DNA from: Pseudomonas lurida
GTDB taxonomy: Bacteria; Pseudomonadota; Gammaproteobacteria; Pseudomonadales; Pseudomonadaceae
DNA length: 64,000 nt
Reading direction: 5' to 3'
Assembly (NCBI RefSeq): GCF_002563895.1
Contig: NZ_PDJB01000001.1
Span: forward strand, 541,501 to 605,500
Shown: positions 1 to 64,000 of the stretch, piece by piece
Layout of the letters: every line of letters starts with the position of its first letter
Numbering within the stretch: the first letter of the stretch is position 1
Notes under the pieces: generated by a model
Database searches by the model: none
Told to the model about the DNA's origin: nothing
What the model saw: only the letters and a program-made list of their open reading frames with translations
Translations under genes and position numbers: made by a program

Positions 1-219
1 CCATGGTGGCGAGTGCCTGCGGCGTTAGTGGAGCACCTGGCCGAGCAGTCGCCGCAGACCCTCATCCACAACCTGCTGCAATGGCTCGAAGAACAACGCC
101 CCGACCTTCACACCGCCTTCGCAGCGACGACCTTGCAGCACAAGGTCGCCTACTTCGTGCGCGGCCCGAATATCAGCTATCAGGCGCTGGCCGAGGCCCT
201 GGCCTCAGAGCTGGGTTGA
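1..219 (+). CDS. C-terminal fragment of an unrecognised protein (5' end outside window)
   Basis: An open frame runs in from the left edge (first codons read P-W-W-R-V-P) and stops at 217-219, so only the last 72 residues of a longer protein are visible. The GTG at 13 could be read as a start, but the frame stays open upstream and no ribosome-binding site can be judged, so a truncated gene is more likely. The fragment is mostly helical in character and ends in a segment like Y-Q-A-L-A-E-A-L-A-S-E-L-G. I do not recognise the family. It converges on metY, and the last 15 bp overlap the metY 3' end, as is common for tightly packed convergent genes. Confidence 0.55.
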   Translation, partial: PWWRVPAALVEHLAEQSPQTLIHNLLQWLEEQRPDLHTAFAATTLQHKVAYFVRGPNISYQALAEALASELG

Positions 220-1482
220 TCCCAGTGCCTGCTGCAGGTCTTCGATCAGGTCTTCGATCGCCTCGATGCCCACCGACAGGCGAATCATTTCCGGCTTCAC
301 ACCGGCCTTGGCCTGTTCCTGCTCGTTCATCTGCCGGTGCGTGGTGGAGGCGGGGTGGCAGGCCAGGGACTTGGCATCGCCGATGTTCACCAGGCGCTTG
401 AAGATCTGCAGGGCGTCGTAGAAGCGCACACCGGCTTCATAACCGCCTTTGAGGCCGAACGAAAGGATTGCCGACGGTTTGCCTTGCACATATTTCTGCG
501 CCAGTTCGTGGTGTGGATGGTCTGGCAGGCCGGCGTAGCTGACCCATTCCACATCGGTGTGCCCTTGCAGGAACTGCGCGACTTTCAGGGCGTTTTCAGT
601 GTGGCGCTCCATGCGCAACGCGAGGGTTTCCAGGCCTTGCAGCAGCAGGAACGCGTTCATCGGAGCCAGCGCGGCGCCCGTGTTACGTAGCGGCACGGTA
701 CGGGCGCGGGCGATAAAGGCGGCCGGGCCGAATTTTTCGGTGTAGACCACGCCGTGATAGGCCGGCTCGGGCTGGTTGAGGCCGGGGAATTTCTCCGGGT
801 AATCGGTCCAGGGGAAGGTGCCGCTGTCGACGATCACGCCGCCCAAGGCGTTGCCGTGGCCGCCGATGTATTTAGTCACCGAGTGCACGACGATATCGGC
901 GCCGAACTGGATCGGCTTGCACAGGATCGGCGTGGCCACGGTGTTGTCCACCACCAGCGGCACGCCACGGGCATGCGCGACGTTGGCGAGCGCTTCGATG
1001 TCGATGATATTGCCCGCGGGGTTGCCGATGCTTTCGCAGTAAACCAGCTTGGTGTTGTCATCGATCAGTTCGGCAATGGCCTCGGCAGAGTCATCGCGGG
1101 CGAAGCGCACGTCGACGCCAAAGCTGGGCAATAAATGCGCGAACAACGTGTAGGTGCCGCCATACAGCTGTGGGGTGGTGACGATATTGTCGCCGGCACG
1201 GGTGAGGGTCTGGATCGCATAGTGGATCGCCGCGCTGCCCGCCGACACCGCGAGGGCGGCAATACCGCCTTCGAGCGCGGCGATGCGCTGCTCCAGCACG
1301 TCGTTGGTGGGGTTCATGATGCGTGTGTAGATGTTGCCGGGCACGTCCAGGTTGAACAGGTCGGCGCCGTGCTGGGCGTTGTCGAATTCGAAGGCGACGT
1401 TCTGGTAGATCGGCACGGCCACGGCCTTGGTGGTCGGGTCCGATTTGAAGCCGTGGTGCAGTGCAATGGTGGCGTCTTTCAT
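205..1482 (-). CDS. metY: O-acetylhomoserine sulfhydrylase (Cys/Met metabolism PLP enzyme)
   Basis: Cytosolic PLP enzyme that makes homocysteine from O-acetyl-L-homoserine and sulfide in methionine biosynthesis. The 425-residue product is the usual family length. It begins M-K-D-A-T-I-A-L-H-H-G-F, a typical N-terminus. It carries the PLP aspartate near D179 (VVDN) and the Schiff-base lysine K204 in the S-V-T-K-Y-I-G-G-H-G motif, followed by a long C-terminal domain. The frame stays open upstream to about 1989, but that extension runs over rlmJ and the intergenic region and has no family similarity, so the start at 1482 is preferred. The gene converges with the fragment at 1-219 (15 bp overlap). 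Homologues are named MetY, or loosely MetZ; O-acetyl rather than O-succinyl substrate is inferred from family length and motif context. Confidence 0.93.
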   Translation of the reverse strand: MKDATIALHHGFKSDPTTKAVAVPIYQNVAFEFDNAQHGADLFNLDVPGNIYTRIMNPTNDVLEQRIAALEGGIAALAVSAGSAAIHYAIQTLTRAGDNIVTTPQLYGGTYTLFAHLLPSFGVDVRFARDDSAEAIAELIDDNTKLVYCESIGNPAGNIIDIEALANVAHARGVPLVVDNTVATPILCKPIQFGADIVVHSVTKYIGGHGNALGGVIVDSGTFPWTDYPEKFPGLNQPEPAYHGVVYTEKFGPAAFIARARTVPLRNTGAALAPMNAFLLLQGLETLALRMERHTENALKVAQFLQGHTDVEWVSYAGLPDHPHHELAQKYVQGKPSAILSFGLKGGYEAGVRFYDALQIFKRLVNIGDAKSLACHPASTTHRQMNEQEQAKAGVKPEMIRLSVGIEAIEDLIEDLQQALGSTQL

Positions 1483-1592
1483 GGTGGTTTTTGACCTCCC
1501 TGGATGTGTTGAGCGCCCATTTGACCGTGTAGGCGCGGGCGTGCCGGCGATAGCATCACCGCGGAACATGGGTAATACCGCGTCGCCTGCAT

Positions 1593-1612
1593 GGCGGGCA
1601 AGCCCGATCCCA
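1593..1612. repeat. Degenerate REP half-site
   Basis: The core GGCGGGCAAGCCCGATCCCA resembles the REP core found repeatedly in this window, but with one variant base and no clean inverted partner. It lies in the 252-bp gap between the divergent metY and rlmJ genes. Confidence 0.4.
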
Positions 1613-1734
1613 CCTAACCCGCTAGACCGTTTTCGGTGAGGCTCCTGCGTTTGCGACATAAGCACCGCCCGGCACGCCGCCCTGCACCAAAGCCTCGGTA
1701 AAAGGTAAACTTCGCCCCCTGCGCAGGAGCAACC

Positions 1735-2571
1735 ATGAATTATCGTCACGCCTTTCACGCCGGCAACCATGCCGATGTCTTCAAACACCTGACCTTGACT
1801 CGCCTCATCGCCTTGATGTCGCGCAAGGAACAGCCGTTCGCCTACCTCGACACCCATGCCGGGATCGGTTTGTACGACCTGCAGGGCGACCAGGCCAACC
1901 GCACGGGTGAGTACCTGGAAGGCATCGCCCGCCTGTGGGGCGAACGCGACCTGCCACCGCTGACCGCCGACTACATGCGCGTGCTGCACGAGATGAACCC
2001 GGATGGCGAGTTGCGCTACTACCCCGGTTCACCGGAGCTGGCACGACGCCTGACGCGCCCTCAAGACCGTGTTTTGCTCAATGAAAAACATCCGGAAGAC
2101 GGCGTGCTGCTCAAGGACAACATGAAGGGTGATCGCCGCGTCAAAGTGCACCTGGGCGAAGGCTGGCATGTACCGCGTGCCCTGCTGCCGGTGCCGGAAA
2201 AGCGCGCGTTGATGCTGATCGATCCGCCGTTCGAGAAGCTCGACGAAATGCAACGCTGTGCCGCGTCCCTGAAGGAAGCCGTAGGTCGCATGCGCCAGAC
2301 CGTCGCGGCCATCTGGTACCCGGTAAAAGACCAGCGCATGCTGCGTCGTTTCTACCAGGACCTGGCCGGCACCGGTGCGCCGAAGTTACTGCGCGTGGAA
2401 TTGCTGGTGCATCCACTGGACACCCCCAACACCCTGACCGGTTCGGGCCTGGCGATCGCCAACCCGCCGTGGGGCCTGGAAGAGGAACTGCGCGAGTTGC
2501 TGCCATGGCTGTCCAAAAAGCTTGGGCAGACCCAGGGTGGGTGGCAGATGGATTGGCTGATCGCTGAGTAA
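1735..2571 (+). CDS. rlmJ: 23S rRNA (adenine-2030-N6)-methyltransferase RlmJ
   Basis: SAM-dependent methyltransferase of the RlmJ/YhiR (ComJ) family, which methylates A2030 of 23S rRNA. The 278 residues match the family length. The protein opens with the diagnostic N-Y-R-H-A-F-H-A-G-N-H-A-D-V-F-K-H. A D-T-H-A-G-I-G-L-Y-D segment (residues 39-48) is the SAM-binding glycine loop, and D-P-P-F at 163-166 is the catalytic N6-adenine methylase motif. The start ATG follows a GCGCAGGAGCAACC leader with a GGAG ribosome-binding site. It is divergent from metY and convergent with msrA, with a REP doublet in the gap. Function is by family; nothing in the sequence looks unusual. Confidence 0.95.
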   Translation: MNYRHAFHAGNHADVFKHLTLTRLIALMSRKEQPFAYLDTHAGIGLYDLQGDQANRTGEYLEGIARLWGERDLPPLTADYMRVLHEMNPDGELRYYPGSPELARRLTRPQDRVLLNEKHPEDGVLLKDNMKGDRRVKVHLGEGWHVPRALLPVPEKRALMLIDPPFEKLDEMQRCAASLKEAVGRMRQTVAAIWYPVKDQRMLRRFYQDLAGTGAPKLLRVELLVHPLDTPNTLTGSGLAIANPPWGLEEELRELLPWLSKKLGQTQGGWQMDWLIAE

Positions 2572-2592
2572 CGGGTGGTCTATCAAGGCGCT

Positions 2593-2656
2593 ATCGCGGG
2601 CAAGCCCGCTCCCACATGGAGACGCGATCAAATGTGGGAGCGGGCTTGCCCGCGAT
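2593..2656. repeat. REP doublet (25-bp perfect inverted repeat)
   Basis: Two 25-nt arms (2593-2617 and 2632-2656) are perfect reverse complements separated by 14 bp. Each arm contains the P. fluorescens REP core GCGGGCAAGCCCGCTCCCAC. It lies between the convergent rlmJ and msrA genes, the commonest place for such elements, and may act as a bidirectional transcript end or mRNA 3' stabiliser. Confidence 0.9.
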
Positions 2657-2666
2657 GCTTTTAGCG

Positions 2667-3314
2667 TCAGATCGGGCAGGTCACGCCTGTGCCGCCAATC
2701 CCGCAATAACCCTGCGGATTCTTAGCGAGGTATTGCTGGTGGTACGCCTCGGCGAAGTACACCGTCGGTGCCTCTTCGATTTCGGTGGTAATCACACCCA
2801 GGCCGGCCTTGGTCAATTCACCTTGATAGGCCTCTGCACTGGCCTTCGCCGCCGCCAGTTGCTCGGGCGTGGTCGCGTAGATCACTGAGCGGTACTGGCT
2901 GCCGATATCGTTGCCCTGGCGCATGCCTTGGGTCGGGTTGTGCAGTTCCCAGAACATCTTCAGCAGATCTTCGTATTTCACTTTGGCCTGGTCATACACC
3001 ACCAGCACCACTTCACTGTGGCCGGTGAGGCCCGAGCAGACTTCTTCATAGGTGGGGTTAGGCGTGTAGCCGCCGGCGTAGCCGACCACGGTACTCACCA
3101 CGCCATCGCGCTGCCAGAAGCGGCGCTCGGCGCCCCAGAAGCAGCCGAGGCCGAAGATCGCAAAGCCGACGTCATCAAGGAACGGGCCGAGCAGCGGGTT
3201 GCCGTTGACGAAGTGAGTCTCTGGCAGCGCCATCGGCGTTTCACGGCCAGGCAGAGCTTGTTCTTGAGTAGGCAGCACGTTTTTGTTCACCAGAATTTCC
3301 GAGCGCAAGACCAT
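2667..3314 (-). CDS. msrA: Peptide-methionine (S)-S-oxide reductase MsrA
   Basis: Repairs oxidised protein methionine by reducing the S-epimer of methionine sulfoxide, with recycling by thioredoxin. The 215 residues match E. coli MsrA (about 212), including its N-terminal extension. The catalytic cysteine is C58 in the G-C-F-W-G-A-E motif. Two resolving cysteines, C204 and C213, sit in the C-terminal tail [11 protein letters not shown]. The gene lies downstream of dipA on the same strand with a 72-bp gap, the same order as PAO1 PA5018-PA5017, and converges with rlmJ across a REP doublet. Confidence 0.96.
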
Positions 3315-3386
3315 GATCAGTCCTCTCAGTCAGATTGAGTTGGGTAAGAATTCAGACAGCCAGTGTGCCCGAGTGTTACGACGCTG

Positions 3387-6080
3387 TCAGGCGATTGGCC
3401 CGCGCGGGTAGCGTTTAAGCATCGCCAGCAGCTCTGCACCGGGGATCGGCCGGTCGAACAGGTAACCCTGGCCCACATCACAACGGTGCCGGCGCAGGAA
3501 TGCCAGTTGCTCGGCAGTCTCGATGCCTTCGGCGACCACCTTGAGCTTGAGGTTGTGGGCCATGGCGATCACTGCGGAGGTGATTTCCATGTCGTCCTGG
3601 TTATCCGGGATTTCGTGGATAAAGCTGCGGTCGATCTTGATGATGTCGATGGGGAATTTTTTCAAGTAACTCAGCGACGAGTAACCGGTGCCGAAGTCGT
3701 CCATGGCCAGGGTCAGGCCAAAGCTTTTCAACTGATCCAGTTGCAGCCGCGTGTCTTCAGTGGCCTCCAGCAGCAAGCCTTCGGTCAGCTCCAGCTCCAG
3801 CAGGTTGGCGGGCAGTTGTTCTTCCTTGAGGATCGTGGCAATCGAAGCGACGAGGTCCGGGTCGGAGAACTGCTTGGGCGACAGGTTGATTGCCACCTGG
3901 AGGTTGCCCATGCCTGCGGCGGTCAACTGCCGGCTCATGCGGCAAGCCTGGCGCGCGATCCATTTACCGATGGGGATGATCAGGCCGGTCTCTTCAGCCA
4001 CGCTGATGAATTGGTCGGGGCGGATCATGCCCTTTTCTGGATGATTCCAGCGCAGCAGGGCTTCCATGCCCAGCAGGCGACCGCTGCGCAGGCACAGCTT
4101 GGGCTGGTAGAACACGTCCAGCTCGTTCTGGGTGAGGGCGCGGCGCAGGTTGTTCTCGACGAACAGCTTGTAGCTTGCCTCGGCATTCAGCGCCTCAGTG
4201 AACACTTGTACCTGGTGTTTACCGTTGGCCTTGGCCTTGTGCAGTGCCAGGCCGGCGTTGCGCATCAGGGTCTGTGGGTCGCGGCCATGCAATGGCGCGC
4301 AGGCCAGGCCCACGGAACCGGTGACGCTGATCAATTGGTTGTCGACGAACATCGGCTTGTCGAGGGTCGCCAGCAGTTGGCTGGCCACCTGCTGGCCGCT
4401 CTCCAGGTCGGTGTCATCGAGCAACACCGCAAACTCGTTACTGGCAAAACGCGCCAGGCTGCCGCTGGCACTCAGGCTGTTACGCAAACGGCGCGCCAGG
4501 CTGATCAGCAGTTTGTCGCCGGTCTGGTGGCCGAGGCTGTCGTTGATGCGCTTGAAGTTGTCGATGTCCACCAGCAACAGGCTGATCGGGCTGTCGCTGT
4601 CACGGGCAAAGCGTTCGTCGAGGTTGCGGATGAACGCCGGGCGGTTGCCCAGGTTGGTCAGGTTGTCGGTGTAGGCCAGGCGCTCGATGCGTTGCTGGGC
4701 CAGCTTGGTCTGGGTGATGTCTTCGTAGATGCCGATGTAGTGCGTCAGCTCACGGTTGTCGCCGTACACCTTGGAAATCGACAGCTGGCCCCAGTAGGGT
4801 TCCAGGTTCTTGCGCCGGCTCTTGAATTCGCCCTGCCAGCTGTTGCTCTTGGCCAGGCTCGACGGCGCATCGAAGAGCAATTCGCTGAGGTTCTCCAGCG
4901 CCGGCAATTGGGCCAGGCGGTGGCCGTGAACCTCTTCGGCGCTGTATTGGGTGATCGCGGTAAAGCTTGGGTTAACGTACTCCACCACACCGTCGCAGTT
5001 GACCAGCAGAAAGGCGTTGGCGCTTTGTTCCACGGCTCGCTGGAACAGGTGCAGGGCGCTGGTGGCGGTGCGGCGATTGTGGTTGTTGATCACTTGCGCG
5101 AACTGGTCGGCCAGCTCGCCGGCAAAAGCAATCTCATCGGCCTGCCAGGCGCGCGTGCTGCCGCTTTGCTCCAGGCACAACACACCTACCACCTGGCCGT
5201 CGACGCGAATGCTGGCGTCCAGCATGGCGTGGATGTCCTTGGCGCGCAGGTTGTCGGCCATTTCACGGGTGCGTGGGTCCCGCATCGCGTTGGTGGCGTC
5301 GATGGCCCGGCTGGTGTGCAGGGCTTCGAGGTAATCCGGGAAGCAGCTTGCATCGATGGGTTCGGGCAAGTGGTGCTGCTGGTTGTCGCGGTGGTAGGCC
5401 GAAATCGGCACCAGGCGCTGGCCTTCCAGGTTCCAGATGCTGGCGCAGTCGATCTGGTAGATATCGCACGCGCTGCGGGTGATCAGCTCGGCGGCTTCTT
5501 GCAGCGAGTTATTGGTGGTGTAGCGATGGCGGGCCAGCAGCAGGATCAGCTCCTGTTGGGCACGCACCCGCTCCAGGTGCTGCAGCTGTTCCTGCTGGGC
5601 GCGCTGGTTGAGTTCCAGGGCGATCTGCAGGCGGCTGTTCTGGTTCTCCAGGTCCGCCGTAGGGGCTGTGGTGGGGATTTCACTGAACAGGCCATCGACC
5701 ACCATCAGGTAGCCGCGCAACAGGTGGCGATTGTGTTGTTTGTAGGCTTCGCCCATTTCCAGCAGGCTCAGCGGGCCGTCGCTGGTGTGCAGGGTGTAGC
5801 GCACCAGGTAGTGAGGGCTCTGGGTCAGTTGCTGCTGGATGGTGTCGTGCAGCTCATAGCGCGCCTGGGGCTCCATCAAGCTGGCGTAGGGAGTGCCGAT
5901 CAGGGCACACAACTCCACTGCCGGCAGGCCGAATTGGCGCTCGCAGTTGGGGTCGAGGTAAAGGAGCGCCCAGCTTGCCTCATTAAGCCGCTCGAAACGC
6001 AGCATACCGAGGCGCGAAGGCACCGGTAACTGCGTCACTACCTCGGCCGCCATTCGGGCGACATCGGGTTGGCTTTTCAT
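3387..6080 (-). CDS. dipA: c-di-GMP phosphodiesterase DipA (PAS-GAF-PAS-GGDEF-EAL)
   Basis: Large sensor enzyme expected to hydrolyse cyclic-di-GMP. Order inferred from sequence: N-terminal PAS-like domain (about 25-130), short coiled coil (145-175), GAF-like domain (180-335), PAS with C-terminal PAC (345-460), GGDEF domain (468-630) and EAL domain (640-890). The GGDEF signature is degenerate (A-S-N-E-F at 546-550), so cyclase activity is unlikely. The EAL signature is intact (E-A-L-L-R-W at 673-678), as are the downstream E-L-T-E and M-D-D-F-G-T-G-Y motifs. Location between aceF and msrA matches PAO1 PA5017, the dispersion-induced phosphodiesterase DipA, and 897 residues fits. No transmembrane segment is evident, so a cytosolic location is likely. 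The ribosome-binding site at the chosen ATG is weak. Confidence 0.92.
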   Translation of the reverse strand: MKSQPDVARMAAEVVTQLPVPSRLGMLRFERLNEASWALLYLDPNCERQFGLPAVELCALIGTPYASLMEPQARYELHDTIQQQLTQSPHYLVRYTLHTSDGPLSLLEMGEAYKQHNRHLLRGYLMVVDGLFSEIPTTAPTADLENQNSRLQIALELNQRAQQEQLQHLERVRAQQELILLLARHRYTTNNSLQEAAELITRSACDIYQIDCASIWNLEGQRLVPISAYHRDNQQHHLPEPIDASCFPDYLEALHTSRAIDATNAMRDPRTREMADNLRAKDIHAMLDASIRVDGQVVGVLCLEQSGSTRAWQADEIAFAGELADQFAQVINNHNRRTATSALHLFQRAVEQSANAFLLVNCDGVVEYVNPSFTAITQYSAEEVHGHRLAQLPALENLSELLFDAPSSLAKSNSWQGEFKSRRKNLEPYWGQLSISKVYGDNRELTHYIGIYEDITQTKLAQQRIERLAYTDNLTNLGNRPAFIRNLDERFARDSDSPISLLLVDIDNFKRINDSLGHQTGDKLLISLARRLRNSLSASGSLARFASNEFAVLLDDTDLESGQQVASQLLATLDKPMFVDNQLISVTGSVGLACAPLHGRDPQTLMRNAGLALHKAKANGKHQVQVFTEALNAEASYKLFVENNLRRALTQNELDVFYQPKLCLRSGRLLGMEALLRWNHPEKGMIRPDQFISVAEETGLIIPIGKWIARQACRMSRQLTAAGMGNLQVAINLSPKQFSDPDLVASIATILKEEQLPANLLELELTEGLLLEATEDTRLQLDQLKSFGLTLAMDDFGTGYSSLSYLKKFPIDIIKIDRSFIHEIPDNQDDMEITSAVIAMAHNLKLKVVAEGIETAEQLAFLRRHRCDVGQGYLFDRPIPGAELLAMLKRYPRGPIA

Positions 6081-6298
6081 GGGGGAGACTCACTTGAAAT
6101 AACGCGCACGGCGCCGGGCTCACGCCCTCTTTTCTGTTGCCTGCGGCAAGGTTGCATCATGCGGCGCGGGCTGACAAGAGAGGATGAAGGCTAAGTGCTA
6201 TAAGGGGGTTATCGGCCGCGAGAGGGATTTCTACAGTCGAGGTGATGGAAGGTGTACAAACCTGTTTTGCGTGTCCAGCTTCCTGCGCGAAACCAGGC
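6081..6298. other. Intergenic region upstream of dipA
   Basis: Between the dipA start and the aceF terminator. It must carry the dipA promoter on the minus strand, but I cannot pick a convincing -35/-10 pair. A short hairpin (TTGCC-TGC-GGCAA, 6137-6149) is visible. No credible gene is seen. Confidence 0.5.
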
Positions 6299-6324
6299 AA
6301 AAAAAGCCCCGCCAAGCGGCGGGG
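6299..6324 (-). terminator. Rho-independent terminator of aceE-aceF
   Basis: On the minus strand a 7-bp G+C stem (CCCCGCC/GGCGGGG with a 4-nt loop, 6307-6324) is followed by seven U residues (6305-6299). It lies about 70 bp past the aceF stop. Confidence 0.88.
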
Positions 6325-6395
6325 TTGAGGTACGAGCGTGGCGCTCGAAAATCGTTGCAGCCAGGCCTCCCCGGTGAAGAGGAGGCCCCTGCGGC

Positions 6396-8054
6396 TTACA
6401 GCAGGATAGTGCGGATGTCGTTCAGCAGTTGGCTCAGGCGCTGCGTGAAGCGTGCAGCTGCGGCGCCGTTGATCACGCGGTGATCGTAGGACAACGACAG
6501 TGGCAGCATCAGCTTCGGCTGGAACGCTTTACCGTCCCACACAGGCTGGATAGTGGCCTTGGACACACCCAGGATCGCCACTTCCGGCGCGTTGACGATT
6601 GGCGTGAAGCCAGTGCCGCCAATGTGACCGAGGCTGGAGATCGTGAAGCATGCGCCCTGCATATCGTCCGGGGTGAGCTTCTTGTCGCGGGCCTTGGCAG
6701 CCAGTGCAGCAGCCTCAGCGGCGAGCTGCAGCAGGCTCTTCTGGTCGACGTTCTTGATGACCGGTACCAGCAGGCCGTCCGGGGTGTCGACCGCAAAGCC
6801 GATGTGCACGTACTTCTTGCGAATGATCGCCTTGCCGCTTGGTGCCAGGGAGCTGTTGAAGTCCGGCAGTTCCTTGAGCAGGTGCGCGCAGGCCTTGAGC
6901 AGCAATGGCAGCACGGTCAGTTTCACGCCAGCCTTCTCGGCCACGGCTTTCTGCGCAACGCGGAAAGCTTCCAGGTCGGTGATGTCGGCCTGGTCGAACT
7001 GAGTCACGTGCGGGATGTTCAGCCAGCTGGCGTGCAGACCTGCCGCGCCGATTTGCATCAGGCGGGTCATCGGCACTTCTTCGATTTCACCGAAGCGGCT
7101 GAAGTCCACGGTGCGGATCGGCGGAATGCCCGAACCACCGGTAGCGCCGCCGGCAGCAGGCGCTTCCTTGGCTTTCTGCATCATGGCTTTGACGTAAACC
7201 TGCACGTCTTCCTTCAGCACGCGACCGTGAGGGCCGGTGGCCGACACAGCGCTCAGCTCGACGCCGAACTCACGGGCCAGCTGACGCACGGCAGGGCCGG
7301 CGTGAACCTTGGCACCGCTTGGCGCTGGAGCGGCAGCAGCAGCAGGGGCCGCAGCAGCCTCGGCTTTGGCAGCCGGTGCAGGGGCGGCAGCGGCCGGAGC
7401 CGCCTCAGCCTTTGCGGCCGGTGCAGCAGCGGGTGCTGGAGCAGCAGCAGGCGCAGCGCCTTGTACTTTCAGCTTGAGGATGAAGTCGCCAGTGCCGACT
7501 TCGTCTTCCAGCTTGACCGCGATGCTTTCCACCACGCCGGCAGCCGGCGAAGGGATTTCCATGGAGGCCTTGTCGGACTCCAGGGTGATCAGCGACTGGT
7601 CGGCTTCGACGGTATCGCCGACCTTGACCAGCAGCTCGATGATCTTGGCCTTGCCCGACGAACCGATGTCCGGGACGTGAATGTCCTGGACAGTGGCGGC
7701 GGCAGGTGCAGCGGCTGGGGCGGGAGCCGCCTCGGCAGCAGCAGGTTTTTCAGCGGCAGGCGCGGGTGCAGCAGCGGCAGCAGGGGCAGCAGGGGCTGCC
7801 GCAGGGGCTGCATCAGCGGCACCTTCGATTTCCAGCTCCAGCAGTTCGTCGCCTTCTTTCAGGCGGTCGCCCAGCTTCACTTTCAGGCTCTTGACCACGC
7901 CAGCCTTGGGAGCAGGAATTTCCATGCTCGCCTTGTCCGATTCCAGGGTCAGGATGCTCTGGTCGGCTTCGACGGTGTCGCCGACCTTCACAAACAGCTC
8001 GATTACTTCACCTTCACCGCTGCCGATGTCAGGTACGCGAATGAGTTCGCTCAC
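6396..8054 (-). CDS. aceF: Dihydrolipoyllysine acetyltransferase, pyruvate dehydrogenase E2
   Basis: Core subunit of the pyruvate dehydrogenase complex; transfers acetyl from lipoamide to CoA. The 552 residues hold two lipoyl domains (about 2-76 and 123-197) with lipoyl lysines K41 and K162, each in an E-S-D-K-A-S-M-E-I-P motif. Ala/Pro-rich flexible linkers follow each lipoyl domain. Next come the peripheral-subunit-binding domain (about 250-287) and the catalytic domain, with the active-site D-H-R-V-I-N-G at 524-530 (H525). The start is GTG at 8054, preceded by GGAGA at a good distance. The aceE stop is 11 bp upstream, so the two are co-transcribed, and a terminator follows. The linkers give low-complexity, GCA/GCC-rich DNA. 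Confidence 0.97.
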   Translation of the reverse strand: MSELIRVPDIGSGEGEVIELFVKVGDTVEADQSILTLESDKASMEIPAPKAGVVKSLKVKLGDRLKEGDELLELEIEGAADAAPAAAPAAPAAAAAPAPAAEKPAAAEAAPAPAAAPAAATVQDIHVPDIGSSGKAKIIELLVKVGDTVEADQSLITLESDKASMEIPSPAAGVVESIAVKLEDEVGTGDFILKLKVQGAAPAAAPAPAAAPAAKAEAAPAAAAPAPAAKAEAAAAPAAAAAPAPSGAKVHAGPAVRQLAREFGVELSAVSATGPHGRVLKEDVQVYVKAMMQKAKEAPAAGGATGGSGIPPIRTVDFSRFGEIEEVPMTRLMQIGAAGLHASWLNIPHVTQFDQADITDLEAFRVAQKAVAEKAGVKLTVLPLLLKACAHLLKELPDFNSSLAPSGKAIIRKKYVHIGFAVDTPDGLLVPVIKNVDQKSLLQLAAEAAALAAKARDKKLTPDDMQGACFTISSLGHIGGTGFTPIVNAPEVAILGVSKATIQPVWDGKAFQPKLMLPLSLSYDHRVINGAAAARFTQRLSQLLNDIRTILL

Positions 8055-8065
8055 AAAAAGTCTCC

Positions 8066-10711
8066 TCAGCAGTCCAGTGGGTTGCGTTTTTCCGGGTTGA
8101 TCCCGAACTTGACGATAGCGTCTGCCACTACCTTAGGTTCGATCTCACCACGGTCAGCCAAGGCTTCCAGGGCTGCCAACACCACGAAATGACGGTCGAC
8201 TTCGAAGAAGTGACGCAGCTTCTTGCGGCTGTCACTGCGGCCGAAACCGTCGGTGCCCAGGACTTTGAATTCCTTGGACGGGACCCACTGGCGAATTTGT
8301 TCAGCAAACAGTTTCATGTAGTCGGTCGACGCGATCACCGGGCCTTTACGGCCGGTCAGGCACTCTTCGACGAAGGTGCGCTGTGGCTTCTGGCCAGGGT
8401 GCAGGCGGTTGTGACGCTCTACGGCCAGGCCGTCGCGACGCAGTTCGTTGAAGCTGGTAACGCTCCATACGTCAGCACCGACATTGAATTCGTCACGCAG
8501 GATCTTCGCCGCTTCACGCACTTCGCGCAGGATGGTGCCGGAGCCCATCAGCTGTACGTGGTGTGCCGCTTCCTTGGTGTCTTCTTCGAGCAGGTACATG
8601 CCCTTGATGATGCCTTCCTCGACACCGGCCGGCATGGCTGGCTGCTGGTAGGACTCGTTCATCACGGTGATGTAGTAGAAAACGTCCTGCTGCTCTTCGG
8701 TCATCTTCTTCATGCCGTCCTGGATGATCACCGCCAGCTCGTAGCCGTAGGTTGGATCAAAGGTGCGGCAGTTCGGGATGGTGGCAGCCAGGATGTGGCT
8801 GTGACCGTCTTCGTGTTGCAGGCCTTCGCCGTTCAGCGTGGTACGGCCGGCGGTGCCGCCGATCAGGAAGCCACGGGTACGGCTGTCGCCTGCTGCCCAA
8901 GCCAGGTCGCCGATACGCTGGAAGCCGAACATCGAGTAGAAGATGTAGAACGGCAGCATCGGCTGGTTGTGGCTGGAGTACGAAGTACCGGCAGCGATGA
9001 AGGAGCTCATGGCGCCCGCTTCGTTGATGCCTTCTTCGAGGATCTGGCCTTTCTTGTCTTCCTTGTAGAACATCACCTGGTCTTTATCGACTGGCTCGTA
9101 GAGCTGGCCGACAGAGGAGTAGATGCCCAACTGACGGAACATGCCTTCCATGCCGAAGGTACGGGCTTCGTCCGGGATGATCGGGACGATGCGCGGGCCG
9201 ATGTCCTTGTCCTTGACCAGTTGCGCGAGGATCCGCACAAAGGCCATGGTGGTGGAGATTTCACGGTCGCCCGAGCCATCCAGGATCGCCTTGAGGGTAT
9301 CCAGTGGCGGGGTCGGCACGCTGAAGCTGTTGGCGCGACGCTGTGGCACGAAACCACCCAGTGCGGCGCGGCGCTCGGCCAGGTAACGGGCTTCGGCGCT
9401 GTTCGGCTCTGGCTTGAAGAACGGCAGGTTCTCCAGCTCTTCGTCCTTGACCGGGATGTCGAAGCGGTCGCGGAACAGCTTCAGGCTGTCGACGTCGACT
9501 TTCTTGGTGTTGTGCGCAGTGTTCTTCGCTTCGCCGGCACCGGTGCCATAACCCTTGATGGTCTTGGCCAGGATGACAGTCGGTTGTTCTTTGTGGTTGA
9601 CCGCTTCGTGGTACGCCGCGTAGACCTTGTACGGGTCGTGGCCGCCACGGTTGAGTTTCCAGATCTCGTCGTCGGACAGGTCGGCAACCATCGCCTTGAG
9701 TTCAGGCGTGTTGAAGAAGTGTTCACGAACGAACGCGCCGTCTTTGGCCTTGTAGTTCTGGTACTCGCCGTCGATGACTTCGTCCATGCGACGTTGCAGG
9801 ATGCCGTCGACGTCCTTGGCCAGCAGTGGGTCCCAGAAACGGCCCCAGATGACTTTGGTTACGTTCCACTGGGCACCGCGGAACACGCCTTCGAGTTCCT
9901 GGATGATCTTGCCGTTGCCGCGAACCGGGCCGTCGAGGCGCTGCAGGTTGCAGTTGATGACGAAAATCAGGTTGTCCAGCTTCTCGCGGCCAGCCAGGGA
10001 GATGGCGCCCAGGGATTCCGGCTCGTCACACTCGCCGTCGCCCAGGAAGCACCAGACTTTCTGCTTGCCTTCAGGGATGAAGCCACGGGCTTCCAGGTAC
10101 TTCATGAAGCGTGCCTGGTAGATCGCCTGGATCGGGCCCAGGCCCATGGATACAGTCGGGAACTGCCAGAAATCGGGCATCAGCCAAGGGTGCGGGTACG
10201 ACGACAGGCCGTTACCGTCCACTTCCTGGCGGAAGTTGTTCATGTGTTCTTCGGTGATGCGGCCTTCCATGAACGCACGGGCGTAGACGCCTGGCGAGGT
10301 GTGGCCCTGGAAGTAGATCAGGTCGCCGCCGTGTTCGTCGGTCGGGGCCTGGAAGAAGTAGTTGAAGCCGATGTCATACAGGGTTGCGCTGGAAGCGAAG
10401 CTGGAGATGTGACCGCCCAGGTCCGAATCTTTCAAGTTCGTGCGCATTACCATCGCCATGGCGTTCCAACGTACCAGCGAGCGAATGCGGCGTTCCATGA
10501 ACAGGTCGCCAGGCATGCGTGCTTCGTGGGTAACGGGAATGGTGTTGCGGTATGGCGTAGTGATGGCGTAAGGCAGTTGCGAGCCGCTGCGGGTCGCAAG
10601 TTCGCCCATACGGGTCATCAGGTAGTGAGCACGGTCTTCGCCTTCTTTGTCGAGAACCGATTCCAGGGCGTCCAGCCATTCCTGGGTTTCGACGGGATCG
10701 AGGTCTTGCAT
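8066..10711 (-). CDS. aceE: Pyruvate dehydrogenase E1 component, homodimeric type
   Basis: Thiamine-diphosphate enzyme that decarboxylates pyruvate and acetylates the lipoyl group of AceF. From the ATG at 10711 the product is 881 residues, matching the pseudomonad family length, and begins M-Q-D-L-D-P-V-E-T-Q-E-W. This ATG has a GGAG seven bases upstream. An upstream in-frame ATG at 10786 would add 25 residues but has only a weak ribosome-binding site, so the shorter form is preferred. The ThDP motif G-D-G-E-C-D-E-P-E-S and the M-P-G-D-L-F-M-E-R-R-I segment are present. It is transcribed with aceF, and two operator-like palindromes sit 111-177 bp upstream. Confidence 0.96.
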   Translation of the reverse strand: MQDLDPVETQEWLDALESVLDKEGEDRAHYLMTRMGELATRSGSQLPYAITTPYRNTIPVTHEARMPGDLFMERRIRSLVRWNAMAMVMRTNLKDSDLGGHISSFASSATLYDIGFNYFFQAPTDEHGGDLIYFQGHTSPGVYARAFMEGRITEEHMNNFRQEVDGNGLSSYPHPWLMPDFWQFPTVSMGLGPIQAIYQARFMKYLEARGFIPEGKQKVWCFLGDGECDEPESLGAISLAGREKLDNLIFVINCNLQRLDGPVRGNGKIIQELEGVFRGAQWNVTKVIWGRFWDPLLAKDVDGILQRRMDEVIDGEYQNYKAKDGAFVREHFFNTPELKAMVADLSDDEIWKLNRGGHDPYKVYAAYHEAVNHKEQPTVILAKTIKGYGTGAGEAKNTAHNTKKVDVDSLKLFRDRFDIPVKDEELENLPFFKPEPNSAEARYLAERRAALGGFVPQRRANSFSVPTPPLDTLKAILDGSGDREISTTMAFVRILAQLVKDKDIGPRIVPIIPDEARTFGMEGMFRQLGIYSSVGQLYEPVDKDQVMFYKEDKKGQILEEGINEAGAMSSFIAAGTSYSSHNQPMLPFYIFYSMFGFQRIGDLAWAAGDSRTRGFLIGGTAGRTTLNGEGLQHEDGHSHILAATIPNCRTFDPTYGYELAVIIQDGMKKMTEEQQDVFYYITVMNESYQQPAMPAGVEEGIIKGMYLLEEDTKEAAHHVQLMGSGTILREVREAAKILRDEFNVGADVWSVTSFNELRRDGLAVERHNRLHPGQKPQRTFVEECLTGRKGPVIASTDYMKLFAEQIRQWVPSKEFKVLGTDGFGRSDSRKKLRHFFEVDRHFVVLAALEALADRGEIEPKVVADAIVKFGINPEKRNPLDC

Positions 10712-10821
10712 GGCTTGCTCCAGGGCGGAAAGGCTACCAGAATCGGTTGCCTGAAGTTTGCGACTGGCCTTGTGGGCAGACGACATAAATTCTTGGATGG
10801 CCGAAGGTTGCTTCGGCGTCC

Positions 10822-10836
10822 TGTAGTTTTACTACA
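10822..10836. promoter_or_regulatory. Operator-like perfect palindrome, site 1 of 2 (aceE upstream)
   Basis: TGTAGTTTTACTACA is a perfect 6-3-6 palindrome. The core xGT-N3-ACx spacing is the pattern bound by FadR-subfamily GntR regulators (for example E. coli PdhR, GGT-N3-ACC). Its centre is 52 bp from site 2, about five helical turns. The regulator is not identified. Confidence 0.6.
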
Positions 10837-10873
10837 AATCGTCGGCCATTTCAGCCTTTCGAATGTATATACG

Positions 10874-10888
10874 AGTAGTAAAACTACA
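10874..10888. promoter_or_regulatory. Operator-like palindrome, site 2 of 2 (aceE upstream)
   Basis: AGTAGTAAAACTACA: the inner 13 bp (10875-10887) are perfectly palindromic. Read on the minus strand it matches site 1 at 14 of 15 bases. It shares the GT-N3-AC core. Confidence 0.58.
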
Positions 10889-10988
10889 CAAGACTGAGCG
10901 TATGGCTCGGTCTGGCTGGTGAGCATAATCGTTATTGTTGATCTTTTGCGAACAAGAAAAGGTGAAAGTTTGATGTTGGCTGCCAAAA

Positions 10989-11002
10989 TGAAATTAATTT
11001 CA
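10989..11002. promoter_or_regulatory. AT-rich palindrome in the aceE-glnE gap
   Basis: TGAAATTAATTTCA is a perfect 14-bp palindrome lying 93 bp before glnE in an AT-rich stretch of the divergent aceE/glnE gap. It could be a regulator site or part of an UP element; nothing assigns it. The gap also has a small GCCGAAG-GTTG-CTTCGGC hairpin (10800-10817) and no visible gene. Confidence 0.3.
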
Positions 11003-11094
11003 GCTATTTCTAACCTTTGTTCGACAGTCCTTCACCGAGCGTGGTTCTTGCGTTCACAGCAACACGCCATTTACACGCCGATCAAGGATAGACC

Positions 11095-14034
11095 ATGAGC
11101 CTTCCAACACTGGCTGAATTACCCGCCATTCTCTTGCCAAAAGCCCAGCGGGCCGAGCAGTCATTTCGTGACGCAGTGGCCGCGCTGGACGACGATCATG
11201 GACTTTCTGCGTGGACGCCGCAACGGTGGGCCGACTTCGTCCGCGTGTGCGCAGCCAGTGATTTCGTCATTGAACAGAGTGTTCGTGACCCTTTGATGTT
11301 GCTGGAGCTGGTGGCCTGGGGCGAGTTGGACCGCGGCTTCGCGCCCGGCGAGCTGTGTGGGCAAATAGCTGGCGCCGTGCAACAAGCCGAAACAGAAGAC
11401 GAGCTGGGTCGTGTACTGCGTCGCCAGCGCACGCGCCAGCAAGTGCGCATCATCTGGCGCGACCTGACCCGCCAGGCGGACCTGGTGCAAACCTGTCGTG
11501 ACCTCTCCGATATGGCGGACGCCAGCATCGACCAGGCCTACCAGTGGCTGTACCAGCGCCACTGCGTGCAGTTCGGCACGCCTACCGGGCGGCGCAGCGG
11601 CGAGCCGCAGCACATGGTCATCCTCGGCATGGGCAAGCTCGGTGCGGTGGAGCTGAACCTCTCGTCCGATATCGACCTGATCTTCGCCTACCCCGAAGGT
11701 GGCGAAACCGTGGGCGTCAAACGCTCCCTGGACAATCAGGAATTTTTTATTCGCCTTGGTCAAAAACTGATCAAGGCCCTCGACCCGATGACCGTCGATG
11801 GCTTCGTGTTTCGCGTCGACATGCGCCTGCGTCCCTACGGCTCGGCGGGCGCGCTGGTGCTCAGCTTCAACGCGCTGGAGCAGTACTACCAGGACCAGGG
11901 CCGCGACTGGGAACGCTACGCGATGATCAAGGCACGGGTCGTTGCCGGCGACCAGGTAGCGGGCGCGCAACTGCTCGACATGCTCCGGCCATTCGTCTAC
12001 CGCCGTTATCTGGACTTCTCCGCCATCGAAGCGCTGCGCACCATGAAGCAATTGATCCAGCAAGAAGTGCGGCGCAAAGGCATGGCCGACAACATCAAGC
12101 TGGGCTCGGGTGGTATCCGCGAAGTGGAGTTCATCGCCCAGGCATTCCAGCTGATCCATGGCGGGCGCGACCTGAGCCTGCAGCAGCGGCCGCTGCTCAA
12201 GGTGCTCGGTACCCTGGAGGGCCAGGGCTACCTGCCGCCCGCTGTGATTGCCGAATTGCGCAATGGCTACGAATTCCTGCGTTACACCGAGCACGCCATC
12301 CAGGCGATAGCCGACCGCCAAACACAAATGCTGCCCGATAGCCCGGAAGACCAGGCGCGCATTGCCTTTATGCTGGGGTTTGCCGACTGGGCGGCTTTCC
12401 ATGAGCGCCTGATGTACTGGCGCGGTCGTGTGGACTGGCATTTCCGCCAGGTAATTGCCGATCCTGATGAAGAAGAGGGCGAAGAAAGCGAATTGGTAGT
12501 GGGCGGTGAGTGGTTGCCGCTGTGGGAAGAGTCCCAGGACGAAGACGCCGCCTGTCGCCAATTGGCCGAGGGCGGCTTCAGCGACGCGACCAAGGCTCTC
12601 AAGGCCCTGGCCGGACTGCGCAACAGCCCGCAACTGCGCGCCATGCAGCGCCTGGGCCGCGAACGGCTGGATGCGTTTATCCCGCGCCTGCTCGCCCAAG
12701 CGGTCGAGCACGCCAACCCGGACCTGGTGCTCGAACGCGTGCTGCCATTGGTGGAGGCCGTCGCCCGGCGTTCCGCCTACCTGGTACTGCTCACGGAAAA
12801 CCCCGACGCCTTGCGTCGCCTGTTGACCCTGTGCGCCGCCAGCCCGTGGATCGCCGAGCAGATCACGCGTTTCCCGCTGCTGCTCGACGAATTGCTCAAC
12901 GAAGGCCGCCTGTTCAAACCGCCGTTGGCGCCAGAGCTGGCGGCCGAGTTGCGCGAGCGCCTGACGCGCATCCCGGAAGACGACCTCGAGCAACAAATGG
13001 AAGCCTTGCGTCACTTCAAGTTGGCCCACCGCCTACGCGTCGCCGCCTCGGAAATCGCGGGCAGCCTGCCGTTGATGAAGGTCAGCGACTACCTCACCTG
13101 GCTCGCCGAGGCGATTCTCGAGCAAGTGCTGGCCCTGGCCTGGCGCCAGACCGTCGCGCGCCACGGCTCGCCGCAGCGGTTGGACGGCACCCTGTGCGAT
13201 CCCGGGTTCATCATTGTCGGTTATGGGAAAGTCGGCGGGATCGAACTGGGGCATGGTTCGGACCTGGACCTGGTGTTTATCCATGATGGCGATCCCCAGG
13301 CGGAAACCGACGGCGCCAAGCCCATCGACGGCGCGCAGTTCTTCACGCGCCTGGGCCAGCGCATCATTCATTTGCTGACCACCCAGACCAACTCGGGACA
13401 GCTGTATGAAGTGGACATGCGCCTGCGACCTTCCGGTGCCTCCGGGCTGCTGGTCAGTTCCCTGGGGGCGTTTGATCGTTATCAACAAAATGAAGCCTGG
13501 ACCTGGGAACATCAGGCCCTGATCCGCGCCCGGGTGCTGGTGGGCAGCCGGGATGTGGGCGAGGCATTCGAGCAGGTGCGGGCTAAAGTATTGGGGCGCG
13601 AACGGGACCTGGTGAAGCTGCGCCAGGAGGTCAGTGAGATGCGCGCCAAGATGCGTGACAACCTGGGCACCAAGGGCACGGCGGCCGGCACCGGCGCCAA
13701 TGCCTTCGAAGCCACGGCGCTGTTCGACCTGAAGCAGGATGCCGGAGGTATCGTCGATATTGAATTTATGGTGCAATACGCGGCTTTGGCGTGGTCTGCG
13801 CAACATCCTTCGTTGCTGCGCTATACCGACAATATCCGCATTCTGGAAGGCCTGGAGCAGGTAGGCTTGATGCCCGCCGCCGACGCCCATCTGCTGCGCG
13901 AGGTGTATAAGGCCTACCGTTCCGCTGCACACCGCCAGGCCTTGCAGAACGAGGCCGGTACGGTAGCCGGGGATCAGTTCGCCGACGAACGGCGCCAGGT
14001 GATGCGAATCTGGCAGGAGCTGGGGTTGAGCTGA
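11095..14034 (+). CDS. glnE: Bifunctional glutamine synthetase adenylyltransferase/deadenylase
   Basis: Controls glutamine synthetase by attaching or removing AMP in response to PII and glutamine. The 979 residues are typical. There are two nucleotidyltransferase modules. The N-terminal deadenylase module carries G-M-G-K-L-G-A-V-E-L-N-L-S-S-D-I-D-L (about 176-193). The C-terminal adenylylase module carries G-Y-G-K-V-G-G-I-E-L-G-H-G-S-D-L-D-L. Both keep the paired aspartates of the D-x-D metal site. The ATG has an AAGGA site upstream. The LPS operon starts 54 bp downstream, with a G+C hairpin between them. The same glnE-waaF order is remembered from PAO1. Confidence 0.97.
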   Translation: MSLPTLAELPAILLPKAQRAEQSFRDAVAALDDDHGLSAWTPQRWADFVRVCAASDFVIEQSVRDPLMLLELVAWGELDRGFAPGELCGQIAGAVQQAETEDELGRVLRRQRTRQQVRIIWRDLTRQADLVQTCRDLSDMADASIDQAYQWLYQRHCVQFGTPTGRRSGEPQHMVILGMGKLGAVELNLSSDIDLIFAYPEGGETVGVKRSLDNQEFFIRLGQKLIKALDPMTVDGFVFRVDMRLRPYGSAGALVLSFNALEQYYQDQGRDWERYAMIKARVVAGDQVAGAQLLDMLRPFVYRRYLDFSAIEALRTMKQLIQQEVRRKGMADNIKLGSGGIREVEFIAQAFQLIHGGRDLSLQQRPLLKVLGTLEGQGYLPPAVIAELRNGYEFLRYTEHAIQAIADRQTQMLPDSPEDQARIAFMLGFADWAAFHERLMYWRGRVDWHFRQVIADPDEEEGEESELVVGGEWLPLWEESQDEDAACRQLAEGGFSDATKALKALAGLRNSPQLRAMQRLGRERLDAFIPRLLAQAVEHANPDLVLERVLPLVEAVARRSAYLVLLTENPDALRRLLTLCAASPWIAEQITRFPLLLDELLNEGRLFKPPLAPELAAELRERLTRIPEDDLEQQMEALRHFKLAHRLRVAASEIAGSLPLMKVSDYLTWLAEAILEQVLALAWRQTVARHGSPQRLDGTLCDPGFIIVGYGKVGGIELGHGSDLDLVFIHDGDPQAETDGAKPIDGAQFFTRLGQRIIHLLTTQTNSGQLYEVDMRLRPSGASGLLVSSLGAFDRYQQNEAWTWEHQALIRARVLVGSRDVGEAFEQVRAKVLGRERDLVKLRQEVSEMRAKMRDNLGTKGTAAGTGANAFEATALFDLKQDAGGIVDIEFMVQYAALAWSAQHPSLLRYTDNIRILEGLEQVGLMPAADAHLLREVYKAYRSAAHRQALQNEAGTVAGDQFADERRQVMRIWQELGLS

Positions 14035-14046
14035 AACACTATTACG

Positions 14047-14070
14047 GCGGGGAGGCATAGGCCTCCCCGC
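14047..14070 (+). terminator. Hairpin after glnE, possible terminator
   Basis: A perfect 10-bp stem (GCGGGGAGGC-ATAG-GCCTCCCCGC) begins 12 bp past the glnE stop. It is followed by ATCGTTTG, so the U-tract is weak. It may separate glnE from waaF or only attenuate read-through. Confidence 0.6.
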
Positions 14071-14088
14071 ATCGTTTGTGGAAACTAC

Positions 14089-15123
14089 ATGAATATTCTG
14101 ATCGTTGGGCCCAGTTGGGTCGGTGACATGGTGATGGCGCAGACACTGTTCCAGTGCCTGAAGCAACGTCATCCCGACTGCCAAATCGACGTGCTCGCCC
14201 CTGAGTGGAGCCGGCCGATCCTTGAGCGCATGCCCGAGGTGCGCAAGGCCTTGAGCTTCCCGCTCGGCCACGGTGCCCTGGAACTGGCGACCCGCCGTCG
14301 CATCGGTAAATCCCTGGCGGGTGCTTACGACCAGGCGATCCTGCTGCCCAACTCGCTCAAATCCGCACTGGTGCCGTACTTCGCCGGCATCCCCAAGCGC
14401 ACCGGCTGGCGTGGCGAGTTTCGCTACGTGCTGCTCAATGACGTGCGCACGCTGGACAAGGCCCGCTACCCACTGATGATCGAACGCTTCATGGCCCTGG
14501 CCTACGCGCCAGGCGCCGAGTTGCCCAAGCCGTACCCGCGCCCGAGCCTGCAGATCGACCCGCTGAGCCGCGACGCCGCCCTGGCCAAGTTCGGCCTGAC
14601 CCTGGATCGCCCGGTATTGGCCTTGTGCCCCGGCGCCGAGTTTGGCGAGTCCAAGCGCTGGCCGTCAGAGCACTACGCCAAGGTCGCCGAGACCAAGATC
14701 CGCGAAGGCTGGCAGGTGTGGCTGTTTGGTTCGAAGAAGGACCACCCCGTGGGTGAGGACATTCGCCAGCGCCTGATCCCTGGCCTGCGCGAAGAAGCCG
14801 TGAACCTCAGTGGCGACACATCCCTGGCCGAGGCCATCGACCTGCTGTCCTGCGCCGATTCGGTGGTGTCCAACGACTCCGGCCTGATGCACGTGGCCGC
14901 AGCGCTGAACCGTCCCTTGGTGGCGGTGTACGGTTCCACCTCGCCGGGCTTCACCCCGCCGCTGGCCGACCAGGTCGAAGTGGTGCGCCTGGGCCTGGAT
15001 TGCAGCCCGTGCTTTGATCGCACCTGCCGTTTCGGTCACTACAACTGCATGCGCCAATTGCTGCCGCAGCCGGTGAACGAAGCCTTGCAGCGGTTGCAAG
15101 GCTCTGTGGTCGAGGTCCGATAG
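14089..15123 (+). CDS. waaF: ADP-heptose:LPS heptosyltransferase II
   Basis: GT9-family inner-membrane-associated enzyme that adds the second L-glycero-D-manno-heptose to the LPS inner core. The 344 residues fit the family. The N-terminus M-N-I-L-I-V-G-P-S-W-V-G-D-M-V-M-A-Q is characteristic. The C-terminal domain holds the donor-binding L-C-P-G-A-E-F-G-E-S-K-R-W-P segment and V-S-N-D-S-G-L-M-H-V-A-A-A. A Cys-rich tail (C-S-P-C-F-D-R-T-C) is typical of WaaF. It heads the LPS-core operon, and waaC starts 1 bp after its stop codon. ADP-heptose would come from HldE, encoded about 22 kb downstream. Confidence 0.95.
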   Translation: MNILIVGPSWVGDMVMAQTLFQCLKQRHPDCQIDVLAPEWSRPILERMPEVRKALSFPLGHGALELATRRRIGKSLAGAYDQAILLPNSLKSALVPYFAGIPKRTGWRGEFRYVLLNDVRTLDKARYPLMIERFMALAYAPGAELPKPYPRPSLQIDPLSRDAALAKFGLTLDRPVLALCPGAEFGESKRWPSEHYAKVAETKIREGWQVWLFGSKKDHPVGEDIRQRLIPGLREEAVNLSGDTSLAEAIDLLSCADSVVSNDSGLMHVAAALNRPLVAVYGSTSPGFTPPLADQVEVVRLGLDCSPCFDRTCRFGHYNCMRQLLPQPVNEALQRLQGSVVEVR

Positions 15124-15124
15124 T

Positions 15125-16186
15125 TTGCGCGTACTGGTAATCAAGACCTCATCCCTGGGCGACGTGATCCATGCCTTGCCGGCGTTGACCGATGCCGCGC
15201 GGGCGATCCCCGGCATTCAATTTGACTGGGTGGTGGAAGAAGGCTTCGCCGAGATTCCCACCTGGCATCCGGCGGTGGACAAGGTGATTCCGGTGGCGAT
15301 CCGCCGCTGGCGCAAGAACCTCTGGCAGACCCTCAAGAGTGGCGAGTGGCGACGTTTCAAGCAGCGCATCCAGTCGACCAAATACGACTTGGTGATCGAC
15401 GCCCAGGGCCTGCTCAAAAGCGCCTGGTTGACCCGCTATGTAAGGGCTCCCGTCGCTGGCTTCGACAAAAACTCTGCGCGTGAGCCGTTCGCGGCGCGCT
15501 TCTACTCCCGGCGCCTGGCCGTGGCCCGTGGGCAACACGCGGTGGAGCGTCTGCGCCAGTTGTTCGCCGTTGCGCTCGGCTATGACTTGCCCAAGGGCTT
15601 GGGCGACTACGGTTTGAGCGTCGACAAGCTGCTCGGCCTGCCGCCCAAGAAACCGTTCGTACTGCTGTTGCATGGCACCACCTGGGACACCAAGCACTGG
15701 CCTGAAGCCTACTGGCGTGAACTGGCCGAGCGCATGGGGCGCCTGGGCGTGGACGTGAAGTTGCCCTGGGGCAATGCCGATGAAAAAGCCCGCGCCGAAC
15801 GCCTGGCCCATGGCCTGCAAAACGCCGAGGTGCTGCCCAAATTGAACCTGGCCGGTGTCGCCCGTGTACTGGCCGGTGCCCGCGCCTGTGTGGCGGTGGA
15901 CACCGGCCTCGGCCACCTGGCCGCCGCGCTGGATGTGCCGACCATTTCCCTGTTCGGCCCAACCAACCCGGGCCTCACCGGTGCCTACGGCAAGGGCCAG
16001 ATTCACTTGGCCAGCGACTTCCCCTGCGCGCCGTGCCTGCAAAAGCACTGTACCTATCAACCGACAGCCGACGACTTGCGTCGGTTCGACATCAAGCGCG
16101 AGTCGCCCCTATGCTTCACGCGCTTGAACCCTGAGCGTGTGGCCAGCCGACTGAGCACGTTGTTATTGGCTGAGGAGCTGCACTGA
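15125..16186 (+). CDS. waaC: ADP-heptose:LPS heptosyltransferase I
   Basis: GT9 enzyme that transfers the first heptose onto Kdo2-lipid A. The 353-residue protein starts M-R-V-L-V-I-K-T-S-S-L-G-D-V-I-H-A-L-P, the hallmark of WaaC. It has a donor-binding H-G-T-T-W-D-T-K-H-W-P segment and C-V-A-V-D-T-G-L-G-H-L-A-A-A-L. The start is TTG at 15125, with GAGG nine bases upstream. TTG is unusual but is the only start that keeps the conserved N-terminus. The gene follows waaF with 1 bp between stop and start and overlaps waaG by 1 bp (TGATG), so translational coupling is likely. Confidence 0.95.
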   Translation: MRVLVIKTSSLGDVIHALPALTDAARAIPGIQFDWVVEEGFAEIPTWHPAVDKVIPVAIRRWRKNLWQTLKSGEWRRFKQRIQSTKYDLVIDAQGLLKSAWLTRYVRAPVAGFDKNSAREPFAARFYSRRLAVARGQHAVERLRQLFAVALGYDLPKGLGDYGLSVDKLLGLPPKKPFVLLLHGTTWDTKHWPEAYWRELAERMGRLGVDVKLPWGNADEKARAERLAHGLQNAEVLPKLNLAGVARVLAGARACVAVDTGLGHLAAALDVPTISLFGPTNPGLTGAYGKGQIHLASDFPCAPCLQKHCTYQPTADDLRRFDIKRESPLCFTRLNPERVASRLSTLLLAEELH

Positions 16187-17310
16187 TGCAACTGGCTTTT
16201 GTTCTATACAAATATTTCCCCTTCGGTGGCCTGCAGCGCGATTTCATGCGCATCGCCCTGGAGTGCCAGCAGCGCGGCCACCAGATTCGTGTCTACACGC
16301 TGATCTGGGAAGGTGATATCCCGCCCGGCTTCGAAGTGCTGGTGGCACCGGTCAAGGCATTCTTCAACCACCGGCGCAACGAGAAGCTCAGCGCCTGGAT
16401 GGCTGCCGACCTGGCCAAGCGCCCGGTGGACCGCCTGATCGGTTTCAACAAAATGCCCGGGCTGGACGTGTACTACGCCGCCGACGGCTGCTTTGAAGAC
16501 AAGGCGCAAAACCTGCGCCACTCGCTGTACCGCTATTTCGGTCGCTACCAGCACTTTGCCGAGTACGAACGTGCGGTGTTTGCCAAGGATGCCAAGACCG
16601 AAGTCCTGATGATTTCCGAAGTGCAGCAGCCGCTGTTCATCAAGCATTACGACACGCCGCTGGAACGCTTCCACCTGCTGCCGCCGGGCATTGCCCAGGA
16701 CCGCCGCGCACCGCCGAATGCCGCCGAGATTCGCGAGGGTTTCCGCAAGGAATTCAACCTGGGCGACGACGACCTGCTGCTGGTACAAATCGGTTCGGGC
16801 TTCAAGACCAAGGGCGTCGATCGCAGCCTCAAGGCCGTGGCCGCGTTGCCGTCCGAGCTGAAAAAACGCACGCGACTGTTTGTAATCGGCCAGGACGACC
16901 CCAAAGTATTCCAGCTGCAAAGCGCGACGCTGGGGCTGGGGGACAACGTGCAGTTCCTCAAGGGCCGCAGCGATATCCCGCGTTTCCTGCTGGGCGCCGA
17001 CCTGTTGATCCACCCGGCGTACAACGAGAACACGGGCACTGTGTTGCTCGAAGCCCTGGTGGCCGGGTTGCCGGTGCTGGTCTCGGCCGTGTGTGGGTAT
17101 GCCCACTACATCGCTGAAGCCGACAGTGGCCTGGTGCTGGATGAGCCGTTCGAACAGCACCAGCTTAACCAGTACCTGACGCACATGCTCACCGACACTG
17201 CACAGCGCGCGGCCTGGAGCCGCAATGGGTTGGCCTACGCCGAGACGGCCGACCTCTACAGCATGCCGCAGCACGCTGCGGATGTGATTCTGGCGGAGCC
17301 AAAACGATGA
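16186..17310 (+). CDS. waaG: UDP-glucose:(heptosyl)LPS alpha-1,3-glucosyltransferase-type core enzyme
   Basis: GT4 glycosyltransferase that adds the first outer-core hexose to heptose II (in P. aeruginosa this residue is a galactosamine, so the sugar is uncertain here). The 374 residues fit. It starts M-Q-L-A-F-V-L-Y-K-Y-F-P-F-G-G-L-Q-R-D-F, the acceptor-side G-G-L-Q-R motif. The C-terminal domain has the E-x7-E donor motif in Y-N-E-N-T-G-T-V-L-L-E-A. Sharing TGATG with waaC and ATGA with waaP puts it in the middle of a coupled operon. Confidence 0.94.
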   Translation: MQLAFVLYKYFPFGGLQRDFMRIALECQQRGHQIRVYTLIWEGDIPPGFEVLVAPVKAFFNHRRNEKLSAWMAADLAKRPVDRLIGFNKMPGLDVYYAADGCFEDKAQNLRHSLYRYFGRYQHFAEYERAVFAKDAKTEVLMISEVQQPLFIKHYDTPLERFHLLPPGIAQDRRAPPNAAEIREGFRKEFNLGDDDLLLVQIGSGFKTKGVDRSLKAVAALPSELKKRTRLFVIGQDDPKVFQLQSATLGLGDNVQFLKGRSDIPRFLLGADLLIHPAYNENTGTVLLEALVAGLPVLVSAVCGYAHYIAEADSGLVLDEPFEQHQLNQYLTHMLTDTAQRAAWSRNGLAYAETADLYSMPQHAADVILAEPKR

Positions 17311-18113
17311 AGTTGATTCTTGCCGAACCGTTCAAGACTTTGTGGGCCGGGCTTGATGCCTTTGCCGAAGTCGAGAAACTGCAAGGTGAAGTATTCCGTG
17401 AACTGGCAGCACGTCGCACCCTGCGCACCGAGGTCGACGGCCGTCCGTATTTCGTGAAGATCCACCGTGGCATCGGCTGGGGCGAAATCTTCAAGAACCT
17501 GATCACCGCCAAGTTGCCGGTGCTGGGTGCCGGCCTTGAGTGGTCGGCGATCCATCGCTTGCAGGCGCTCGGCGTGCCGACCATGACCGGCGTGGCCTTC
17601 GGCGAAAAAGGCAGCAACCCGGCGGACCAGCACTCGTTCATCATCACCGAAGAGTTGGCGCCGACGCTCAGCCTCGAAGACGTCACCCTCAACTGGGTCG
17701 CCGAGCCGCCCGCGCCTGCGTTGCGTCACGCCCTCACGGCCGAGTTGGCGCGCATGGTCGGCGACATGCACCGGGGGGGCGTCAATCATCGCGATTGCTA
17801 CCTGTGCCACTTCTTGCTGGACACCTCGAAACCCATCGACGCGAACAGCATCAAGCTGTCGGTGATCGACCTGCACCGCGCCCAACTGCGTGCCCACCTG
17901 CCGTTGCGCTGGCGCGACAAGGACCTGTCCGCGCTGTACTACTCGGCGCTGGACATTGGCCTGACCCGTCGCGACAAGCTGCGCTTCCTCAAGGGCTATT
18001 TCCGCCAGCCGTTGCGCCAGATCCTGGCCGAGCAATCGGCGTCGTTGAGCCTGATGCAGCGCAAGGCCGACAAGCTGTATGCGCGCAAGCAACGCTACGG
18101 GGATGCGATCTGA
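17307..18113 (+). CDS. waaP: LPS core heptose I kinase WaaP
   Basis: Sugar kinase that phosphorylates O4 of inner-core heptose I. In P. aeruginosa this is essential and needed for outer-membrane transport of LPS. The product is 268 residues, the same as PAO1 WaaP. The protein-kinase-like fold shows V-K-I-H-R-G as the ATP lysine region (residues 50-55) and the catalytic N-H-R-D-C-Y-L-C-H-F with Asp at position 163. A second V-I-D-L-H-R motif provides the metal aspartate. ATGA overlap with waaG and TGATG overlap with wapP mark tight coupling. Confidence 0.95.
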   Translation: MKLILAEPFKTLWAGLDAFAEVEKLQGEVFRELAARRTLRTEVDGRPYFVKIHRGIGWGEIFKNLITAKLPVLGAGLEWSAIHRLQALGVPTMTGVAFGEKGSNPADQHSFIITEELAPTLSLEDVTLNWVAEPPAPALRHALTAELARMVGDMHRGGVNHRDCYLCHFLLDTSKPIDANSIKLSVIDLHRAQLRAHLPLRWRDKDLSALYYSALDIGLTRRDKLRFLKGYFRQPLRQILAEQSASLSLMQRKADKLYARKQRYGDAI

Positions 18114-18847
18114 TGGCGGGTTGGAACCTGGAACCTGCCTACGCCAACCTGGCGGTTGATTTTGGAAGCCTCGAAGCGGTATTCGCCCTGCAAGGCGAGC
18201 GACTGACCCGCGACCCGTTGTCGGAGGTGATCCGGGTAGAGCGGGGCGGGGTTAATTACTACGTCAAGCGCTACACCGGCGCCGGCAAGGGCCTGCGGCG
18301 TTACCTGGGCAAGCCGCGGGTCAAGTCCGAATGGCAGAACCTCAAGCGTTTCGCCAAGTGGGGCATCCCCACCGCTGACGTCGTGGCCTGGGGCCTGGAA
18401 CGTAAAGGCCTGGCCTATGAGCGAGGGGCGATGATCACCCGCGAGTTGCCGAAAACCGAAGACCTTTCGGTGCTGGCCGAGCGTAATGATGCGCGCCTGC
18501 GCGATCCCAAGTGGGTTGACGCGGTGAGCCGCCAGCTCGCCGAATACACCCGCACCATGCACGATCACCGCTTTACCCATAACGACTTGAAGTGGCGCAA
18601 CCTGCTGATCGATGACCAGTCCACGCTGTACCTGATCGATTGCCCCAACGGTGATTTCTGGCGCGGGTTCTGGCTCAAGTACCGTATCACCAAGGACCTG
18701 GCCTGCCTGGACAAGGTGGCCAAGTATCATCTGTCTGCCACCCAGCGCCTGCGCTTCTACATGCAATACCGTCAGCGCCGGCACCTGAGTGCATCGGACA
18801 AACAGCGTATTCGCCACGTGGTGAAGTTTTTCGAGGGACGCGAATGA
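18113..18847 (+). CDS. wapP: LPS core kinase-like protein WapP
   Basis: A 244-residue kinase of the LPS kinase (Kdo/WaaP) family, at the position of PAO1 WapP (PA5008), implicated in core phosphorylation. Y-Y-V-K-R-Y (49-54) supplies the ATP lysine. H-N-D-L-K-W-R-N at 156-163 is an intact catalytic loop with Asp158. L-I-D-C-P-N-G-D (174-181) is the metal-binding segment. So this copy keeps all three kinase residues. The start ATG overlaps the waaP stop by 1 bp and its stop overlaps wapQ by 4 bp (ATGA). An alternative start further upstream would overlap waaP extensively and is rejected. Confidence 0.85.
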   Translation: MAGWNLEPAYANLAVDFGSLEAVFALQGERLTRDPLSEVIRVERGGVNYYVKRYTGAGKGLRRYLGKPRVKSEWQNLKRFAKWGIPTADVVAWGLERKGLAYERGAMITRELPKTEDLSVLAERNDARLRDPKWVDAVSRQLAEYTRTMHDHRFTHNDLKWRNLLIDDQSTLYLIDCPNGDFWRGFWLKYRITKDLACLDKVAKYHLSATQRLRFYMQYRQRRHLSASDKQRIRHVVKFFEGRE

Positions 18848-19596
18848 GTGATTTCCTGGCGGCTGAAGACCGTGCGCTGCTGGAGCGCAACGGCCTGGCC
18901 ACGTTCGATGCCCTGTGGGCCAAGCAGCTGGACGCGGTCGACGAGCCCAATACCAGCCGTGGTGGCTGGAGCAGTGTGTTTCGCCTTGAGCTCGACGGCC
19001 ACGGCTACTACCTCAAGCGCCAGAGCAACTACCTGACGCGCAGCTTGCACCGTCCTTTTGGCGAGCCGAGCTTTTCCCGTGAATTTCGCAATATCAGCCG
19101 TTATCGCAAGCTTGGTATCCCCGCGTTGCAGGCAGCGTTCTACGGCGAGCGCAAAGTCGGCGGCGAGTACCGTGCGATGCTGCTTACCCGCGCGCTGGAC
19201 GGCTGGAATGACCTGGACTCCTTGCTGGAGCAGTGGCCGCAACTGAGCGAGGCCCAGCACCGTGCGATCCTGCTGGCCTGCGGCCAACTGGCACGCCGAC
19301 TGCACAGCGTCGGCCAGGTGCATGGCTGTTTTTATCCCAAGCATATTTTCCTGCAGGCGACCGGTGACGGTTATGCCGCACAGTTGATCGACCTGGAGAA
19401 AACCCGCCCGCTGTTGTTCGGCTGGCGTGATCGGGTCAAGGACCTCGAACCCCTGCTGCGCCGTGCCCCGCAGTGGTCGGACGCGCAGGTGCGTCAGCTG
19501 TTGGCCGCCTATCTTGATCAGCCTGAAGACAGCGCGCTGGTCGCGAGTTGGCTGCAGCGGTTGACGGCGCGGCGTAGCCACAAGGAGAAACGCTGA
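18844..19596 (+). CDS. wapQ: LPS core kinase-like protein WapQ (InaA-type)
   Basis: A 250-residue member of the LPS/InaA kinase family at the position of PAO1 WapQ (PA5007). An ATP-lysine segment Y-Y-L-K-R-Q is at 55-60. The catalytic loop reads V-H-G-C-F-Y-P-K-H-I-F-L (159-170). Aligned with WaaP N-H-R-D-C-Y-L-C-H-F, the catalytic Asp position is occupied by Cys162, although the metal-binding L-I-D-L-E (D183) remains. Activity therefore needs testing; it may be atypical or a pseudokinase supporting WaaP/WapP. It overlaps both neighbours (4 bp and 1 bp). Confidence 0.83.
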   Translation: MSDFLAAEDRALLERNGLATFDALWAKQLDAVDEPNTSRGGWSSVFRLELDGHGYYLKRQSNYLTRSLHRPFGEPSFSREFRNISRYRKLGIPALQAAFYGERKVGGEYRAMLLTRALDGWNDLDSLLEQWPQLSEAQHRAILLACGQLARRLHSVGQVHGCFYPKHIFLQATGDGYAAQLIDLEKTRPLLFGWRDRVKDLEPLLRRAPQWSDAQVRQLLAAYLDQPEDSALVASWLQRLTARRSHKEKR

Positions 19597-21032
19597 TGCG
19601 CCTGTCCGAGCTAAAAAGCGCCGGCCGCGCTCCGAGCTTGCCCCTTACCCTTGACCTCGCGGATGCCGCAGGCCCCGGCCAACTGCAGCTGTTGAGTTTG
19701 CTGCGGGTGTTGCCGGGCGAGCGCTATGTCGGCGCAGCGGTGTGGCGCGGGCGTCCGGTATTGGCCAAATTGTTGGTGGGCAGCAAGGCGGCGCGGCATT
19801 TCCAGCGTGAGCTCAGTGGCGTGCGCCTGCTGGCCGAACAAGGCCTGACCACGCCGTTATTGCTGGCCGATGGCTTGCAGGCAGGCGAGGGCGGCTGGCT
19901 GCTGTTCGAATTTATCGAGGGGGCCGAAAGCCTGGCGGATGCCTGGCAGGCCGTCGAAAGCTTGCCGCCGTTGGCTGACGAACAAACCGCCGTGCTTGCC
20001 GAAGCGCTGGGCGCGATCGCACAGATGCACACCAAGGGGTTGTGGCAGGAAGACCTGCACCTGGACAACCTGCTGCGCCAGGACGGCAAGCTGTACCTGA
20101 TCGATGGTGCCGGGATCCGCGTCGAAGAGGCGGGCAAGCCGTTGTCGCGCAACCGTGTGCTGGAGAACCTCGGGGTATTTTTCGCCCAGTTGCCAAAAAA
20201 CCTCGAGCCGTTCACCGAAGAACTGCTGGTGTACTACCTGCTGAGCAACAGCGAGCATGCCCTGCCGCTGGAGGCCTTGGAGAAACAGGTGCGCAAGGTC
20301 AGCGCCTGGCGCCTCAAGGACTTCTTGAGCAAGGTCGGCCGCGACTGCACGCTGTTCAGCGTCGTGCGCGGCGCGTTTGCCTTGCGCGCGATCCGTCGCG
20401 AAGAAGAGCCGGCAATGCTGCCCGTGCTGGAGCAGGCCGATACGCTGCTGGGCCAGGGGCATCTGTACAAGACCGGTGGCGCCGCCAGCGTGGCCAAGGT
20501 CGAGGTGGCGGGGCGACCGCTGGTGATCAAACGCTACAACATCAAGGGCTTCGCCCATTGGCTCAAACGTTTCTGGCGCCCTAGCCGTGCCTGGCATTCC
20601 TGGCGCGAAGGCAACCGCCTGGCGTTCCTCGGTATCGCCACGCCCAAGCCGCTGGCCGTGCTGGAGACGCGCTTTTTCTGGCTGCGTAGCCGCGCCTACC
20701 TGATCACCGAATACCTGCCGGGCCCTGACATCATCGAACGCTTCGCGCCGTACGTTGAAAACGGTGCTGCACCAGAAAACGAACTGCAGGCGCTTGATCG
20801 CCTGTTCGCCAACCTGATCCGCGAGCGCATCAGCCATGGCGACTTCAAGGGGCATAACCTGTTCTGGGACAAAGACCGCTGGTCGCTGATCGACCTTGAT
20901 GCGATGTGCCAACACACCTCTGCCGCCAGCTTCGCCCCGGCATACGCCAAGGACCGTGCGCGGTTCATGCGTAACTGGCCTGAAGGCAGCGCACTCTACC
21001 AACTGATCGATCAGCGGCTGCCAACACTGTAG
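19596..21032 (+). CDS. Tandem kinase-like protein of the LPS-core operon (PA5006 type)
   Basis: A 478-residue protein with two kinase-like halves. The first (about 40-200) has a lysine segment P-V-L-A-K-L-L and a catalytic loop W-Q-E-D-L-H-L-D-N-L-L (150-160; Asp153 or 157) plus L-Y-L-I-D-G. The second (about 285-470) has L-V-I-K-R-Y-N, then I-S-H-G-D-F-K-G-H-N-L (412-422; Asp416, Asn421) and S-L-I-D-L-D (Asp433). Both loops look catalytically competent. The start overlaps the wapQ stop by 1 bp and the gene ends the first LPS operon. It corresponds by position to PAO1 PA5006, for which I recall no proven substrate; an LPS sugar phosphate is the natural guess. Confidence 0.85.
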   Translation: MRLSELKSAGRAPSLPLTLDLADAAGPGQLQLLSLLRVLPGERYVGAAVWRGRPVLAKLLVGSKAARHFQRELSGVRLLAEQGLTTPLLLADGLQAGEGGWLLFEFIEGAESLADAWQAVESLPPLADEQTAVLAEALGAIAQMHTKGLWQEDLHLDNLLRQDGKLYLIDGAGIRVEEAGKPLSRNRVLENLGVFFAQLPKNLEPFTEELLVYYLLSNSEHALPLEALEKQVRKVSAWRLKDFLSKVGRDCTLFSVVRGAFALRAIRREEEPAMLPVLEQADTLLGQGHLYKTGGAASVAKVEVAGRPLVIKRYNIKGFAHWLKRFWRPSRAWHSWREGNRLAFLGIATPKPLAVLETRFFWLRSRAYLITEYLPGPDIIERFAPYVENGAAPENELQALDRLFANLIRERISHGDFKGHNLFWDKDRWSLIDLDAMCQHTSAASFAPAYAKDRARFMRNWPEGSALYQLIDQRLPTL

Positions 21033-21050
21033 GCGCCGGCTCGCCGGCGA
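21033..21050. repeat. Small GC-rich palindromic repeat after the LPS-core operon
   Basis: GGCGCCGGCTCGCCGGCG directly after the stop codon can pair CGCCGG with CCGGCG and may end the waaF operon transcript. No U-tract follows. Confidence 0.4.
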
Positions 21051-21156
21051 TGGTCGTCTCACCGTCAACGCCATAGAGGCTGCACAACCGCTATCGCCGC
21101 ACAGGCACCAAAAAGCGCTACCCACGATGCGAAGCGAGCCGGTCTCGATCCTGTTT

Positions 21157-21192
21157 TTGATCTTGATCTTGATCTTGATCTTGATCTTGATC
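21157..21192. repeat. Six tandem copies of the hexamer TTGATC
   Basis: Six perfect consecutive TTGATC units, a simple-sequence tract able to change copy number by slippage. It lies in a 695-bp stretch with no supported gene, about 125 bp after the tandem-kinase gene. In the reverse reading it would encode alternating Ile-Lys, but no credible gene spans it. Confidence 0.95.
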
Positions 21193-21235
21193 GTGCTTTT
21201 GATTTCAGGCGCCCCATCAAACACGCTGGCCGGAA

Positions 21236-21460
21236 TTCGACAGGGATTTGGGGGGTAAACCGGCAGGGATGCCGGTTTAGCCGCCCTGCGCCATGGAGGG
21301 CGCGTGGCGGCGGCCCCCCAAATCCCTGTCGGATTACGGGCACACCGAGCGTGAGCGAGGTGCCGAGTGTTGGGGCAAGAGCCTTTTGGTTACTTTGGGG
21401 CTCTTTTCCAAAGTGACCCGCTGTAAGAGCGGAACCCATAGCAGCCGTTGCCTAGATAAC
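21236..21460. repeat. Large hairpin element with a conserved flanking segment
   Basis: Outer arms at 21238-21255 and 21314-21331 are 18-bp perfect reverse complements (CGACAGGGATTTGGGGGG and its complement). Inside are a 9-bp hairpin (TAAACCGGC/GCCGGTTTA, 21256-21279) and a GCCGCC/GGCGGC pairing. The right flank (about 21332-21460), with TTACTTTGGGGCTC and AAAGTGACCCGC, resembles a sequence I recall from many intergenic sites in P. fluorescens and P. syringae genomes, where it causes spurious short ORF calls. I therefore treat it as a dispersed repeat rather than coding sequence. Confidence 0.65.
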
Positions 21461-21492
21461 GGATATGTACTCAGTCTGATCCAACACCCAGG

Positions 21493-21727
21493 TCGGCTGT
21501 CAGGCCGCCTTCGCGGGCAAGCCCGCTCCCACATTTTTGGATCGTGGGGTGACAGTTAGAGAGTGGTCGGCTGTCGGGACGCCTTCGCGGGCAAGCCCGC
21601 TCCCACAGTTGGATCGCGGGGTGACAGTTAGATAGCGGGCGGCTGTCGGGACGCCTTCGCGGGCAAGCCCGCTCCCACAGTTTTGGATCGCGGAGTGACA
21701 GTTAGAAAGTGGTTGGCTGTCAGGCCG
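21493..21727. repeat. Three tandem 72-74 bp units, each with a REP core
   Basis: Units start at 21493, 21567 and 21639, and a fourth partial unit runs from 21713 to the stop codon of the next gene. Each reads GGCTGTC, CGCCTTCGCGGGCAAGCCCG, CTCCCACA, then GGATCG and GTGACAGTTAGA. All three REP cores point the same way, unlike the inverted REP doublets elsewhere in the window. Units differ by a few substitutions and short indels, suggesting local duplication. Confidence 0.9.
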
Positions 21728-23116
21728 TTATTGCGCGTTGATCAGCGTCGTACGGGTTTTGTATTTGCCCTGGATGACGTCCTCGCTGGCGAAGAAATAC
21801 CCGTAGTCCTGCAGGTACATGACGGTGCTGGTCGCCTGGTAGTTATCCCCCGTGGCCGTGCAATTGAGCGCCTTCGCATTGCCACTCAGCGTCGAGTTGA
21901 TGTTGCTGGCCGGCAGTTCCCGGGTTACGACACAGGTCGAATCGCGAGACAGCACGCGATCCTCTTCAGCGGTGTTTCGATTGAGCTCCTTGAGCTTGAA
22001 CCCCAGCGTGGCGCCGATCGGCATCTGCTTCCAGTCGCCGGTGAAACTGAGTTGCTCGACGTTACTTGCCGCCGACACCTTCATTCCGCGTAAGTCGAAA
22101 TCGCCTTGGAAGGTCAGGCTGAACAAGCCTCGGAATGTCGTGATGTTGCTGCTTGAGAATTGCGTCGCCCGGCGGATTTTAAGCGGGGTGTTTCCAGCGT
22201 CGGGCTCGATGAACACGTCAGTGCGCAAACTGGATGAACCCAGGTCGCGTTTCTCCATAAGATGGCGCAGGGGCTTGGTTGCAGCAGGCATTCCCAGTGC
22301 GGTGATGGCCTTCGTCACTGCTGCCGGGACCGGTTCGGGTGTCAGGGTTTGCTGGAGCTTGGTACGCGCAACGGCTACCGGCAACTGCGCAGTCGTCGGC
22401 GAGCACGCGGCCTTGAGCAGGGCCTGGGTGTCTGCCTCGGCGGCGCTGAAGGGCTGGTCTACGGGGACGGCGACCACATCGCCGAAGGTCACCGTATTTT
22501 TCGGCGTGAGGCTGAACGTAGCCAGCGTGCGATAGGTCTGGTGGCTGCAACTGACTTCCCAGTGCATGCGCGTCTGGGCGTAGGGCATCTTCTTGAGTTT
22601 GTTGGTCAGGATGAGCGGCTCATCGTAGGCGCCCCAGAGCTCCACTTTCTCGCCTACTTTCTTGAGGCTGGCATGGTCGATCAGCAACTGGCGTTGGGTG
22701 TCTGTCGTGCTGACGAGGCGCCAATCCGGGCGCGGCGTGCGGGCGCAAGCCTCGGTGAAGCTGGCGTTCTGTTGCAGTTCGCCAATCACCTCCGGCGTCA
22801 GGTTGCGCATGACGGTAATGCGCGTGGGTTGGCCGTCAGGGCCTGGGGTCCCGGGAGCCTCCATATACAACAGGCTCCCGCTCGGGGTGGCACAGGACGC
22901 CTGAAGCTGCGCGATATCCGGCACGGAGACGTTGTTGGTCAGCGTGACGTGAACCTGGTAACTGAGGTCGTCGCCGTCACGCATGATCGAGTCGGCCAGC
23001 AATGGCTTCTTGAGCATGTCTTTATACGGGGCATCGGCCGTGCCGCCGTTCTTCATGCCTTGCGCACCGCAACCACTGAGCAGGCCCAGGGCGACGAAAA
23101 CCGCGATATGTTTCAT
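21728..23116 (-). CDS. Unrecognised large lipoprotein
   Basis: A 462-residue protein with a lipoprotein signal peptide: M-K-H-I-A-V-F-V-A-L-G-L-L-S-G-C, lipidated Cys16. The start ATG (23116) has AAGGA nine bases upstream, and the longer open frame upstream of it has no support. The mature part is cysteine-containing, with recurrent spaced Cys residues (for example A-S-C-A-T, S-C-S-H, A-A-C-S-P, S-T-C-V-V and L-N-C-T-A), suggesting periplasmic disulfides. I do not recognise a domain. The gene is encoded just downstream of pqqU on the same strand (74-bp gap) and ends in the tandem REP array. It is absent from the corresponding position in PAO1 as I remember it, so it is likely accessory. Confidence 0.75.
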   Translation of the reverse strand: MKHIAVFVALGLLSGCGAQGMKNGGTADAPYKDMLKKPLLADSIMRDGDDLSYQVHVTLTNNVSVPDIAQLQASCATPSGSLLYMEAPGTPGPDGQPTRITVMRNLTPEVIGELQQNASFTEACARTPRPDWRLVSTTDTQRQLLIDHASLKKVGEKVELWGAYDEPLILTNKLKKMPYAQTRMHWEVSCSHQTYRTLATFSLTPKNTVTFGDVVAVPVDQPFSAAEADTQALLKAACSPTTAQLPVAVARTKLQQTLTPEPVPAAVTKAITALGMPAATKPLRHLMEKRDLGSSSLRTDVFIEPDAGNTPLKIRRATQFSSSNITTFRGLFSLTFQGDFDLRGMKVSAASNVEQLSFTGDWKQMPIGATLGFKLKELNRNTAEEDRVLSRDSTCVVTRELPASNINSTLSGNAKALNCTATGDNYQATSTVMYLQDYGYFFASEDVIQGKYKTRTTLINAQ

Positions 23117-23190
23117 GAGCGTTCCTTGCAGGGAGGCGAGGTGATCAGGGGCTTTCGACCGCCCGCAGCGTTTTTTGTGCGGGGGGCTGA

Positions 23191-25284
23191 TCAGAATTGG
23201 TACTCCGCGCCTGCCCCTGCATACCATGAGCGCCCGGGTGCTGCTTCGTAGTAGCGGTTGTTGCCGTCGCCGACGATCACCGAGCCGACGTACTGACGGT
23301 CGAGCAGGTTATCCAGGCGCAGTGTCTGGTGGAAGGTCCAGTGCTCGACTTTCTGCTCGAAGCGGGCGCGCCAGTTGAACACGCTGTAGCCCGGCGCGGC
23401 ATGTTGGCTGTTGGTGTCCTCGACGTAGACCTTGCTGCGGTACAGGCCTTCGATTGCGGTACTGACCCAGTCGCGGGGTTTCCAGTTCAGCTCGGCGAAC
23501 AGCGTGGTCTGCGGCACGCCGGGCAGGTAGTTGCCCTTGTCGACGGCGGTGCTGCCGCCGCTGATGAAGTCGCTGTCGTAGGTGGCTTGCAAGCGGGTGT
23601 AGGCGAGATGGGTGCTCCACTGTTCGCTGAGTTGGCTCTCGATGCCCAGTTCGAAGCCTCGGCGCAGGGTCCGGCCGGCATTTTGGTAACTGGTGCGGCC
23701 ACCCAGGGATTGATAAACCACCAATTCATCCTCGGTGGTGATCTGGAAGACGGCAGCGTTGATCCGCGTGTTGTTGAGCTGGGCTTTCAATCCCACCTCG
23801 TATTGGGTGCTCTGCGACGGCTTCAGGCCGAAGTTGAACCCTTCGACGCTGCCCGGCGCGTAGGCCAATTCGGCCTGGGTCGGTGTTTCGAAACCTTTGC
23901 CGGCGCTGATATAACCGTGCAACTGCGGGGTGAAGGCGTACATCACGCTCATCGACGGCGTGTTCTTTTGATAGGTTTTGTTGCCGCTGGAATCGCCGTT
24001 GCTGAGGAATTGGTCGTCGACGTCCAGCTCCATGGTGCTGTGCCGGACACCGGCTTGCAGGGTCCAGCGGTCGAGGGCCCAGTTAGCCTGAATGTACGGG
24101 TCCAGGCTGCGGGCGGTGTCGATTTCATCGCGGCGCAGCTCACCCTTTACCCCCAGGGTGCTGCCACTGTAGTTCTGATAACCGTGGCGACTGTCTTCGC
24201 TCTGGTCGAAGTCCAGGCCGGTGATGATCATCAAATCACCCGGGGCGCTCTCGATGGGTTGCATCCAGCGCACGCTGCCGCCGTAGAACTTGCGGTCAAA
24301 TTGCACCACGCCACCGCCACGTTCGTTAGCGGGAGTGCCCCTGGGTATCGACAAGTACTGAATCACACTCCGCCGCCCCGTATACGCATTCACCTGCAGT
24401 GTCGCATCGCCGATATAGCGCTCGTAATTCATCCCCAACTGCTGATGGTCGATGCTTTTTCGCGTGTTGTAGGTCAGTGCATTGGCGCTCACCGAGCGCG
24501 GATCGGCCTTGTACGCCGCCCACGTCTGCCCCAGTGGGTCCTGCGTGCCGTTCTGCTCCAGGCTGCTGTAGATCAGCGCCAGCTTGCTGTCGTCATCCGG
24601 CTGGAAATTGAGCTTGGCAAAGGTCTGGTCGCGACGGGCGCTGCTGTGGTCGCGATAGCCGTTGGTGTCCATGCGCGAGGTATCGAGTACGAAGCCTGCA
24701 CCATTGGCGGCGCCCTCGGCGGTCAGGTGGTTCTTGTTCAGGCCGTCGCTGCCTACCAGGGTCTCGGCGCCGATGCGCGGTGGGCCTTCGCCGTCGCGGG
24801 AGAACATCTGGATCACGCCGCCGGCATTACTGCCATACAAGGTAGCGGCAGGGCCGCGCAGCACCTCGATGCGCTCGGCAGTATCGAGGTTGAACGTGGC
24901 CGCCTGGCCCTGGCCGTCCGGCGTGCTGGCGGGAATGCCATCGGCGATCAGCTTGATGCCGCGCACGCCAAAGGCCGAGCGGGCGCCGAAACCTCGGGAA
25001 GAAATCTGCAGGTCCTGGGCATAGTTCTGACGGTTCTGCACCACCAGGCCGGGCACGCGAGACAAGGCTTCGGAAGCATTGATGCCCAGTTGGCCATCGC
25101 TGATCTGCTCGCGGCTGATGCCATCCACCGAGTACGGCAGGTCGAACGCCGGGCTGGCGCTGCGCGAACCGGTGACCACGCTGGGGTCGAGCACCAGCGG
25201 TGCCTCGTCGGCGTGGGCGCCGTTGTACAGCCCCAAAATACCGGGGAGCAACAACATGAAACGAGTAGGGGCAACAGCTTTCAT
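23191..25284 (-). CDS. pqqU: TonB-dependent receptor of the PqqU/YncD type
   Basis: Outer-membrane active transporter. From the ATG at 25284 it is 697 residues with a signal peptide ending near A-H-A-D-E. A plug domain follows (about 30-150), with N-R-Q-N-Y-A-Q-D-L-Q-I-S-S-R-G-F-G and D-G-I-P-A-S-T-P-D-G-Q-G-Q, then a 22-strand-type barrel ending in aromatic E-Y-Q-F. Several long segments, including G-Y-R-D-H-S, G-E-L-R-R-D-E, F-E-T-P-T and Y-V-G-S-V-I-V, match my recollection of E. coli YncD, shown to import pyrroloquinoline quinone and renamed PqqU. The substrate is inferred from that resemblance. A second ATG at 25302 is possible; neither start has a strong ribosome-binding site. Confidence 0.85.
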   Translation of the reverse strand: MKAVAPTRFMLLLPGILGLYNGAHADEAPLVLDPSVVTGSRSASPAFDLPYSVDGISREQISDGQLGINASEALSRVPGLVVQNRQNYAQDLQISSRGFGARSAFGVRGIKLIADGIPASTPDGQGQAATFNLDTAERIEVLRGPAATLYGSNAGGVIQMFSRDGEGPPRIGAETLVGSDGLNKNHLTAEGAANGAGFVLDTSRMDTNGYRDHSSARRDQTFAKLNFQPDDDSKLALIYSSLEQNGTQDPLGQTWAAYKADPRSVSANALTYNTRKSIDHQQLGMNYERYIGDATLQVNAYTGRRSVIQYLSIPRGTPANERGGGVVQFDRKFYGGSVRWMQPIESAPGDLMIITGLDFDQSEDSRHGYQNYSGSTLGVKGELRRDEIDTARSLDPYIQANWALDRWTLQAGVRHSTMELDVDDQFLSNGDSSGNKTYQKNTPSMSVMYAFTPQLHGYISAGKGFETPTQAELAYAPGSVEGFNFGLKPSQSTQYEVGLKAQLNNTRINAAVFQITTEDELVVYQSLGGRTSYQNAGRTLRRGFELGIESQLSEQWSTHLAYTRLQATYDSDFISGGSTAVDKGNYLPGVPQTTLFAELNWKPRDWVSTAIEGLYRSKVYVEDTNSQHAAPGYSVFNWRARFEQKVEHWTFHQTLRLDNLLDRQYVGSVIVGDGNNRYYEAAPGRSWYAGAGAEYQF

Positions 25285-25431
25285 GAGCAAACCAACATCC
25301 ATAGAGCGCGCAAAAGCGCGCGAGTTTAACGATTCAGCGACCCTTTGCCGAATCTTCCCGCCGTTTGCCGACGCCTGTGTGTGTTACAGCCCTGGGTTAA
25401 GCTATTTCGCTTCTGCCAAAGGGAATTGCCC

Positions 25432-25773
25432 GTGAATCCTACAAAGAATCTTCTGCTCGCCGCCATTGTCCTTTCGACCGCAGGCTGCGGCACCATCAAT
25501 ACGGTATTTAGAGAAGACGCGGTGGCGAGCCAAAACCTCAAGGACTTGCGCAGCCATTGTGAGAACGTGCCGCGTGTTTACAGCGGCGTGGTGTATGACT
25601 TCTGCTTGCTCAATGGCGAACCCAACCCCAGAAAAAGCCTGAAGGACCAAGAGATCGCCACGCTTCCTTTCGTGTTCATCGATTTTTCGCTGTCGGGCGT
25701 GCTCGATACGTTGGTACTGCCCTACACGGTCTATCGGCAGAACCAGGACGGCAGCATCGAGATTTTCCGTTAG
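25432..25773 (+). CDS. YceK/YidQ-family small lipoprotein
   Basis: A 113-residue predicted lipoprotein: N-P-T-K-N-L-L-L-A-A-I-V-L-S-T-A-G-C-G-T, lipidated Cys19. The mature part carries the family-like Y-S-G-V-V-Y-D and a terminal F-S-L-S-G-V-L-D-T-L-V-L-P-Y-T-V-Y, as in YceK/YidQ lipoproteins, whose function is unknown. The GTG start at 25432 has AAAGGGA upstream; a longer frame to 25345 exists but would bury the signal peptide behind 29 residues. It is transcribed divergently from pqqU and precedes the carbamoyltransferase. Confidence 0.8.
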   Translation: MNPTKNLLLAAIVLSTAGCGTINTVFREDAVASQNLKDLRSHCENVPRVYSGVVYDFCLLNGEPNPRKSLKDQEIATLPFVFIDFSLSGVLDTLVLPYTVYRQNQDGSIEIFR

Positions 25774-25829
25774 TCTGCAGTGACAACCGGTCACCACATT
25801 CCCTAGATCATCCCGCCGCGTGTTTACGC

Positions 25830-25835
25830 TATAAT
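25830..25835 (+). promoter_or_regulatory. Probable -10 box for the carbamoyltransferase operon
   Basis: A perfect TATAAT 92 bp before the GTG start, in a 153-bp gap. No good TTGACA is seen 16-18 bp upstream, so activator help is possible. A CCTGCC-CA-GGCAGG inverted repeat (25855-25868) lies in the presumed leader. Confidence 0.5.
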
Positions 25836-25926
25836 CCCGCCCTTTAGCTGTTTCCTGCCCAGGCAGGAGGCACACTTTTTTCAGGCGCGACCCGCCTGCA
25901 TGCAGACTAAAAGAGGCTAGACCCCT

Positions 25927-27684
25927 GTGGCATTGACGATTCTTGGCCTGTCCGGCGCCCTTAGCCATGATCCTTCCGCAGCCCTGTATATCGACGGCAA
26001 GCTGATCGCGGCCGCCGAAGAAGAGCGCTTCGTACGCGACAAACATGCAAAGAACCGCATGCCCTACGAGTCGGCGAAGTTCTGCCTGGAACAGGCTGGC
26101 ATCAAGCCTTCCGACGTTGATGTGGTGGCGATCCCGTTCGCCCCGATCAGCCTGTTCGGTGAGGCGCGCTGGCACTACGCCAAGCGTTACTGGTACGCCC
26201 CGGACCGCGCCCTTGACGCGATCCTGATGGGCAACCGTCGCTACAAGCGCTATCGCAACAAGATCGTCTGGTGCCTGGAGCAACTGGGCTTCGATCCGAA
26301 GAAAATCAAGATCGAGCCGGTGGAACACCACCTGGCGCACGCTTCCAGTGCCTACCACTGCTCCGGCTTCCAGGAGAAAACCGCGATCCTCGGTATCGAC
26401 GGTAAAGGTGAGTACGCCACCACGTTCTTCGGCTACGGCGAAAACGGCAAGATCCACAAGATCAAGGAGTTCTACGATCCGGACTCCCTGGGCGGCCTGT
26501 ACGGCGCAATCACCGAGTTCCTCGGTTTCGAGATGCTCGACGGTGAGTTCAAGGTCATGGGCATGGCGCCGTACGGCGATGCCAGCAAGTACGATTTCTC
26601 GCGCCTGGCTTCTTTCGAGAACGGTGAGCTGGTGATCAACACCGACTACGCCAACGTCATCGGCCTGCGCCGCTATAAAGAGAAAGGCAAGGGATTCTAC
26701 TTCTCGCCAAAACTGATCGAGTGGCTGGGCCCCAAGCGCGAAGGCGATATCGCCGACGAGCCTTACATCCACTACGCCGCCAGCATGCAGGCACTGTTCG
26801 AGAAACTGGCCCTGCAGATGATCGACCACTACCTGGGCGACATCCTGAAAGACACCGGCAAGCTGGCCTTCGCCGGCGGCTGTGCACTGAACGTCAAGCT
26901 CAACCAGAAGATCATCGCGCGTGACGACGTGAAGGAGCTGTTCGTACAGCCCGCGTCCGGCGATGCCGGCACCGCGGTGGGCGCGGCGGCCTACGTGTCC
27001 CACGCCCGTGGTGTACCGGTCGAGAAGATGGAACACGTCTACCTCGGCCCGTCCTACAGCAACGAAGACGTGATTGCCGCGTGTGCCAAGCACGAGAGCA
27101 AGCCGAACTGGCGCAAGATCGAAAACATGCCCCAGCGCATCGCCAAGATCATGGTCGATGGCAACCCGGTGGCCTGGTTCCAGGGCCGCATGGAGTTTGG
27201 CCCGCGTGCCTTGGGCGGTCGTTCGATCATCGGTTGCCCTAGTGCGACCGGCGTGGCGGACCGCATCAACCACCAGATCAAGTTCCGTGAGCGCTGGAGG
27301 CCTTTCTGCCCGTCGATGCTCGACACCGTGGCGCCACAGATGATCAAGGTCGACCACCCCGCGCCGTTCATGACCTTCACCTTTGAAGTGGCGGAAGAAT
27401 GGAAAACCCGCGTGCCGGAAGTGGTCCATGAAGATGGCACCTCCCGGGCCCAGGTGCTCAAGCGCGAATACAACCCGCGCTACTACGACATGATGAAAGA
27501 GCTGGAAGTGCTGACCGGCAACGGTGTGTCCCTGAACACCTCGCTCAACCGTCGTGGCGAAGCGATGATCTGTTCGCCGACCGACGCGTTGAACATGTTC
27601 TTTGGCTCCGACCTGCAGTACCTGATCATGGAAGACATCCTGGTCGTCAAGGACGGCGTGGACCCTTATGACGCCGTGGTCTAA
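25927..27684 (+). CDS. wapO: Carbamoyltransferase (NodU/CmcH family), LPS-core type
   Basis: A 585-residue enzyme that moves a carbamoyl group from carbamoyl phosphate, via carbamoyl-AMP, to a sugar hydroxyl. The N-terminal Kae1/YgjD-like domain shows G-L-S-G-A-L-S-H-D-P-S-A-A-L and the metal-binding H-H-L-A-H-A-S-S-A-Y. The C-terminal region has A-F-A-G-G-C-A-L-N-V-K and F-Q-G-R-M-E-F-G-P-R-A-L-G-G-R-S, diagnostic of the family. The start is GTG. It corresponds by position to PAO1 PA5005, which I recall as WapO, responsible for 7-O-carbamoylation of core heptose II; the family is certain but the symbol less so. The next gene starts immediately at 27685. Confidence 0.88.
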   Translation: MALTILGLSGALSHDPSAALYIDGKLIAAAEEERFVRDKHAKNRMPYESAKFCLEQAGIKPSDVDVVAIPFAPISLFGEARWHYAKRYWYAPDRALDAILMGNRRYKRYRNKIVWCLEQLGFDPKKIKIEPVEHHLAHASSAYHCSGFQEKTAILGIDGKGEYATTFFGYGENGKIHKIKEFYDPDSLGGLYGAITEFLGFEMLDGEFKVMGMAPYGDASKYDFSRLASFENGELVINTDYANVIGLRRYKEKGKGFYFSPKLIEWLGPKREGDIADEPYIHYAASMQALFEKLALQMIDHYLGDILKDTGKLAFAGGCALNVKLNQKIIARDDVKELFVQPASGDAGTAVGAAAYVSHARGVPVEKMEHVYLGPSYSNEDVIAACAKHESKPNWRKIENMPQRIAKIMVDGNPVAWFQGRMEFGPRALGGRSIIGCPSATGVADRINHQIKFRERWRPFCPSMLDTVAPQMIKVDHPAPFMTFTFEVAEEWKTRVPEVVHEDGTSRAQVLKREYNPRYYDMMKELEVLTGNGVSLNTSLNRRGEAMICSPTDALNMFFGSDLQYLIMEDILVVKDGVDPYDAVV

Positions 27685-28581
27685 ATGCTGAACCGCTTCC
27701 AGGGTTGGCGTGAGCGTGGCTGGACGCCTGTCGAGGCCGAGGTTTACGCCCAGGCCTGGCAGCGGTTTGGCGGCAGCGTGGCGACCCATCCGCAGATTGT
27801 CGAGCGGTTGGCGAACCTGGCGCAGATTCCCGTGCGTTACCTGGGTTGGGAACAGGACGGCGAACTCAAGGGGGCGATTGCCACTTGGGGGCGCGACCTG
27901 GCCCTGTCCAAGGACGTGCTCAAGCGCAGCGGCAAGAAAGGCCTGTTTGACTTGGGCAATGCCGAGATCATCCTGCCGATCGTCGCCGCTGCGCAGCTGC
28001 CCGTACGCCACCGTGGCCGCTACCTGTCAGCGTTGAACGAGGGCCGCATCAGCACCCTCAAGCCCCAGGCCGAGCAATTGGCCATGGCGCGTACCCCCGA
28101 AGAGCTGTCGAAGAAGTTTCGCTACAACCAGCGCCGCGAATTGCGCCTGCTGGAAGAAGCGGGCGGTGTGGTGCGGGCGGTGGGCGAGTTTTCCAGCGTG
28201 GAACTGGCGGCGATCTACTGTGATCTGTTCCAGCGCCGCTGGGGTTTTCCGGCCACGGGTGCCGAGCGCCTGGCCGAGGTGCTGGCCCTGCTCAAGGAGT
28301 TCCTGATCGGCTCGGTGCTGTTTCTCAACGACGCCCCGATTGCGGTACAGCTGGTGTACCGCGTCGAGGCGCCCGAGTGGATCAGCATCGAGTACGTCAA
28401 CGGCGGTGTCGACCCTGAAACCCGTGCGTTCAGCCCCGGTAGCGTGCTGAGTTTTCTCAACACGCAAAGCGCCTGGGAACAAGCGCGGGCCGTGGACAAA
28501 CCGCTGCGGTTCTCCTTCGGTCGTGCCGACCGCGAGTACAAGGAGCGCTGGTGCAACCCAGTGCCGGTGTTCAGCGTATGA
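27685..28581 (+). CDS. mig-14: Mig-14-family protein (antimicrobial peptide tolerance)
   Basis: A 298-residue protein resembling Mig-14 of Salmonella and P. aeruginosa (PA5003), an inner-membrane-associated factor for survival against cationic peptides such as polymyxin. An acyltransferase (GNAT/FemAB-like) fold is suggested by K-F-R-Y-N-Q-R-R-E-L-R-L-L-E-E-A-G and by F-S-F-G-R-A-D-R-E-Y-K near the C-terminus. No transmembrane helix is evident. The gene abuts the carbamoyltransferase with no gap and overlaps dnpA through ATGA. In PAO1, as I remember it, wapH lies between the carbamoyltransferase and mig-14, but here it is absent from that spot. Confidence 0.82.
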   Translation: MLNRFQGWRERGWTPVEAEVYAQAWQRFGGSVATHPQIVERLANLAQIPVRYLGWEQDGELKGAIATWGRDLALSKDVLKRSGKKGLFDLGNAEIILPIVAAAQLPVRHRGRYLSALNEGRISTLKPQAEQLAMARTPEELSKKFRYNQRRELRLLEEAGGVVRAVGEFSSVELAAIYCDLFQRRWGFPATGAERLAEVLALLKEFLIGSVLFLNDAPIAVQLVYRVEAPEWISIEYVNGGVDPETRAFSPGSVLSFLNTQSAWEQARAVDKPLRFSFGRADREYKERWCNPVPVFSV

Positions 28582-29978
28582 GCCGCAAGCAGCAACTGCT
28601 CAAGCGCCACCGGCGCAATAAACGCATCGCGCTGCTGGTGGGTCTGCTGCTGTTGGTCGCGGCCGGTGTGCTGGTGGCCTGGTGGCTGCCACTGATCCTG
28701 GCGGTGGTGTTGTGGGTGGCCCACGAGGCCTGGTTTGCTGACCACCTGTTTTATTCGCCCAAGGATGACTACCAGTACAGTTTCTCGCCGAGTGGCCAGC
28801 AGGTCGGGTTGCGTCTGGAAGGCGGCAGGTTGCTGGCCGATACGCCGCTTGAACTGGCGGGCGATGAAACGCTGATCGTCGAGGTACAGCTCAAAAGCAA
28901 CCTGTGGGGTCGTTTCTTTGATCCTGCGGTTGAGTGCCTGGACGATCGCCAGGCGTTCGAGCGTGGTGTGGCCGGCAAGCGTTACCTGAACCTCACAGGC
29001 TCGGCGCCAGCATTGGCCGCGGGTGAGCTGCGCCTGCGCGGTCGTTTTTGCCGCGTGATCGGCCAGCCTGTGTTGTGGGTATTTCGCCAGCCCGACGCTG
29101 CCCGCCAGCGGGTGATGGTGATCGCGCCCCATGCCGACGATGCCGAATTAGCCGCCTTCGGCCTTTATGGCCAGGCGGATGAGAGCTGGATCGTGACCCT
29201 GACGGCAGGTGAAATCGAGGCCGAGCACTATCAAAAGATGGGCATGGCCAAGGCTGAAGCGGCGCGGATCAAAGGGCGCCTGCGCGCCTGGGACAGCATT
29301 GCCGTGCCGCGGTGGGCCGGTGTACCCGAGGCGCAATGCGTGCAACTGGGCTACTTCTGCCTGCAACTGCCGGCCATGCGTGACGCTCCCGATCAACCCC
29401 AGGCATCCCGCGAAGCGCAGCTGGACGATACGCGGCTGTTCCGTCAGTTCAATGCCTTGGCGCTGCCAGGCGATGCGGACGGCGCTCCGACCTGGCACAA
29501 CCTGATTGCCGACCTGCGCACGCTGCTGCTCAAGGCGCGCCCCGAGGTGATTGTGTTGCCGACGCCGGTGCTCGATCCGCACCCGGACCATATCTGCGCG
29601 CACACCGCCGTGGTGCAAGCATTGCAGGGGTTGGAGTGGCAGCCGACCACCTTGCTCGGCTATGCCAATCATCTGCATGATAACGACCGTTGGCCCATGG
29701 GGGATTCAGGCACCGGTGTTGCCTTGCCGCCGCAGTTCGATGCCGCTCAGGTACTTGAACCCTATTGCCGCGTGCTGAGTCTGGGGCAGCAGCAGGACAA
29801 GGCCATGGCGCTGGGCATGATGCATGACTTGCAGCCCCGTGCACCGTTCAAGCGCCGGGTACGTCGCCTGTTGCAGCAATGGCTGGCCGGCCGTGGTCCA
29901 TCGCCTTACGGCGAGAACGAATTTTTCCGCAAGGCCGTGCGCCGTCACGAGCTGCTTTGGGTGCTGAAGCAGGACTGA
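28578..29978 (+). CDS. dnpA: PIG-L-type de-N-acetylase DnpA
   Basis: A 466-residue membrane-anchored protein with two N-terminal hydrophobic helices (about 17-49) and a C-terminal PIG-L/LmbE deacetylase domain. The zinc motif A-P-H-A-D-D-A-E is at 183-190 (A-H-x-D-D type) and the second metal histidine segment is L-D-P-H-P-D-H-I-C-A-H. By position and domain it matches PAO1 DnpA (PA5002), a putative LPS-linked de-N-acetylase that affects fluoroquinolone persistence. The substrate is unproven. The start ATG shares ATGA with the mig-14 stop; an in-frame GTG at 28551 would overlap mig-14 by 31 bp and is less likely. Confidence 0.87.
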   Translation: MSRKQQLLKRHRRNKRIALLVGLLLLVAAGVLVAWWLPLILAVVLWVAHEAWFADHLFYSPKDDYQYSFSPSGQQVGLRLEGGRLLADTPLELAGDETLIVEVQLKSNLWGRFFDPAVECLDDRQAFERGVAGKRYLNLTGSAPALAAGELRLRGRFCRVIGQPVLWVFRQPDAARQRVMVIAPHADDAELAAFGLYGQADESWIVTLTAGEIEAEHYQKMGMAKAEAARIKGRLRAWDSIAVPRWAGVPEAQCVQLGYFCLQLPAMRDAPDQPQASREAQLDDTRLFRQFNALALPGDADGAPTWHNLIADLRTLLLKARPEVIVLPTPVLDPHPDHICAHTAVVQALQGLEWQPTTLLGYANHLHDNDRWPMGDSGTGVALPPQFDAAQVLEPYCRVLSLGQQQDKAMALGMMHDLQPRAPFKRRVRRLLQQWLAGRGPSPYGENEFFRKAVRRHELLWVLKQD

Positions 29979-30037
29979 AATTGACTTTTTTCGTCGGGCT
30001 GCCCGCGTGTAGCAGCCCGATTGCCTCATGGAGTGAT

Positions 30038-31186
30038 ATGAAGCCTCGTTTCAAGGTTTTGCAGTTGCAGCCTGACTACAACGTCAAGCTCAATGATTTC
30101 GCCGATCTCGGCGAGCAGATCGTCAAGGCGTTGCCGACCGAGCGGTTCGAGGTGACGTCGGCCTTTCTCAGCGGGCGACCGCAGCCTGGCCAGCCGTTGA
30201 GCGTGGCCGATCATTCCAAATATTTCGAATTTCCCGAAAAGGCCCTCAAGGGCATTCGCCTGGGCGCCATGTGGGAAATCTACAAATACTGCCGCGAGCA
30301 GAAGTTCGACGTGGTCATCTGTAACCGCTTCAAGTCGGTGAACATGATGCTGTCGCTCAACCGCTGGTTGAAGATCCCGTTGTGCATCGGTATCTCCCAC
30401 GGTTTCGGCGAGTACGAGCGCGCGTATCGCCGGCGCCAGACGCGTCGTTTGGTCAGCCCGGCCTGGCGCTTTGTCGGGGTGTCGGCGGCGGTCAGGGATT
30501 ACTTGGTCGGCCTCAACTGCGGCTTTACGCCCCAGAACACCACCTTCGTCACCAACGCCATCGATATTCCGCAGGCCGAGGCCTTGCAGTTGCCACGCGA
30601 GCAGGCGCGCCAGGCGCTCGGGTTGCCGCTCGACGCGCGGCTCATCGGTGCATTGGGGCGCCTGGTGCCGATCAAGGGCCATACGCACCTGTTGCAAGCG
30701 TTCGCCCGCCTCAAGGACAAATACCCCAACGCCCAGGTCGGCATTATCGGCTCCGGCCGTGCCGAGGCGGATTTGCGCGCGGACATCGAGCGCCTTGGTC
30801 TCACCGGCCGGGCCCATCTGCTGGGTTTTCGCGAGGATGGCCTCAAGTATGTGCGTGCCTTCGATATCTGGACCATGCCTTCCTTGCTTGAAGGCCTGGG
30901 CCTGGCGCTGCTGGAAGGCATGAGCGGACGCTTGCCAGTGATTGCCTCCAACGGGCCGGCCATGCTGCCGCTGGTTGAAGGGGCGGGCGGTTTGTCCCAC
31001 GAGCCCGGTAATGTCGAGCAACTGACAGCGGCCCTGGACACGTACCTGGCCATGAGCGATGAGCAATTGCGCGCCAAGGGTGAACAGGTGTTCCGTTACC
31101 TGGAAGAAAACCACGCACTGGCTGAATTCCAGCAGAAGTACCTGAACCTCATCGAAACCGGTTTGAAAGAAGTAGGTAGAGCATGA
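30038..31186 (+). CDS. ssg: Cell-surface polysaccharide glycosyltransferase Ssg
   Basis: A 382-residue GT4-family glycosyltransferase, at the position of PAO1 PA5001 (Ssg), which affects LPS/O-antigen, exopolysaccharide and surface properties. The C-terminal GT-B half shows L-G-R-L-V-P-I-K-G-H (donor-binding Lys), G-S-G-R-A-E and the E-x7-E motif L-L-E-G-L-G-L-A-L-L-E-G. The start ATG at 30038 is preceded by GGAG five bases away. A longer upstream frame overlaps dnpA and is dropped. The stop overlaps wapR by 4 bp (ATGA). A TCGGGCTG/CAGCCCGA hairpin (29994-30020) lies in the 59-bp gap before it but has no U-tract. Confidence 0.85.
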   Translation: MKPRFKVLQLQPDYNVKLNDFADLGEQIVKALPTERFEVTSAFLSGRPQPGQPLSVADHSKYFEFPEKALKGIRLGAMWEIYKYCREQKFDVVICNRFKSVNMMLSLNRWLKIPLCIGISHGFGEYERAYRRRQTRRLVSPAWRFVGVSAAVRDYLVGLNCGFTPQNTTFVTNAIDIPQAEALQLPREQARQALGLPLDARLIGALGRLVPIKGHTHLLQAFARLKDKYPNAQVGIIGSGRAEADLRADIERLGLTGRAHLLGFREDGLKYVRAFDIWTMPSLLEGLGLALLEGMSGRLPVIASNGPAMLPLVEGAGGLSHEPGNVEQLTAALDTYLAMSDEQLRAKGEQVFRYLEENHALAEFQQKYLNLIETGLKEVGRA

Positions 31187-32064
31187 CAGCGCAACAACCC
31201 CTGGTCTCGGTGATTATCGCGTCCTACAACCACGGCCGTTACATCGAAGAGAGCATCCTCAGCGTGCTCGGCCAGACGTACCCGAATATCGAGCTGCTGG
31301 TGGTGGACGACGGCTCCAAGGATGACAGCGTCGAGCGCATCCAACGCCTGCAGGCCGAGCACGGCTTTGATTTCCAGGTACAGCAGAACCAGGGCCTGAC
31401 CGCCACGCTCAACGGCGCTATCGCCCGCGCCAAAGGCAGCCTGATCGCACCGTTCGGTTCCGATGACATCATGCTGCCGGACCGTATCGCGACCCAGGTG
31501 GCCTATATGGCAGACAAGCCGAAGGTGGGCATGTGCGCCGGCAACATCGAACTGATCGATGGTGACGGCAACCTGCACCCGGAGAAAAAGCAGCGCCGCG
31601 ACGTACCGTTTCGCAGCCTGGACTTCGACGACATGTTCATGGATCGCAAGCCTTTCCCGCCGGCACCGACCATGCTGATCCGCCGCGAAGTGCTGGAGCA
31701 GGTTGGCGGCTTCGACCCGTTGATTCCCCTGGAAGACCTGCTGATCCAACTGAAGATCACTGCTGCCGGCTACACGATCGACGCCCTCGGCGTGGTGATG
31801 GCGCAGTACCGGCAGCACGCGAATAACACCTACAAGAACCACCGCTACATGATCCAGAATATTCTCAAGACCTATGCCCAGTTCAGCGACCACCCGGCCT
31901 ATGACGCGGTGCGCTACAACTTCCTGAACTCGATGTTCCTCAAGACGGCCGACCGTGATCGGCCATTGGCGCGGGAAATCCTCAAGCAGATCCCGCTGAA
32001 GTTCTGGGGGCGCAAGACCCTCCGCGGCTTGGTGCGGTTGTATCTGGCGCCTCTGAGGAAGTGA
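31183..32064 (+). CDS. wapR: LPS-core rhamnosyltransferase WapR-type (GT2)
   Basis: A 293-residue GT2 glycosyltransferase. GT-A fold signatures: V-S-V-I-I-A-S-Y-N-H at the N-terminus, L-V-V-D-D-G-S-K-D-D-S and the D-x-D-like G-S-D-D-I-M, with E-D-L as the probable catalytic base region. By position it matches PAO1 WapR (PA5000), the alpha-1,3-rhamnosyltransferase that makes the core glycoform able to accept O-antigen. This fits the ligase gene directly opposite. It overlaps ssg by 4 bp and ends at a strong bidirectional terminator. Confidence 0.85.
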   Translation: MTAQQPLVSVIIASYNHGRYIEESILSVLGQTYPNIELLVVDDGSKDDSVERIQRLQAEHGFDFQVQQNQGLTATLNGAIARAKGSLIAPFGSDDIMLPDRIATQVAYMADKPKVGMCAGNIELIDGDGNLHPEKKQRRDVPFRSLDFDDMFMDRKPFPPAPTMLIRREVLEQVGGFDPLIPLEDLLIQLKITAAGYTIDALGVVMAQYRQHANNTYKNHRYMIQNILKTYAQFSDHPAYDAVRYNFLNSMFLKTADRDRPLAREILKQIPLKFWGRKTLRGLVRLYLAPLRK

Positions 32065-32080
32065 GGCGGTAGCAGAAATG

Positions 32081-32117
32081 AAAAAGGCGACTATCAGCAG
32101 TGATAGTCGCCTTTTTT
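32081..32117. terminator. Bidirectional Rho-independent terminator
   Basis: A perfect 11-bp stem (GGCGACTATCA-GCAG-TGATAGTCGCC, 32086-32111) is flanked by five A residues and six T residues, so it works in both directions. It sits between the convergent wapR and waaL-fusion genes. Confidence 0.97.
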
Positions 32118-32118
32118 A

Positions 32119-34017
32119 TCAGGTGGCGGGGTTGGCCAGCGCCAGCACGTGCTCGCGGAGTTTTGCCGTGGCGCCTTGGCTGGCAACGGACGCATAGCCT
32201 TTGGCCAACTGCTCGAAATGGGTCTCGAACAACCAGGCGCGGTCCTGCGGGTAACGCTGCATATGGCGCAGGTTGCGCTGGCGCAAGGCGTTGCGCAGCG
32301 GCGACGGGAAGATGCGCAGGTCGGCGATATCGATCAGGCCGAACTCGCCGTCATCCATCAGCAGCACATTGCCCAAGTGCAGCGAGCGGAAGTACACGCC
32401 GCGCTCGTGCAACTGGGCCATGAACTGGCCGAAACGCTCGATCAGTGACTCGCGCAGGCTGTTGTCCAGGCTTTGCAGGGCCTGGCGCAGGGTCAGGCCG
32501 GGCAGTGGCGTATAGCTGACGGCGCTGCTGGCGTCGTGCAGGCGGTAGAGGTCCAGAATCTGCGGTGTGGGGATGCCCAGGGCGCGCAATTGCTCGGCGT
32601 TGCTGGCAAACCGTTCGGCGTAGGGGTTGAAGCTGCCCGAGGTGTACCAGCGGCGCGCGCGGAAAACCTTGAGGAAGCGGCCGTCGGCCAGGCGCAGGAC
32701 TTTGGGGCCGAGGCCGTCGGCTTCGATCACCTGGGCGTTGCTGCACAGTTGGTCGAAAGCCTCGGGCTTGATCATGTGCACCGGCTTGCGCAGCACGCTG
32801 CGACGGCGCTGGGCAATGCTCAGGCCGGCAATGATGGCCAGCGGGATCCACAGCAGGAACCAGTGCTCCTTGGGCCGCGACAGGATGCCGCCACCTTCGG
32901 TCAGCCCGGCGCCGATGCCGTAGGTGAGCAGCGACGAGGCCAGGATAAACAGTGGTTGCGCGCGTTCTTTCAGGCCTTTGTACAGTCCCCAGCCGATCAT
33001 GAAGATCCACGGGATAAAGCCGATGATACCGACGTAATACAGTACGCCCAGGGCAAAGCTGTGCGGCTCGCGCAGCTCATTACCGTCGGCCAGGGTCAGG
33101 TACAGCTCGGAGTCATAGCTGTGGCCGATCCATGGGTGTTCGGCGATGCGTTGCAGCGACATGCCCCACAGCTCAAAGCGGAACGAGCTGCCACGGTTGG
33201 TGATCAGTTCCGGATAGAACAGCAGGAGCCCCGCGCCGCCCAGGACCATGCCCGCTATCAACAAGGCCGAGCGGCGGTTGCGGCTGACGAAGGTCATCCA
33301 GAGGATCGTCAGGGTCAACGCTACCAAGGGCGTGCGCGAACCGGTGGCCAGCACCGTCAGGGTCATGATTGCCAGGGCCGGGATGCTGAACCACAACACC
33401 TGCAGGCGCTGGGTCGTCATGCAGATATACAGCCAGTAGACGCAGAAAAAGCCGAACACGTGGGAGCTCAGCAGCGGGTTGTCGAGGGCGCCTCGACCGC
33501 CAATCATGCGCATGCCCGTGCCGGGTTCAAAACCCTTGGAAAACGCCACGAGGTTACACACGCACACCACCAGCGCAATCACCGCCGCGCTGAAGAACAC
33601 CGGCTTGAACAGGTCGTTGCGGTAATGCAGCAACAGTCCGCAACCCGCAAACAGCATGAAGGTGTGCAGGGGGCGCTTGAACAGGTCAGTGTCCGGGTGA
33701 TGCTCGGGGCTCCAGAGCAGGCTGGTCAGCGCCCAGGCGGAAAATACCAGGAACGCGATCGCCAGGGGCTCGCGCAGCAGTTCCTTGATTTCCCTGGGGC
33801 GCAGGCACAGCAACAGCAACGTCGGGGCGCTGAAAAGGCCGTAGTAGAACTTGTGCAGCACATTGCGATTGGTAACAAAGAACAGCGAGCTCAGCAGCAA
33901 CAACAAGCCGATGGGCAAAATCCACAGGACCAGGAAGTCGAAAACGCGATTTGAGCCATAGATCAGGCGCTTGGAGTGCATACAGTAAAGCCATTCCATT
34001 TTGAGAAAGCCGACCAT
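32119..34017 (-). CDS. waaL: O-antigen ligase WaaL fused to a kinase-like domain
   Basis: A 632-residue fusion. Residues about 25-405 are a polytopic O-antigen ligase (Wzy_C family) with roughly 10-12 hydrophobic helices. The large periplasmic loop motif H-S-x9-G-x-x-G is intact (H319, S320, G330, G333), with arginine R228 in G-S-R-T-P. Residues about 415-632 form a soluble kinase-like domain (F-L-K-V-F-R-A-R-R-W, then Y-F-R-S-L-H-L-G-N-V-L at 542-552 and L-I-D-I-A-D, D563). The catalytic Asp is replaced by Ser545. In PAO1 I recall these as separate genes (waaL PA4999, PA4998). An internal ATG at 32775 (M415) could start the kinase part. The start is uncertain: 34017, 33999 and 33981 all lack a clear ribosome-binding site. 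Confidence 0.88.
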   Translation of the reverse strand: MVGFLKMEWLYCMHSKRLIYGSNRVFDFLVLWILPIGLLLLLSSLFFVTNRNVLHKFYYGLFSAPTLLLLCLRPREIKELLREPLAIAFLVFSAWALTSLLWSPEHHPDTDLFKRPLHTFMLFAGCGLLLHYRNDLFKPVFFSAAVIALVVCVCNLVAFSKGFEPGTGMRMIGGRGALDNPLLSSHVFGFFCVYWLYICMTTQRLQVLWFSIPALAIMTLTVLATGSRTPLVALTLTILWMTFVSRNRRSALLIAGMVLGGAGLLLFYPELITNRGSSFRFELWGMSLQRIAEHPWIGHSYDSELYLTLADGNELREPHSFALGVLYYVGIIGFIPWIFMIGWGLYKGLKERAQPLFILASSLLTYGIGAGLTEGGGILSRPKEHWFLLWIPLAIIAGLSIAQRRRSVLRKPVHMIKPEAFDQLCSNAQVIEADGLGPKVLRLADGRFLKVFRARRWYTSGSFNPYAERFASNAEQLRALGIPTPQILDLYRLHDASSAVSYTPLPGLTLRQALQSLDNSLRESLIERFGQFMAQLHERGVYFRSLHLGNVLLMDDGEFGLIDIADLRIFPSPLRNALRQRNLRHMQRYPQDRAWLFETHFEQLAKGYASVASQGATAKLREHVLALANPAT

Positions 34018-34033
34018 CTTAAAGTAGTGGCTA

Positions 34034-34039
34034 TATAAT
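34034..34039 (+). promoter_or_regulatory. Probable msbA -10 box
   Basis: A perfect TATAAT about 100 bp before the msbA ATG, in the gap with the divergent waaL fusion gene. No matching -35 was found. The palindrome that follows begins 6 bp downstream. Confidence 0.5.
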
Positions 34040-34044
34040 GTCGC

Positions 34045-34060
34045 TGGTTGGATCCAACCA
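34045..34060. promoter_or_regulatory. 16-bp perfect palindrome at the msbA transcription start region
   Basis: TGGTTGGATCCAACCA is perfectly palindromic and covers roughly +1 relative to the TATAAT at 34034-34039. That position suits a repressor operator, or a leader hairpin. The regulator is unknown. Confidence 0.5.
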
Positions 34061-34139
34061 GGCTGTGGGTCATGCAGGGTGCAAGTACAACAGAGAAGCT
34101 GTGCTAAAGTCAGCCTCCTTTTTCAAAACGCCGCGTGAT

Positions 34140-35945
34140 ATGACCGACTCCAGTCCGAGCGCAAGCCCTTCGAGCTTGAAAATATACTTCCGCCTGCTCA
34201 GTTACGTTAAGCCCTACGCCGGCTTGTTCGCGATGAGTATCGTCGGATTTCTGATTTTCGCGTCGACCCAGCCGATGCTGGGGTACATCCTCAAGTACTT
34301 CGTCGACGGTCTTTCCAACCCTGAAGCCGTGCTGTTCCCGACTGTGCCTTTTCTTCGGGACCTGCAATTGCTGCAAGCCGTGCCGTTGCTGATCATCCTG
34401 ATCGCCGCCTGGCAGGGCCTGGGTTCGTTCCTGGGCAACTACCTGCTGGCCAAGGTGTCCCTGGGCCTAGTCCATGACCTGCGCGTGCAGTTGTTCAACA
34501 ACTTGCTGACGCTGCCCAACCGCTATTTCGACAATCACAACTCCGGGCACCTGATTTCACGCATCACCTTCAACGTGACGATGGTCACGGGGGCGGCGAC
34601 CGATGCGATCAAGGTCGTGATCCGTGAAGGCATGACGGTGATCTTCCTGTTCGCCTCGCTGCTGTACATGAACTGGCGCCTGACGCTGGTGATGATCGCC
34701 ATCCTGCCGTTGATCGCAGTGATGGTGAGCACGGCGAGCAAGAAATTCCGCAAGCAGAGCAAGAAGATCCAGGTGGCCATGGGCGACGTGACGCACGTGG
34801 CCTCGGAAACCATCCAGGGCTATCGCGTGGTGCGCAGCTTCGGTGGTGAAGTCTACGAGGAAAAACGCTTCCTCAAGGCCAGCCAGAGCAACACCGACAA
34901 GCAACTGCGCATGACCCGCACCGGGGCGATCTACACGCCAGCCCTGCAGTTGGTGATCTACACCGCCATGGCGGTGCTGATGTTCCTGGTTCTTTATCTG
35001 CGTGGCGATGCATCGGCCGGCGACATGGTGGCCTACATCACCCTGGCCGGCCTGTTGCCCAAGCCGATTCGCCAACTGTCGGAAGTCAGCTCGACGATCC
35101 AGAAGGGCGTGGCGGGCGCCGAGAGCATTTTCGAACAGCTGGACGAAGAGGTCGAAGTCGACAACGGCACCGTTGAGCGCGACAAGGTCAGCGGTCGCCT
35201 CGATGTACGCAACCTGAACTTCACCTACCCCGGCACCGAACGCCACGTGCTCAAGGACATCAGCTTTACTGCCGAGCCGGGGCAGATGATCGCCCTGGTT
35301 GGGCGCTCGGGCAGCGGCAAGTCAACCCTGGCCAGCCTGATCCCGCGTTTCTACCACCATGAAAGCGGCGAAATCCTGCTGGATGGTGTCGAGATCGAAG
35401 ACTACAAATTGCTCAACCTGCGCAAGCACATCGCCCAGGTGACCCAGCACGTGACCTTGTTCAGCGACACCGTGACCAACAACATCGCCTACGGTGACCT
35501 GTCCGGTGCGCCACGGGCAGACGTTGAAGCGGCTGCGGCGGATGCCAATGCCAAGGACTTCATCGACCAGTTGCCCAAGGGCTTCGATACCCAGGTCGGC
35601 GAGAACGGTGTGCTGCTGTCCGGCGGCCAGCGCCAGCGCCTGGCGATTGCCCGTGCCCTGCTGAAGAACGCACCGTTGCTGATTCTCGACGAGGCCACCT
35701 CGGCCCTCGACACCGAATCCGAGCGTCACATCCAGGCGGCGCTGGACAAGGTCATGCAAGGTCGCACCACCCTGGTGATCGCCCACCGGTTGTCCACCAT
35801 CGAAAAGGCCGACTTGATCCTGGTGATGGACGATGGCCGGATTGTCGAGCGGGGCACCCACAGTGAGCTGCTGGCACAGAACGGCTATTACGCTCGCCTG
35901 CATGCCATGGGCCTGGATGCGCCGATTTCCGCCGACATTACCTGA
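34140..35945 (+). CDS. msbA: Lipid A-core flippase MsbA (ABC exporter)
   Basis: Homodimeric inner-membrane ABC transporter that flips lipid A-core to the periplasmic face. The 601 residues comprise a six-helix transmembrane domain (about 20-320) and a nucleotide-binding domain (about 350-595). Walker A G-R-S-G-S-G-K-S-T is at 388-396, signature L-S-G-G-Q at 493-497, Walker B L-L-I-L-D-E at 513-518 and H-loop H549. The ATG at 34140 gives the usual N-terminus (M-T-D-S-S-P-S); the 34-codon extension to 34038 would begin inside the -10 box and is rejected. It is followed by a REP-like hairpin and hldE. It supplies the substrate for the divergently encoded WaaL fusion. Confidence 0.96.
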   Translation: MTDSSPSASPSSLKIYFRLLSYVKPYAGLFAMSIVGFLIFASTQPMLGYILKYFVDGLSNPEAVLFPTVPFLRDLQLLQAVPLLIILIAAWQGLGSFLGNYLLAKVSLGLVHDLRVQLFNNLLTLPNRYFDNHNSGHLISRITFNVTMVTGAATDAIKVVIREGMTVIFLFASLLYMNWRLTLVMIAILPLIAVMVSTASKKFRKQSKKIQVAMGDVTHVASETIQGYRVVRSFGGEVYEEKRFLKASQSNTDKQLRMTRTGAIYTPALQLVIYTAMAVLMFLVLYLRGDASAGDMVAYITLAGLLPKPIRQLSEVSSTIQKGVAGAESIFEQLDEEVEVDNGTVERDKVSGRLDVRNLNFTYPGTERHVLKDISFTAEPGQMIALVGRSGSGKSTLASLIPRFYHHESGEILLDGVEIEDYKLLNLRKHIAQVTQHVTLFSDTVTNNIAYGDLSGAPRADVEAAAADANAKDFIDQLPKGFDTQVGENGVLLSGGQRQRLAIARALLKNAPLLILDEATSALDTESERHIQAALDKVMQGRTTLVIAHRLSTIEKADLILVMDDGRIVERGTHSELLAQNGYYARLHAMGLDAPISADIT

Positions 35946-35952
35946 ACCTCCC

Positions 35953-35980
35953 TGTAGGAGCCGGCAAGCCGGCTCCTACA
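35953..35980. repeat. REP-like 12-bp hairpin
   Basis: TGTAGGAGCCGG-CAAG-CCGGCTCCTACA, a perfect 12-bp stem with a 4-nt loop, lies 8 bp past the msbA stop. It may also shape the msbA-hldE transcript. Confidence 0.85.
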
Positions 35981-36058
35981 TTGCAAAACCCTCCCGCAAA
36001 CCTCCCACAACCCTGTGCTAATATCGCGCCCCTGTTCATTTTGTATGTGGGTTGCTCC

Positions 36059-37483
36059 ATGAAGTTGTCCATGCCGCGATTCGATCAAGCCCCTGTCTTG
36101 GTGGTCGGCGATGTCATGCTCGACCGTTACTGGCATGGCGGTACCTCACGGATTTCCCCTGAGGCGCCGGTACCGGTAGTCAAGGTCGAGCAAATCGAAG
36201 ACCGTCCAGGCGGCGCTGCCAACGTTGCGCTCAATATTGCCGCCCTGGGCGCTCCGGCGTCCCTGGTCGGTGTGACCGGCGATGACGAAGCCGCCAACAG
36301 CCTTGCCAACAGCCTGCGCGGTGCTGGCGTGCGCGCGCTGTTCCAGCGCATTGCCCATCAGCCAACCATCGTCAAGCTGCGGGTCATGAGCCGTCACCAG
36401 CAACTGCTGCGTATCGATTTCGAAGAACCCTTCGCCACCGACGCCCTGGCCCTGAGCGGCCAGGTCGACGCGCTGCTCGAAGGCATCAAGGTGCTGGTGT
36501 TGTCCGACTACGGCAAAGGCGCCTTGAAGAACCACCAGGAATTGATCCAGGCCGCCAAGGCCAAGGGTATCCCGGTATTGGCCGACCCCAAGGGCAAGGA
36601 CTTCTCGATTTACCGCGGAGCCAGCCTGATCACGCCTAATCTCAGCGAGTTCGAAGCCATCGTCGGCGGTTGTGCCGATGAGCACGACCTGGTGACCAAG
36701 GGCGCGGCGCTGATGGCCGATCTCGACCTGGGCGCCTTGCTGGTGACCCGTGGCGAGCATGGCATGACTTTGCTGCGTCCTGGCCACCCGGCGATGCACC
36801 TGCCGGCACGCGCCCGTGAAGTGTTCGACGTCACCGGCGCCGGCGACACGGTGATTTCCACCCTGGCCGCCTCGATTGCAGCGGGTGAAGAGCTGCCCCA
36901 TGCCGTGGCCCTCGCCAACTTGGCGGCGGGCATCGTGGTGGGCAAGTTGGGTACTGCGGCCATCAGCGCGCCTGAATTGCGCCGTGCGATCCAGCGTTCC
37001 GAAGGTTCGGAACGCGGAGTGCTGAGCATCGAGCAGTTGCTGCTGGCGATTGACGATGCCCGTGCCCACAACGAAAGCATTGTGTTCACCAACGGTTGCT
37101 TCGACATCCTGCACGCCGGTCATGTGACCTACCTGGAGCAGGCGCGTGCCCAAGGTGATCGCCTGATCGTTGCGGTCAACGACGACGCCTCGGTAAGCCG
37201 ACTGAAAGGCCCGGGTCGTCCGATCAACAGTGTCGACCGTCGCATGGCGGTACTGGCTGGCCTGGGCGCGGTGGACTGGGTGATCAGCTTCCCTGAAGCG
37301 ACCCCGGAAAACCTGCTGGCCCAGGTCAAGCCGGACGTGTTGGTCAAGGGCGGCGACTATTCCGTCGACCAGGTCGTGGGAGCGGATATCGTCAGCGCCT
37401 ACGGTGGCACGGTCAAGGTGCTGGGCCTGGTCGAGAACAGCTCGACCACCGCCATTGTCGAGAAGATCCGCAACAATGAGTAA
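36059..37483 (+). CDS. hldE: Bifunctional heptose 7-phosphate kinase / heptose 1-phosphate adenylyltransferase
   Basis: Makes ADP-heptose for WaaC and WaaF: phosphorylates D-glycero-beta-D-manno-heptose 7-phosphate, then later adenylylates heptose 1-phosphate. The 474 residues match the family. The N-terminal PfkB/ribokinase domain (about 1-320) shows D-R-P-G-G-A-A-N-V-A-L-N and the anion-hole D-V-T-G-A-G-D-T. The C-terminal nucleotidyltransferase domain (about 340-474) has F-T-N-G-C-F-D-I-L-H-A-G-H (H-x-G-H type). The ATG at 36059 gives the usual M-K-L-S-M-P-R-F-D N-terminus; earlier in-frame codons run through the REP-like hairpin region. It overlaps the next gene by 8 bp. Confidence 0.96.
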   Translation: MKLSMPRFDQAPVLVVGDVMLDRYWHGGTSRISPEAPVPVVKVEQIEDRPGGAANVALNIAALGAPASLVGVTGDDEAANSLANSLRGAGVRALFQRIAHQPTIVKLRVMSRHQQLLRIDFEEPFATDALALSGQVDALLEGIKVLVLSDYGKGALKNHQELIQAAKAKGIPVLADPKGKDFSIYRGASLITPNLSEFEAIVGGCADEHDLVTKGAALMADLDLGALLVTRGEHGMTLLRPGHPAMHLPARAREVFDVTGAGDTVISTLAASIAAGEELPHAVALANLAAGIVVGKLGTAAISAPELRRAIQRSEGSERGVLSIEQLLLAIDDARAHNESIVFTNGCFDILHAGHVTYLEQARAQGDRLIVAVNDDASVSRLKGPGRPINSVDRRMAVLAGLGAVDWVISFPEATPENLLAQVKPDVLVKGGDYSVDQVVGADIVSAYGGTVKVLGLVENSSTTAIVEKIRNNE

Positions 37484-38411
37484 CGCTGATAAGTGGGTCC
37501 TGATCACCGGCGGTGCCGGTTTTATCGGCTCGCACTTGGTCGATGCGCTGCTTGCCAAAGGCTACGGCGTGCGCGTGATGGATAACCTGTCCACCGGCAA
37601 ACGCAGCAACTTGCCGTTGGACAACTCGCGTGTCGAGCTGCTGGAAGGTGATGTGGCCGATGCCGAGCAGGTAGCCCGCGCCGCCGTCGGTGTAGCCGCG
37701 GTGGTGCACCTGGCGGCGGTGGCCTCGGTGCAGGCCTCGGTGGACGACCCGGTCAGCACGCACCAGAGCAATTTTGTGGGCACCTTGAATGTCTGCGAAG
37801 CCATGCGCACGGCTGGCGTCAAACGTGTGGTGTATGCCTCCAGTGCCGCGGTGTATGGCAACAATGGCGAAGGTGCTTCGATCGACGAGGAAACCACCAA
37901 GGCGCCGTTGACGCCCTACGCGTCCGACAAATTGGCCAGTGAGTACTACTTCGATTTTTATCGCCGCCAGCATGGCCTGGAGCCGGTGATCTTCCGTTTC
38001 TTCAATATCTTCGGGCCACGCCAGGATCCGTCATCGCCGTACTCCGGCGTGATCAGTATCTTCAGCGAGCGCGTGCAGCAGGGCGTGCCGATTGCCGTGT
38101 TTGGTGATGGCGAGCAAACCCGTGACTTCATGTACGTGGAAGACCTGGTAGACGTGCTGGTGCAGGCCATTGAAGCGCCGGCCGCGCCGCTGGGTGCGAT
38201 CAATGTGGGTTGGAACCGCACCACCACGCTCAAGCAAGTGCTGCAGGCGTTGGAGGAAGTGGTGGGTCAGTTGCCGGCTATTACCTACGGGCCGGCACGC
38301 TCCGGGGACATCCGGCATTCGCGGGCGAACAACCAGCGCTTGCTGGCAAGCTTCACGCTGCCCGAGCCGACACCATTGAAGGTTGGGCTGGAGCGCTTGC
38401 TCGAAGGCTGA
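37476..38411 (+). CDS. NAD-dependent sugar-nucleotide epimerase/dehydratase
   Basis: A 311-residue extended SDR. Rossmann motif T-G-G-A-G-F-I-G-S-H (11-20), catalytic Ser122/123 and Y148-x3-K152. Family resemblance is to UDP-glucose/UDP-GlcNAc 4-epimerases (GalE/WbpP type), but the exact substrate cannot be read from sequence. It probably supplies a sugar nucleotide for O-antigen or core. The ATG at 37476 overlaps the hldE stop by 8 bp, implying coupling. This gene is not at the equivalent PAO1 position as I remember it, where an acyl-CoA dehydrogenase follows hldE. Confidence 0.85.
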   Translation: MSNADKWVLITGGAGFIGSHLVDALLAKGYGVRVMDNLSTGKRSNLPLDNSRVELLEGDVADAEQVARAAVGVAAVVHLAAVASVQASVDDPVSTHQSNFVGTLNVCEAMRTAGVKRVVYASSAAVYGNNGEGASIDEETTKAPLTPYASDKLASEYYFDFYRRQHGLEPVIFRFFNIFGPRQDPSSPYSGVISIFSERVQQGVPIAVFGDGEQTRDFMYVEDLVDVLVQAIEAPAAPLGAINVGWNRTTTLKQVLQALEEVVGQLPAITYGPARSGDIRHSRANNQRLLASFTLPEPTPLKVGLERLLEG

Positions 38412-38422
38412 ATGCAATCAAA

Positions 38423-38509
38423 TGTGGGCGTTGGCTTGCCTGCGATAGGGGCTCCTCGGTCTACATGATGCACCAAGGTGCCCGCATCGCAGGCAAGCCA
38501 GCTCCCACA
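38423..38509. repeat. REP doublet
   Basis: Inverted arms 38423-38446 and 38486-38509 with core GGCTTGCCTGCGAT and its complement, nearly perfect, flank a 39-bp spacer. The element sits between the convergent epimerase and the unknown gene at 38538. Confidence 0.85.
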
Positions 38510-38537
38510 AAAGCCAGCCCCCCACATTAGTTTTGTT

Positions 38538-39497
38538 TCAAGCCTTTGCCTTCTTCTTCGGCACAATCTTGCGCAACACTCGCTGTGCCAGGCGCTTCAA
38601 TTTCGATTCTTTCTCCGGCGCTGCCAGGCCCTGCTGGCGTAGCCAGTCCTTCCAGCGGATCCGCTCCTCGCGCACCAGCCACCCTTCCTGCTGGGCGAAG
38701 CTTTCCGCCAGGTACAAGCCCCGTGTGCTCGCGGGGTACAACTGGTCTTTCTTGACGGTGTACAGCTCGGCCTGCGGCTGGCCGTCTTTGAGCGGCATCA
38801 GGTACAGGTCCGGGCGCTGGCGGTCGAGGCGGGCGACCAGTTGGTCGCCTTCCAGGCGTTCATCCACATGGAACAGGCTGAGGGATTTGGCTTCCTTGGG
38901 TACTTCCAGGCGCAGGTCGTAAATCAATTGCAGCGATGCGGTGGGCAGGTGCACATAGGCGCGCGGGCGTTCGATCAGTTGGGTAGTGGCGCACCGCACC
39001 GGGCGGGCGGCGCCGGACAGCGGGCTGAGACGGAAGGGCAGGGCTTCGCGGTAATGCAACGCGGCAGAGTAGGGCGCCGGCAACCAGGTGTCATTGAAGC
39101 GGCCGCCGAGCCAGCCTTCCGGCGTCTCCAGCAAGCATTCTTCGGCAATTTCCTGGATGGCGGTGTGCAGCGGCAGGTTCAGTTCATGGGCGGGCACATA
39201 GCCGGAGATCAACTTGAGCACCACGTCGCCACGGTCCTGGCGGCGCTGGCGTACCAGCACCCAGTAATCCTTGTTTTGCCAATGCAGGGTCAGTCGCACC
39301 GACACGCCGAGGTTGGCCAGTTCCAGTGCGAAACGTTCGGGGTCGGACACCTCCACTGGCTTGCGCCGTTGCAGGGTCTGGGCAAAATTGAGCGGCATGC
39401 CGACGCTCTGGTAGCTCAGGCCCTCGGGGGTGGCTTCGACGTGCAGCGGCAGTGTTTTAAAGTTGCTGGGGTTCTTTCTTATGAGCGTTCGCGGCAT
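38538..39497 (-). CDS. Conserved protein of unknown function (PA4993-like)
   Basis: A 319-residue cytosolic protein conserved in pseudomonads at this locus (PAO1 PA4993 as I recall). The start ATG at 39497 has AAGGAG six bases upstream. Around residues 110-135 is G-Y-V-P-A-H-E followed nine residues later by Q-E-I-A-E-E-C-L-L. This resembles a Nudix box but lacks the leading Arg, has a two-residue insertion and lacks the final Gly, so hydrolase activity is doubtful. The tail is Lys-rich (K-K-K-A-K-A). Homologues have sometimes been labelled as metal ABC transporter ATPases, but I see no Walker motif. It is in a minus-strand run with the aldo/keto reductase and FAD oxidoreductase genes. Confidence 0.7.
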   Translation of the reverse strand: MPRTLIRKNPSNFKTLPLHVEATPEGLSYQSVGMPLNFAQTLQRRKPVEVSDPERFALELANLGVSVRLTLHWQNKDYWVLVRQRRQDRGDVVLKLISGYVPAHELNLPLHTAIQEIAEECLLETPEGWLGGRFNDTWLPAPYSAALHYREALPFRLSPLSGAARPVRCATTQLIERPRAYVHLPTASLQLIYDLRLEVPKEAKSLSLFHVDERLEGDQLVARLDRQRPDLYLMPLKDGQPQAELYTVKKDQLYPASTRGLYLAESFAQQEGWLVREERIRWKDWLRQQGLAAPEKESKLKRLAQRVLRKIVPKKKAKA

Positions 39498-39538
39498 GTC
39501 GGCTCCTTCTTGCGACGGGGTCGGCCGCGTCGGCGGCA

Positions 39539-40351
39539 TCAGAGTTGACGAATGACCTGGGCAGCGGTCGCCACGTTATGGGCCAGGTGCAGCGGATTAA
39601 TGGTCCCGACAATAGCACTGGCGACGCCCGTTTGCGCAAACAACAACGTGAAACTGGCCCGAATTGGATCCATTCCCGGCTCCAGGCACACATGGCCGCT
39701 GGCCAGGGCTTTTTTCACCAGGATGCCCTTGCCGTGTGCCGCTGCATAATCAATGACGGCTTTCTCGGCCTGTTCGTTCAGATTGTAAGTGACCATGGCG
39801 CAATCACCTTGTTCCAGAGCCTTCACGCCGCCCTCCACGGTTTTGCCGGAGAAGCCGAAACCGCGGATCTTGCCTTCCTGTTTCAGCGCCGCCAGGGTCT
39901 GGTAGACCTCGCAGTCGTTGAGGATGTGCAGGTCGTTGCCGTCGGAATGCACCAGCACCAGGTCGATAAAATCAGTTTCAAGTCGTTTCAAGCTGCGCTC
40001 GATGGACATTCGCGTGTGCGCTGCGCTGAAGTCGTGGCTGGACGCGCCATTCTCGAACTCTTCGCCGACCTTGCTCACGATCACCCAGTCCTTGCGCTGG
40101 TCACGCAGCAGCGGCCCCAGGCGCTCCTCACTCATGCCATAGGCTGGTGCGGTATCGATCAGGTTGATCCCCAGCTCGCGGGCCTGGCGCAACAGCATGC
40201 GCGCTTCGTCGTCACCGGGGATCTGGAAGCCGCTGGGGTATTTGACCCCTTGGTCGCGACCCAGCTTGACGGTGCCCAGGCCCAGCGGTGACACCATCAG
40301 GCCGGTGCTGCCCAGGGGGCGATGCAGGTCGTGCAGGGTGGGCAGGCTCAT
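39539..40351 (-). CDS. Aldo/keto reductase
   Basis: A 270-residue NAD(P)H-dependent oxidoreductase of the AKR superfamily. The catalytic tetrad is visible: D66, Y71 (in N-L-I-D-T-A-P-A-Y-G), K94 (V-I-V-S-K) and H135 (L-V-L-V-H-S). The N-terminal L-G-S-T-G-L-M-V-S-P-L-G-L-G-T is typical. The physiological substrate is unknown. It overlaps the FAD oxidoreductase stop by 4 bp, so the two are translated together. By position it matches PAO1 PA4992. Confidence 0.9.
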   Translation of the reverse strand: MSLPTLHDLHRPLGSTGLMVSPLGLGTVKLGRDQGVKYPSGFQIPGDDEARMLLRQARELGINLIDTAPAYGMSEERLGPLLRDQRKDWVIVSKVGEEFENGASSHDFSAAHTRMSIERSLKRLETDFIDLVLVHSDGNDLHILNDCEVYQTLAALKQEGKIRGFGFSGKTVEGGVKALEQGDCAMVTYNLNEQAEKAVIDYAAAHGKGILVKKALASGHVCLEPGMDPIRASFTLLFAQTGVASAIVGTINPLHLAHNVATAAQVIRQL

Positions 40352-41517
40352 GGCAACAGTTGCTCCCAGGCAGGTACGCCGATGGCGGGTTTTGGCAGGT
40401 CGGGCAGGGGCTCACTGGCGCTTGGGCGGATGCCATCACGCTCTAGATGGGTGATGACTCGGTCGGCGAAGTCCGGCGCCAGCGCCAGTTTGGTCGGCCA
40501 GCCCACCAGCAGGCGGCCCTCCTCGGCGATGAAGGCGTTATCGGGACGGGTGAGGCCCGATTGCAGCGGCTCGGCACGGTCGACGCGCAGGGTGGCCCAT
40601 TGGGTCTGGCTCATGTCGATCCACGGCAGCAATTGCGCCAGCTCTTTCTGGGCCGTGGCGATCTGTTCCTGGGGTGTACGCGCCACGCCATCGGCTTCGG
40701 CAATGTCGCCGCCCATGTACCACACCCAGTTGCCATCGGCCGCCGGGTGGGTGGTGACGGTAATGCGCGGCTTGGTGCCGCCGCCCAGGCAGTGCGCATA
40801 CAGCGGCTTCAGGCCGGGGCCCTTGGCGATGATCATGTGCAAGGGACGCTTCTGCATGGCCGGCTGGCTCAGGCCCAGCGCGGCGAGCAGTTCAGCCGTG
40901 CCTGCGCCGGCACTCAACACGATGCGCTGGGCGCGGATCTCGCGACCGTCGACCTTCAGGCCCACCAGTGTGTCGCCGTCGTGCAACGGTTCGATCCGTT
41001 GCCCGGCGAGCAAGCCGTCGCCGGCCAGTTGCGCCAGGCGAGCGATCAGGCTCGGTACATCGATGACCAATTCCGCCAGGCGATAGACCTTGCCCTTGAA
41101 TCGGCGGTCTTGCAGCGCTGGGGGCAGGTCGTCGCCCTTGACCTGATCCACGCGACCGCGCACAGCCTTGCTGGCGAAAAAGCTGGTGAGGTTGCCTGCG
41201 AGAGTGCCGGGGGACCACAGGTAATGCGCTTCGGACAGCAAGCGCACGCCAGACAGGTCCAGCTCGCCGTTACCCGCCAGCGCTTCACGCCAGCGGCGCG
41301 GCATATCGGCAATGGCTTCGGAGGCGCCGGTGAGGGCGCCGTGCAGGGCGTATTTCGCACCGCCGTGGATGATGCCCTGGGACTTCACGCTTTGCCCGCC
41401 ACCCAAGGTGGCGCTTTCCACCACCACGGTGGAAAACCCCTGGCGGCGCAGGCGCGCATTCAGCCAGAGGCCGGCAACTCCGGCGCCGACAATTAGAACG
41501 TCGGTGGAAATAGGCAT
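40348..41517 (-). CDS. FAD-dependent oxidoreductase (DAO/DadA-like)
   Basis: A 389-residue flavoprotein of the D-amino-acid-oxidase fold. The ADP-binding motif V-L-I-V-G-A-G-V-A-G-L is at 7-17, followed by an acidic residue at the end of the second strand (V-V-V-E-S). The C-terminal half has V-G-W-P-T-K near the FAD ribityl site. The substrate is unknown; coupling with an aldo/keto reductase suggests a shared redox pathway. The start ATG at 41517 is separated by about 140 bp from emrE, and that gap holds an imperfect inverted repeat (around 41578-41635). Confidence 0.87.
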   Translation of the reverse strand: MPISTDVLIVGAGVAGLWLNARLRRQGFSTVVVESATLGGGQSVKSQGIIHGGAKYALHGALTGASEAIADMPRRWREALAGNGELDLSGVRLLSEAHYLWSPGTLAGNLTSFFASKAVRGRVDQVKGDDLPPALQDRRFKGKVYRLAELVIDVPSLIARLAQLAGDGLLAGQRIEPLHDGDTLVGLKVDGREIRAQRIVLSAGAGTAELLAALGLSQPAMQKRPLHMIIAKGPGLKPLYAHCLGGGTKPRITVTTHPAADGNWVWYMGGDIAEADGVARTPQEQIATAQKELAQLLPWIDMSQTQWATLRVDRAEPLQSGLTRPDNAFIAEEGRLLVGWPTKLALAPDFADRVITHLERDGIRPSASEPLPDLPKPAIGVPAWEQLLP

Positions 41518-41659
41518 GCGCGCTGGACCTCATGGGTAGAAAAGGGGGCCTAGTATAGCGCGCAGCGACAAGGTGTTAGCTGCAAGTGCCACGTTGAAGG
41601 CGAGTCGTGTTGCTTTTTTCGCGTGGCTTGTAGCGTGAGGCTCGAGGCTGGCAATCGCC

Positions 41660-41995
41660 TCAATGTCCTACTGTTTTCGAGAAAAGCTGTATCACCACGA
41701 CCCCAAGCACAATCAGGCCCATCCCCAGCATCGCCGGAATATCCAGCTTCTGCCCGTAGATAAACAGCGCCGCGATGCTCACCATGACAATGCCCATCCC
41801 GGCCCACACCGCGTAGGCGACGCCCACCGGCACGGTGCGCACCACCAGGGTCAACATCCAGAACGCCACGCCGTAGCCGACGATCACCAGCAGCAGCGGG
41901 ATCGGTGTGCTCCAGCCCTTGATGGCTTTCATGGAAACGGTGGCGATCACTTCCGAGCAGATGGCAATGGCCAGGTAGCAGTAAGCGGCGTTCAT
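41660..41995 (-). CDS. emrE: Small multidrug resistance (SMR) efflux protein, EmrE type
   Basis: Proton-coupled exporter of quaternary ammonium compounds and other cationic drugs, an antiparallel inner-membrane homodimer. The 111 residues and four helices match EmrE (110). The essential membrane glutamate is E15 in I-C-S-E-V-I-A-T. The tryptophan and glycine residues of the third helix (W-A-G-M-G) are also present. The ATG at 41995 has GAGG upstream; the longer frame to 42019 would put eight polar residues before helix 1. It is divergent from a LysR regulator gene (102-bp gap). It matches PAO1 PA4990 by position. Confidence 0.92.
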   Translation of the reverse strand: MNAAYCYLAIAICSEVIATVSMKAIKGWSTPIPLLLVIVGYGVAFWMLTLVVRTVPVGVAYAVWAGMGIVMVSIAALFIYGQKLDIPAMLGMGLIVLGVVVIQLFSKTVGH

Positions 41996-42050
41996 GGGGC
42001 AATCCTCGGGGTAGGGCAATCAGTCAAGGCTGGCATTCTAGAGTTTACTC

Positions 42051-42094
42051 AGATGGGGTAAAGTCATTACCTATCCGAATTAGAGATGGGTTAA
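42051..42094. promoter_or_regulatory. Putative LysR-type operator between emrE and the regulator gene
   Basis: GATGGGGTAA (42052-42061) and TTACCTATC (42067-42075) form an imperfect inverted repeat, and AGATGGGTTAA (42084-42094) repeats the left arm just before the regulator start. This layout suits autoregulation by the adjacent LysR protein. Confidence 0.45.
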
Positions 42095-42097
42095 GCC

Positions 42098-42988
42098 ATG
42101 AGCGTGCAGTGGGATCTGGAGCAGATGCGCCTGTTTGTCAGCGTCGCCGAGCAGCGTTCGTTCTCTGCGGTGGCGCGCCAGCAGCGCAAGGCCCAATCGG
42201 CGGTCAGCAACGCGATTGCCATGCTGGAGGCGGACCTGGGCGTCAGCCTGTTCGAGCGGAGCAGCGGCCGCCAGCCGCGACTGACCGAGGCCGGCAGCGT
42301 GCTGCTGGAGGAGGCGCGCGAAGTGTTGCGCCAGTGTGAACGGCTCAATGGCCGGGCGCTGTCATTGACGCGCGGCGAGGAGGCTTGCCTGCGCCTGGCC
42401 CAGGATGAAGCCATGTTGTTCCAGCCGGTGCTCGACAGCCTGGAGGCACTGGCGGGGCAATACCCATTGTTGGAGGTGCAGTTATCCAGCGCGGCCCAGG
42501 GCGATGTGGCCCGCAAGTTGGTGGAGCGCAAGGCTGACCTGGGCTTGCTGTTCTATCACGATCAGATCCCCGAAGCCCTGGAGCGGCGCGTGGTCGGCAG
42601 CGTCGAGATGGTCACGGTGTGCGGTGTGAACCACCCGCTGGCCCGGGAAAAGTACGTGGATTGCCAACGGCTGGCGCAGTTCCGCCAGTTGCTGATGTCG
42701 ACCCAGACCAGCGTCTACCCCGGCAGCGAAGCGGCCAGCCCGTTGGTGTGGCGCGCCGACAGTTTCTACGTGTTGGCCGAATGGCTGATGAGCGGCTTGG
42801 GCTGGGCCTGGCTGCCCCGGCATATCGTGCAGTACCCGACCTATCAGCAACAGATGGTGGAGCTGGACAGCGAATGGACGCCGCCGGCCCTGGTGGTCGA
42901 GTTGGTCTGGCGGCGCGATGAGCACCTGGGGCCCGCCGCACGCTTCCTGGCCAAACGATTTGCCGAGTGCTTGCAGGCGATCGACTGA
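42098..42988 (+). CDS. LysR-family transcriptional regulator
   Basis: A 296-residue LTTR. The N-terminal winged helix-turn-helix (about 8-65) includes L-F-V-S-V-A-E-Q-R-S-F-S-A-V-A-R-Q, followed by a linker helix and a periplasmic-binding-protein-like effector domain (90-290). It is divergently transcribed from emrE across a repeat-containing gap, so regulation of emrE and of itself is the natural inference; the effector is unknown. Its stop is 23 bp before waaA. It corresponds by position to PAO1 PA4989. Confidence 0.9.
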   Translation: MSVQWDLEQMRLFVSVAEQRSFSAVARQQRKAQSAVSNAIAMLEADLGVSLFERSSGRQPRLTEAGSVLLEEAREVLRQCERLNGRALSLTRGEEACLRLAQDEAMLFQPVLDSLEALAGQYPLLEVQLSSAAQGDVARKLVERKADLGLLFYHDQIPEALERRVVGSVEMVTVCGVNHPLAREKYVDCQRLAQFRQLLMSTQTSVYPGSEAASPLVWRADSFYVLAEWLMSGLGWAWLPRHIVQYPTYQQQMVELDSEWTPPALVVELVWRRDEHLGPAARFLAKRFAECLQAID

Positions 42989-43011
42989 AAAAGCCGATAA
43001 ACTCCGCCGCC

Positions 43012-44289
43012 ATGAATAGAACTCTCTACAGCTGTCTGTTTTACCTGGCGCTGCCGTTGGTGGCTTTACGTCTGTGGCTGCGTGCACGCAAGTCGCCGGC
43101 CTATGCCAAGCGCGTCAGCGAGCGCTTCTCCTATGGCTTGCCGGTGATGCAGCCGGGCGGGATCTGGGTGCATGCCGTGTCGGTGGGCGAAAGCATTGCC
43201 GCCGCGCCGATGGTGCGCGGGTTGCTGACGCGTTATCCGACGTTGCCGATCACCGTCACCTGCATGACGCCGACCGGTTCCGAGCGTATCCAGGCGTTGT
43301 TTGCCAATGAGCCACGTATCCAGCACTGCTACCTGCCGTATGACTTGCCGTGCGCCGCCAAGCGTTTCCTCGATCGCGTGCAGCCGAAACTGGCGGTAAT
43401 CATGGAAACCGAACTGTGGCCCAACCATATTCATGCCTGCGCCCAGCGCGGGATCCCGGTGGCGCTGGCGAATGCGCGCTTGTCCGCGCGCTCGGCCAAG
43501 GGCTACGCGCGCTTTGCCAAGCTGACCGCGCCGATGCTGTCGCAAATGAGCCTGTTCGCCGTACAGACGCAGGCCGAAGCCCAACGATTCCTGAGCCTCG
43601 GTGCTCGACCGGAAACCGTCGAAGTCACCGGCTCGATCAAGTTCGACCTGACCATTGACCCAGGGTTAACGGCGCGTGCTGCTGCGTTGCGCGAGCAATG
43701 GGGTGCCAGCGAGCGTCCGGTGTGGATCGCCGCGAGCACCCATGAGGGTGAAGATGAGGTGGTGCTGGCGGCCCACCGTCGGTTACTCGAGAGCTACCCC
43801 AACGCGCTGTTGATCCTGGTGCCGCGTCACCAGGAACGCTTCGGCCCGATGTTCGACCTGTGTGAGCAGCAAGGCTTTGCCACGGTGCGTCGCTCCACTG
43901 GCGAGCCCGTCACTGCGAACACGTCGGTATTGCTCGGCGACACCATGGGTGAGTTGCTGTTTCTGTACGCGTTGGCCGACAGCGCCTTCGTGGGTGGCAG
44001 CCTGGTGGCGACCGGTGGGCATAATCCGCTGGAGCCGGCAGCGCTGGCCCTGCCCGTGATCATGGGGCCGCACGTGTTCAACTTCCTCGAGATCACCGCG
44101 ATGATGCGTGAAGCGGGTGCGTTGCGAGAGGTGGACGACGCTGAAGGGTTGGCCGAAGCCGTACGGCAATTGTTCGAGCTGCCGCAGGATGCGCGCACGA
44201 TGGCGCAGGCAGGTCTCAAGGTGATGCAGGCCAACCAGGGCGCGTTGAAGCGTTTGCTGGAGGGCTTGGGAAAACTCCTGAATCACTGA
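43012..44289 (+). CDS. waaA: 3-deoxy-D-manno-octulosonic acid transferase
   Basis: GT30 enzyme that adds Kdo residues to lipid IVA, the first step of LPS core assembly. The 425 residues fit WaaA/KdtA. The N-terminal hydrophobic anchor (about 3-20) precedes W-V-H-A-V-S-V-G-E (glycine-rich acceptor region) and the catalytic-glutamate segment M-E-T-E-L-W-P-N. The C-terminal half has G-G-H-N-P-L-E-P-A, the CMP-Kdo-binding motif. The chosen ATG at 43012 avoids overlap with the LysR gene; the frame is open to 42967. It ends just before a REP element and the convergent tolC-like gene. Confidence 0.95.
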   Translation: MNRTLYSCLFYLALPLVALRLWLRARKSPAYAKRVSERFSYGLPVMQPGGIWVHAVSVGESIAAAPMVRGLLTRYPTLPITVTCMTPTGSERIQALFANEPRIQHCYLPYDLPCAAKRFLDRVQPKLAVIMETELWPNHIHACAQRGIPVALANARLSARSAKGYARFAKLTAPMLSQMSLFAVQTQAEAQRFLSLGARPETVEVTGSIKFDLTIDPGLTARAAALREQWGASERPVWIAASTHEGEDEVVLAAHRRLLESYPNALLILVPRHQERFGPMFDLCEQQGFATVRRSTGEPVTANTSVLLGDTMGELLFLYALADSAFVGGSLVATGGHNPLEPAALALPVIMGPHVFNFLEITAMMREAGALREVDDAEGLAEAVRQLFELPQDARTMAQAGLKVMQANQGALKRLLEGLGKLLNH

Positions 44290-44306
44290 CATCACGCATC
44301 AAATGA

Positions 44307-44328
44307 GGGAGCGAGCAAGCCCGCTCCC
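44307..44328. repeat. Single REP hairpin
   Basis: GGGAGCG...CGCTCCC with an 8-nt loop, a short REP variant, between the convergent waaA and tolC-like genes. Confidence 0.7.
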
Positions 44329-44347
44329 CTATGGGTGTGCAGTGTGC

Positions 44348-45787
44348 TCAGTAACCTGGGCGGGCCTTGAGTTGTTCGGCGGCTGCTTTGGCCAGGTCCG
44401 GCGGCAAGAAGTCGCGGTCCGGGTTGTAGTCAGCCTTGAGATAGCGCGCCAGGTCCTGCAGATCGCCTGGGTTCAGGGTGCCTGCCGCTTGCTTCAAGCG
44501 CAGGTTGTCGAGGATATAGTCGTAGCGGCTGTTGTTGTAGTTGCGCACCGACGCATAGAGCTGGCGTTGTGAGTCCAGCACGTCGACGATATTGCGCGTC
44601 CCCACCTGGTAACCGATTTCCGTGGCTTCCACCGCGCTCTGGTTGGAGATGATCGACTGGCGGCGTGCCTGTACCTGTTCCACATCGGTGTTCACCGCGC
44701 GGTGCAGGTTGCGGGTGTTTTCCACCACCTGGCGCCGCAGGCCTTCGCGTTGTTGCTCGGTCTGGCCCAGGCGCGAGTAGGATTCACGCACTTGTGAGCT
44801 GGTGAGCCCGCCGCTGTAGATCGGGATGTTCAGGCGCAGGCCAATGGTGCGTTGTTCCACATCGCCGCGATAGGGCGTGCCGAAGGCATTCGGGTTGCTG
44901 AACCCGAGGGCGTCGTTATCGCCTTTCTCATATTGCGCCACCGCATCAAGCGTCGGGGCATGTCCGGCCTTGCGTTGCTTGAGGGTTTCTTCGGCGGCGG
45001 TGACGGCGTAGTTGCTGGCGAGCAGGTTCAGGTTCTGGCGGCCGGCGGTTTCAACCCAGGCCTTGGCGTCGTTCGGCAGCGGCGGCAACACCGGCAATGT
45101 GTGGACAATGCCCTGGATCGAGTTGTACTGGCGATTGGTCAGGGTGATCAACGCTTCGAAGGCGTCTTCCACCTGGCGCTGGGCCAGGATCCGGTTGGCG
45201 CGCGCGGTGTCGTAGCTGGCCTGGGACTGCAGTACGTCGGTCTTGTCCGACAGGCCCACGTCGAAGCGCTCGTTGGACTGGTCCAGCTGGCGCTTGAAGG
45301 CGTTTTCTTCGGCCTTGGTCGAGGCCAGGTTGTCCTGGGCGCGCAGCACGGCGAAGTAGCTTTCGGCGCTTTGCAGGATCAGGTTCTGCTCGGTGGCCGA
45401 CAGTTGCAGCGCAGCCTGCTCGTTGGTGGCCTCGGCCGCCTGCAACTGGAACCAGCGATCGGCGCGGAACAGCGGCTGGCTCAAGGTCGCGCGCCAGGAG
45501 TGGGCGTCGCGGTTGGCGGTGGCGGCCGGCGTGTCGATCTGGGTGCGCACGTTGTTGATATCGGCACCGCCCGACAGGTTGGGCAACAAGCCGGCGCGGG
45601 CCTGGGGCACCACTTCCTTTTGCGCGCCATACTGGGCGCGGGCAGCCGCCAGGTCGGCGTTGTTGTCCACCGCTTCCTGGTAGACGCTGACCAAGTCAGT
45701 CTTGGCGGACAAGGGCGCTTCAGCTGCCCAGACCATTCCGTTGGTCGCACAAGACACGGCAAGAGCCAGTGAAAGTTTGCGCAGCAT
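44348..45787 (-). CDS. TolC-family outer-membrane channel
   Basis: A 479-residue outer-membrane efflux/secretion channel with a signal peptide (M-L-R-K-L-S-L-A-L-A-V-S-C-A-T-N-G-M-V-W-A-A). It has two structural repeats typical of TolC: long helical stretches with N-x3-R-x7-Q-type residues and the Y-x4-A-x4-N-D-L pattern near the N-terminus (V-Y-Q-E-A-V-D-N-N-A-D-L). It probably pairs with type I secretion or RND pumps. In the E. coli-like order tolC-nudF-yqiB-cpdA-yqiA-parE this gene takes the tolC place, and it matches PAO1 PA4974 by position. It is divergent from thiC. Confidence 0.92.
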   Translation of the reverse strand: MLRKLSLALAVSCATNGMVWAAEAPLSAKTDLVSVYQEAVDNNADLAAARAQYGAQKEVVPQARAGLLPNLSGGADINNVRTQIDTPAATANRDAHSWRATLSQPLFRADRWFQLQAAEATNEQAALQLSATEQNLILQSAESYFAVLRAQDNLASTKAEENAFKRQLDQSNERFDVGLSDKTDVLQSQASYDTARANRILAQRQVEDAFEALITLTNRQYNSIQGIVHTLPVLPPLPNDAKAWVETAGRQNLNLLASNYAVTAAEETLKQRKAGHAPTLDAVAQYEKGDNDALGFSNPNAFGTPYRGDVEQRTIGLRLNIPIYSGGLTSSQVRESYSRLGQTEQQREGLRRQVVENTRNLHRAVNTDVEQVQARRQSIISNQSAVEATEIGYQVGTRNIVDVLDSQRQLYASVRNYNNSRYDYILDNLRLKQAAGTLNPGDLQDLARYLKADYNPDRDFLPPDLAKAAAEQLKARPGY

Positions 45788-45948
45788 GAGGCGATCCCTA
45801 GTTTGAATATTACGGTGATAATTTAGCGCCCAAGGCTAAGGCTGGCCATTCCTGGCGTCAAGCATTGTGGCGGCAACCGAGTGTAGTGGCGCTGACCCGG
45901 CGCAACAATCCCGCAATCACGCCATTCATCACGCTGAATGCACCGGTA

Positions 45949-45979
45949 TTGGCAATTTGCCCGCGGCATGGTCTAGACT
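45949..45979 (+). promoter_or_regulatory. Possible promoter of the thiC riboswitch transcript
   Basis: TTGGCA (45949-45954) and TAGACT (45974-45979) are separated by 19 bp, wider than ideal. The -10-like box ends 8 bp before the riboswitch P1 helix, which suits a transcript that starts at the aptamer. Confidence 0.4.
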
Positions 45980-45987
45980 GGCTCCGT

Positions 45988-48142
<2,155 letters not shown>

Positions 48143-48171
48143 TTCGAGGCGGCGGTGCCTGCACCGCCGTC

Positions 48172-48265
48172 ATCGCGGGCAAGCCCGGCTCCCACCGTTG
48201 ATCAAGTTGTCCGCCGCTTTTGTGTCCACAGCTTGTCCCCTGTGGGAGCCGGGCTTGCCCGCGAT
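48172..48265. repeat. REP doublet between thiC and cytX
   Basis: Arms 48172-48195 and 48242-48265 are 24-nt perfect reverse complements containing GCGGGCAAGCCCGGCTCCCA. Unlike most others here, this doublet lies between two genes on the same strand, so it may separate or stabilise the thiC message relative to cytX. A CGGCGGT...ACCGCCG hairpin (48150-48169) precedes it. Confidence 0.9.
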
Positions 48266-48308
48266 AGCGATCTCCCAAACAAAAAGATGTTCCTCAGAGA
48301 TAACACCC

Positions 48309-49598
48309 TTGAGCATTCAACCGAGTACTTACTCCCCCGATATCGCCGTGCCGAGCGACAAACGAGTCTTCGGCGCCCGCGACCTCTTTTCCCTGTGGTT
48401 TTCCCTCGGCATCGGGCTGATGGTCCTGCAAACCGGCGCACTGCTCGCGCCGGGCCTGGGTTTGTCCGGGTCTCTACTGGCGATCTTCCTCGGCACCCTG
48501 GTTGGCGTCTTGTTGTTGGCCGCCGTCGGCGTGATCGGTAGCGACACCGGCCTGTCCGCCATGGCCGCCCTCAAACTCAGCCTGGGCGCCAAGGGCGCGA
48601 GCCTGCCGGCGCTGCTCAACCTGCTGCAGCTGATCGGCTGGGGCTCTTTTGAAATCATCGTGATGCGCGACGCGGCCAGCCTGTTGGGCACGCGGGCATT
48701 CAACGACGGCAGCCTGCTGGCCAGCCCACTGTTGTGGACCCTGTTCTTTGGTGGCCTGGCCACTTTGCTCGCCGTTAGTGGCCCACTGACCTTCGTGCGC
48801 CAGATCCTGCGCAAATGGGGGGTCTGGCTGTTGCTCGCCGCGTGCCTGTGGCTGACCTGGAATCTGTTCGCCAAGGCTGACCTCGCGGCACTCTGGGCCC
48901 GGCCCGGTGACGGCTCGATGCCGTTTGCGGTGGGCTTCGATATCGCCATTGCCATGCCGCTGTCGTGGCTGCCGCTGATTGCCGATTATTCACGCTTTGG
49001 CAAACGCGCGAAAAACGTGTTCGGCGGCACCGCCCTGGGCTTTTTTATGGGCAACTTCTGGCTGATGAGCCTGGGCGTGGCCTACACCCTGGCGTTTGCG
49101 CCGAGCGCAGAGGTGAATGCGCTGTTGCTGGCCTTGGCCGGCGCGGGCCTGGGCATTCCGCTGTTGCTGATCCTGTTGGACGAGTCGGAAAACGCCTTCG
49201 CCGATATCCACTCGGCGGCGGTGTCCAGCGGGATACTGTTGCGCTTGAAGGTCGAGCACCTGGCCCTGGCCATCGGTGTGATCTGCACCCTGATCGCCTG
49301 TTTTGCACCGTTGGCCCAGTACCAGAACTTCCTGCTGCTGATCGGTTCGGTGTTTGCGCCGTTGTTCGGCGTGGTGCTGGTGGATCACTTCATTGTGCGT
49401 CGCCGAGGCGAGGGCGCGATCGCCAGCCTGCGTTGGCCGGCGTTATTGGCCTGGCTGGGTGGGATTGCGACTTACCACCTGCTGGCCAACCTGTACCCGG
49501 ACATCGGCGCGACCCTGCCGGCACTGGTGCTGGCAGGGCTGTTGCAGTTCATCCTGGGGCGGCGCTTCAGCGGCGCGTCGGCACCAGCTCAGGCTTGA
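48309..49598 (+). CDS. cytX: Hydroxymethylpyrimidine transporter CytX (NCS1 family)
   Basis: A 429-residue inner-membrane permease of the nucleobase:cation symporter-1 family with about 12 hydrophobic segments and a cytosine-permease-like N-terminus. NCS1 genes beside thiamin genes are annotated CytX and thought to import HMP or a related pyrimidine. The start is TTG at 48309 (product M-S-I-Q-P-S-T-Y-S), with a weak AGAGA upstream. Frames extending further upstream run through the REP doublet and into thiC and are not credible. Adjacent thiC fits the role. The last 32 bp overlap the convergent lipoprotein gene. Confidence 0.87.
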   Translation: MSIQPSTYSPDIAVPSDKRVFGARDLFSLWFSLGIGLMVLQTGALLAPGLGLSGSLLAIFLGTLVGVLLLAAVGVIGSDTGLSAMAALKLSLGAKGASLPALLNLLQLIGWGSFEIIVMRDAASLLGTRAFNDGSLLASPLLWTLFFGGLATLLAVSGPLTFVRQILRKWGVWLLLAACLWLTWNLFAKADLAALWARPGDGSMPFAVGFDIAIAMPLSWLPLIADYSRFGKRAKNVFGGTALGFFMGNFWLMSLGVAYTLAFAPSAEVNALLLALAGAGLGIPLLLILLDESENAFADIHSAAVSSGILLRLKVEHLALAIGVICTLIACFAPLAQYQNFLLLIGSVFAPLFGVVLVDHFIVRRRGEGAIASLRWPALLAWLGGIATYHLLANLYPDIGATLPALVLAGLLQFILGRRFSGASAPAQA

Positions 49599-50313
49599 GG
49601 ATGCCTTCCAGGCGTGAGTACGGGATCTGCAGCTCGACGTGGCCCAGGGCGTACGGCGCGATGGTGCTGGTGGGGTACTTGAGGATGGCGCCACCATAGG
49701 TCAGTGCCACGTTCGGGGTTTTCTGGAAGGGGTAGGTCTTCACGTACTCCGGCTCCAGGCTCAGGCGGGTGCTGATCAGCCAGCTGTTGTGGGCCACCTG
49801 GGCGGCTTTCCAGAACGCGTCTTCCTTGCCGGGCAACAACATGTCGGTGAGGGTCAGGGCTTTTTGCTGCTGGCGCGAATAGTTGATGAACGCACGCCCC
49901 GGCTCACCATGAGTAGCGCCCTGGTCCAGGTAACTCGACAATTCGATGATCACCAAGCCGTCATGCTGCTCGCGTACCTTGGCCTGCAAGTACATGCTGT
50001 TACGCGGGGCGGCGGTTTGCAGGAACTGCTCGCGGTAGGTTTCCAGGCTTGTCGGCAGCGGCGCGCTTGGGGAAGTGCGGGTCATTTCCAGAAGGCGCTG
50101 TTCGATCAGGGCGTCGAGCTTGGGTTCCTTGGCAAAGTGCACGGTGTCGATGTTCACCAGTGGGCAGTCGGCGCTGGCGCAGTCGGGCTTGCTTTGCTCA
50201 GTGGCGTCGCGAGTGGCTTCCAGCGGCGCGCGATAGCTCGGTTGAAACAGGCTTTGGCAGGCACCCAGGGTCAATGCGATGCAGGCCACAGAGGCGATTT
50301 TTAAGAGCGACAT
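49567..50313 (-). CDS. Predicted lipoprotein with RsiV-like C-terminal domain
   Basis: A 248-residue lipoprotein: M-S-L-L-K-I-A-S-V-A-C-I-A-L-T-L-G-A-C, lipidated Cys19. The mature region resembles DUF3298/RsiV-type periplasmic domains (segment L-T-L-T-D-M-L-L-P-G and Y-A-L-G-H-V-E-L-Q-I-P-Y), whose function is unclear in this setting. It corresponds by position to PAO1 PA4972. The 3' end overlaps cytX by 32 bp in convergent orientation, leaving no room for a conventional terminator between the two. It is divergent from nudF (193-bp gap). Confidence 0.8.
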   Translation of the reverse strand: MSLLKIASVACIALTLGACQSLFQPSYRAPLEATRDATEQSKPDCASADCPLVNIDTVHFAKEPKLDALIEQRLLEMTRTSPSAPLPTSLETYREQFLQTAAPRNSMYLQAKVREQHDGLVIIELSSYLDQGATHGEPGRAFINYSRQQQKALTLTDMLLPGKEDAFWKAAQVAHNSWLISTRLSLEPEYVKTYPFQKTPNVALTYGGAILKYPTSTIAPYALGHVELQIPYSRLEGILKPELVPTRR

Positions 50314-50506
50314 GGATGTCCTTCGTCTAGCGATAAGAGCGAAATTTGTGCAGCTTCGACTACCGGCAAGGCAGTCAGTTCGCCGCTAAGCTGATTAGAG
50401 AGAGTTTGACGCCCGCCGTCTATCCCGGCAACTGGAAAGGGGCTGCATCTAGAGGCTTGAGCGCGTTAGGATGGCGCCCATTGCGCAGGCTTAACGAGGA
50501 TGGGAC

Positions 50507-51124
50507 ATGACGGACTTAGCTAAATCGACGCCGAGCAAGATCGAGATTGTTCAGCGCGATAATGCCTACCAGGGTTTCTACAAGCTTGACCGCGTGCAAC
50601 TGCGCCATGAGAAATTCGAGGGGGGCATGAGCCGGGTGATCAATCGTGAAGTCTTCGTTCGTCACGATGCCGTGTGCGTGCTGCCCTATGACCCGCAGCG
50701 TGATGAAGTGGTGTTGATCGAACAGTTTCGCGTGGGTGCCATGGGCCGTACCGACAACCCATGGCTGGTGGAAATGGTCGCCGGCCTGATCGACAAGGAT
50801 GAGGAACCGGAGGAGGTTGCACACCGCGAAGCCGAGGAGGAAGCTGGGCTGACATTCTCCGCGCTGTGGCCGATCACCCAGTATTTTCCGTCACCCGGTG
50901 GCAGTACCGAATTCGTACACTTGTACCTGGGCCGTTGCGACAGCTCGGGCGCGGGTGGCGTCCATGGATTGGAAGAAGAAGCTGAAGATATCCGCGTCAC
51001 CGCATGGGCGTTCGAAGACGCCCTGCAAGCGGTGCGTGACGGCAAAATTTCCAATGCAGCCAGCATCATCGCCCTGCAATGGCTTGCGCTTAATCGCGCG
51101 GAAGTGAGGGGGTTATGGCAGTAA
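50507..51124 (+). CDS. nudF: ADP-ribose pyrophosphatase (Nudix)
   Basis: Hydrolyses ADP-ribose to AMP and ribose 5-phosphate. The 205 residues match NudF. The Nudix box is perfect at residues 93-115 (G-x5-E-x7-R-E-x2-E-E-x-G-L). The N-terminal E-I-V-Q-R-D-N-A-Y-Q-G-F-Y-K and W-L-V-E-M-V-A-G upstream of the box are family features. It overlaps the DUF1249 gene by 10 bp. The order nudF-yqiB-cpdA-yqiA-parE is shared with E. coli. Confidence 0.95.
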   Translation: MTDLAKSTPSKIEIVQRDNAYQGFYKLDRVQLRHEKFEGGMSRVINREVFVRHDAVCVLPYDPQRDEVVLIEQFRVGAMGRTDNPWLVEMVAGLIDKDEEPEEVAHREAEEEAGLTFSALWPITQYFPSPGGSTEFVHLYLGRCDSSGAGGVHGLEEEAEDIRVTAWAFEDALQAVRDGKISNAASIIALQWLALNRAEVRGLWQ

Positions 51125-51564
51125 AGGCACGGGAACGTTATCGAGTCGACCTGATCGGGCTGCAAGCGGCTTGCGAGGCCAACTATGCGCGGTTGATGCG
51201 CCTGCTCCCCGACATGCGTCACGCCCCCGAGGCGCGGCGCATCGGCGTGACCCACGGCGACCAGATGCTCGGCGTGCTCGCCCTGGAAGTCATCGTCAAC
51301 TGCCCCTATACCACGACCCTGCGCGTGCGCCAGGAGCACAGCCTGCCGTGGCTGCCGGTGCCGCAACTGGAAGTGCAGGTGTACCACGACGCGCGCATGG
51401 CCGAAGTGATCAGCGCCGAACATGCGCGCCGCTTTCGCAGCATCTATCCTTACCCGAACGTGTTCATGCACCAGCCCGATGAGAAAGCACAGCTCAATGT
51501 GTTCCTCGGTGAATGGTTGAGCCACTGCCTGGCCCTCGGCCACGAGTTCGAAGCTGTGCGGTAG
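51115..51564 (+). CDS. DUF1249 protein (YqiB family)
   Basis: A 149-residue cytosolic protein of the DUF1249/YqiB family, of unknown biochemical role. Diagnostic features are a helical N-terminus (Y-R-V-D-L-I-G-L-Q-A-A-C-E-A-N-Y-A-R) and the central L-E-V-Q-V-Y-H-D-A-R-M-A-E-V. It starts within nudF (10-bp overlap) and is followed by cpdA after a 97-bp gap. Conserved linkage with nudF and cpdA in both E. coli and Pseudomonas hints at a nucleotide-related role, but that is inference. Confidence 0.9.
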   Translation: MAVKARERYRVDLIGLQAACEANYARLMRLLPDMRHAPEARRIGVTHGDQMLGVLALEVIVNCPYTTTLRVRQEHSLPWLPVPQLEVQVYHDARMAEVISAEHARRFRSIYPYPNVFMHQPDEKAQLNVFLGEWLSHCLALGHEFEAVR

Positions 51565-51661
51565 ATGTGAACTGTGTCTGCTTCCCGGGTTTCCTCTTTG
51601 TGTCCTGCCCAGCATAATCACGCCGAACGACCATTTCCTGTGATTGCCTTGGGAGAGCGCC

Positions 51662-52477
51662 TTGTCGAGCGTATCCACCGTAAGTCCCGATGCACCGGCA
51701 TTGCTGGTGCAATTGTCCGACAGCCACCTGTTTGCAGAAGCTGAAGGCACGCTGCTGGGCATGAACACACGTGAGAGCCTGCAGGGCGTCATCGAGCTGG
51801 TGCGCACGCAGCAGCCCCGCATCGACCTGGTCTTGGCCACGGGGGATCTGTCCCAGGACGGCACACTGGCGTCGTACCAGCAATTTCGCGACATGACCGC
51901 GCCCATCGGTGCCCCGACGCGCTGGATCCCCGGTAATCACGATGAACCGCAGATCATGGCCCACGCCGCCGTGCACAGCGACCTGCTGGAGCCGGTGGTC
52001 GATATCGGCAACTGGCGCGTCACCCTGCTGGACTCCGCTGTACCCGGCTCTGTGCCCGGTTACCTGCAGGATAGCCAGTTGCAACTGCTGGCCCAAGCCT
52101 TGAGCGAGGCGCCAGGCCGCCATCACCTGGTGTGCTTTCACCATCACCCGGTGTCCATTGGCTGCGCGTGGATGGAGCCTATTGGGCTGCGCAATCCGGA
52201 AGCCTTGTTTGCCGTGCTCGACCGCTTTCCACAGGTCAGGGCCGTACTGTGGGGCCACGTGCACCAGGAAATCGACCGCGAGCGCAATGGCGTGCGCTTG
52301 CTGGCGTCGCCGTCCACCTGCATCCAGTTCGCGCCGGGCAGCGAAGCGTTCAAGGTCAGTGACCAGGCGCCAGGTTACCGTTGGCTGCGCCTGCATGCCG
52401 ACGGACGGTTGGAGACTGGGGTAGAGCGGCTCCAGGGCTTCACCTTCACCGTCGATTACGGCAGCAACGGCTATTAA
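51662..52477 (+). CDS. cpdA: 3',5'-cyclic-AMP phosphodiesterase CpdA
   Basis: Metallophosphoesterase that degrades cAMP and so limits Vfr/CRP signalling. The 271 residues contain the five calcineurin-type motifs: S-D-S-H-L (D20, H22), G-D-L-S-Q-D, G-N-H-D-E, H-H-H-P-V and G-H-V-H. The start is TTG at 51662 with GGAGA six bases upstream; the alternative TTG at 51644 would place that Shine-Dalgarno inside the gene. It is followed by a REP doublet and then yqiA. Confidence 0.93.
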   Translation: MSSVSTVSPDAPALLVQLSDSHLFAEAEGTLLGMNTRESLQGVIELVRTQQPRIDLVLATGDLSQDGTLASYQQFRDMTAPIGAPTRWIPGNHDEPQIMAHAAVHSDLLEPVVDIGNWRVTLLDSAVPGSVPGYLQDSQLQLLAQALSEAPGRHHLVCFHHHPVSIGCAWMEPIGLRNPEALFAVLDRFPQVRAVLWGHVHQEIDRERNGVRLLASPSTCIQFAPGSEAFKVSDQAPGYRWLRLHADGRLETGVERLQGFTFTVDYGSNGY

Positions 52478-52506
52478 CGGCTGTACACCCTGACCTGAAT
52501 GTGAGC

Positions 52507-52581
52507 GCTGGCGTGCCTGCGATAGCGGTGTGCCAGTCTGTACGTGTGTCATGGAGCCACCGCCATCGCAGGCAAGCCAGC
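52507..52581. repeat. REP doublet between cpdA and yqiA
   Basis: Inverted 17-nt arms at 52507-52523 and 52565-52581 (GCTGGCGTGCCTGCGAT and the near complement with one mismatch), 41-bp spacer. The same sub-type as the 38423 doublet (core ends CTGCGAT rather than CGCGAT). Confidence 0.82.
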
Positions 52582-52681
52582 CCCCACGGTGGATCTTGTA
52601 TGTCCTTCAGATAGAGGGCGTCACACACCTCTCCGATCCCTGTAAACTGCGCGTTTTTGGCGCAAGCATGGAGAGCCCGGC

Positions 52682-53290
52682 ATGTCCGCTTCGATCCTGT
52701 ATATCCACGGTTTCAACAGTGCGCCGGCGTCGAACAAGGCCAGCCAGTTGATGACGGTGATGGACACCCTCGGCCTAGCCGATCAACTGCGCGTTCCGGC
52801 CTTGCATCACCATCCCCGCCAGGCGATTCCCCAGCTCGAGGCGGCAATCGCTGAACTGGGGCGGCCACTGCTGGTCGGCAGCTCACTCGGCGGCTACTAT
52901 GCAACCCATCTTGCCGAACGCCATGGCCTCAAGGCGCTGCTGGTGAACCCGGCGGTCAGCCCTCACCGGATGTTCGACGGTTACCTGGGCACCCAGAAGA
53001 ACCTCTACACCGATGAAACCTGGGAACTGACCCACGACCACGTCGCGGCGCTGGCCGAGCTGGAAGTACCGGCTCCCCAGGATGCCGCGCGGTACCAGGT
53101 GTGGTTGCAGACCGGGGATGAAACCCTGGATTATCGCCTCGCCCAACAGTATTACCGGGCCTGTGCCTTGCGCATCCAGGCCGGTGGCGACCATGGTTAC
53201 CAGGGGTTCGCCCAGCAATTGCCGGCGTTGTTGAGCTTTGCCGGCATTGGCGCAGATCAGTATCAATCCTTCGATTTTTGCTCATTGTAA
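52682..53290 (+). CDS. yqiA: YqiA-type alpha/beta-hydrolase esterase
   Basis: A 202-residue esterase of the YqiA (UPF0227) family. The N-terminus S-I-L-Y-I-H-G-F-N-S is the oxyanion region. The nucleophile elbow G-S-S-L-G has catalytic Ser68, and the C-terminal G-G-D-H-G-Y carries the likely His. E. coli YqiA hydrolyses palmitoyl-CoA and short esters in vitro; the natural substrate is unknown. It lies upstream of parE with a 45-bp gap, as in E. coli. Confidence 0.9.
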   Translation: MSASILYIHGFNSAPASNKASQLMTVMDTLGLADQLRVPALHHHPRQAIPQLEAAIAELGRPLLVGSSLGGYYATHLAERHGLKALLVNPAVSPHRMFDGYLGTQKNLYTDETWELTHDHVAALAELEVPAPQDAARYQVWLQTGDETLDYRLAQQYYRACALRIQAGGDHGYQGFAQQLPALLSFAGIGADQYQSFDFCSL

Positions 53291-53335
53291 AAATCGCAGG
53301 TCACTTTTTAATCGAACGACTCACGACGAGACCCC

Positions 53336-55243
53336 ATGGCCACTCCCAGCGCTAGCTCTTATAACGCCGACGCCATCGAAGTCCTCTCGGGCCTCGACCC
53401 GGTGCGCAAACGCCCCGGCATGTACACCGATACCAGTCGGCCGAACCACCTTGCCCAGGAAGTAATCGACAACAGCGTCGACGAAGCCTTGGCCGGGCAC
53501 GCCAAGTCGGTGCATGTCATTCTTCACGCAGACCACTCCCTGGAAGTGTCCGACGATGGTCGCGGCATGCCGGTGGATATCCACCCGGAAGAGGGTGTGC
53601 CGGGTGTCGAGCTGATCCTCACCAAGCTGCACGCCGGCGGGAAGTTCTCCAACAAGAACTACCAGTTCTCCGGTGGCCTGCACGGTGTGGGTATTTCCGT
53701 GGTCAACGCCCTGTCCACGCTGGTACGGGTGAAGGTCAAGCGCGACGGCAACGAGTACCAGATGACCTTTGCCGATGGCTACAAGGCCACGGACCTGGAA
53801 GTGATCGGCACCGTTGGCAAGCGCAACACCGGCACCAGCGTGTACTTCGCCCCGGACCCGAAATACTTCGATTCGCCAAAATTCTCCATCAGCCGCCTCA
53901 AGCACGTGCTCAAGGCCAAGGCCGTGTTGTGCCCGGGCCTGCTGGTGACCTTTGAAGACAAAGGCACCGGCGAGAAAGTCGAGTGGCACTACGAAGACGG
54001 CCTGCGCTCGTACCTGGAAGATTCCGTCAGTGAATTCGAGCGCCTGCCCAACGAGCCGTTCTGCGGCAGCCTGGCCGGTAATAAAGAAGCCGTGGACTGG
54101 GCGCTGCTGTGGTTGCCGGAAGGCGGCGACAGCGTGCAGGAAAGCTACGTCAACCTGATCCCGACGGCCCAGGGCGGCACCCACGTCAACGGTTTGCGCC
54201 AGGGCTTGCTGGATGCCATGCGCGAATTCTGCGAATACCGCAGCCTGCTTCCGCGTGGCGTGAAGCTGGCGCCGGAAGACGTGTGGGAGCGTATCGCCTT
54301 CGTGCTGTCGATGAAGATGCAGGAGCCGCAGTTCTCCGGCCAGACCAAGGAGCGCCTGTCGTCCCGTGAAGCGGCGGCGTTTGTCTCCGGTGTGGTCAAG
54401 GATGCCTTCAGCCTGTGGCTCAACGAGCACCCTGAACTGGGCCTGGCCCTGGCGGAGCTGGCGATCAACAACGCCGGCCGACGCCTGAAGGCCAGCAAGA
54501 AGGTCGAACGCAAGCGCATCACCCAGGGCCCGGCATTGCCCGGCAAACTGGCGGATTGCGCTGGCCAGGACCCGATGCGCTCCGAGCTGTTCCTGGTGGA
54601 GGGTGACTCCGCCGGCGGTTCCGCCAAACAAGCGCGGGACAAGGAGTTCCAGGCGATCCTGCCGTTGCGCGGCAAGATTCTCAACACCTGGGAAGTCGAT
54701 GGCAGCGAAGTCCTGGCCAGCCAGGAAGTGCACAACATCGCCGTGGCCATTGGCGTTGACCCAGGCGCGGCGGACATGAGCCAGCTGCGCTACGGCAAGA
54801 TCTGCATCCTCGCCGACGCCGACTCCGATGGCCTGCACATCGCCACGCTGCTGTGTGCGCTGTTCGTCCAGCACTTCCGCCCGCTGGTGGACGCCGGTCA
54901 TGTCTATGTCGCCATGCCGCCGCTGTACCGTATTGACTTGGGCAAGGAGATTTTCTACGCCCTGGACGACGCCGAGCGCGATGGCATCCTTGATCGCCTG
55001 GTGGCCGAGAAGAAGCGTGGCAAGCCACAGGTCACGCGATTCAAAGGCCTGGGTGAAATGAACCCGCCGCAACTGCGCGAAACCACCATGGACCCGAACA
55101 CTCGGCGCCTGGTGCAATTGACGTTGGGCGAAGACTTCGCCGAAACCTCGGAAATGATGGACATGCTGCTGGCGAAGAAACGCGCGCCCGACCGTAAGTC
55201 CTGGTTGGAGTCCAAAGGCAACCTGGCCGAGGTTCTGGGCTGA
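53336..55243 (+). CDS. parE: DNA topoisomerase IV subunit B
   Basis: ATPase subunit of topoisomerase IV, which decatenates daughter chromosomes. The 635-residue protein has a GHKL ATPase domain (about 1-220) with E-V-I-D-N-S-V-D-E-A, D-D-G-R-G-M-P and G-G-L-H-G-V-G. A transducer domain and TOPRIM domain (about 410-530) follow, with L-V-E-G-D-S-A-G-G and D-A-D-S-D-G, then a short C-terminal domain. The fluoroquinolone-relevant segment around E-G-D-S-A-G-G looks unaltered. The stop overlaps the next gene start by 1 bp (TGATG). Confidence 0.97.
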   Translation: MATPSASSYNADAIEVLSGLDPVRKRPGMYTDTSRPNHLAQEVIDNSVDEALAGHAKSVHVILHADHSLEVSDDGRGMPVDIHPEEGVPGVELILTKLHAGGKFSNKNYQFSGGLHGVGISVVNALSTLVRVKVKRDGNEYQMTFADGYKATDLEVIGTVGKRNTGTSVYFAPDPKYFDSPKFSISRLKHVLKAKAVLCPGLLVTFEDKGTGEKVEWHYEDGLRSYLEDSVSEFERLPNEPFCGSLAGNKEAVDWALLWLPEGGDSVQESYVNLIPTAQGGTHVNGLRQGLLDAMREFCEYRSLLPRGVKLAPEDVWERIAFVLSMKMQEPQFSGQTKERLSSREAAAFVSGVVKDAFSLWLNEHPELGLALAELAINNAGRRLKASKKVERKRITQGPALPGKLADCAGQDPMRSELFLVEGDSAGGSAKQARDKEFQAILPLRGKILNTWEVDGSEVLASQEVHNIAVAIGVDPGAADMSQLRYGKICILADADSDGLHIATLLCALFVQHFRPLVDAGHVYVAMPPLYRIDLGKEIFYALDDAERDGILDRLVAEKKRGKPQVTRFKGLGEMNPPQLRETTMDPNTRRLVQLTLGEDFAETSEMMDMLLAKKRAPDRKSWLESKGNLAEVLG

Positions 55244-56238
55244 TGCGCACAGGTTTCGCCCTGGCGATCCTGATGTTGAGCGGGTTGGTGACCACCGAAG
55301 TGGTCGCCGCGCCCGTGGCTGAGCTCAAGCGGGTGTCCGAACACCCGGTGGACGGCATGCGCGGCGGCAACCTGTCGGGCCTGGCACGGTGTGGCAAGGA
55401 ATTGTGGACGGTCTCCGACCGTGATGACGACCAGATCTATCGCCTGGATGTGAGTGCGCCGACCTGGCAGGCCGAAGCGGTGCAGATCGAGGTGCCGCCG
55501 GTGCCGGAGTCGGGGTTGCCATGGGGTTTGCGTTCGCGCACCAAGGCGGCCTCGTTCATTCGCGGTGGCGACCTGGATTTTGAAGGCATCACCTGCGATG
55601 CCGCCGGTAATCGCTACCTTGTCAGCGAAGCCCATGCGGCGGTGCTGCAAGTGCCAGTCACAGGGGCGCCTGAGTGGTTGAAGATCGCGCCGGGCATGGT
55701 GCGAGAAGCTCGGGCCAGCGGCATGTTGCTGCACTTCAATGCTTTGTTTGAAGGCTTGGCGATCAACCCTGAGGGCAATCAGATCTGGCTGGCGGCCGAA
55801 CGCGAGCGACGTGGGTTGATTTCGATCAAGCGTCCGCAGAGCCTGTGGGACTGTGAGGGCCCCTGCGTACTGCTGAGTGAGGCAGGCCAGGAGATGCAGC
55901 CGGCCAAGTTCACCTATGCCAAGGCCGTGTCCAAGGACTTTGCCGACCTGTCATTGTTCAACGGCAAGCTGTTTACCCTTGAACGCAATGCGTTCCAGAT
56001 TTGCCGGCGTGATGCGGTCACGGCCAAGGTCGAGCTGTGTTGGTCGTTTGCCGATGAAACGCTGACGCCCGAGCGGCGTTACCCCCAGGCTTATGGCCTG
56101 GCCGAAGCCCTGGTAGTGGACGCCGACGGTGCCTGGCTGGGCATCGACAACAATTTCGGCCCGCGTGCCGATGGTGAAAAGCGCCCCGTGGTCTACCGTT
56201 TCGCCGCCCCTGCTGGCGGCTGGAGCGCCCAGCCATGA
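55243..56238 (+). CDS. Secreted esterase-like/phytase-like beta-propeller protein
   Basis: A 331-residue exported protein with a signal peptide (M-R-T-G-F-A-L-A-I-L-M-L-S-G-L, cleavage near V-V-A-A-P). It matches the 'esterase-like activity of phytase' family: the recurring D-x-x-x-x-Y-x-L blades, G-G-D-L-D-F-E-G-I-T-C-D and N-A-L-F-E-G-L-A-I-N-P-E-G. The substrate is unknown. It is coupled to parE by a 1-bp overlap and lies 73 bp before parC, so it is co-transcribed with topoisomerase IV, as in PAO1 (PA4966) from memory. Why these are linked is not obvious. Confidence 0.85.
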   Translation: MRTGFALAILMLSGLVTTEVVAAPVAELKRVSEHPVDGMRGGNLSGLARCGKELWTVSDRDDDQIYRLDVSAPTWQAEAVQIEVPPVPESGLPWGLRSRTKAASFIRGGDLDFEGITCDAAGNRYLVSEAHAAVLQVPVTGAPEWLKIAPGMVREARASGMLLHFNALFEGLAINPEGNQIWLAAERERRGLISIKRPQSLWDCEGPCVLLSEAGQEMQPAKFTYAKAVSKDFADLSLFNGKLFTLERNAFQICRRDAVTAKVELCWSFADETLTPERRYPQAYGLAEALVVDADGAWLGIDNNFGPRADGEKRPVVYRFAAPAGGWSAQP

Positions 56239-56311
56239 GCCATCCCTTTTTTGAATTGACCCGGTGCAGCGGCAGTCCCGTTGCGCCTTACCCGACAATG
56301 ATGAGGCCCGC

Positions 56312-58576
56312 ATGAGTGACATCCTCGCAGACAGCTTAGATGGCGTAGAACGCCGGTCGCTGGCTGACTTCACCGAAAATGCCTACCTCAACTACTCCAT
56401 GTACGTGATCATGGACCGTGCCTTGCCGCATATCGGCGACGGCCTGAAGCCCGTGCAACGGCGCATCATTTACGCCATGAGTGAGTTGGGCCTGGACGCC
56501 GATTCCAAGCACAAGAAATCGGCCCGTACCGTCGGTGACGTGCTCGGTAAATTCCACCCCCACGGCGACTCGGCGTGCTACGAAGCCATGGTGCTGATGG
56601 CCCAGCCTTTCAGCTACCGCTACACATTGGTAGACGGCCAGGGTAACTGGGGTGCGCCGGATGATCCCAAATCCTTCGCCGCCATGCGTTACACCGAAGC
56701 CCGCCTGTCGCGGTACTCGGAAGTGCTGCTTAGCGAGCTGGGCCAAGGCACTGCGAACTGGGGGCCGAACTTTGACGGCACCCTCGAGGAACCGCTGGTG
56801 TTGCCGGCACGTTTGCCGAATATCCTGCTCAATGGCACCACCGGCATTGCAGTCGGCATGGCCACCGACGTGCCGCCGCACAACCTGCGGGAAGTCGCCA
56901 GCGCCTGCGTACGCTTGCTGGATGAGCCCAAAGCCACGGTCGAGCAGCTCTGCGAGCATATCCAGGGCCCGGATTACCCGACCGAAGCAGAAATCATCAC
57001 GCCGCGTGCCGACCTGCTGAAGATGTACGAAACCGGCAAGGGCTCGGTGCGCATGCGTGCCGTGTACCACATCGAAGACGGCGACATTATTGTCACCGCG
57101 TTGCCGCACCAGGTGTCGGGTGCCAAGGTGCTGGAGCAGATCGCCGCGCTGATGCAGGCCAAGCCGTCGAAACTGCCGCAGGTTGCCGACCTGCGTGACG
57201 AGTCCGACCACGAAAACCCATGCCGCATCGTGATCATCCCGACCAACAGCCGGGTCGACCACGAAGTGCTGATGCAGCACCTGTTCGCCAGCACGGACCT
57301 TGAGTCCAGCTACCGGGTCAACGTCAATATCATCGGCCTGGATGGCAAGCCGCAGCTGAAAAACCTGCGCAACCTGCTGGTGGAGTGGCTGGAGTTCCGC
57401 GTGCAGACCGTGCGTCGCCGCCTGCAATTCCGCCTCGACAAGGTCGAGCGCCGCCTGCACCTGTTGGACGGTTTGCTGATCGCCTACCTCAACCTGGATG
57501 AAGTGATCCACATCATCCGTACCGCCGAGCACCCGAAAGCCGAGCTGATCGCGCGTTTCGAGCTGAGCGAGATCCAGGCCGACTACATCCTCGACACCCG
57601 CTTGCGCCAGTTGGCGCGACTGGAAGAAATGAAGCTGCGCGATGAACAGGACGCGTTGCTCAAGGAGCAAGCCAAGCTGCAAGCCTTGTTGGGCAGCGAA
57701 GCCAAGCTCAAGAAGCTGGTGCGCAGCGAACTGATCAAAGACGCCGAAACCTACGGCGATGACCGTCGGTCGCCTATCGTCGAACGTGCCGAAGCTAAAG
57801 CGCTGACTGAAACGGAGCTGCTGCCAAACGAGAAAATTACCGTCGTTCTGTCGGAAAAGGGTTGGGTTCGCTCCGCCAAAGGGCATGATATTGACGCCAC
57901 TGGTTTGTCATACAAGGCCGGCGATGGGTTCAAGACTGCCGCGGCCGGGCGTTCCAACCAGTTTGCGGTGTTCATCGACTCCACCGGGCGCAGTTATTCG
58001 GTGCCGGCCCACACCTTGCCTTCGGCGCGAGGGCAGGGCGAGCCGTTGACCGGGCGCCTGACGCCGCCGCCAGGGGCGAATTTCGAGTGCGTGCTGCTGC
58101 CGGATGATGACGCGCTGTACGTGATTGCGTCCGACGCGGGTTACGGTTTCGTGGTCAAGGGTGAAGACCTGCAGGCCAAGAACAAGGCGGGCAAGGCTCT
58201 GTTGAGCTTGCCTAACAACGCCAAGGTGATCCTGCCGCGGCCGGTGGACGACCGTGAGAGCAACTGGCTGGCATCGGTAACCACCGAAGGGCGCTTGCTG
58301 GTGTTCAAGATCAGCGACCTGCCGCAGCTGGGTAAAGGTAAGGGCAACAAGATCATCGGTATTCCCGGCGAGCGGGTGGCCAGTCGCGAAGAGTACGTGA
58401 CCGACATCGCGGTGATCCCGGAAGGCGCGACCCTGGTGCTTCAAGCCGGTAAACGCACGTTGTCGCTGCGTCCTGACGACCTTGAGCACTACAAGGGCGA
58501 GCGCGGTCGGCGTGGTAACAAATTGCCACGTGGTTTCCAGCGAGTGGATGCTTTGTTGGTCGAAACGCCGGTTTAA
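56312..58576 (+). CDS. parC: DNA topoisomerase IV subunit A
   Basis: Cleavage/religation subunit of topoisomerase IV. The 754 residues equal the P. aeruginosa length. The catalytic tyrosine is Y127 (A-M-R-Y-T-E-A-R). The quinolone-resistance region keeps the susceptible residues S87 and E91 ([10 protein letters not shown]). The C-terminal part (about 490-754) is the degenerate GyrA-like beta-pinwheel that senses supercoil geometry. The ATG at 56312 gives M-S-D-I-L-A-D-S; the longer frame from 56264 has no family support. It is followed by a strikingly self-complementary intergenic region. Confidence 0.97.
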
Positions 58577-58582
58577 GGCTAA

Positions 58583-58801
58583 CAGGGGGCGTCTCAGTGT
58601 GCTGCGTTGCAGGTCGTGGAAAGGGAAAAACCATTCCCGGCGGCCTGCGCCTTGCCTGGCCCGCTTTAAGGTGACAACGCGGTGAGGAAACTCACTGAGA
58701 ACGCCTCCTGGAGCCCTCGATCTACGATTTAACCCGTAGATCGACGCTTTGGCGCTGGAGTCATGGCGCATATTCACGGATGATATGGCCTTTCCAGCGC
58801 C
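58583..58801 (+). ncRNA. Candidate structured RNA (unknown family) downstream of parC
   Basis: The region 6 bp past the parC stop folds almost completely on paper. Domain A: an outer helix pairs 58583-58592 with 58701-58710 and 58593-58599 with 58693-58699 (17 bp, one bulged A). It encloses 58602-58608/58676-58682 (7 bp), 58609-58616/58641-58648 (8 bp), a GGGAA/TTCCC hairpin (58623-58638) and CCTT/AAGG (58650-58671). Domain B: TCGATCTACG/CGTAGATCGA (58717-58744). Domain C: GGCGCTGGA/TCCAGCGCC (58751-58801) around an 8-bp inner stem. Three pairs in domain A are G-U wobbles only as + strand RNA, supporting that strand. It could be a parC 3' UTR product, a leader of the next gene or an independent RNA. 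I recognise no family, and there is no U-tract. Confidence 0.55.
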
Positions 58802-58875
58802 GGCGTGGCCGAGCGTGTTTAGGTTATTTTTAAGTATTACATTGTGGTTCGCCTTGTGGCAGCCACCTGGATGGG

Positions 58876-59589
58876 ATGATGACTGCTCCACGCCTTCCTT
58901 TTATTTTCATGCTCGCTGGCCTTTTGGGGCTGGCGGGTTGCAGCACACATCAGCCGGTGTCGCTGTACCAGCTGGACAGCGGAAGTCCGGCTCAACCAGC
59001 ACAGACCGCCGGCATGGCCGTCTTGTTGGGCCCGGTGGTCGTCGCAGACTACCTGCAACGCGAAACGCTGCTGCAACGTCAGAACGACGGCAGCCTGCAA
59101 GGTTCCACCGATGGTCGCTGGGCGGGCAGCTTGTCCTCTGACATCAACCAGTTGATGTTGCGGCAGGTGGCCGGCCAATTGGACAGCCAGCGCGTGGTGC
59201 TTGCGCCCGCACCTACCGGCTTCACACCGGATGTGCAGGTTTTGCTGACCATTACCCGGCTCGACTCCGGGACCTCGCAGCCGGCGATCCTCGATGCGCA
59301 ATGGCGCTTGATCGACCGTCGTGGCCAGGTTCGCGATAACCGTATCGTGCACCTGCAGGAGCAACACTCCGGCACCACCGCGTCCCAGGTCCAGGCCCAG
59401 GGCGTGTTGTTGCAGCATTTGGCGCAACAGTTGTCGGTGGCGCTCAAGCCATTGGCCAACCAGCCGCCGATTGCCGAGGCACCCCGCAAGCAGACCGCTC
59501 CGGCACAGGCCAAGCCGGCAGAGCCGCAGAAGCCGAAAATGCCGATGGCCACGCCGATCCGTACGGATATGGAAGTGTTCAGGTTCTAA
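58876..59589 (+). CDS. PqiC-like ABC-transport auxiliary lipoprotein
   Basis: A 237-residue outer-membrane-type lipoprotein: signal with L-A-G-C, lipidated Cys22. The mature part, starting S-T-H-Q-P-V-S-L-Y-Q-L-D, resembles PqiC/DUF330 lipoproteins that partner MCE-type lipid transport systems (P-V-V-V-A-D-Y-L-Q-R and W-A-G-S-L-S-S-D-I-N). No MCE gene is nearby, so the partner must be elsewhere. The C-terminus is Pro/Ala/Lys-rich. There are two possible ATGs (58876, 58879). The candidate structured RNA lies directly upstream, and a strong terminator follows. Confidence 0.83.
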   Translation: MMTAPRLPFIFMLAGLLGLAGCSTHQPVSLYQLDSGSPAQPAQTAGMAVLLGPVVVADYLQRETLLQRQNDGSLQGSTDGRWAGSLSSDINQLMLRQVAGQLDSQRVVLAPAPTGFTPDVQVLLTITRLDSGTSQPAILDAQWRLIDRRGQVRDNRIVHLQEQHSGTTASQVQAQGVLLQHLAQQLSVALKPLANQPPIAEAPRKQTAPAQAKPAEPQKPKMPMATPIRTDMEVFRF

Positions 59590-59603
59590 TCTGAATGGCA
59601 GAC

Positions 59604-59635
59604 AAAAAAAGGCCCGCTTACTCAGCGGGCCTTTT
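59604..59635 (+). terminator. Rho-independent terminator
   Basis: GGCCCGCT-TACTC-AGCGGGCC (59611-59631) is followed by TTTT and preceded by seven A residues, 14 bp past the lipoprotein stop. The A/T runs suggest it can also serve the minus strand, but the nearest minus-strand gene (stop at 59774) is 140 bp away. Confidence 0.93.
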
Positions 59636-59670
59636 GTTTGGCCATGCCTTGGGGCCTGGCACCTTCCCAC

Positions 59671-59757
59671 TGTAGGAGGGGGCTTGCCCCCGATAGCGGT
59701 GGTTCAGTCAGCGATGTGCTAACTGATACTCCGCTATCGCGGGCGAGCCCGCTCCCA
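59671..59757. repeat. REP doublet with structured spacer
   Basis: Arms 59671-59699 and 59731-59757. The inner ends GATAGCGG/CCGCTATC pair perfectly, and the spacer carries CAGT...ACTG. The spacer pattern GGTTCAGTCA...ACTGATACTCCGC recurs in the doublet at 62646. Confidence 0.85.
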
Positions 59758-59773
59758 GATGGGTCACGCCGTG

Positions 59774-61276
59774 TTATTTGGCGCGGGTCTCGTGCATCCG
59801 TGCCAACTGCCGTTCCAGCATCGATGGGTACGGTTCCATCAACCGTTCCACGCAACTGGCGCCCTCAGGGCTGGCAATCGGGCGGATCCGTGCGCGTTGG
59901 CGAATCAGCGTGTCTTCACTAATCTTGCGCTCGACCAGCAGCAGGTTGCGGCTGTGTTGGGACAAGGCGAGGGCATCCTGGGCGATCTCGGTGAGCAGCA
60001 GGTCGATCTGGCTCATGCCGAACAGATCGTCGCCGACCGTCAGGCCAAGCTGCAATTGCAGGGTGATGCCGCTGTCCGCCACTTCGATTTGCAATTCATG
60101 GCCCAGGGCGCGCAGCAACTCGCCGCAGCAGATAGCGTTGGTCAGGTAGTCTTCGCCGCTGTCTTCGCTGTGGAACAGCATCAGCGTGCTGCCATCGTTC
60201 AGCGTGTGCAGTTCGCTCTGGTACAGCGATGCGGCCTGGTCGAGGCAGTCACGGTAGCGTTCCAGCAACTCGGTCAGGCGCGCGCGCGGCAGGCGACGCA
60301 GTTGGTCCTGGGCACCCAGTTGCACCGCCAGTACGGCGCTGTACTGGGGCTCGGCGCTCTTCACCGGGGCCGGTTTGGCGGCAACGGCCGGGGCGCTGGC
60401 CGAGGTGTCGCGCAGGTCGGCGAACGGGTCTTCGTCGTCCAGTTCGTCTTCTTCGGCCTTGAACGCCTGGCGGGTGGCCGGCTTCAGGCCCGCCACCGGA
60501 GCGTCTCGCACTTCAAACTCGGGCTCGTCGTCGTAGTCGGTGTCGTCGAACTCAGGCTCGGGTTCCACTTCGCGCACGACTGGTTCTGGGGCGAAGCTGG
60601 CGTGAAGCTGGCGCGCGAGGTCGCCAATTTCATCCTGGCGGTCCGTCGCCGGGGTGTGCTCGTCGATGTCCCGCAGCCAGATACGCAGTTGCATCAGTGG
60701 CGTGGAGATATGTCGGCCCAGGCGCAAGCTCAGGGCTAGGGCCAATGCCAGCAGGATCGCGCTGAGGATGCCCATGCTTTGCAGGCTGATGGTCATCGGC
60801 TGCTGGAATTGCTGCATATCGAGGCTGATACGCAGTTGGCCTGCCTTCACATCCTGAAACGTGATATTGCTCTGATAAAGCCCTTCGGCTTCACCCAGCA
60901 GGCCGTTTTTCGGGCGCTGCCCGGCCTCGGCCATGATCCGGTTGTCCACGCTGTAGATGGCGGCGTGGGCCACCAGCGGGTTCTTGGTCAGGTTGTTGAG
61001 CAGCACGTTGAGGCTGAGGATGTCGTTGGACACCAACAGCTCAGTCGCCGAGGTGGCGGTCTGGGTAGTCAGGCTCTCGCCCAGGGCGTCGGCTTGCTCG
61101 TGCATGGCCTGCTTGAACTGCAATCCCATCACGCAGGCGTAGATCACCAGGGCCAGGGCGACCAGGATCACGTTATGGCTGGCGATGCGTAATGCGATCG
61201 GTACACGGCGGTGGCGCAGTGCCCGGAAGATCAGCAGGAAGAAATTATCGGTTTTTACTGGCGTGGGCCGGTTCAC
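59774..61276 (-). CDS. YtjB/AhpA-family membrane protein with HAMP
   Basis: A 500-residue protein at the serB locus, as YtjB (Smp) is in E. coli. It has transmembrane helix 1 (about 33-52), a periplasmic sensor-like region, helix 2 (about 165-187) and a HAMP-like segment (R-L-G-R-H-I-S-T-P-L). A long acidic, low-complexity linker (many Asp/Glu, about 235-310) follows. A C-terminal domain starts Y-S-A-V-L-A-V-Q-L-G and has the outline of a degenerate nucleotide cyclase (L-L-E-R-Y-R ... L-N-D-G-S-T-L-M-L-F). The start is GTG at 61276: a minus-strand promoter lies just upstream, which excludes the longer frame to 61339. By position it is PAO1 PA4961. Confidence 0.82.
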   Translation of the reverse strand: MNRPTPVKTDNFFLLIFRALRHRRVPIALRIASHNVILVALALVIYACVMGLQFKQAMHEQADALGESLTTQTATSATELLVSNDILSLNVLLNNLTKNPLVAHAAIYSVDNRIMAEAGQRPKNGLLGEAEGLYQSNITFQDVKAGQLRISLDMQQFQQPMTISLQSMGILSAILLALALALSLRLGRHISTPLMQLRIWLRDIDEHTPATDRQDEIGDLARQLHASFAPEPVVREVEPEPEFDDTDYDDEPEFEVRDAPVAGLKPATRQAFKAEEDELDDEDPFADLRDTSASAPAVAAKPAPVKSAEPQYSAVLAVQLGAQDQLRRLPRARLTELLERYRDCLDQAASLYQSELHTLNDGSTLMLFHSEDSGEDYLTNAICCGELLRALGHELQIEVADSGITLQLQLGLTVGDDLFGMSQIDLLLTEIAQDALALSQHSRNLLLVERKISEDTLIRQRARIRPIASPEGASCVERLMEPYPSMLERQLARMHETRAK

Positions 61277-61311
61277 TTGCGCTCGGCTCTTGGTCCGTGA
61301 AGTTGACGCGC

Positions 61312-61339
61312 AGTATAGCGACAGCCCTAGGACCGGCAA
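61312..61339 (-). promoter_or_regulatory. Sigma-70-type promoter for the YtjB/AhpA gene
   Basis: On the minus strand TTGCCG (61339-61334), a 16-bp spacer, then TATACT (61317-61312). This places the transcript start roughly 30 bp before the GTG at 61276. The gap is shared with the divergent serB. Confidence 0.6.
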
Positions 61340-61409
61340 AGCGCTGGCTGTGCCCGATGGTCACTGAAAGTGGGTAGAATGCGGTTTTTTTCCAGCCTGG
61401 GGGTGCGCC

Positions 61410-62624
61410 TTGCGCGAAATTGTCCTGATTAACATCACTGGGGAAGACCGCCCAGGTCTTACCGCTGCCATTACCGGTGTTCTGGCCCAGGGTGGTGTGA
61501 ACATTCTCGACATCGGCCAGGCGGTGATCCACGACACCCTGTCGTTCGGCATCCTGGTCGAGATCCCGAGCACTGAGCAGGCGTCTTCGGTACTCAAGGA
61601 CATCCTGTTTACGGCGTACAAGCTGGATCAACAAGTACGCTTCACCCCTGTGTCCGAAGAGGACTACCAGCATTGGGTGTCCGGGCAGGGCAAGAAACGC
61701 CACATCGTGACGCTGCTGACCCGCAAGGTCACCGCCGAGCAGCTGCAGCGCGTCAGCTCCATCACCGCTCACTATGGCTTGAATATCGATCACATTGACC
61801 GCCTGTCGGGTCGCATGCCGCTGGACACGCCGGCCGATAAAGGCAAGGGCTGCATCGAGTTCTCCGTGCGCGGCGAACCGGCCGACCCGCAAGCCTTGCG
61901 TGCCGAGTTCCTCAGCGTGGCCCAGGAGCTGAACGTCGATATCGCCTTCCAGGAAGATTCGCTGTTCCGTCGTAACCGCCGCCTGGCGGTGTTCGACATG
62001 GATTCCACGCTGATCGAAGCCGAGGTCATCGATGAGTTGGCCAAGGCGGCGGGTGTCGGCGAGCAGGTTTCCGAAATTACCGAGCGTGCCATGGCCGGTG
62101 AGCTCGACTTCCGCGCCAGCTTCAAGGAGCGTCTGGCGTTGCTCAAGGGCCTGGATGTGAGTGTGCTGGACTCCATCGGCGCCTCGCTGCGCCTGACCGA
62201 AGGCGCCGAAACCCTGTTCGCCGAACTCAAGCGCCTGGGCTACAAGACGGCGATTCTGTCCGGCGGCTTCACTTACTTCGCCAAGCAATTGCAGGCCAAG
62301 CTGGGCATCGACTACGTGTTCGCCAACGAACTGGAAGTGGTAGATGGCAAGGTGACTGGCGTGGCGGTAGAGCCGATTGTCGATGCACAGCGCAAGGCGG
62401 ATCTGCTGAAGGAGTTGGCGCACAAGGAAGGTTTGCGTCTGGAGCAAACCATCGCGGTCGGCGACGGTGCGAATGACCTGCCGATGCTGGCGATTGCCGG
62501 TTTGGGCGTGGCGTTTCGCGCCAAGCCGTTGGTGAAGCAGTCGGCCAAGCAGGCAATTTCGACACTGGGGTTGGACGGCGTGTTGTATCTGCTCGGCTTT
62601 CGCGATCGCGATGGGCAGCTGTAA
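61410..62624 (+). CDS. serB: Phosphoserine phosphatase SerB
   Basis: Final step of serine synthesis: phosphoserine to L-serine. The 404 residues are longer than E. coli SerB because of tandem N-terminal ACT-like domains (I-T-G-E-D-R-P-G-L-T-A-A at 9-20 and a second around 98-175), as in other pseudomonads. The HAD domain has the nucleophile motif D196-M-D198-S-T, with G-D-G-A-N-D-L-P-M near the C-terminus as the metal motif. The start is TTG at 61410, giving M-R-E-I-V-L-I-N-I-T, with GGGGG upstream. The ACT repeats suggest amino-acid feedback control, which is inference. Confidence 0.95.
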   Translation: MREIVLINITGEDRPGLTAAITGVLAQGGVNILDIGQAVIHDTLSFGILVEIPSTEQASSVLKDILFTAYKLDQQVRFTPVSEEDYQHWVSGQGKKRHIVTLLTRKVTAEQLQRVSSITAHYGLNIDHIDRLSGRMPLDTPADKGKGCIEFSVRGEPADPQALRAEFLSVAQELNVDIAFQEDSLFRRNRRLAVFDMDSTLIEAEVIDELAKAAGVGEQVSEITERAMAGELDFRASFKERLALLKGLDVSVLDSIGASLRLTEGAETLFAELKRLGYKTAILSGGFTYFAKQLQAKLGIDYVFANELEVVDGKVTGVAVEPIVDAQRKADLLKELAHKEGLRLEQTIAVGDGANDLPMLAIAGLGVAFRAKPLVKQSAKQAISTLGLDGVLYLLGFRDRDGQL

Positions 62625-62645
62625 CTGACGAAATGCGCTAAAAAA

Positions 62646-62736
62646 TGTGGGAGCGGGCTTGCTCGCGAATGCGGAGGTTCAGTCACTGAGGTGTCGACTG
62701 ATACTCCGCATTCGCGGGCAAGCCCGCTCCCACATT
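62646..62736. repeat. REP doublet with structured spacer
   Basis: 30-nt arms 62646-62675 and 62707-62736, one mismatch. The inner ends GAATGCGG/CCGCATTC pair. The spacer matches that of the doublet at 59671. It lies between the convergent serB and psd genes. Confidence 0.92.
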
Positions 62737-62746
62737 GGGTTCTGCG

Positions 62747-63607
62747 TCAGGCTTTTGGCAGTGCGATGCCCTGGCCCATCTGTACCGGCGAACCTGCCAC
62801 CAGTTCTTCTGCCCACTTCACCTGGTCCGGCCCGAACAGCACGATCGCGGTCGAACCGAGCTTGAAGCGACCCAGCTCGGCACCCTTTTCCAGGTGGATC
62901 GGCGCACGTGCGGCTTCGTCGTAGCGGACCGTTTTCAGTTCGCGCTTCGGCGGCGTCACCAGCCCGGCCCACACGGTTTCAATCGAAGCCACGATCATCG
63001 CGCCTACCAACACCACGGCCATTGGGCCGCGTTCGGTGTCGAACAGGCAGACAACACGCTCGTTACGCGCGAACAGCTCCGGCACGTTTTCAGCCGTGGT
63101 CTGGTTGACCGAGAAAATCCGGCCCGGCACGTACACCATCTCCCGCAGGGTGCCCGCCAGCGGCATGTGCACGCGGTGGTAGTCCTTTGGCGACAGGTAA
63201 ATGGTGGCGAAATCGCCGCCCATGAACGGCGCGGCTACGGCCGCATCGCCCCCCAGCAGTTCCAGCACGCTGAAGCTGTGCCCCTTGGCCTGGAATACAC
63301 GGCCGTGCTCGATCGGGCCAAGCTGGCTGACCGCGCCATCGGCTGGGCTCAATACTGCGCCGGGGGTTGGATCCAGCGGGCGAGCACCGTCTTTCAATGC
63401 GCGGGTGAAGAAGGCGTTGAAGTGCTCGTAAGCGGTCACGTCTTCAACCAGGGCCTGGGACATGTCCACTTGATAGCGCTTGGCGAACCAGGTGGTGAAG
63501 GCATTCTTGAACCAGCGCACGCGGCACTCCGCAATGCAGCCGGCCAGGCGCGACAGCAAGTGGTGGGGCAGCAAGTACTGGCTGAGGATAAACAACTGCT
63601 TTTTCAT
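62747..63607 (-). CDS. psd: Phosphatidylserine decarboxylase proenzyme
   Basis: Makes phosphatidylethanolamine from phosphatidylserine at the inner membrane. The 286 residues match Psd. The self-cleavage motif L-G-S-T is at 250-253; cleavage between Gly251 and Ser252 yields the pyruvoyl prosthetic group on the alpha chain. Upstream D-Y-H-R-V-H-M-P is the conserved metal/active-site histidine segment. It has 15 bp between it and rhdA upstream on the same strand, so it is probably co-transcribed, as in PAO1 (PA4957-PA4956). Confidence 0.97.
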
Positions 63608-63622
63608 AACTGTCCTTAAACC

Positions 63623-64000
63623 TTAAATCTCGACGGGGGTGTCGGGGTGGTTGCCCCATTCGCCCCAGGAACCGGCATAACCTTTGACTCGCGGATAACC
63701 GAGCGCCTTGGCCACCAGGTAGGTGAAGCCAGAGCGGTGATGAGTCTGGCAGTGAGTGATGATTTCTTTGTCTTTGGTCAGCCCGAGATCTTCGAGGATC
63801 TGCGGCATGTCACGACGGATGCGCAGGTGGCGCGCCTTGTCCATGCCGGCCGTCCATTCGAAGTTCACCGCGCCGGGAATGTGTCCGCCTTTGGCCGCGA
63901 GCACTTTTTCGCCGGAATACTCCAGCGGCCCGCGTGCGTCCCAGATGCCCAGGTCGGCCGCACCGAGGCGGCTTTGCAGGTATTCGCGGGTAGCGGTGGG
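63623..64000 (-). CDS. rhdA: Thiosulfate sulfurtransferase (rhodanese), 5' end outside window
   Basis: The C-terminal 125 residues of a two-domain rhodanese; the gene enters from the right edge. The active-site loop C-Q-T-H-H-R-S-G, with the catalytic Cys, is identical to that of Azotobacter RhdA as I recall it. Upstream L-G-I-W-D-A-R-G-P-L-E-Y-S-G and G-H-I-P-G-A-V-N are the usual rhodanese-domain signatures. Transfers sulfane sulfur from thiosulfate to acceptors. The visible part ends with the common G-S-W-G-E-W-G-N. A GTG near 63904 could be misread as a start, but the frame continues with clear homology to the window edge. Confidence 0.93.
   Translation of the reverse strand, partial: PTATREYLQSRLGAADLGIWDARGPLEYSGEKVLAAKGGHIPGAVNFEWTAGMDKARHLRIRRDMPQILEDLGLTKDKEIITHCQTHHRSGFTYLVAKALGYPRVKGYAGSWGEWGNHPDTPVEI

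Follow-up and report, generated by a model that had tools for sequence, protein, structure and literature searches.

The domain A element described below has as its nearest studied case, among those we have seen, MITEPsy1 of Pseudomonas syringae pv. phaseolicola, which the excerpted account describes as 100 nt long with 18-nt ends, as seen to transpose, and as having CTAG or YTAA for its reported target (PMC3189936). In the genomes of P. fluorescens SBW25, Pf0-1 and Pf-5, Silby and colleagues described several families of intergenic repeats, R0, R2, R178, R200 and others, of which R178 is 101 bp long with internal inverted repeats and R200 is 320 bp long (excerpted account, PMC2718517). REPINs consist of two inverted units that form a hairpin and are dispersed between genes; each unit is a short REP, and REPs are associated with RAYT transposases (excerpted account, PMC3116915).

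The present locus lies between parC and a gene for a PqiC-like lipoprotein in Pseudomonas lurida, and was studied within a stretch of 64,000 nucleotides, here called the window. The first part of the locus, domain A, is like MITEPsy1 in being short and non-coding, with inverted ends, several copies and a CTAG-rich target, and unlike it in being about 265 bp long when complete, in having a two-hairpin core and another end sequence, and in being known from sequence alone (compared with excerpts of PMC3189936). With the repeats of the three P. fluorescens genomes it shares dispersal, intergenic position, hairpin formation and species complex, and R178 or R200 could be the same family, the comparison being one of descriptions (excerpts of PMC2718517). 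Like REPINs it has two inverted units that form a hairpin and lie dispersed between genes, but its units are about 100 nt long and lie inside long terminal arms (compared with excerpts of PMC3116915). Open-access literature searches returned no recognised description of the element, the promoter or the leader treated below, and a search with the exact letters returned no paper.

Composition of the Region

The original prediction took positions 58583-58801 for one structured RNA of 219 nt in three domains, A, B and C. Its dense self-complementarity is borne out, since the + strand folds at -114.3 kcal/mol (z -7.57), compared with a mean of -77.88 (sd 4.81) for its dinucleotide shuffles, of which 0/200 reached the same stability. 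The helices of all three domains were found as described when the fold was checked, and the three G-U pairs 58587-58706, 58603-58681 and 58614-58643 are where they were said to be. The prediction had also recognised no known RNA family, in agreement with Rfam, which gave 0 matches at E up to 5 in 58400-59000 and, in the whole window, two gathering-level matches that both lie outside 58583-58801. The stability of the fold cannot pick the strand, however, because the reverse strand is strongly folded too, at -102.1 kcal/mol (z -6.43), far below its own shuffles.

A single RNA of 219 nt is not supported, because the three domains differ in history: domain A is an insertion, and the outer helix of domain C shows no covariation. 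Very probably, the region consists of three unrelated features that abut, namely a copy of a palindromic repeat, a hairpin at the 3' end of parC and the probable promoter of the next gene, with the leader of that gene following. These parts are all of known kinds, and the locus illustrates how a real hairpin with an insertion and a promoter for neighbours can pass for one large RNA. The features are as follows.

56264-58576, + strand: parC, the upstream gene (TIGR01062 parC_Gneg, 1110.8 bits)
58583-58710, no strand: domain A, a MITE-like palindromic element of a dispersed family, here with an internal deletion (copies elsewhere, alignment to the full copy L035)
58717-58744, + strand: hairpin B, 10 bp, assigned to the 3' region of the parC mRNA (covariation, 59 G-U and 9 A-C deviations)
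58755-58785, + strand: probable promoter of the PqiC-like gene (fixed spacing in 92/94 gaps, linkage to the lipoprotein gene)
58756-58761 and 58779-58784, + strand: -35-like TGGAGT and -10-like GATGAT, separated by a 17-bp spacer
58796-58817, + strand: leader hairpin D with a GUG loop (covariation, 79 G-U and 8 A-C)
58844-58866, + strand: leader hairpin E, which ends nine bases before the ATG (covariation, 39 G-U and 4 A-C)
58876-59589, + strand: gene for a PqiC-like ABC-transport auxiliary lipoprotein (PF03886, E 1.8e-34; 30.3 bits against NCBIfam pqiC, under the cut-off of 200)

Samples and Counting Rules

From 298 genomes, 100 gaps were chosen with preference for divergent ones, and 94 of them have a recognisable parC end. 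Alignments A1 (66 rows), A2 (70) and A3 (70) were built from the window and gaps of the main lineage; not in A1 are L113 and L174-L176, the latter three having long inserts. The rows of the alignments are related by descent, and the pair counts given below are not counts of independent events.

To exemplify how a strand may be assigned, consider a helix in which pairing is kept because it serves an RNA. In this case, G-U pairs are tolerated on the transcribed strand and A-C pairs are not. For hairpins B, D and E and domain C, G-U and A-C were counted only at pairs where half or more of the cells are Watson-Crick, which applies to 10/10 pairs of B, 9/9 of D, 8/9 of E, 4/10 of the outer helix of C and 6/9 of its inner helix.

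Domain A as a Copy of a Dispersed Element

A search with 58570-58880 gave matches in 61/115 genomes, and these are of two kinds. From about 58711 onward, the query aligns with the gap that precedes the lipoprotein gene. Its part from about 58600 to 58709 has matches elsewhere, on either strand and, in some genomes, several times. The genome of the window has a second, near full-length copy of 265 bp with arms of another subfamily (G000:C1:5515976-5516178; L032, L328).

At the parC site itself, the printed flanks of 27 orthologous gaps, judged by eye, show the parC stop followed directly by domain B in 23, a shrunken copy of the element in two (L014, L015) and a remnant of its right end in two (L019, L020). 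The distance from the parC stop to the first promoter box, which is 178 nt in the window, is 28-57 nt in 63/69 gaps of the main lineage, so that these have no such insert; it is 61 nt in 3/69 and 106-108 nt in 3/69.

Twenty loci of the element were read with their flanks (L032-L051) and twenty more were fetched. Full copies are 259-267 bp long; shorter ones fall into classes of 157-172 bp and 55-58 bp. A full copy has terminal arms that start with GGG and end with CCC, the ends being like GGGTCTGTTGACG, around a pair of imperfect hairpins that are inverted relative to each other. In the window copy, the left arm (58583-58599) runs straight into the top of the second hairpin, and in a pairwise alignment with the full copy L035 the middle is missing. 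From this fusion follows that about 140 bp are absent from the window copy. Some of the pairing originally drawn for domain A involves sequence whose former partner is no longer there. No open reading frame of 60 or more amino acids lies wholly within the copy (58583-58710).

The two arms vary in concert. Over 24 positions, they agree to 97.2% within a copy and to 63.5% between copies at 36/40 loci, where the arms were taken as the best GGG...CCC pair, a choice that favours complementarity, and where the four loci that failed the arm criterion scored 10-13 of 24. For nine subfamily representatives, the corresponding values are 98.1% within a copy and 50.9% between subfamilies.

The element is thus MITE-like: it is short and non-coding, it has terminal inverted repeats, albeit with an arm sequence that varies by subfamily, unlike usual transposon ends, and it occurs in dispersed copies (20 of them read with flanks) as well as being absent from orthologous sites. 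Full membership of the MITE class is not claimed, because no autonomous partner was found and the target duplication is ambiguous. Concerning the latter, TA precedes the left arm in 26, follows the right arm in 27 and does both in 18 of the 46 loci, out of 54 given, in which arms were found (in 3/46 the inner helix was picked), and these TA may belong to the arms because TA is self-complementary. Concerning the former, exact end patterns gave 37 matches in 16 genomes, 10 in 10 and 51 in 12, and pairs of ends facing each other were at most about 283 bp apart, so that no partner with the same ends emerged from these patterns.

A copy of the element, with some 140 bp of its middle gone, thus follows the parC stop codon and precedes the hairpin at the parC 3' end, and we picture the element as one that would have been moved by a transposase acting in trans. 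In the wider order, matches to the element occur in 28/194 genomes and in 17/96 genera, short matches included; both counts are lower bounds because at most 4 candidates were scored per genome. Among plasmids, 4/72,556 records match, those of Halomonas, Azotobacter and P. aeruginosa with 73-75% identity over 70-72% of the query. No annotated feature lies beneath the match, which says little because one of the three records examined has one feature in total. No phage matched the element. A tentative and somewhat doubtful extension is that domain A belongs to a little-described palindromic family, spread over an order of Gammaproteobacteria, in which the hairpin core is conserved and the arms change in concert. 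If this were true, the concerted arms would fit an element that is recognised by its hairpin shape, or arms that are continually copied from each other, and they would speak against recognition by a fixed end sequence. The element, being widespread, is a testable by-product of the analysis, and the concerted change of its arms is worth following.

A separate observation concerns the flanks. In several copies (L036, L038, L042-L044, L047, L049), the DNA bordering the arms forms an inverted repeat of its own, as though insertion had taken place in the loop of a terminator-like hairpin that was already there.

Palindrome in DNA or Structure in RNA

The 29 full-length copies fold equally on both strands, at -172.3 and -172.0. 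At the 88 pairs that are predicted on both strands, 54 of which show two or more Watson-Crick types, the deviations comprise 18 G-U, 24 A-C and 42 others; the count used 29/33 copies, L032, L033, L321 and L322 being left out for size or orientation. The near equality of G-U and A-C and of the two folds argues that the self-complementarity of domain A is that of a DNA palindrome and not of a strand-specific RNA. The three G-U pairs had been said to be valid only if the RNA is the + strand, and for domain A this argument fails, since G-U deviations in the family are no more frequent than A-C. A structured RNA family had also been tried as a candidate for domain A, on a structure predicted for one strand that gave 153 G-U and 24 A-C. 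It was rejected as an artefact, because the structure had been predicted on that very strand. Here, then, the count of G-U and A-C deviations at strand-neutral pairs told the DNA palindrome from the RNA hairpins.

The Hairpin at the 3' End of parC

Hairpin B behaves differently from domain A. Its arms vary widely between species. In 64 distinct sequences, 82.2% of the cells are paired, compared with at most 43.3% when the helix is slid. The covariation score is 0.416, compared with 0.189 for shuffled alignments, and the deviations (59 G-U, 9 A-C) show a strand preference. Counting against it, double changes occur in 8 pairs, which does not stand out from the 7.4 of shuffled alignments. Covariation and tolerance of G-U on one strand were found together for hairpins B, D and E, and the comparison among species argues that B is a real + strand RNA structure at the parC 3' end. 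We assign it to the parC mRNA because it lies upstream of the putative promoter.

As an intrinsic terminator of the usual kind it was rejected because it lacks a T run: the bases after the stem are not T-rich (alignment A1), and a scan of the + strand for terminators in 58200-59800 found none. Hairpin B may cap or stabilise the end of the parC transcript, or mark a cut site; an end cap or a processing signal is its likeliest role. Of the suggestion that the region is a parC 3' UTR RNA, what stands is a covarying + strand hairpin just after parC; the extent proposed, and domains A and C as parts of it, do not.

A Probable Promoter in Domain C

In domain C, the outer helix pairs no better than shuffled alignments do, and the inner helix hardly better. 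In the outer helix 71.7% of the cells are paired, the shuffled mean is 71.7%, and there is no excess covariation; that it exceeds its slid versions is expected, since the helix was taken from one of the rows. The inner helix is paired in 69.9% of the cells, compared with 68.7% when shuffled, and its covariation score of 0.107 was reached by 2/500 shuffles and exceeded by two slid versions (0.210 and 0.119). G-U is not in excess over A-C in either helix (22:28 in the outer, 13:17 in the inner). With the outer helix at the shuffled mean and G-U not above A-C, domain C was rejected as a structured RNA, and its outer helix is read as a coincidence among the close relatives of the window. The check for covariation in relatives that the original prediction had proposed therefore separates the domains, in that hairpin B covaries and the outer helix of C does not.

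What is conserved in domain C is instead CTGGAGTC and TTNNCGGATGATA at a fixed distance. The pattern TGGAGT-N17-GATGAT occurs in 92/94 gaps when spacings of 14-22 are allowed and the letters between are variable, and in each of the 92 the spacing is 17, as in a sigma70-type promoter, in which two hexamers are separated by a 17-bp spacer. Columns 0-6 and 23-26 of the gap are invariant in the 92/92 sequences that have the box pair. In A3 the invariance is partly by construction, because rows were picked by the box pattern, and 92/94 is the independent figure for conservation.

The boxes go with the lipoprotein gene rather than with parC. In L126 they stand before the lipoprotein gene and not next to parC, and a further lipoprotein gene lies upstream; in L127, the box pair is with the lipoprotein gene and parC is about 200 bp away; and in L183, where no parC end was recognised, the pair reads TGGAGC-N17-GATAAT. 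L179-L182, which have neither parC nor boxes, have, by eye, other coding-looking sequence directly upstream. The box region is missing in 2/94 gaps (L121, L150). In the genome of the window, the pattern has one exact match, one match with 1 mismatch and 22 with 2, and a backwards control gave 8. Among named genomes at least 120 stretches match, and 79/80 of the matches listed are from Pseudomonas.

Counting against a promoter, a scan for consensus promoters in 58200-59800 gave no site at 9 of 12 or better against TTGACA and TATAAT. The pair resembles a sigma70-type promoter in its 17-bp spacer and its -10 box GATGAT (GATAAT in L183), and differs from one in the atypical -35 box TGGAGT and in being nearly invariant across the sampled genus. 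The fixed spacing and the linkage make it most likely that TGGAGT-N17-GATGAT serves the PqiC-like lipoprotein gene as its promoter, in which case CTGGAGTC...CGGATGATA would be its two boxes and transcription would start near 58791.

Some gaps present special cases. In L126 (G162), a tandem pair of PqiC-like lipoprotein genes has the conserved boxes before its second member, and L121 (G023) and L150 (G267) keep hairpin E and the gene but no longer have hairpin D or the promoter boxes.

A Structured Leader

The proposed transcript would carry a leader whose two conserved hairpins end shortly ahead of the start codon. Across 70 sequences, 92.3% of the cells of hairpins D and E are paired, compared with at most 56.7% when slid, and 15/18 pairs have changed on both sides, compared with 8.0 when shuffled. 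Taken singly, hairpin D has both-side changes in 9/9 pairs with 91.0% of cells paired, and hairpin E in 6/9 pairs with 93.7%. The ratios of G-U to A-C, 79:8 in D and 39:4 in E (8/9 pairs), show a strand preference. Probably, the leader tunes translation or stability of the PqiC-like mRNA. The idea that the region is a leader of this gene holds in so far as a conserved structured leader exists; it starts at about 58796, at the very end of the region proposed, and hairpins D and E lie mostly beyond 58583-58801.

A covariance model of the leader, run on 95 genomes of the order (two of the genus) with strict filters, found only the copy in the window's own genome. Among 31 stretches outside the model it gave 4 matches at E up to 0.01: two are L150 and L121, which are without promoter boxes, and the other two, L136 and L129, are more distant. 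The leader is like structured 5' leaders of bacterial mRNAs in that a pair of covarying hairpins lies downstream of the promoter and ahead of the start codon, and unlike them in having no Rfam family match and one copy in its own genome. The nearly invariant putative promoter, which is worth following, and the structured leader, both for a PqiC-like envelope lipoprotein across Pseudomonas, are a further testable by-product.

Alternative Explanations

The region could still be read as one + strand structured RNA, either a parC 3' UTR RNA or an sRNA, that spans all three domains. Its fold is about as stable as that of a good RNA, and domain A is steadier on the + strand (-68.7) than on the - strand (-55.7). 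This reading is nevertheless extremely improbable, since domain A is missing from most relatives read, its family has no strand preference and the outer helix of C does not covary. Less far-fetched, though still unlikely, is that the inserted element arose as DNA but has since taken on a function in the parC transcript, such as that of an RNase III-type stem or of a brake on transcription between parC and the lipoprotein gene. If transcription of parC runs on, the insert must fold, and shortened copies occur at the parC site also in G029, G016 and G195, but 63/69 gaps of the main lineage do without such an insert, and the lack of strand preference in the family speaks against this as well.

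For domain C, the box pair might be the operator of an activator or repressor, with the promoter proper elsewhere in the gap. The conservation, with columns invariant in 92/92 sequences, is stronger than that of a usual promoter, and no consensus promoter was found; against this, the hexamer spacing of 17 bp and the GATAAT of the outlying L183 fit a sigma70-type promoter, and we regard an operator as the less plausible reading by far. RsmA/RsmE proteins, of the CsrA family, have the consensus CANGGANG, which the loop UUCACGGAUGA of domain C resembles, its GGA sitting in the hairpin loop in the window. From the window alone, a hairpin bound by these proteins, with a role in control of the lipoprotein mRNA or as a sponge, was attractive. 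It was rejected because the CANGGA core is absent in 35/92 sequences (present in 57/92) and the hairpin is weakly kept. The conserved part is, moreover, CGGATGATA with its partner box at a fixed distance, and the site lies upstream of the putative transcript start, which together make such a hairpin very improbable. We retain the promoter of the lipoprotein gene as the preferred reading of the boxes.

Other Features of the Window

After the lipoprotein gene, at 59607-59635, there is a terminator-like hairpin that was scored on the - strand, and between this gene and the next, at 59671-59759, two inverted GC-rich repeats appear REPIN-like by eye. Elsewhere in the window, 21222-21348 matches the TwoAYGGAY RNA (RF01731, 60.2 bits) and 45984-46089 the TPP riboswitch (RF00059, 87.5 bits).
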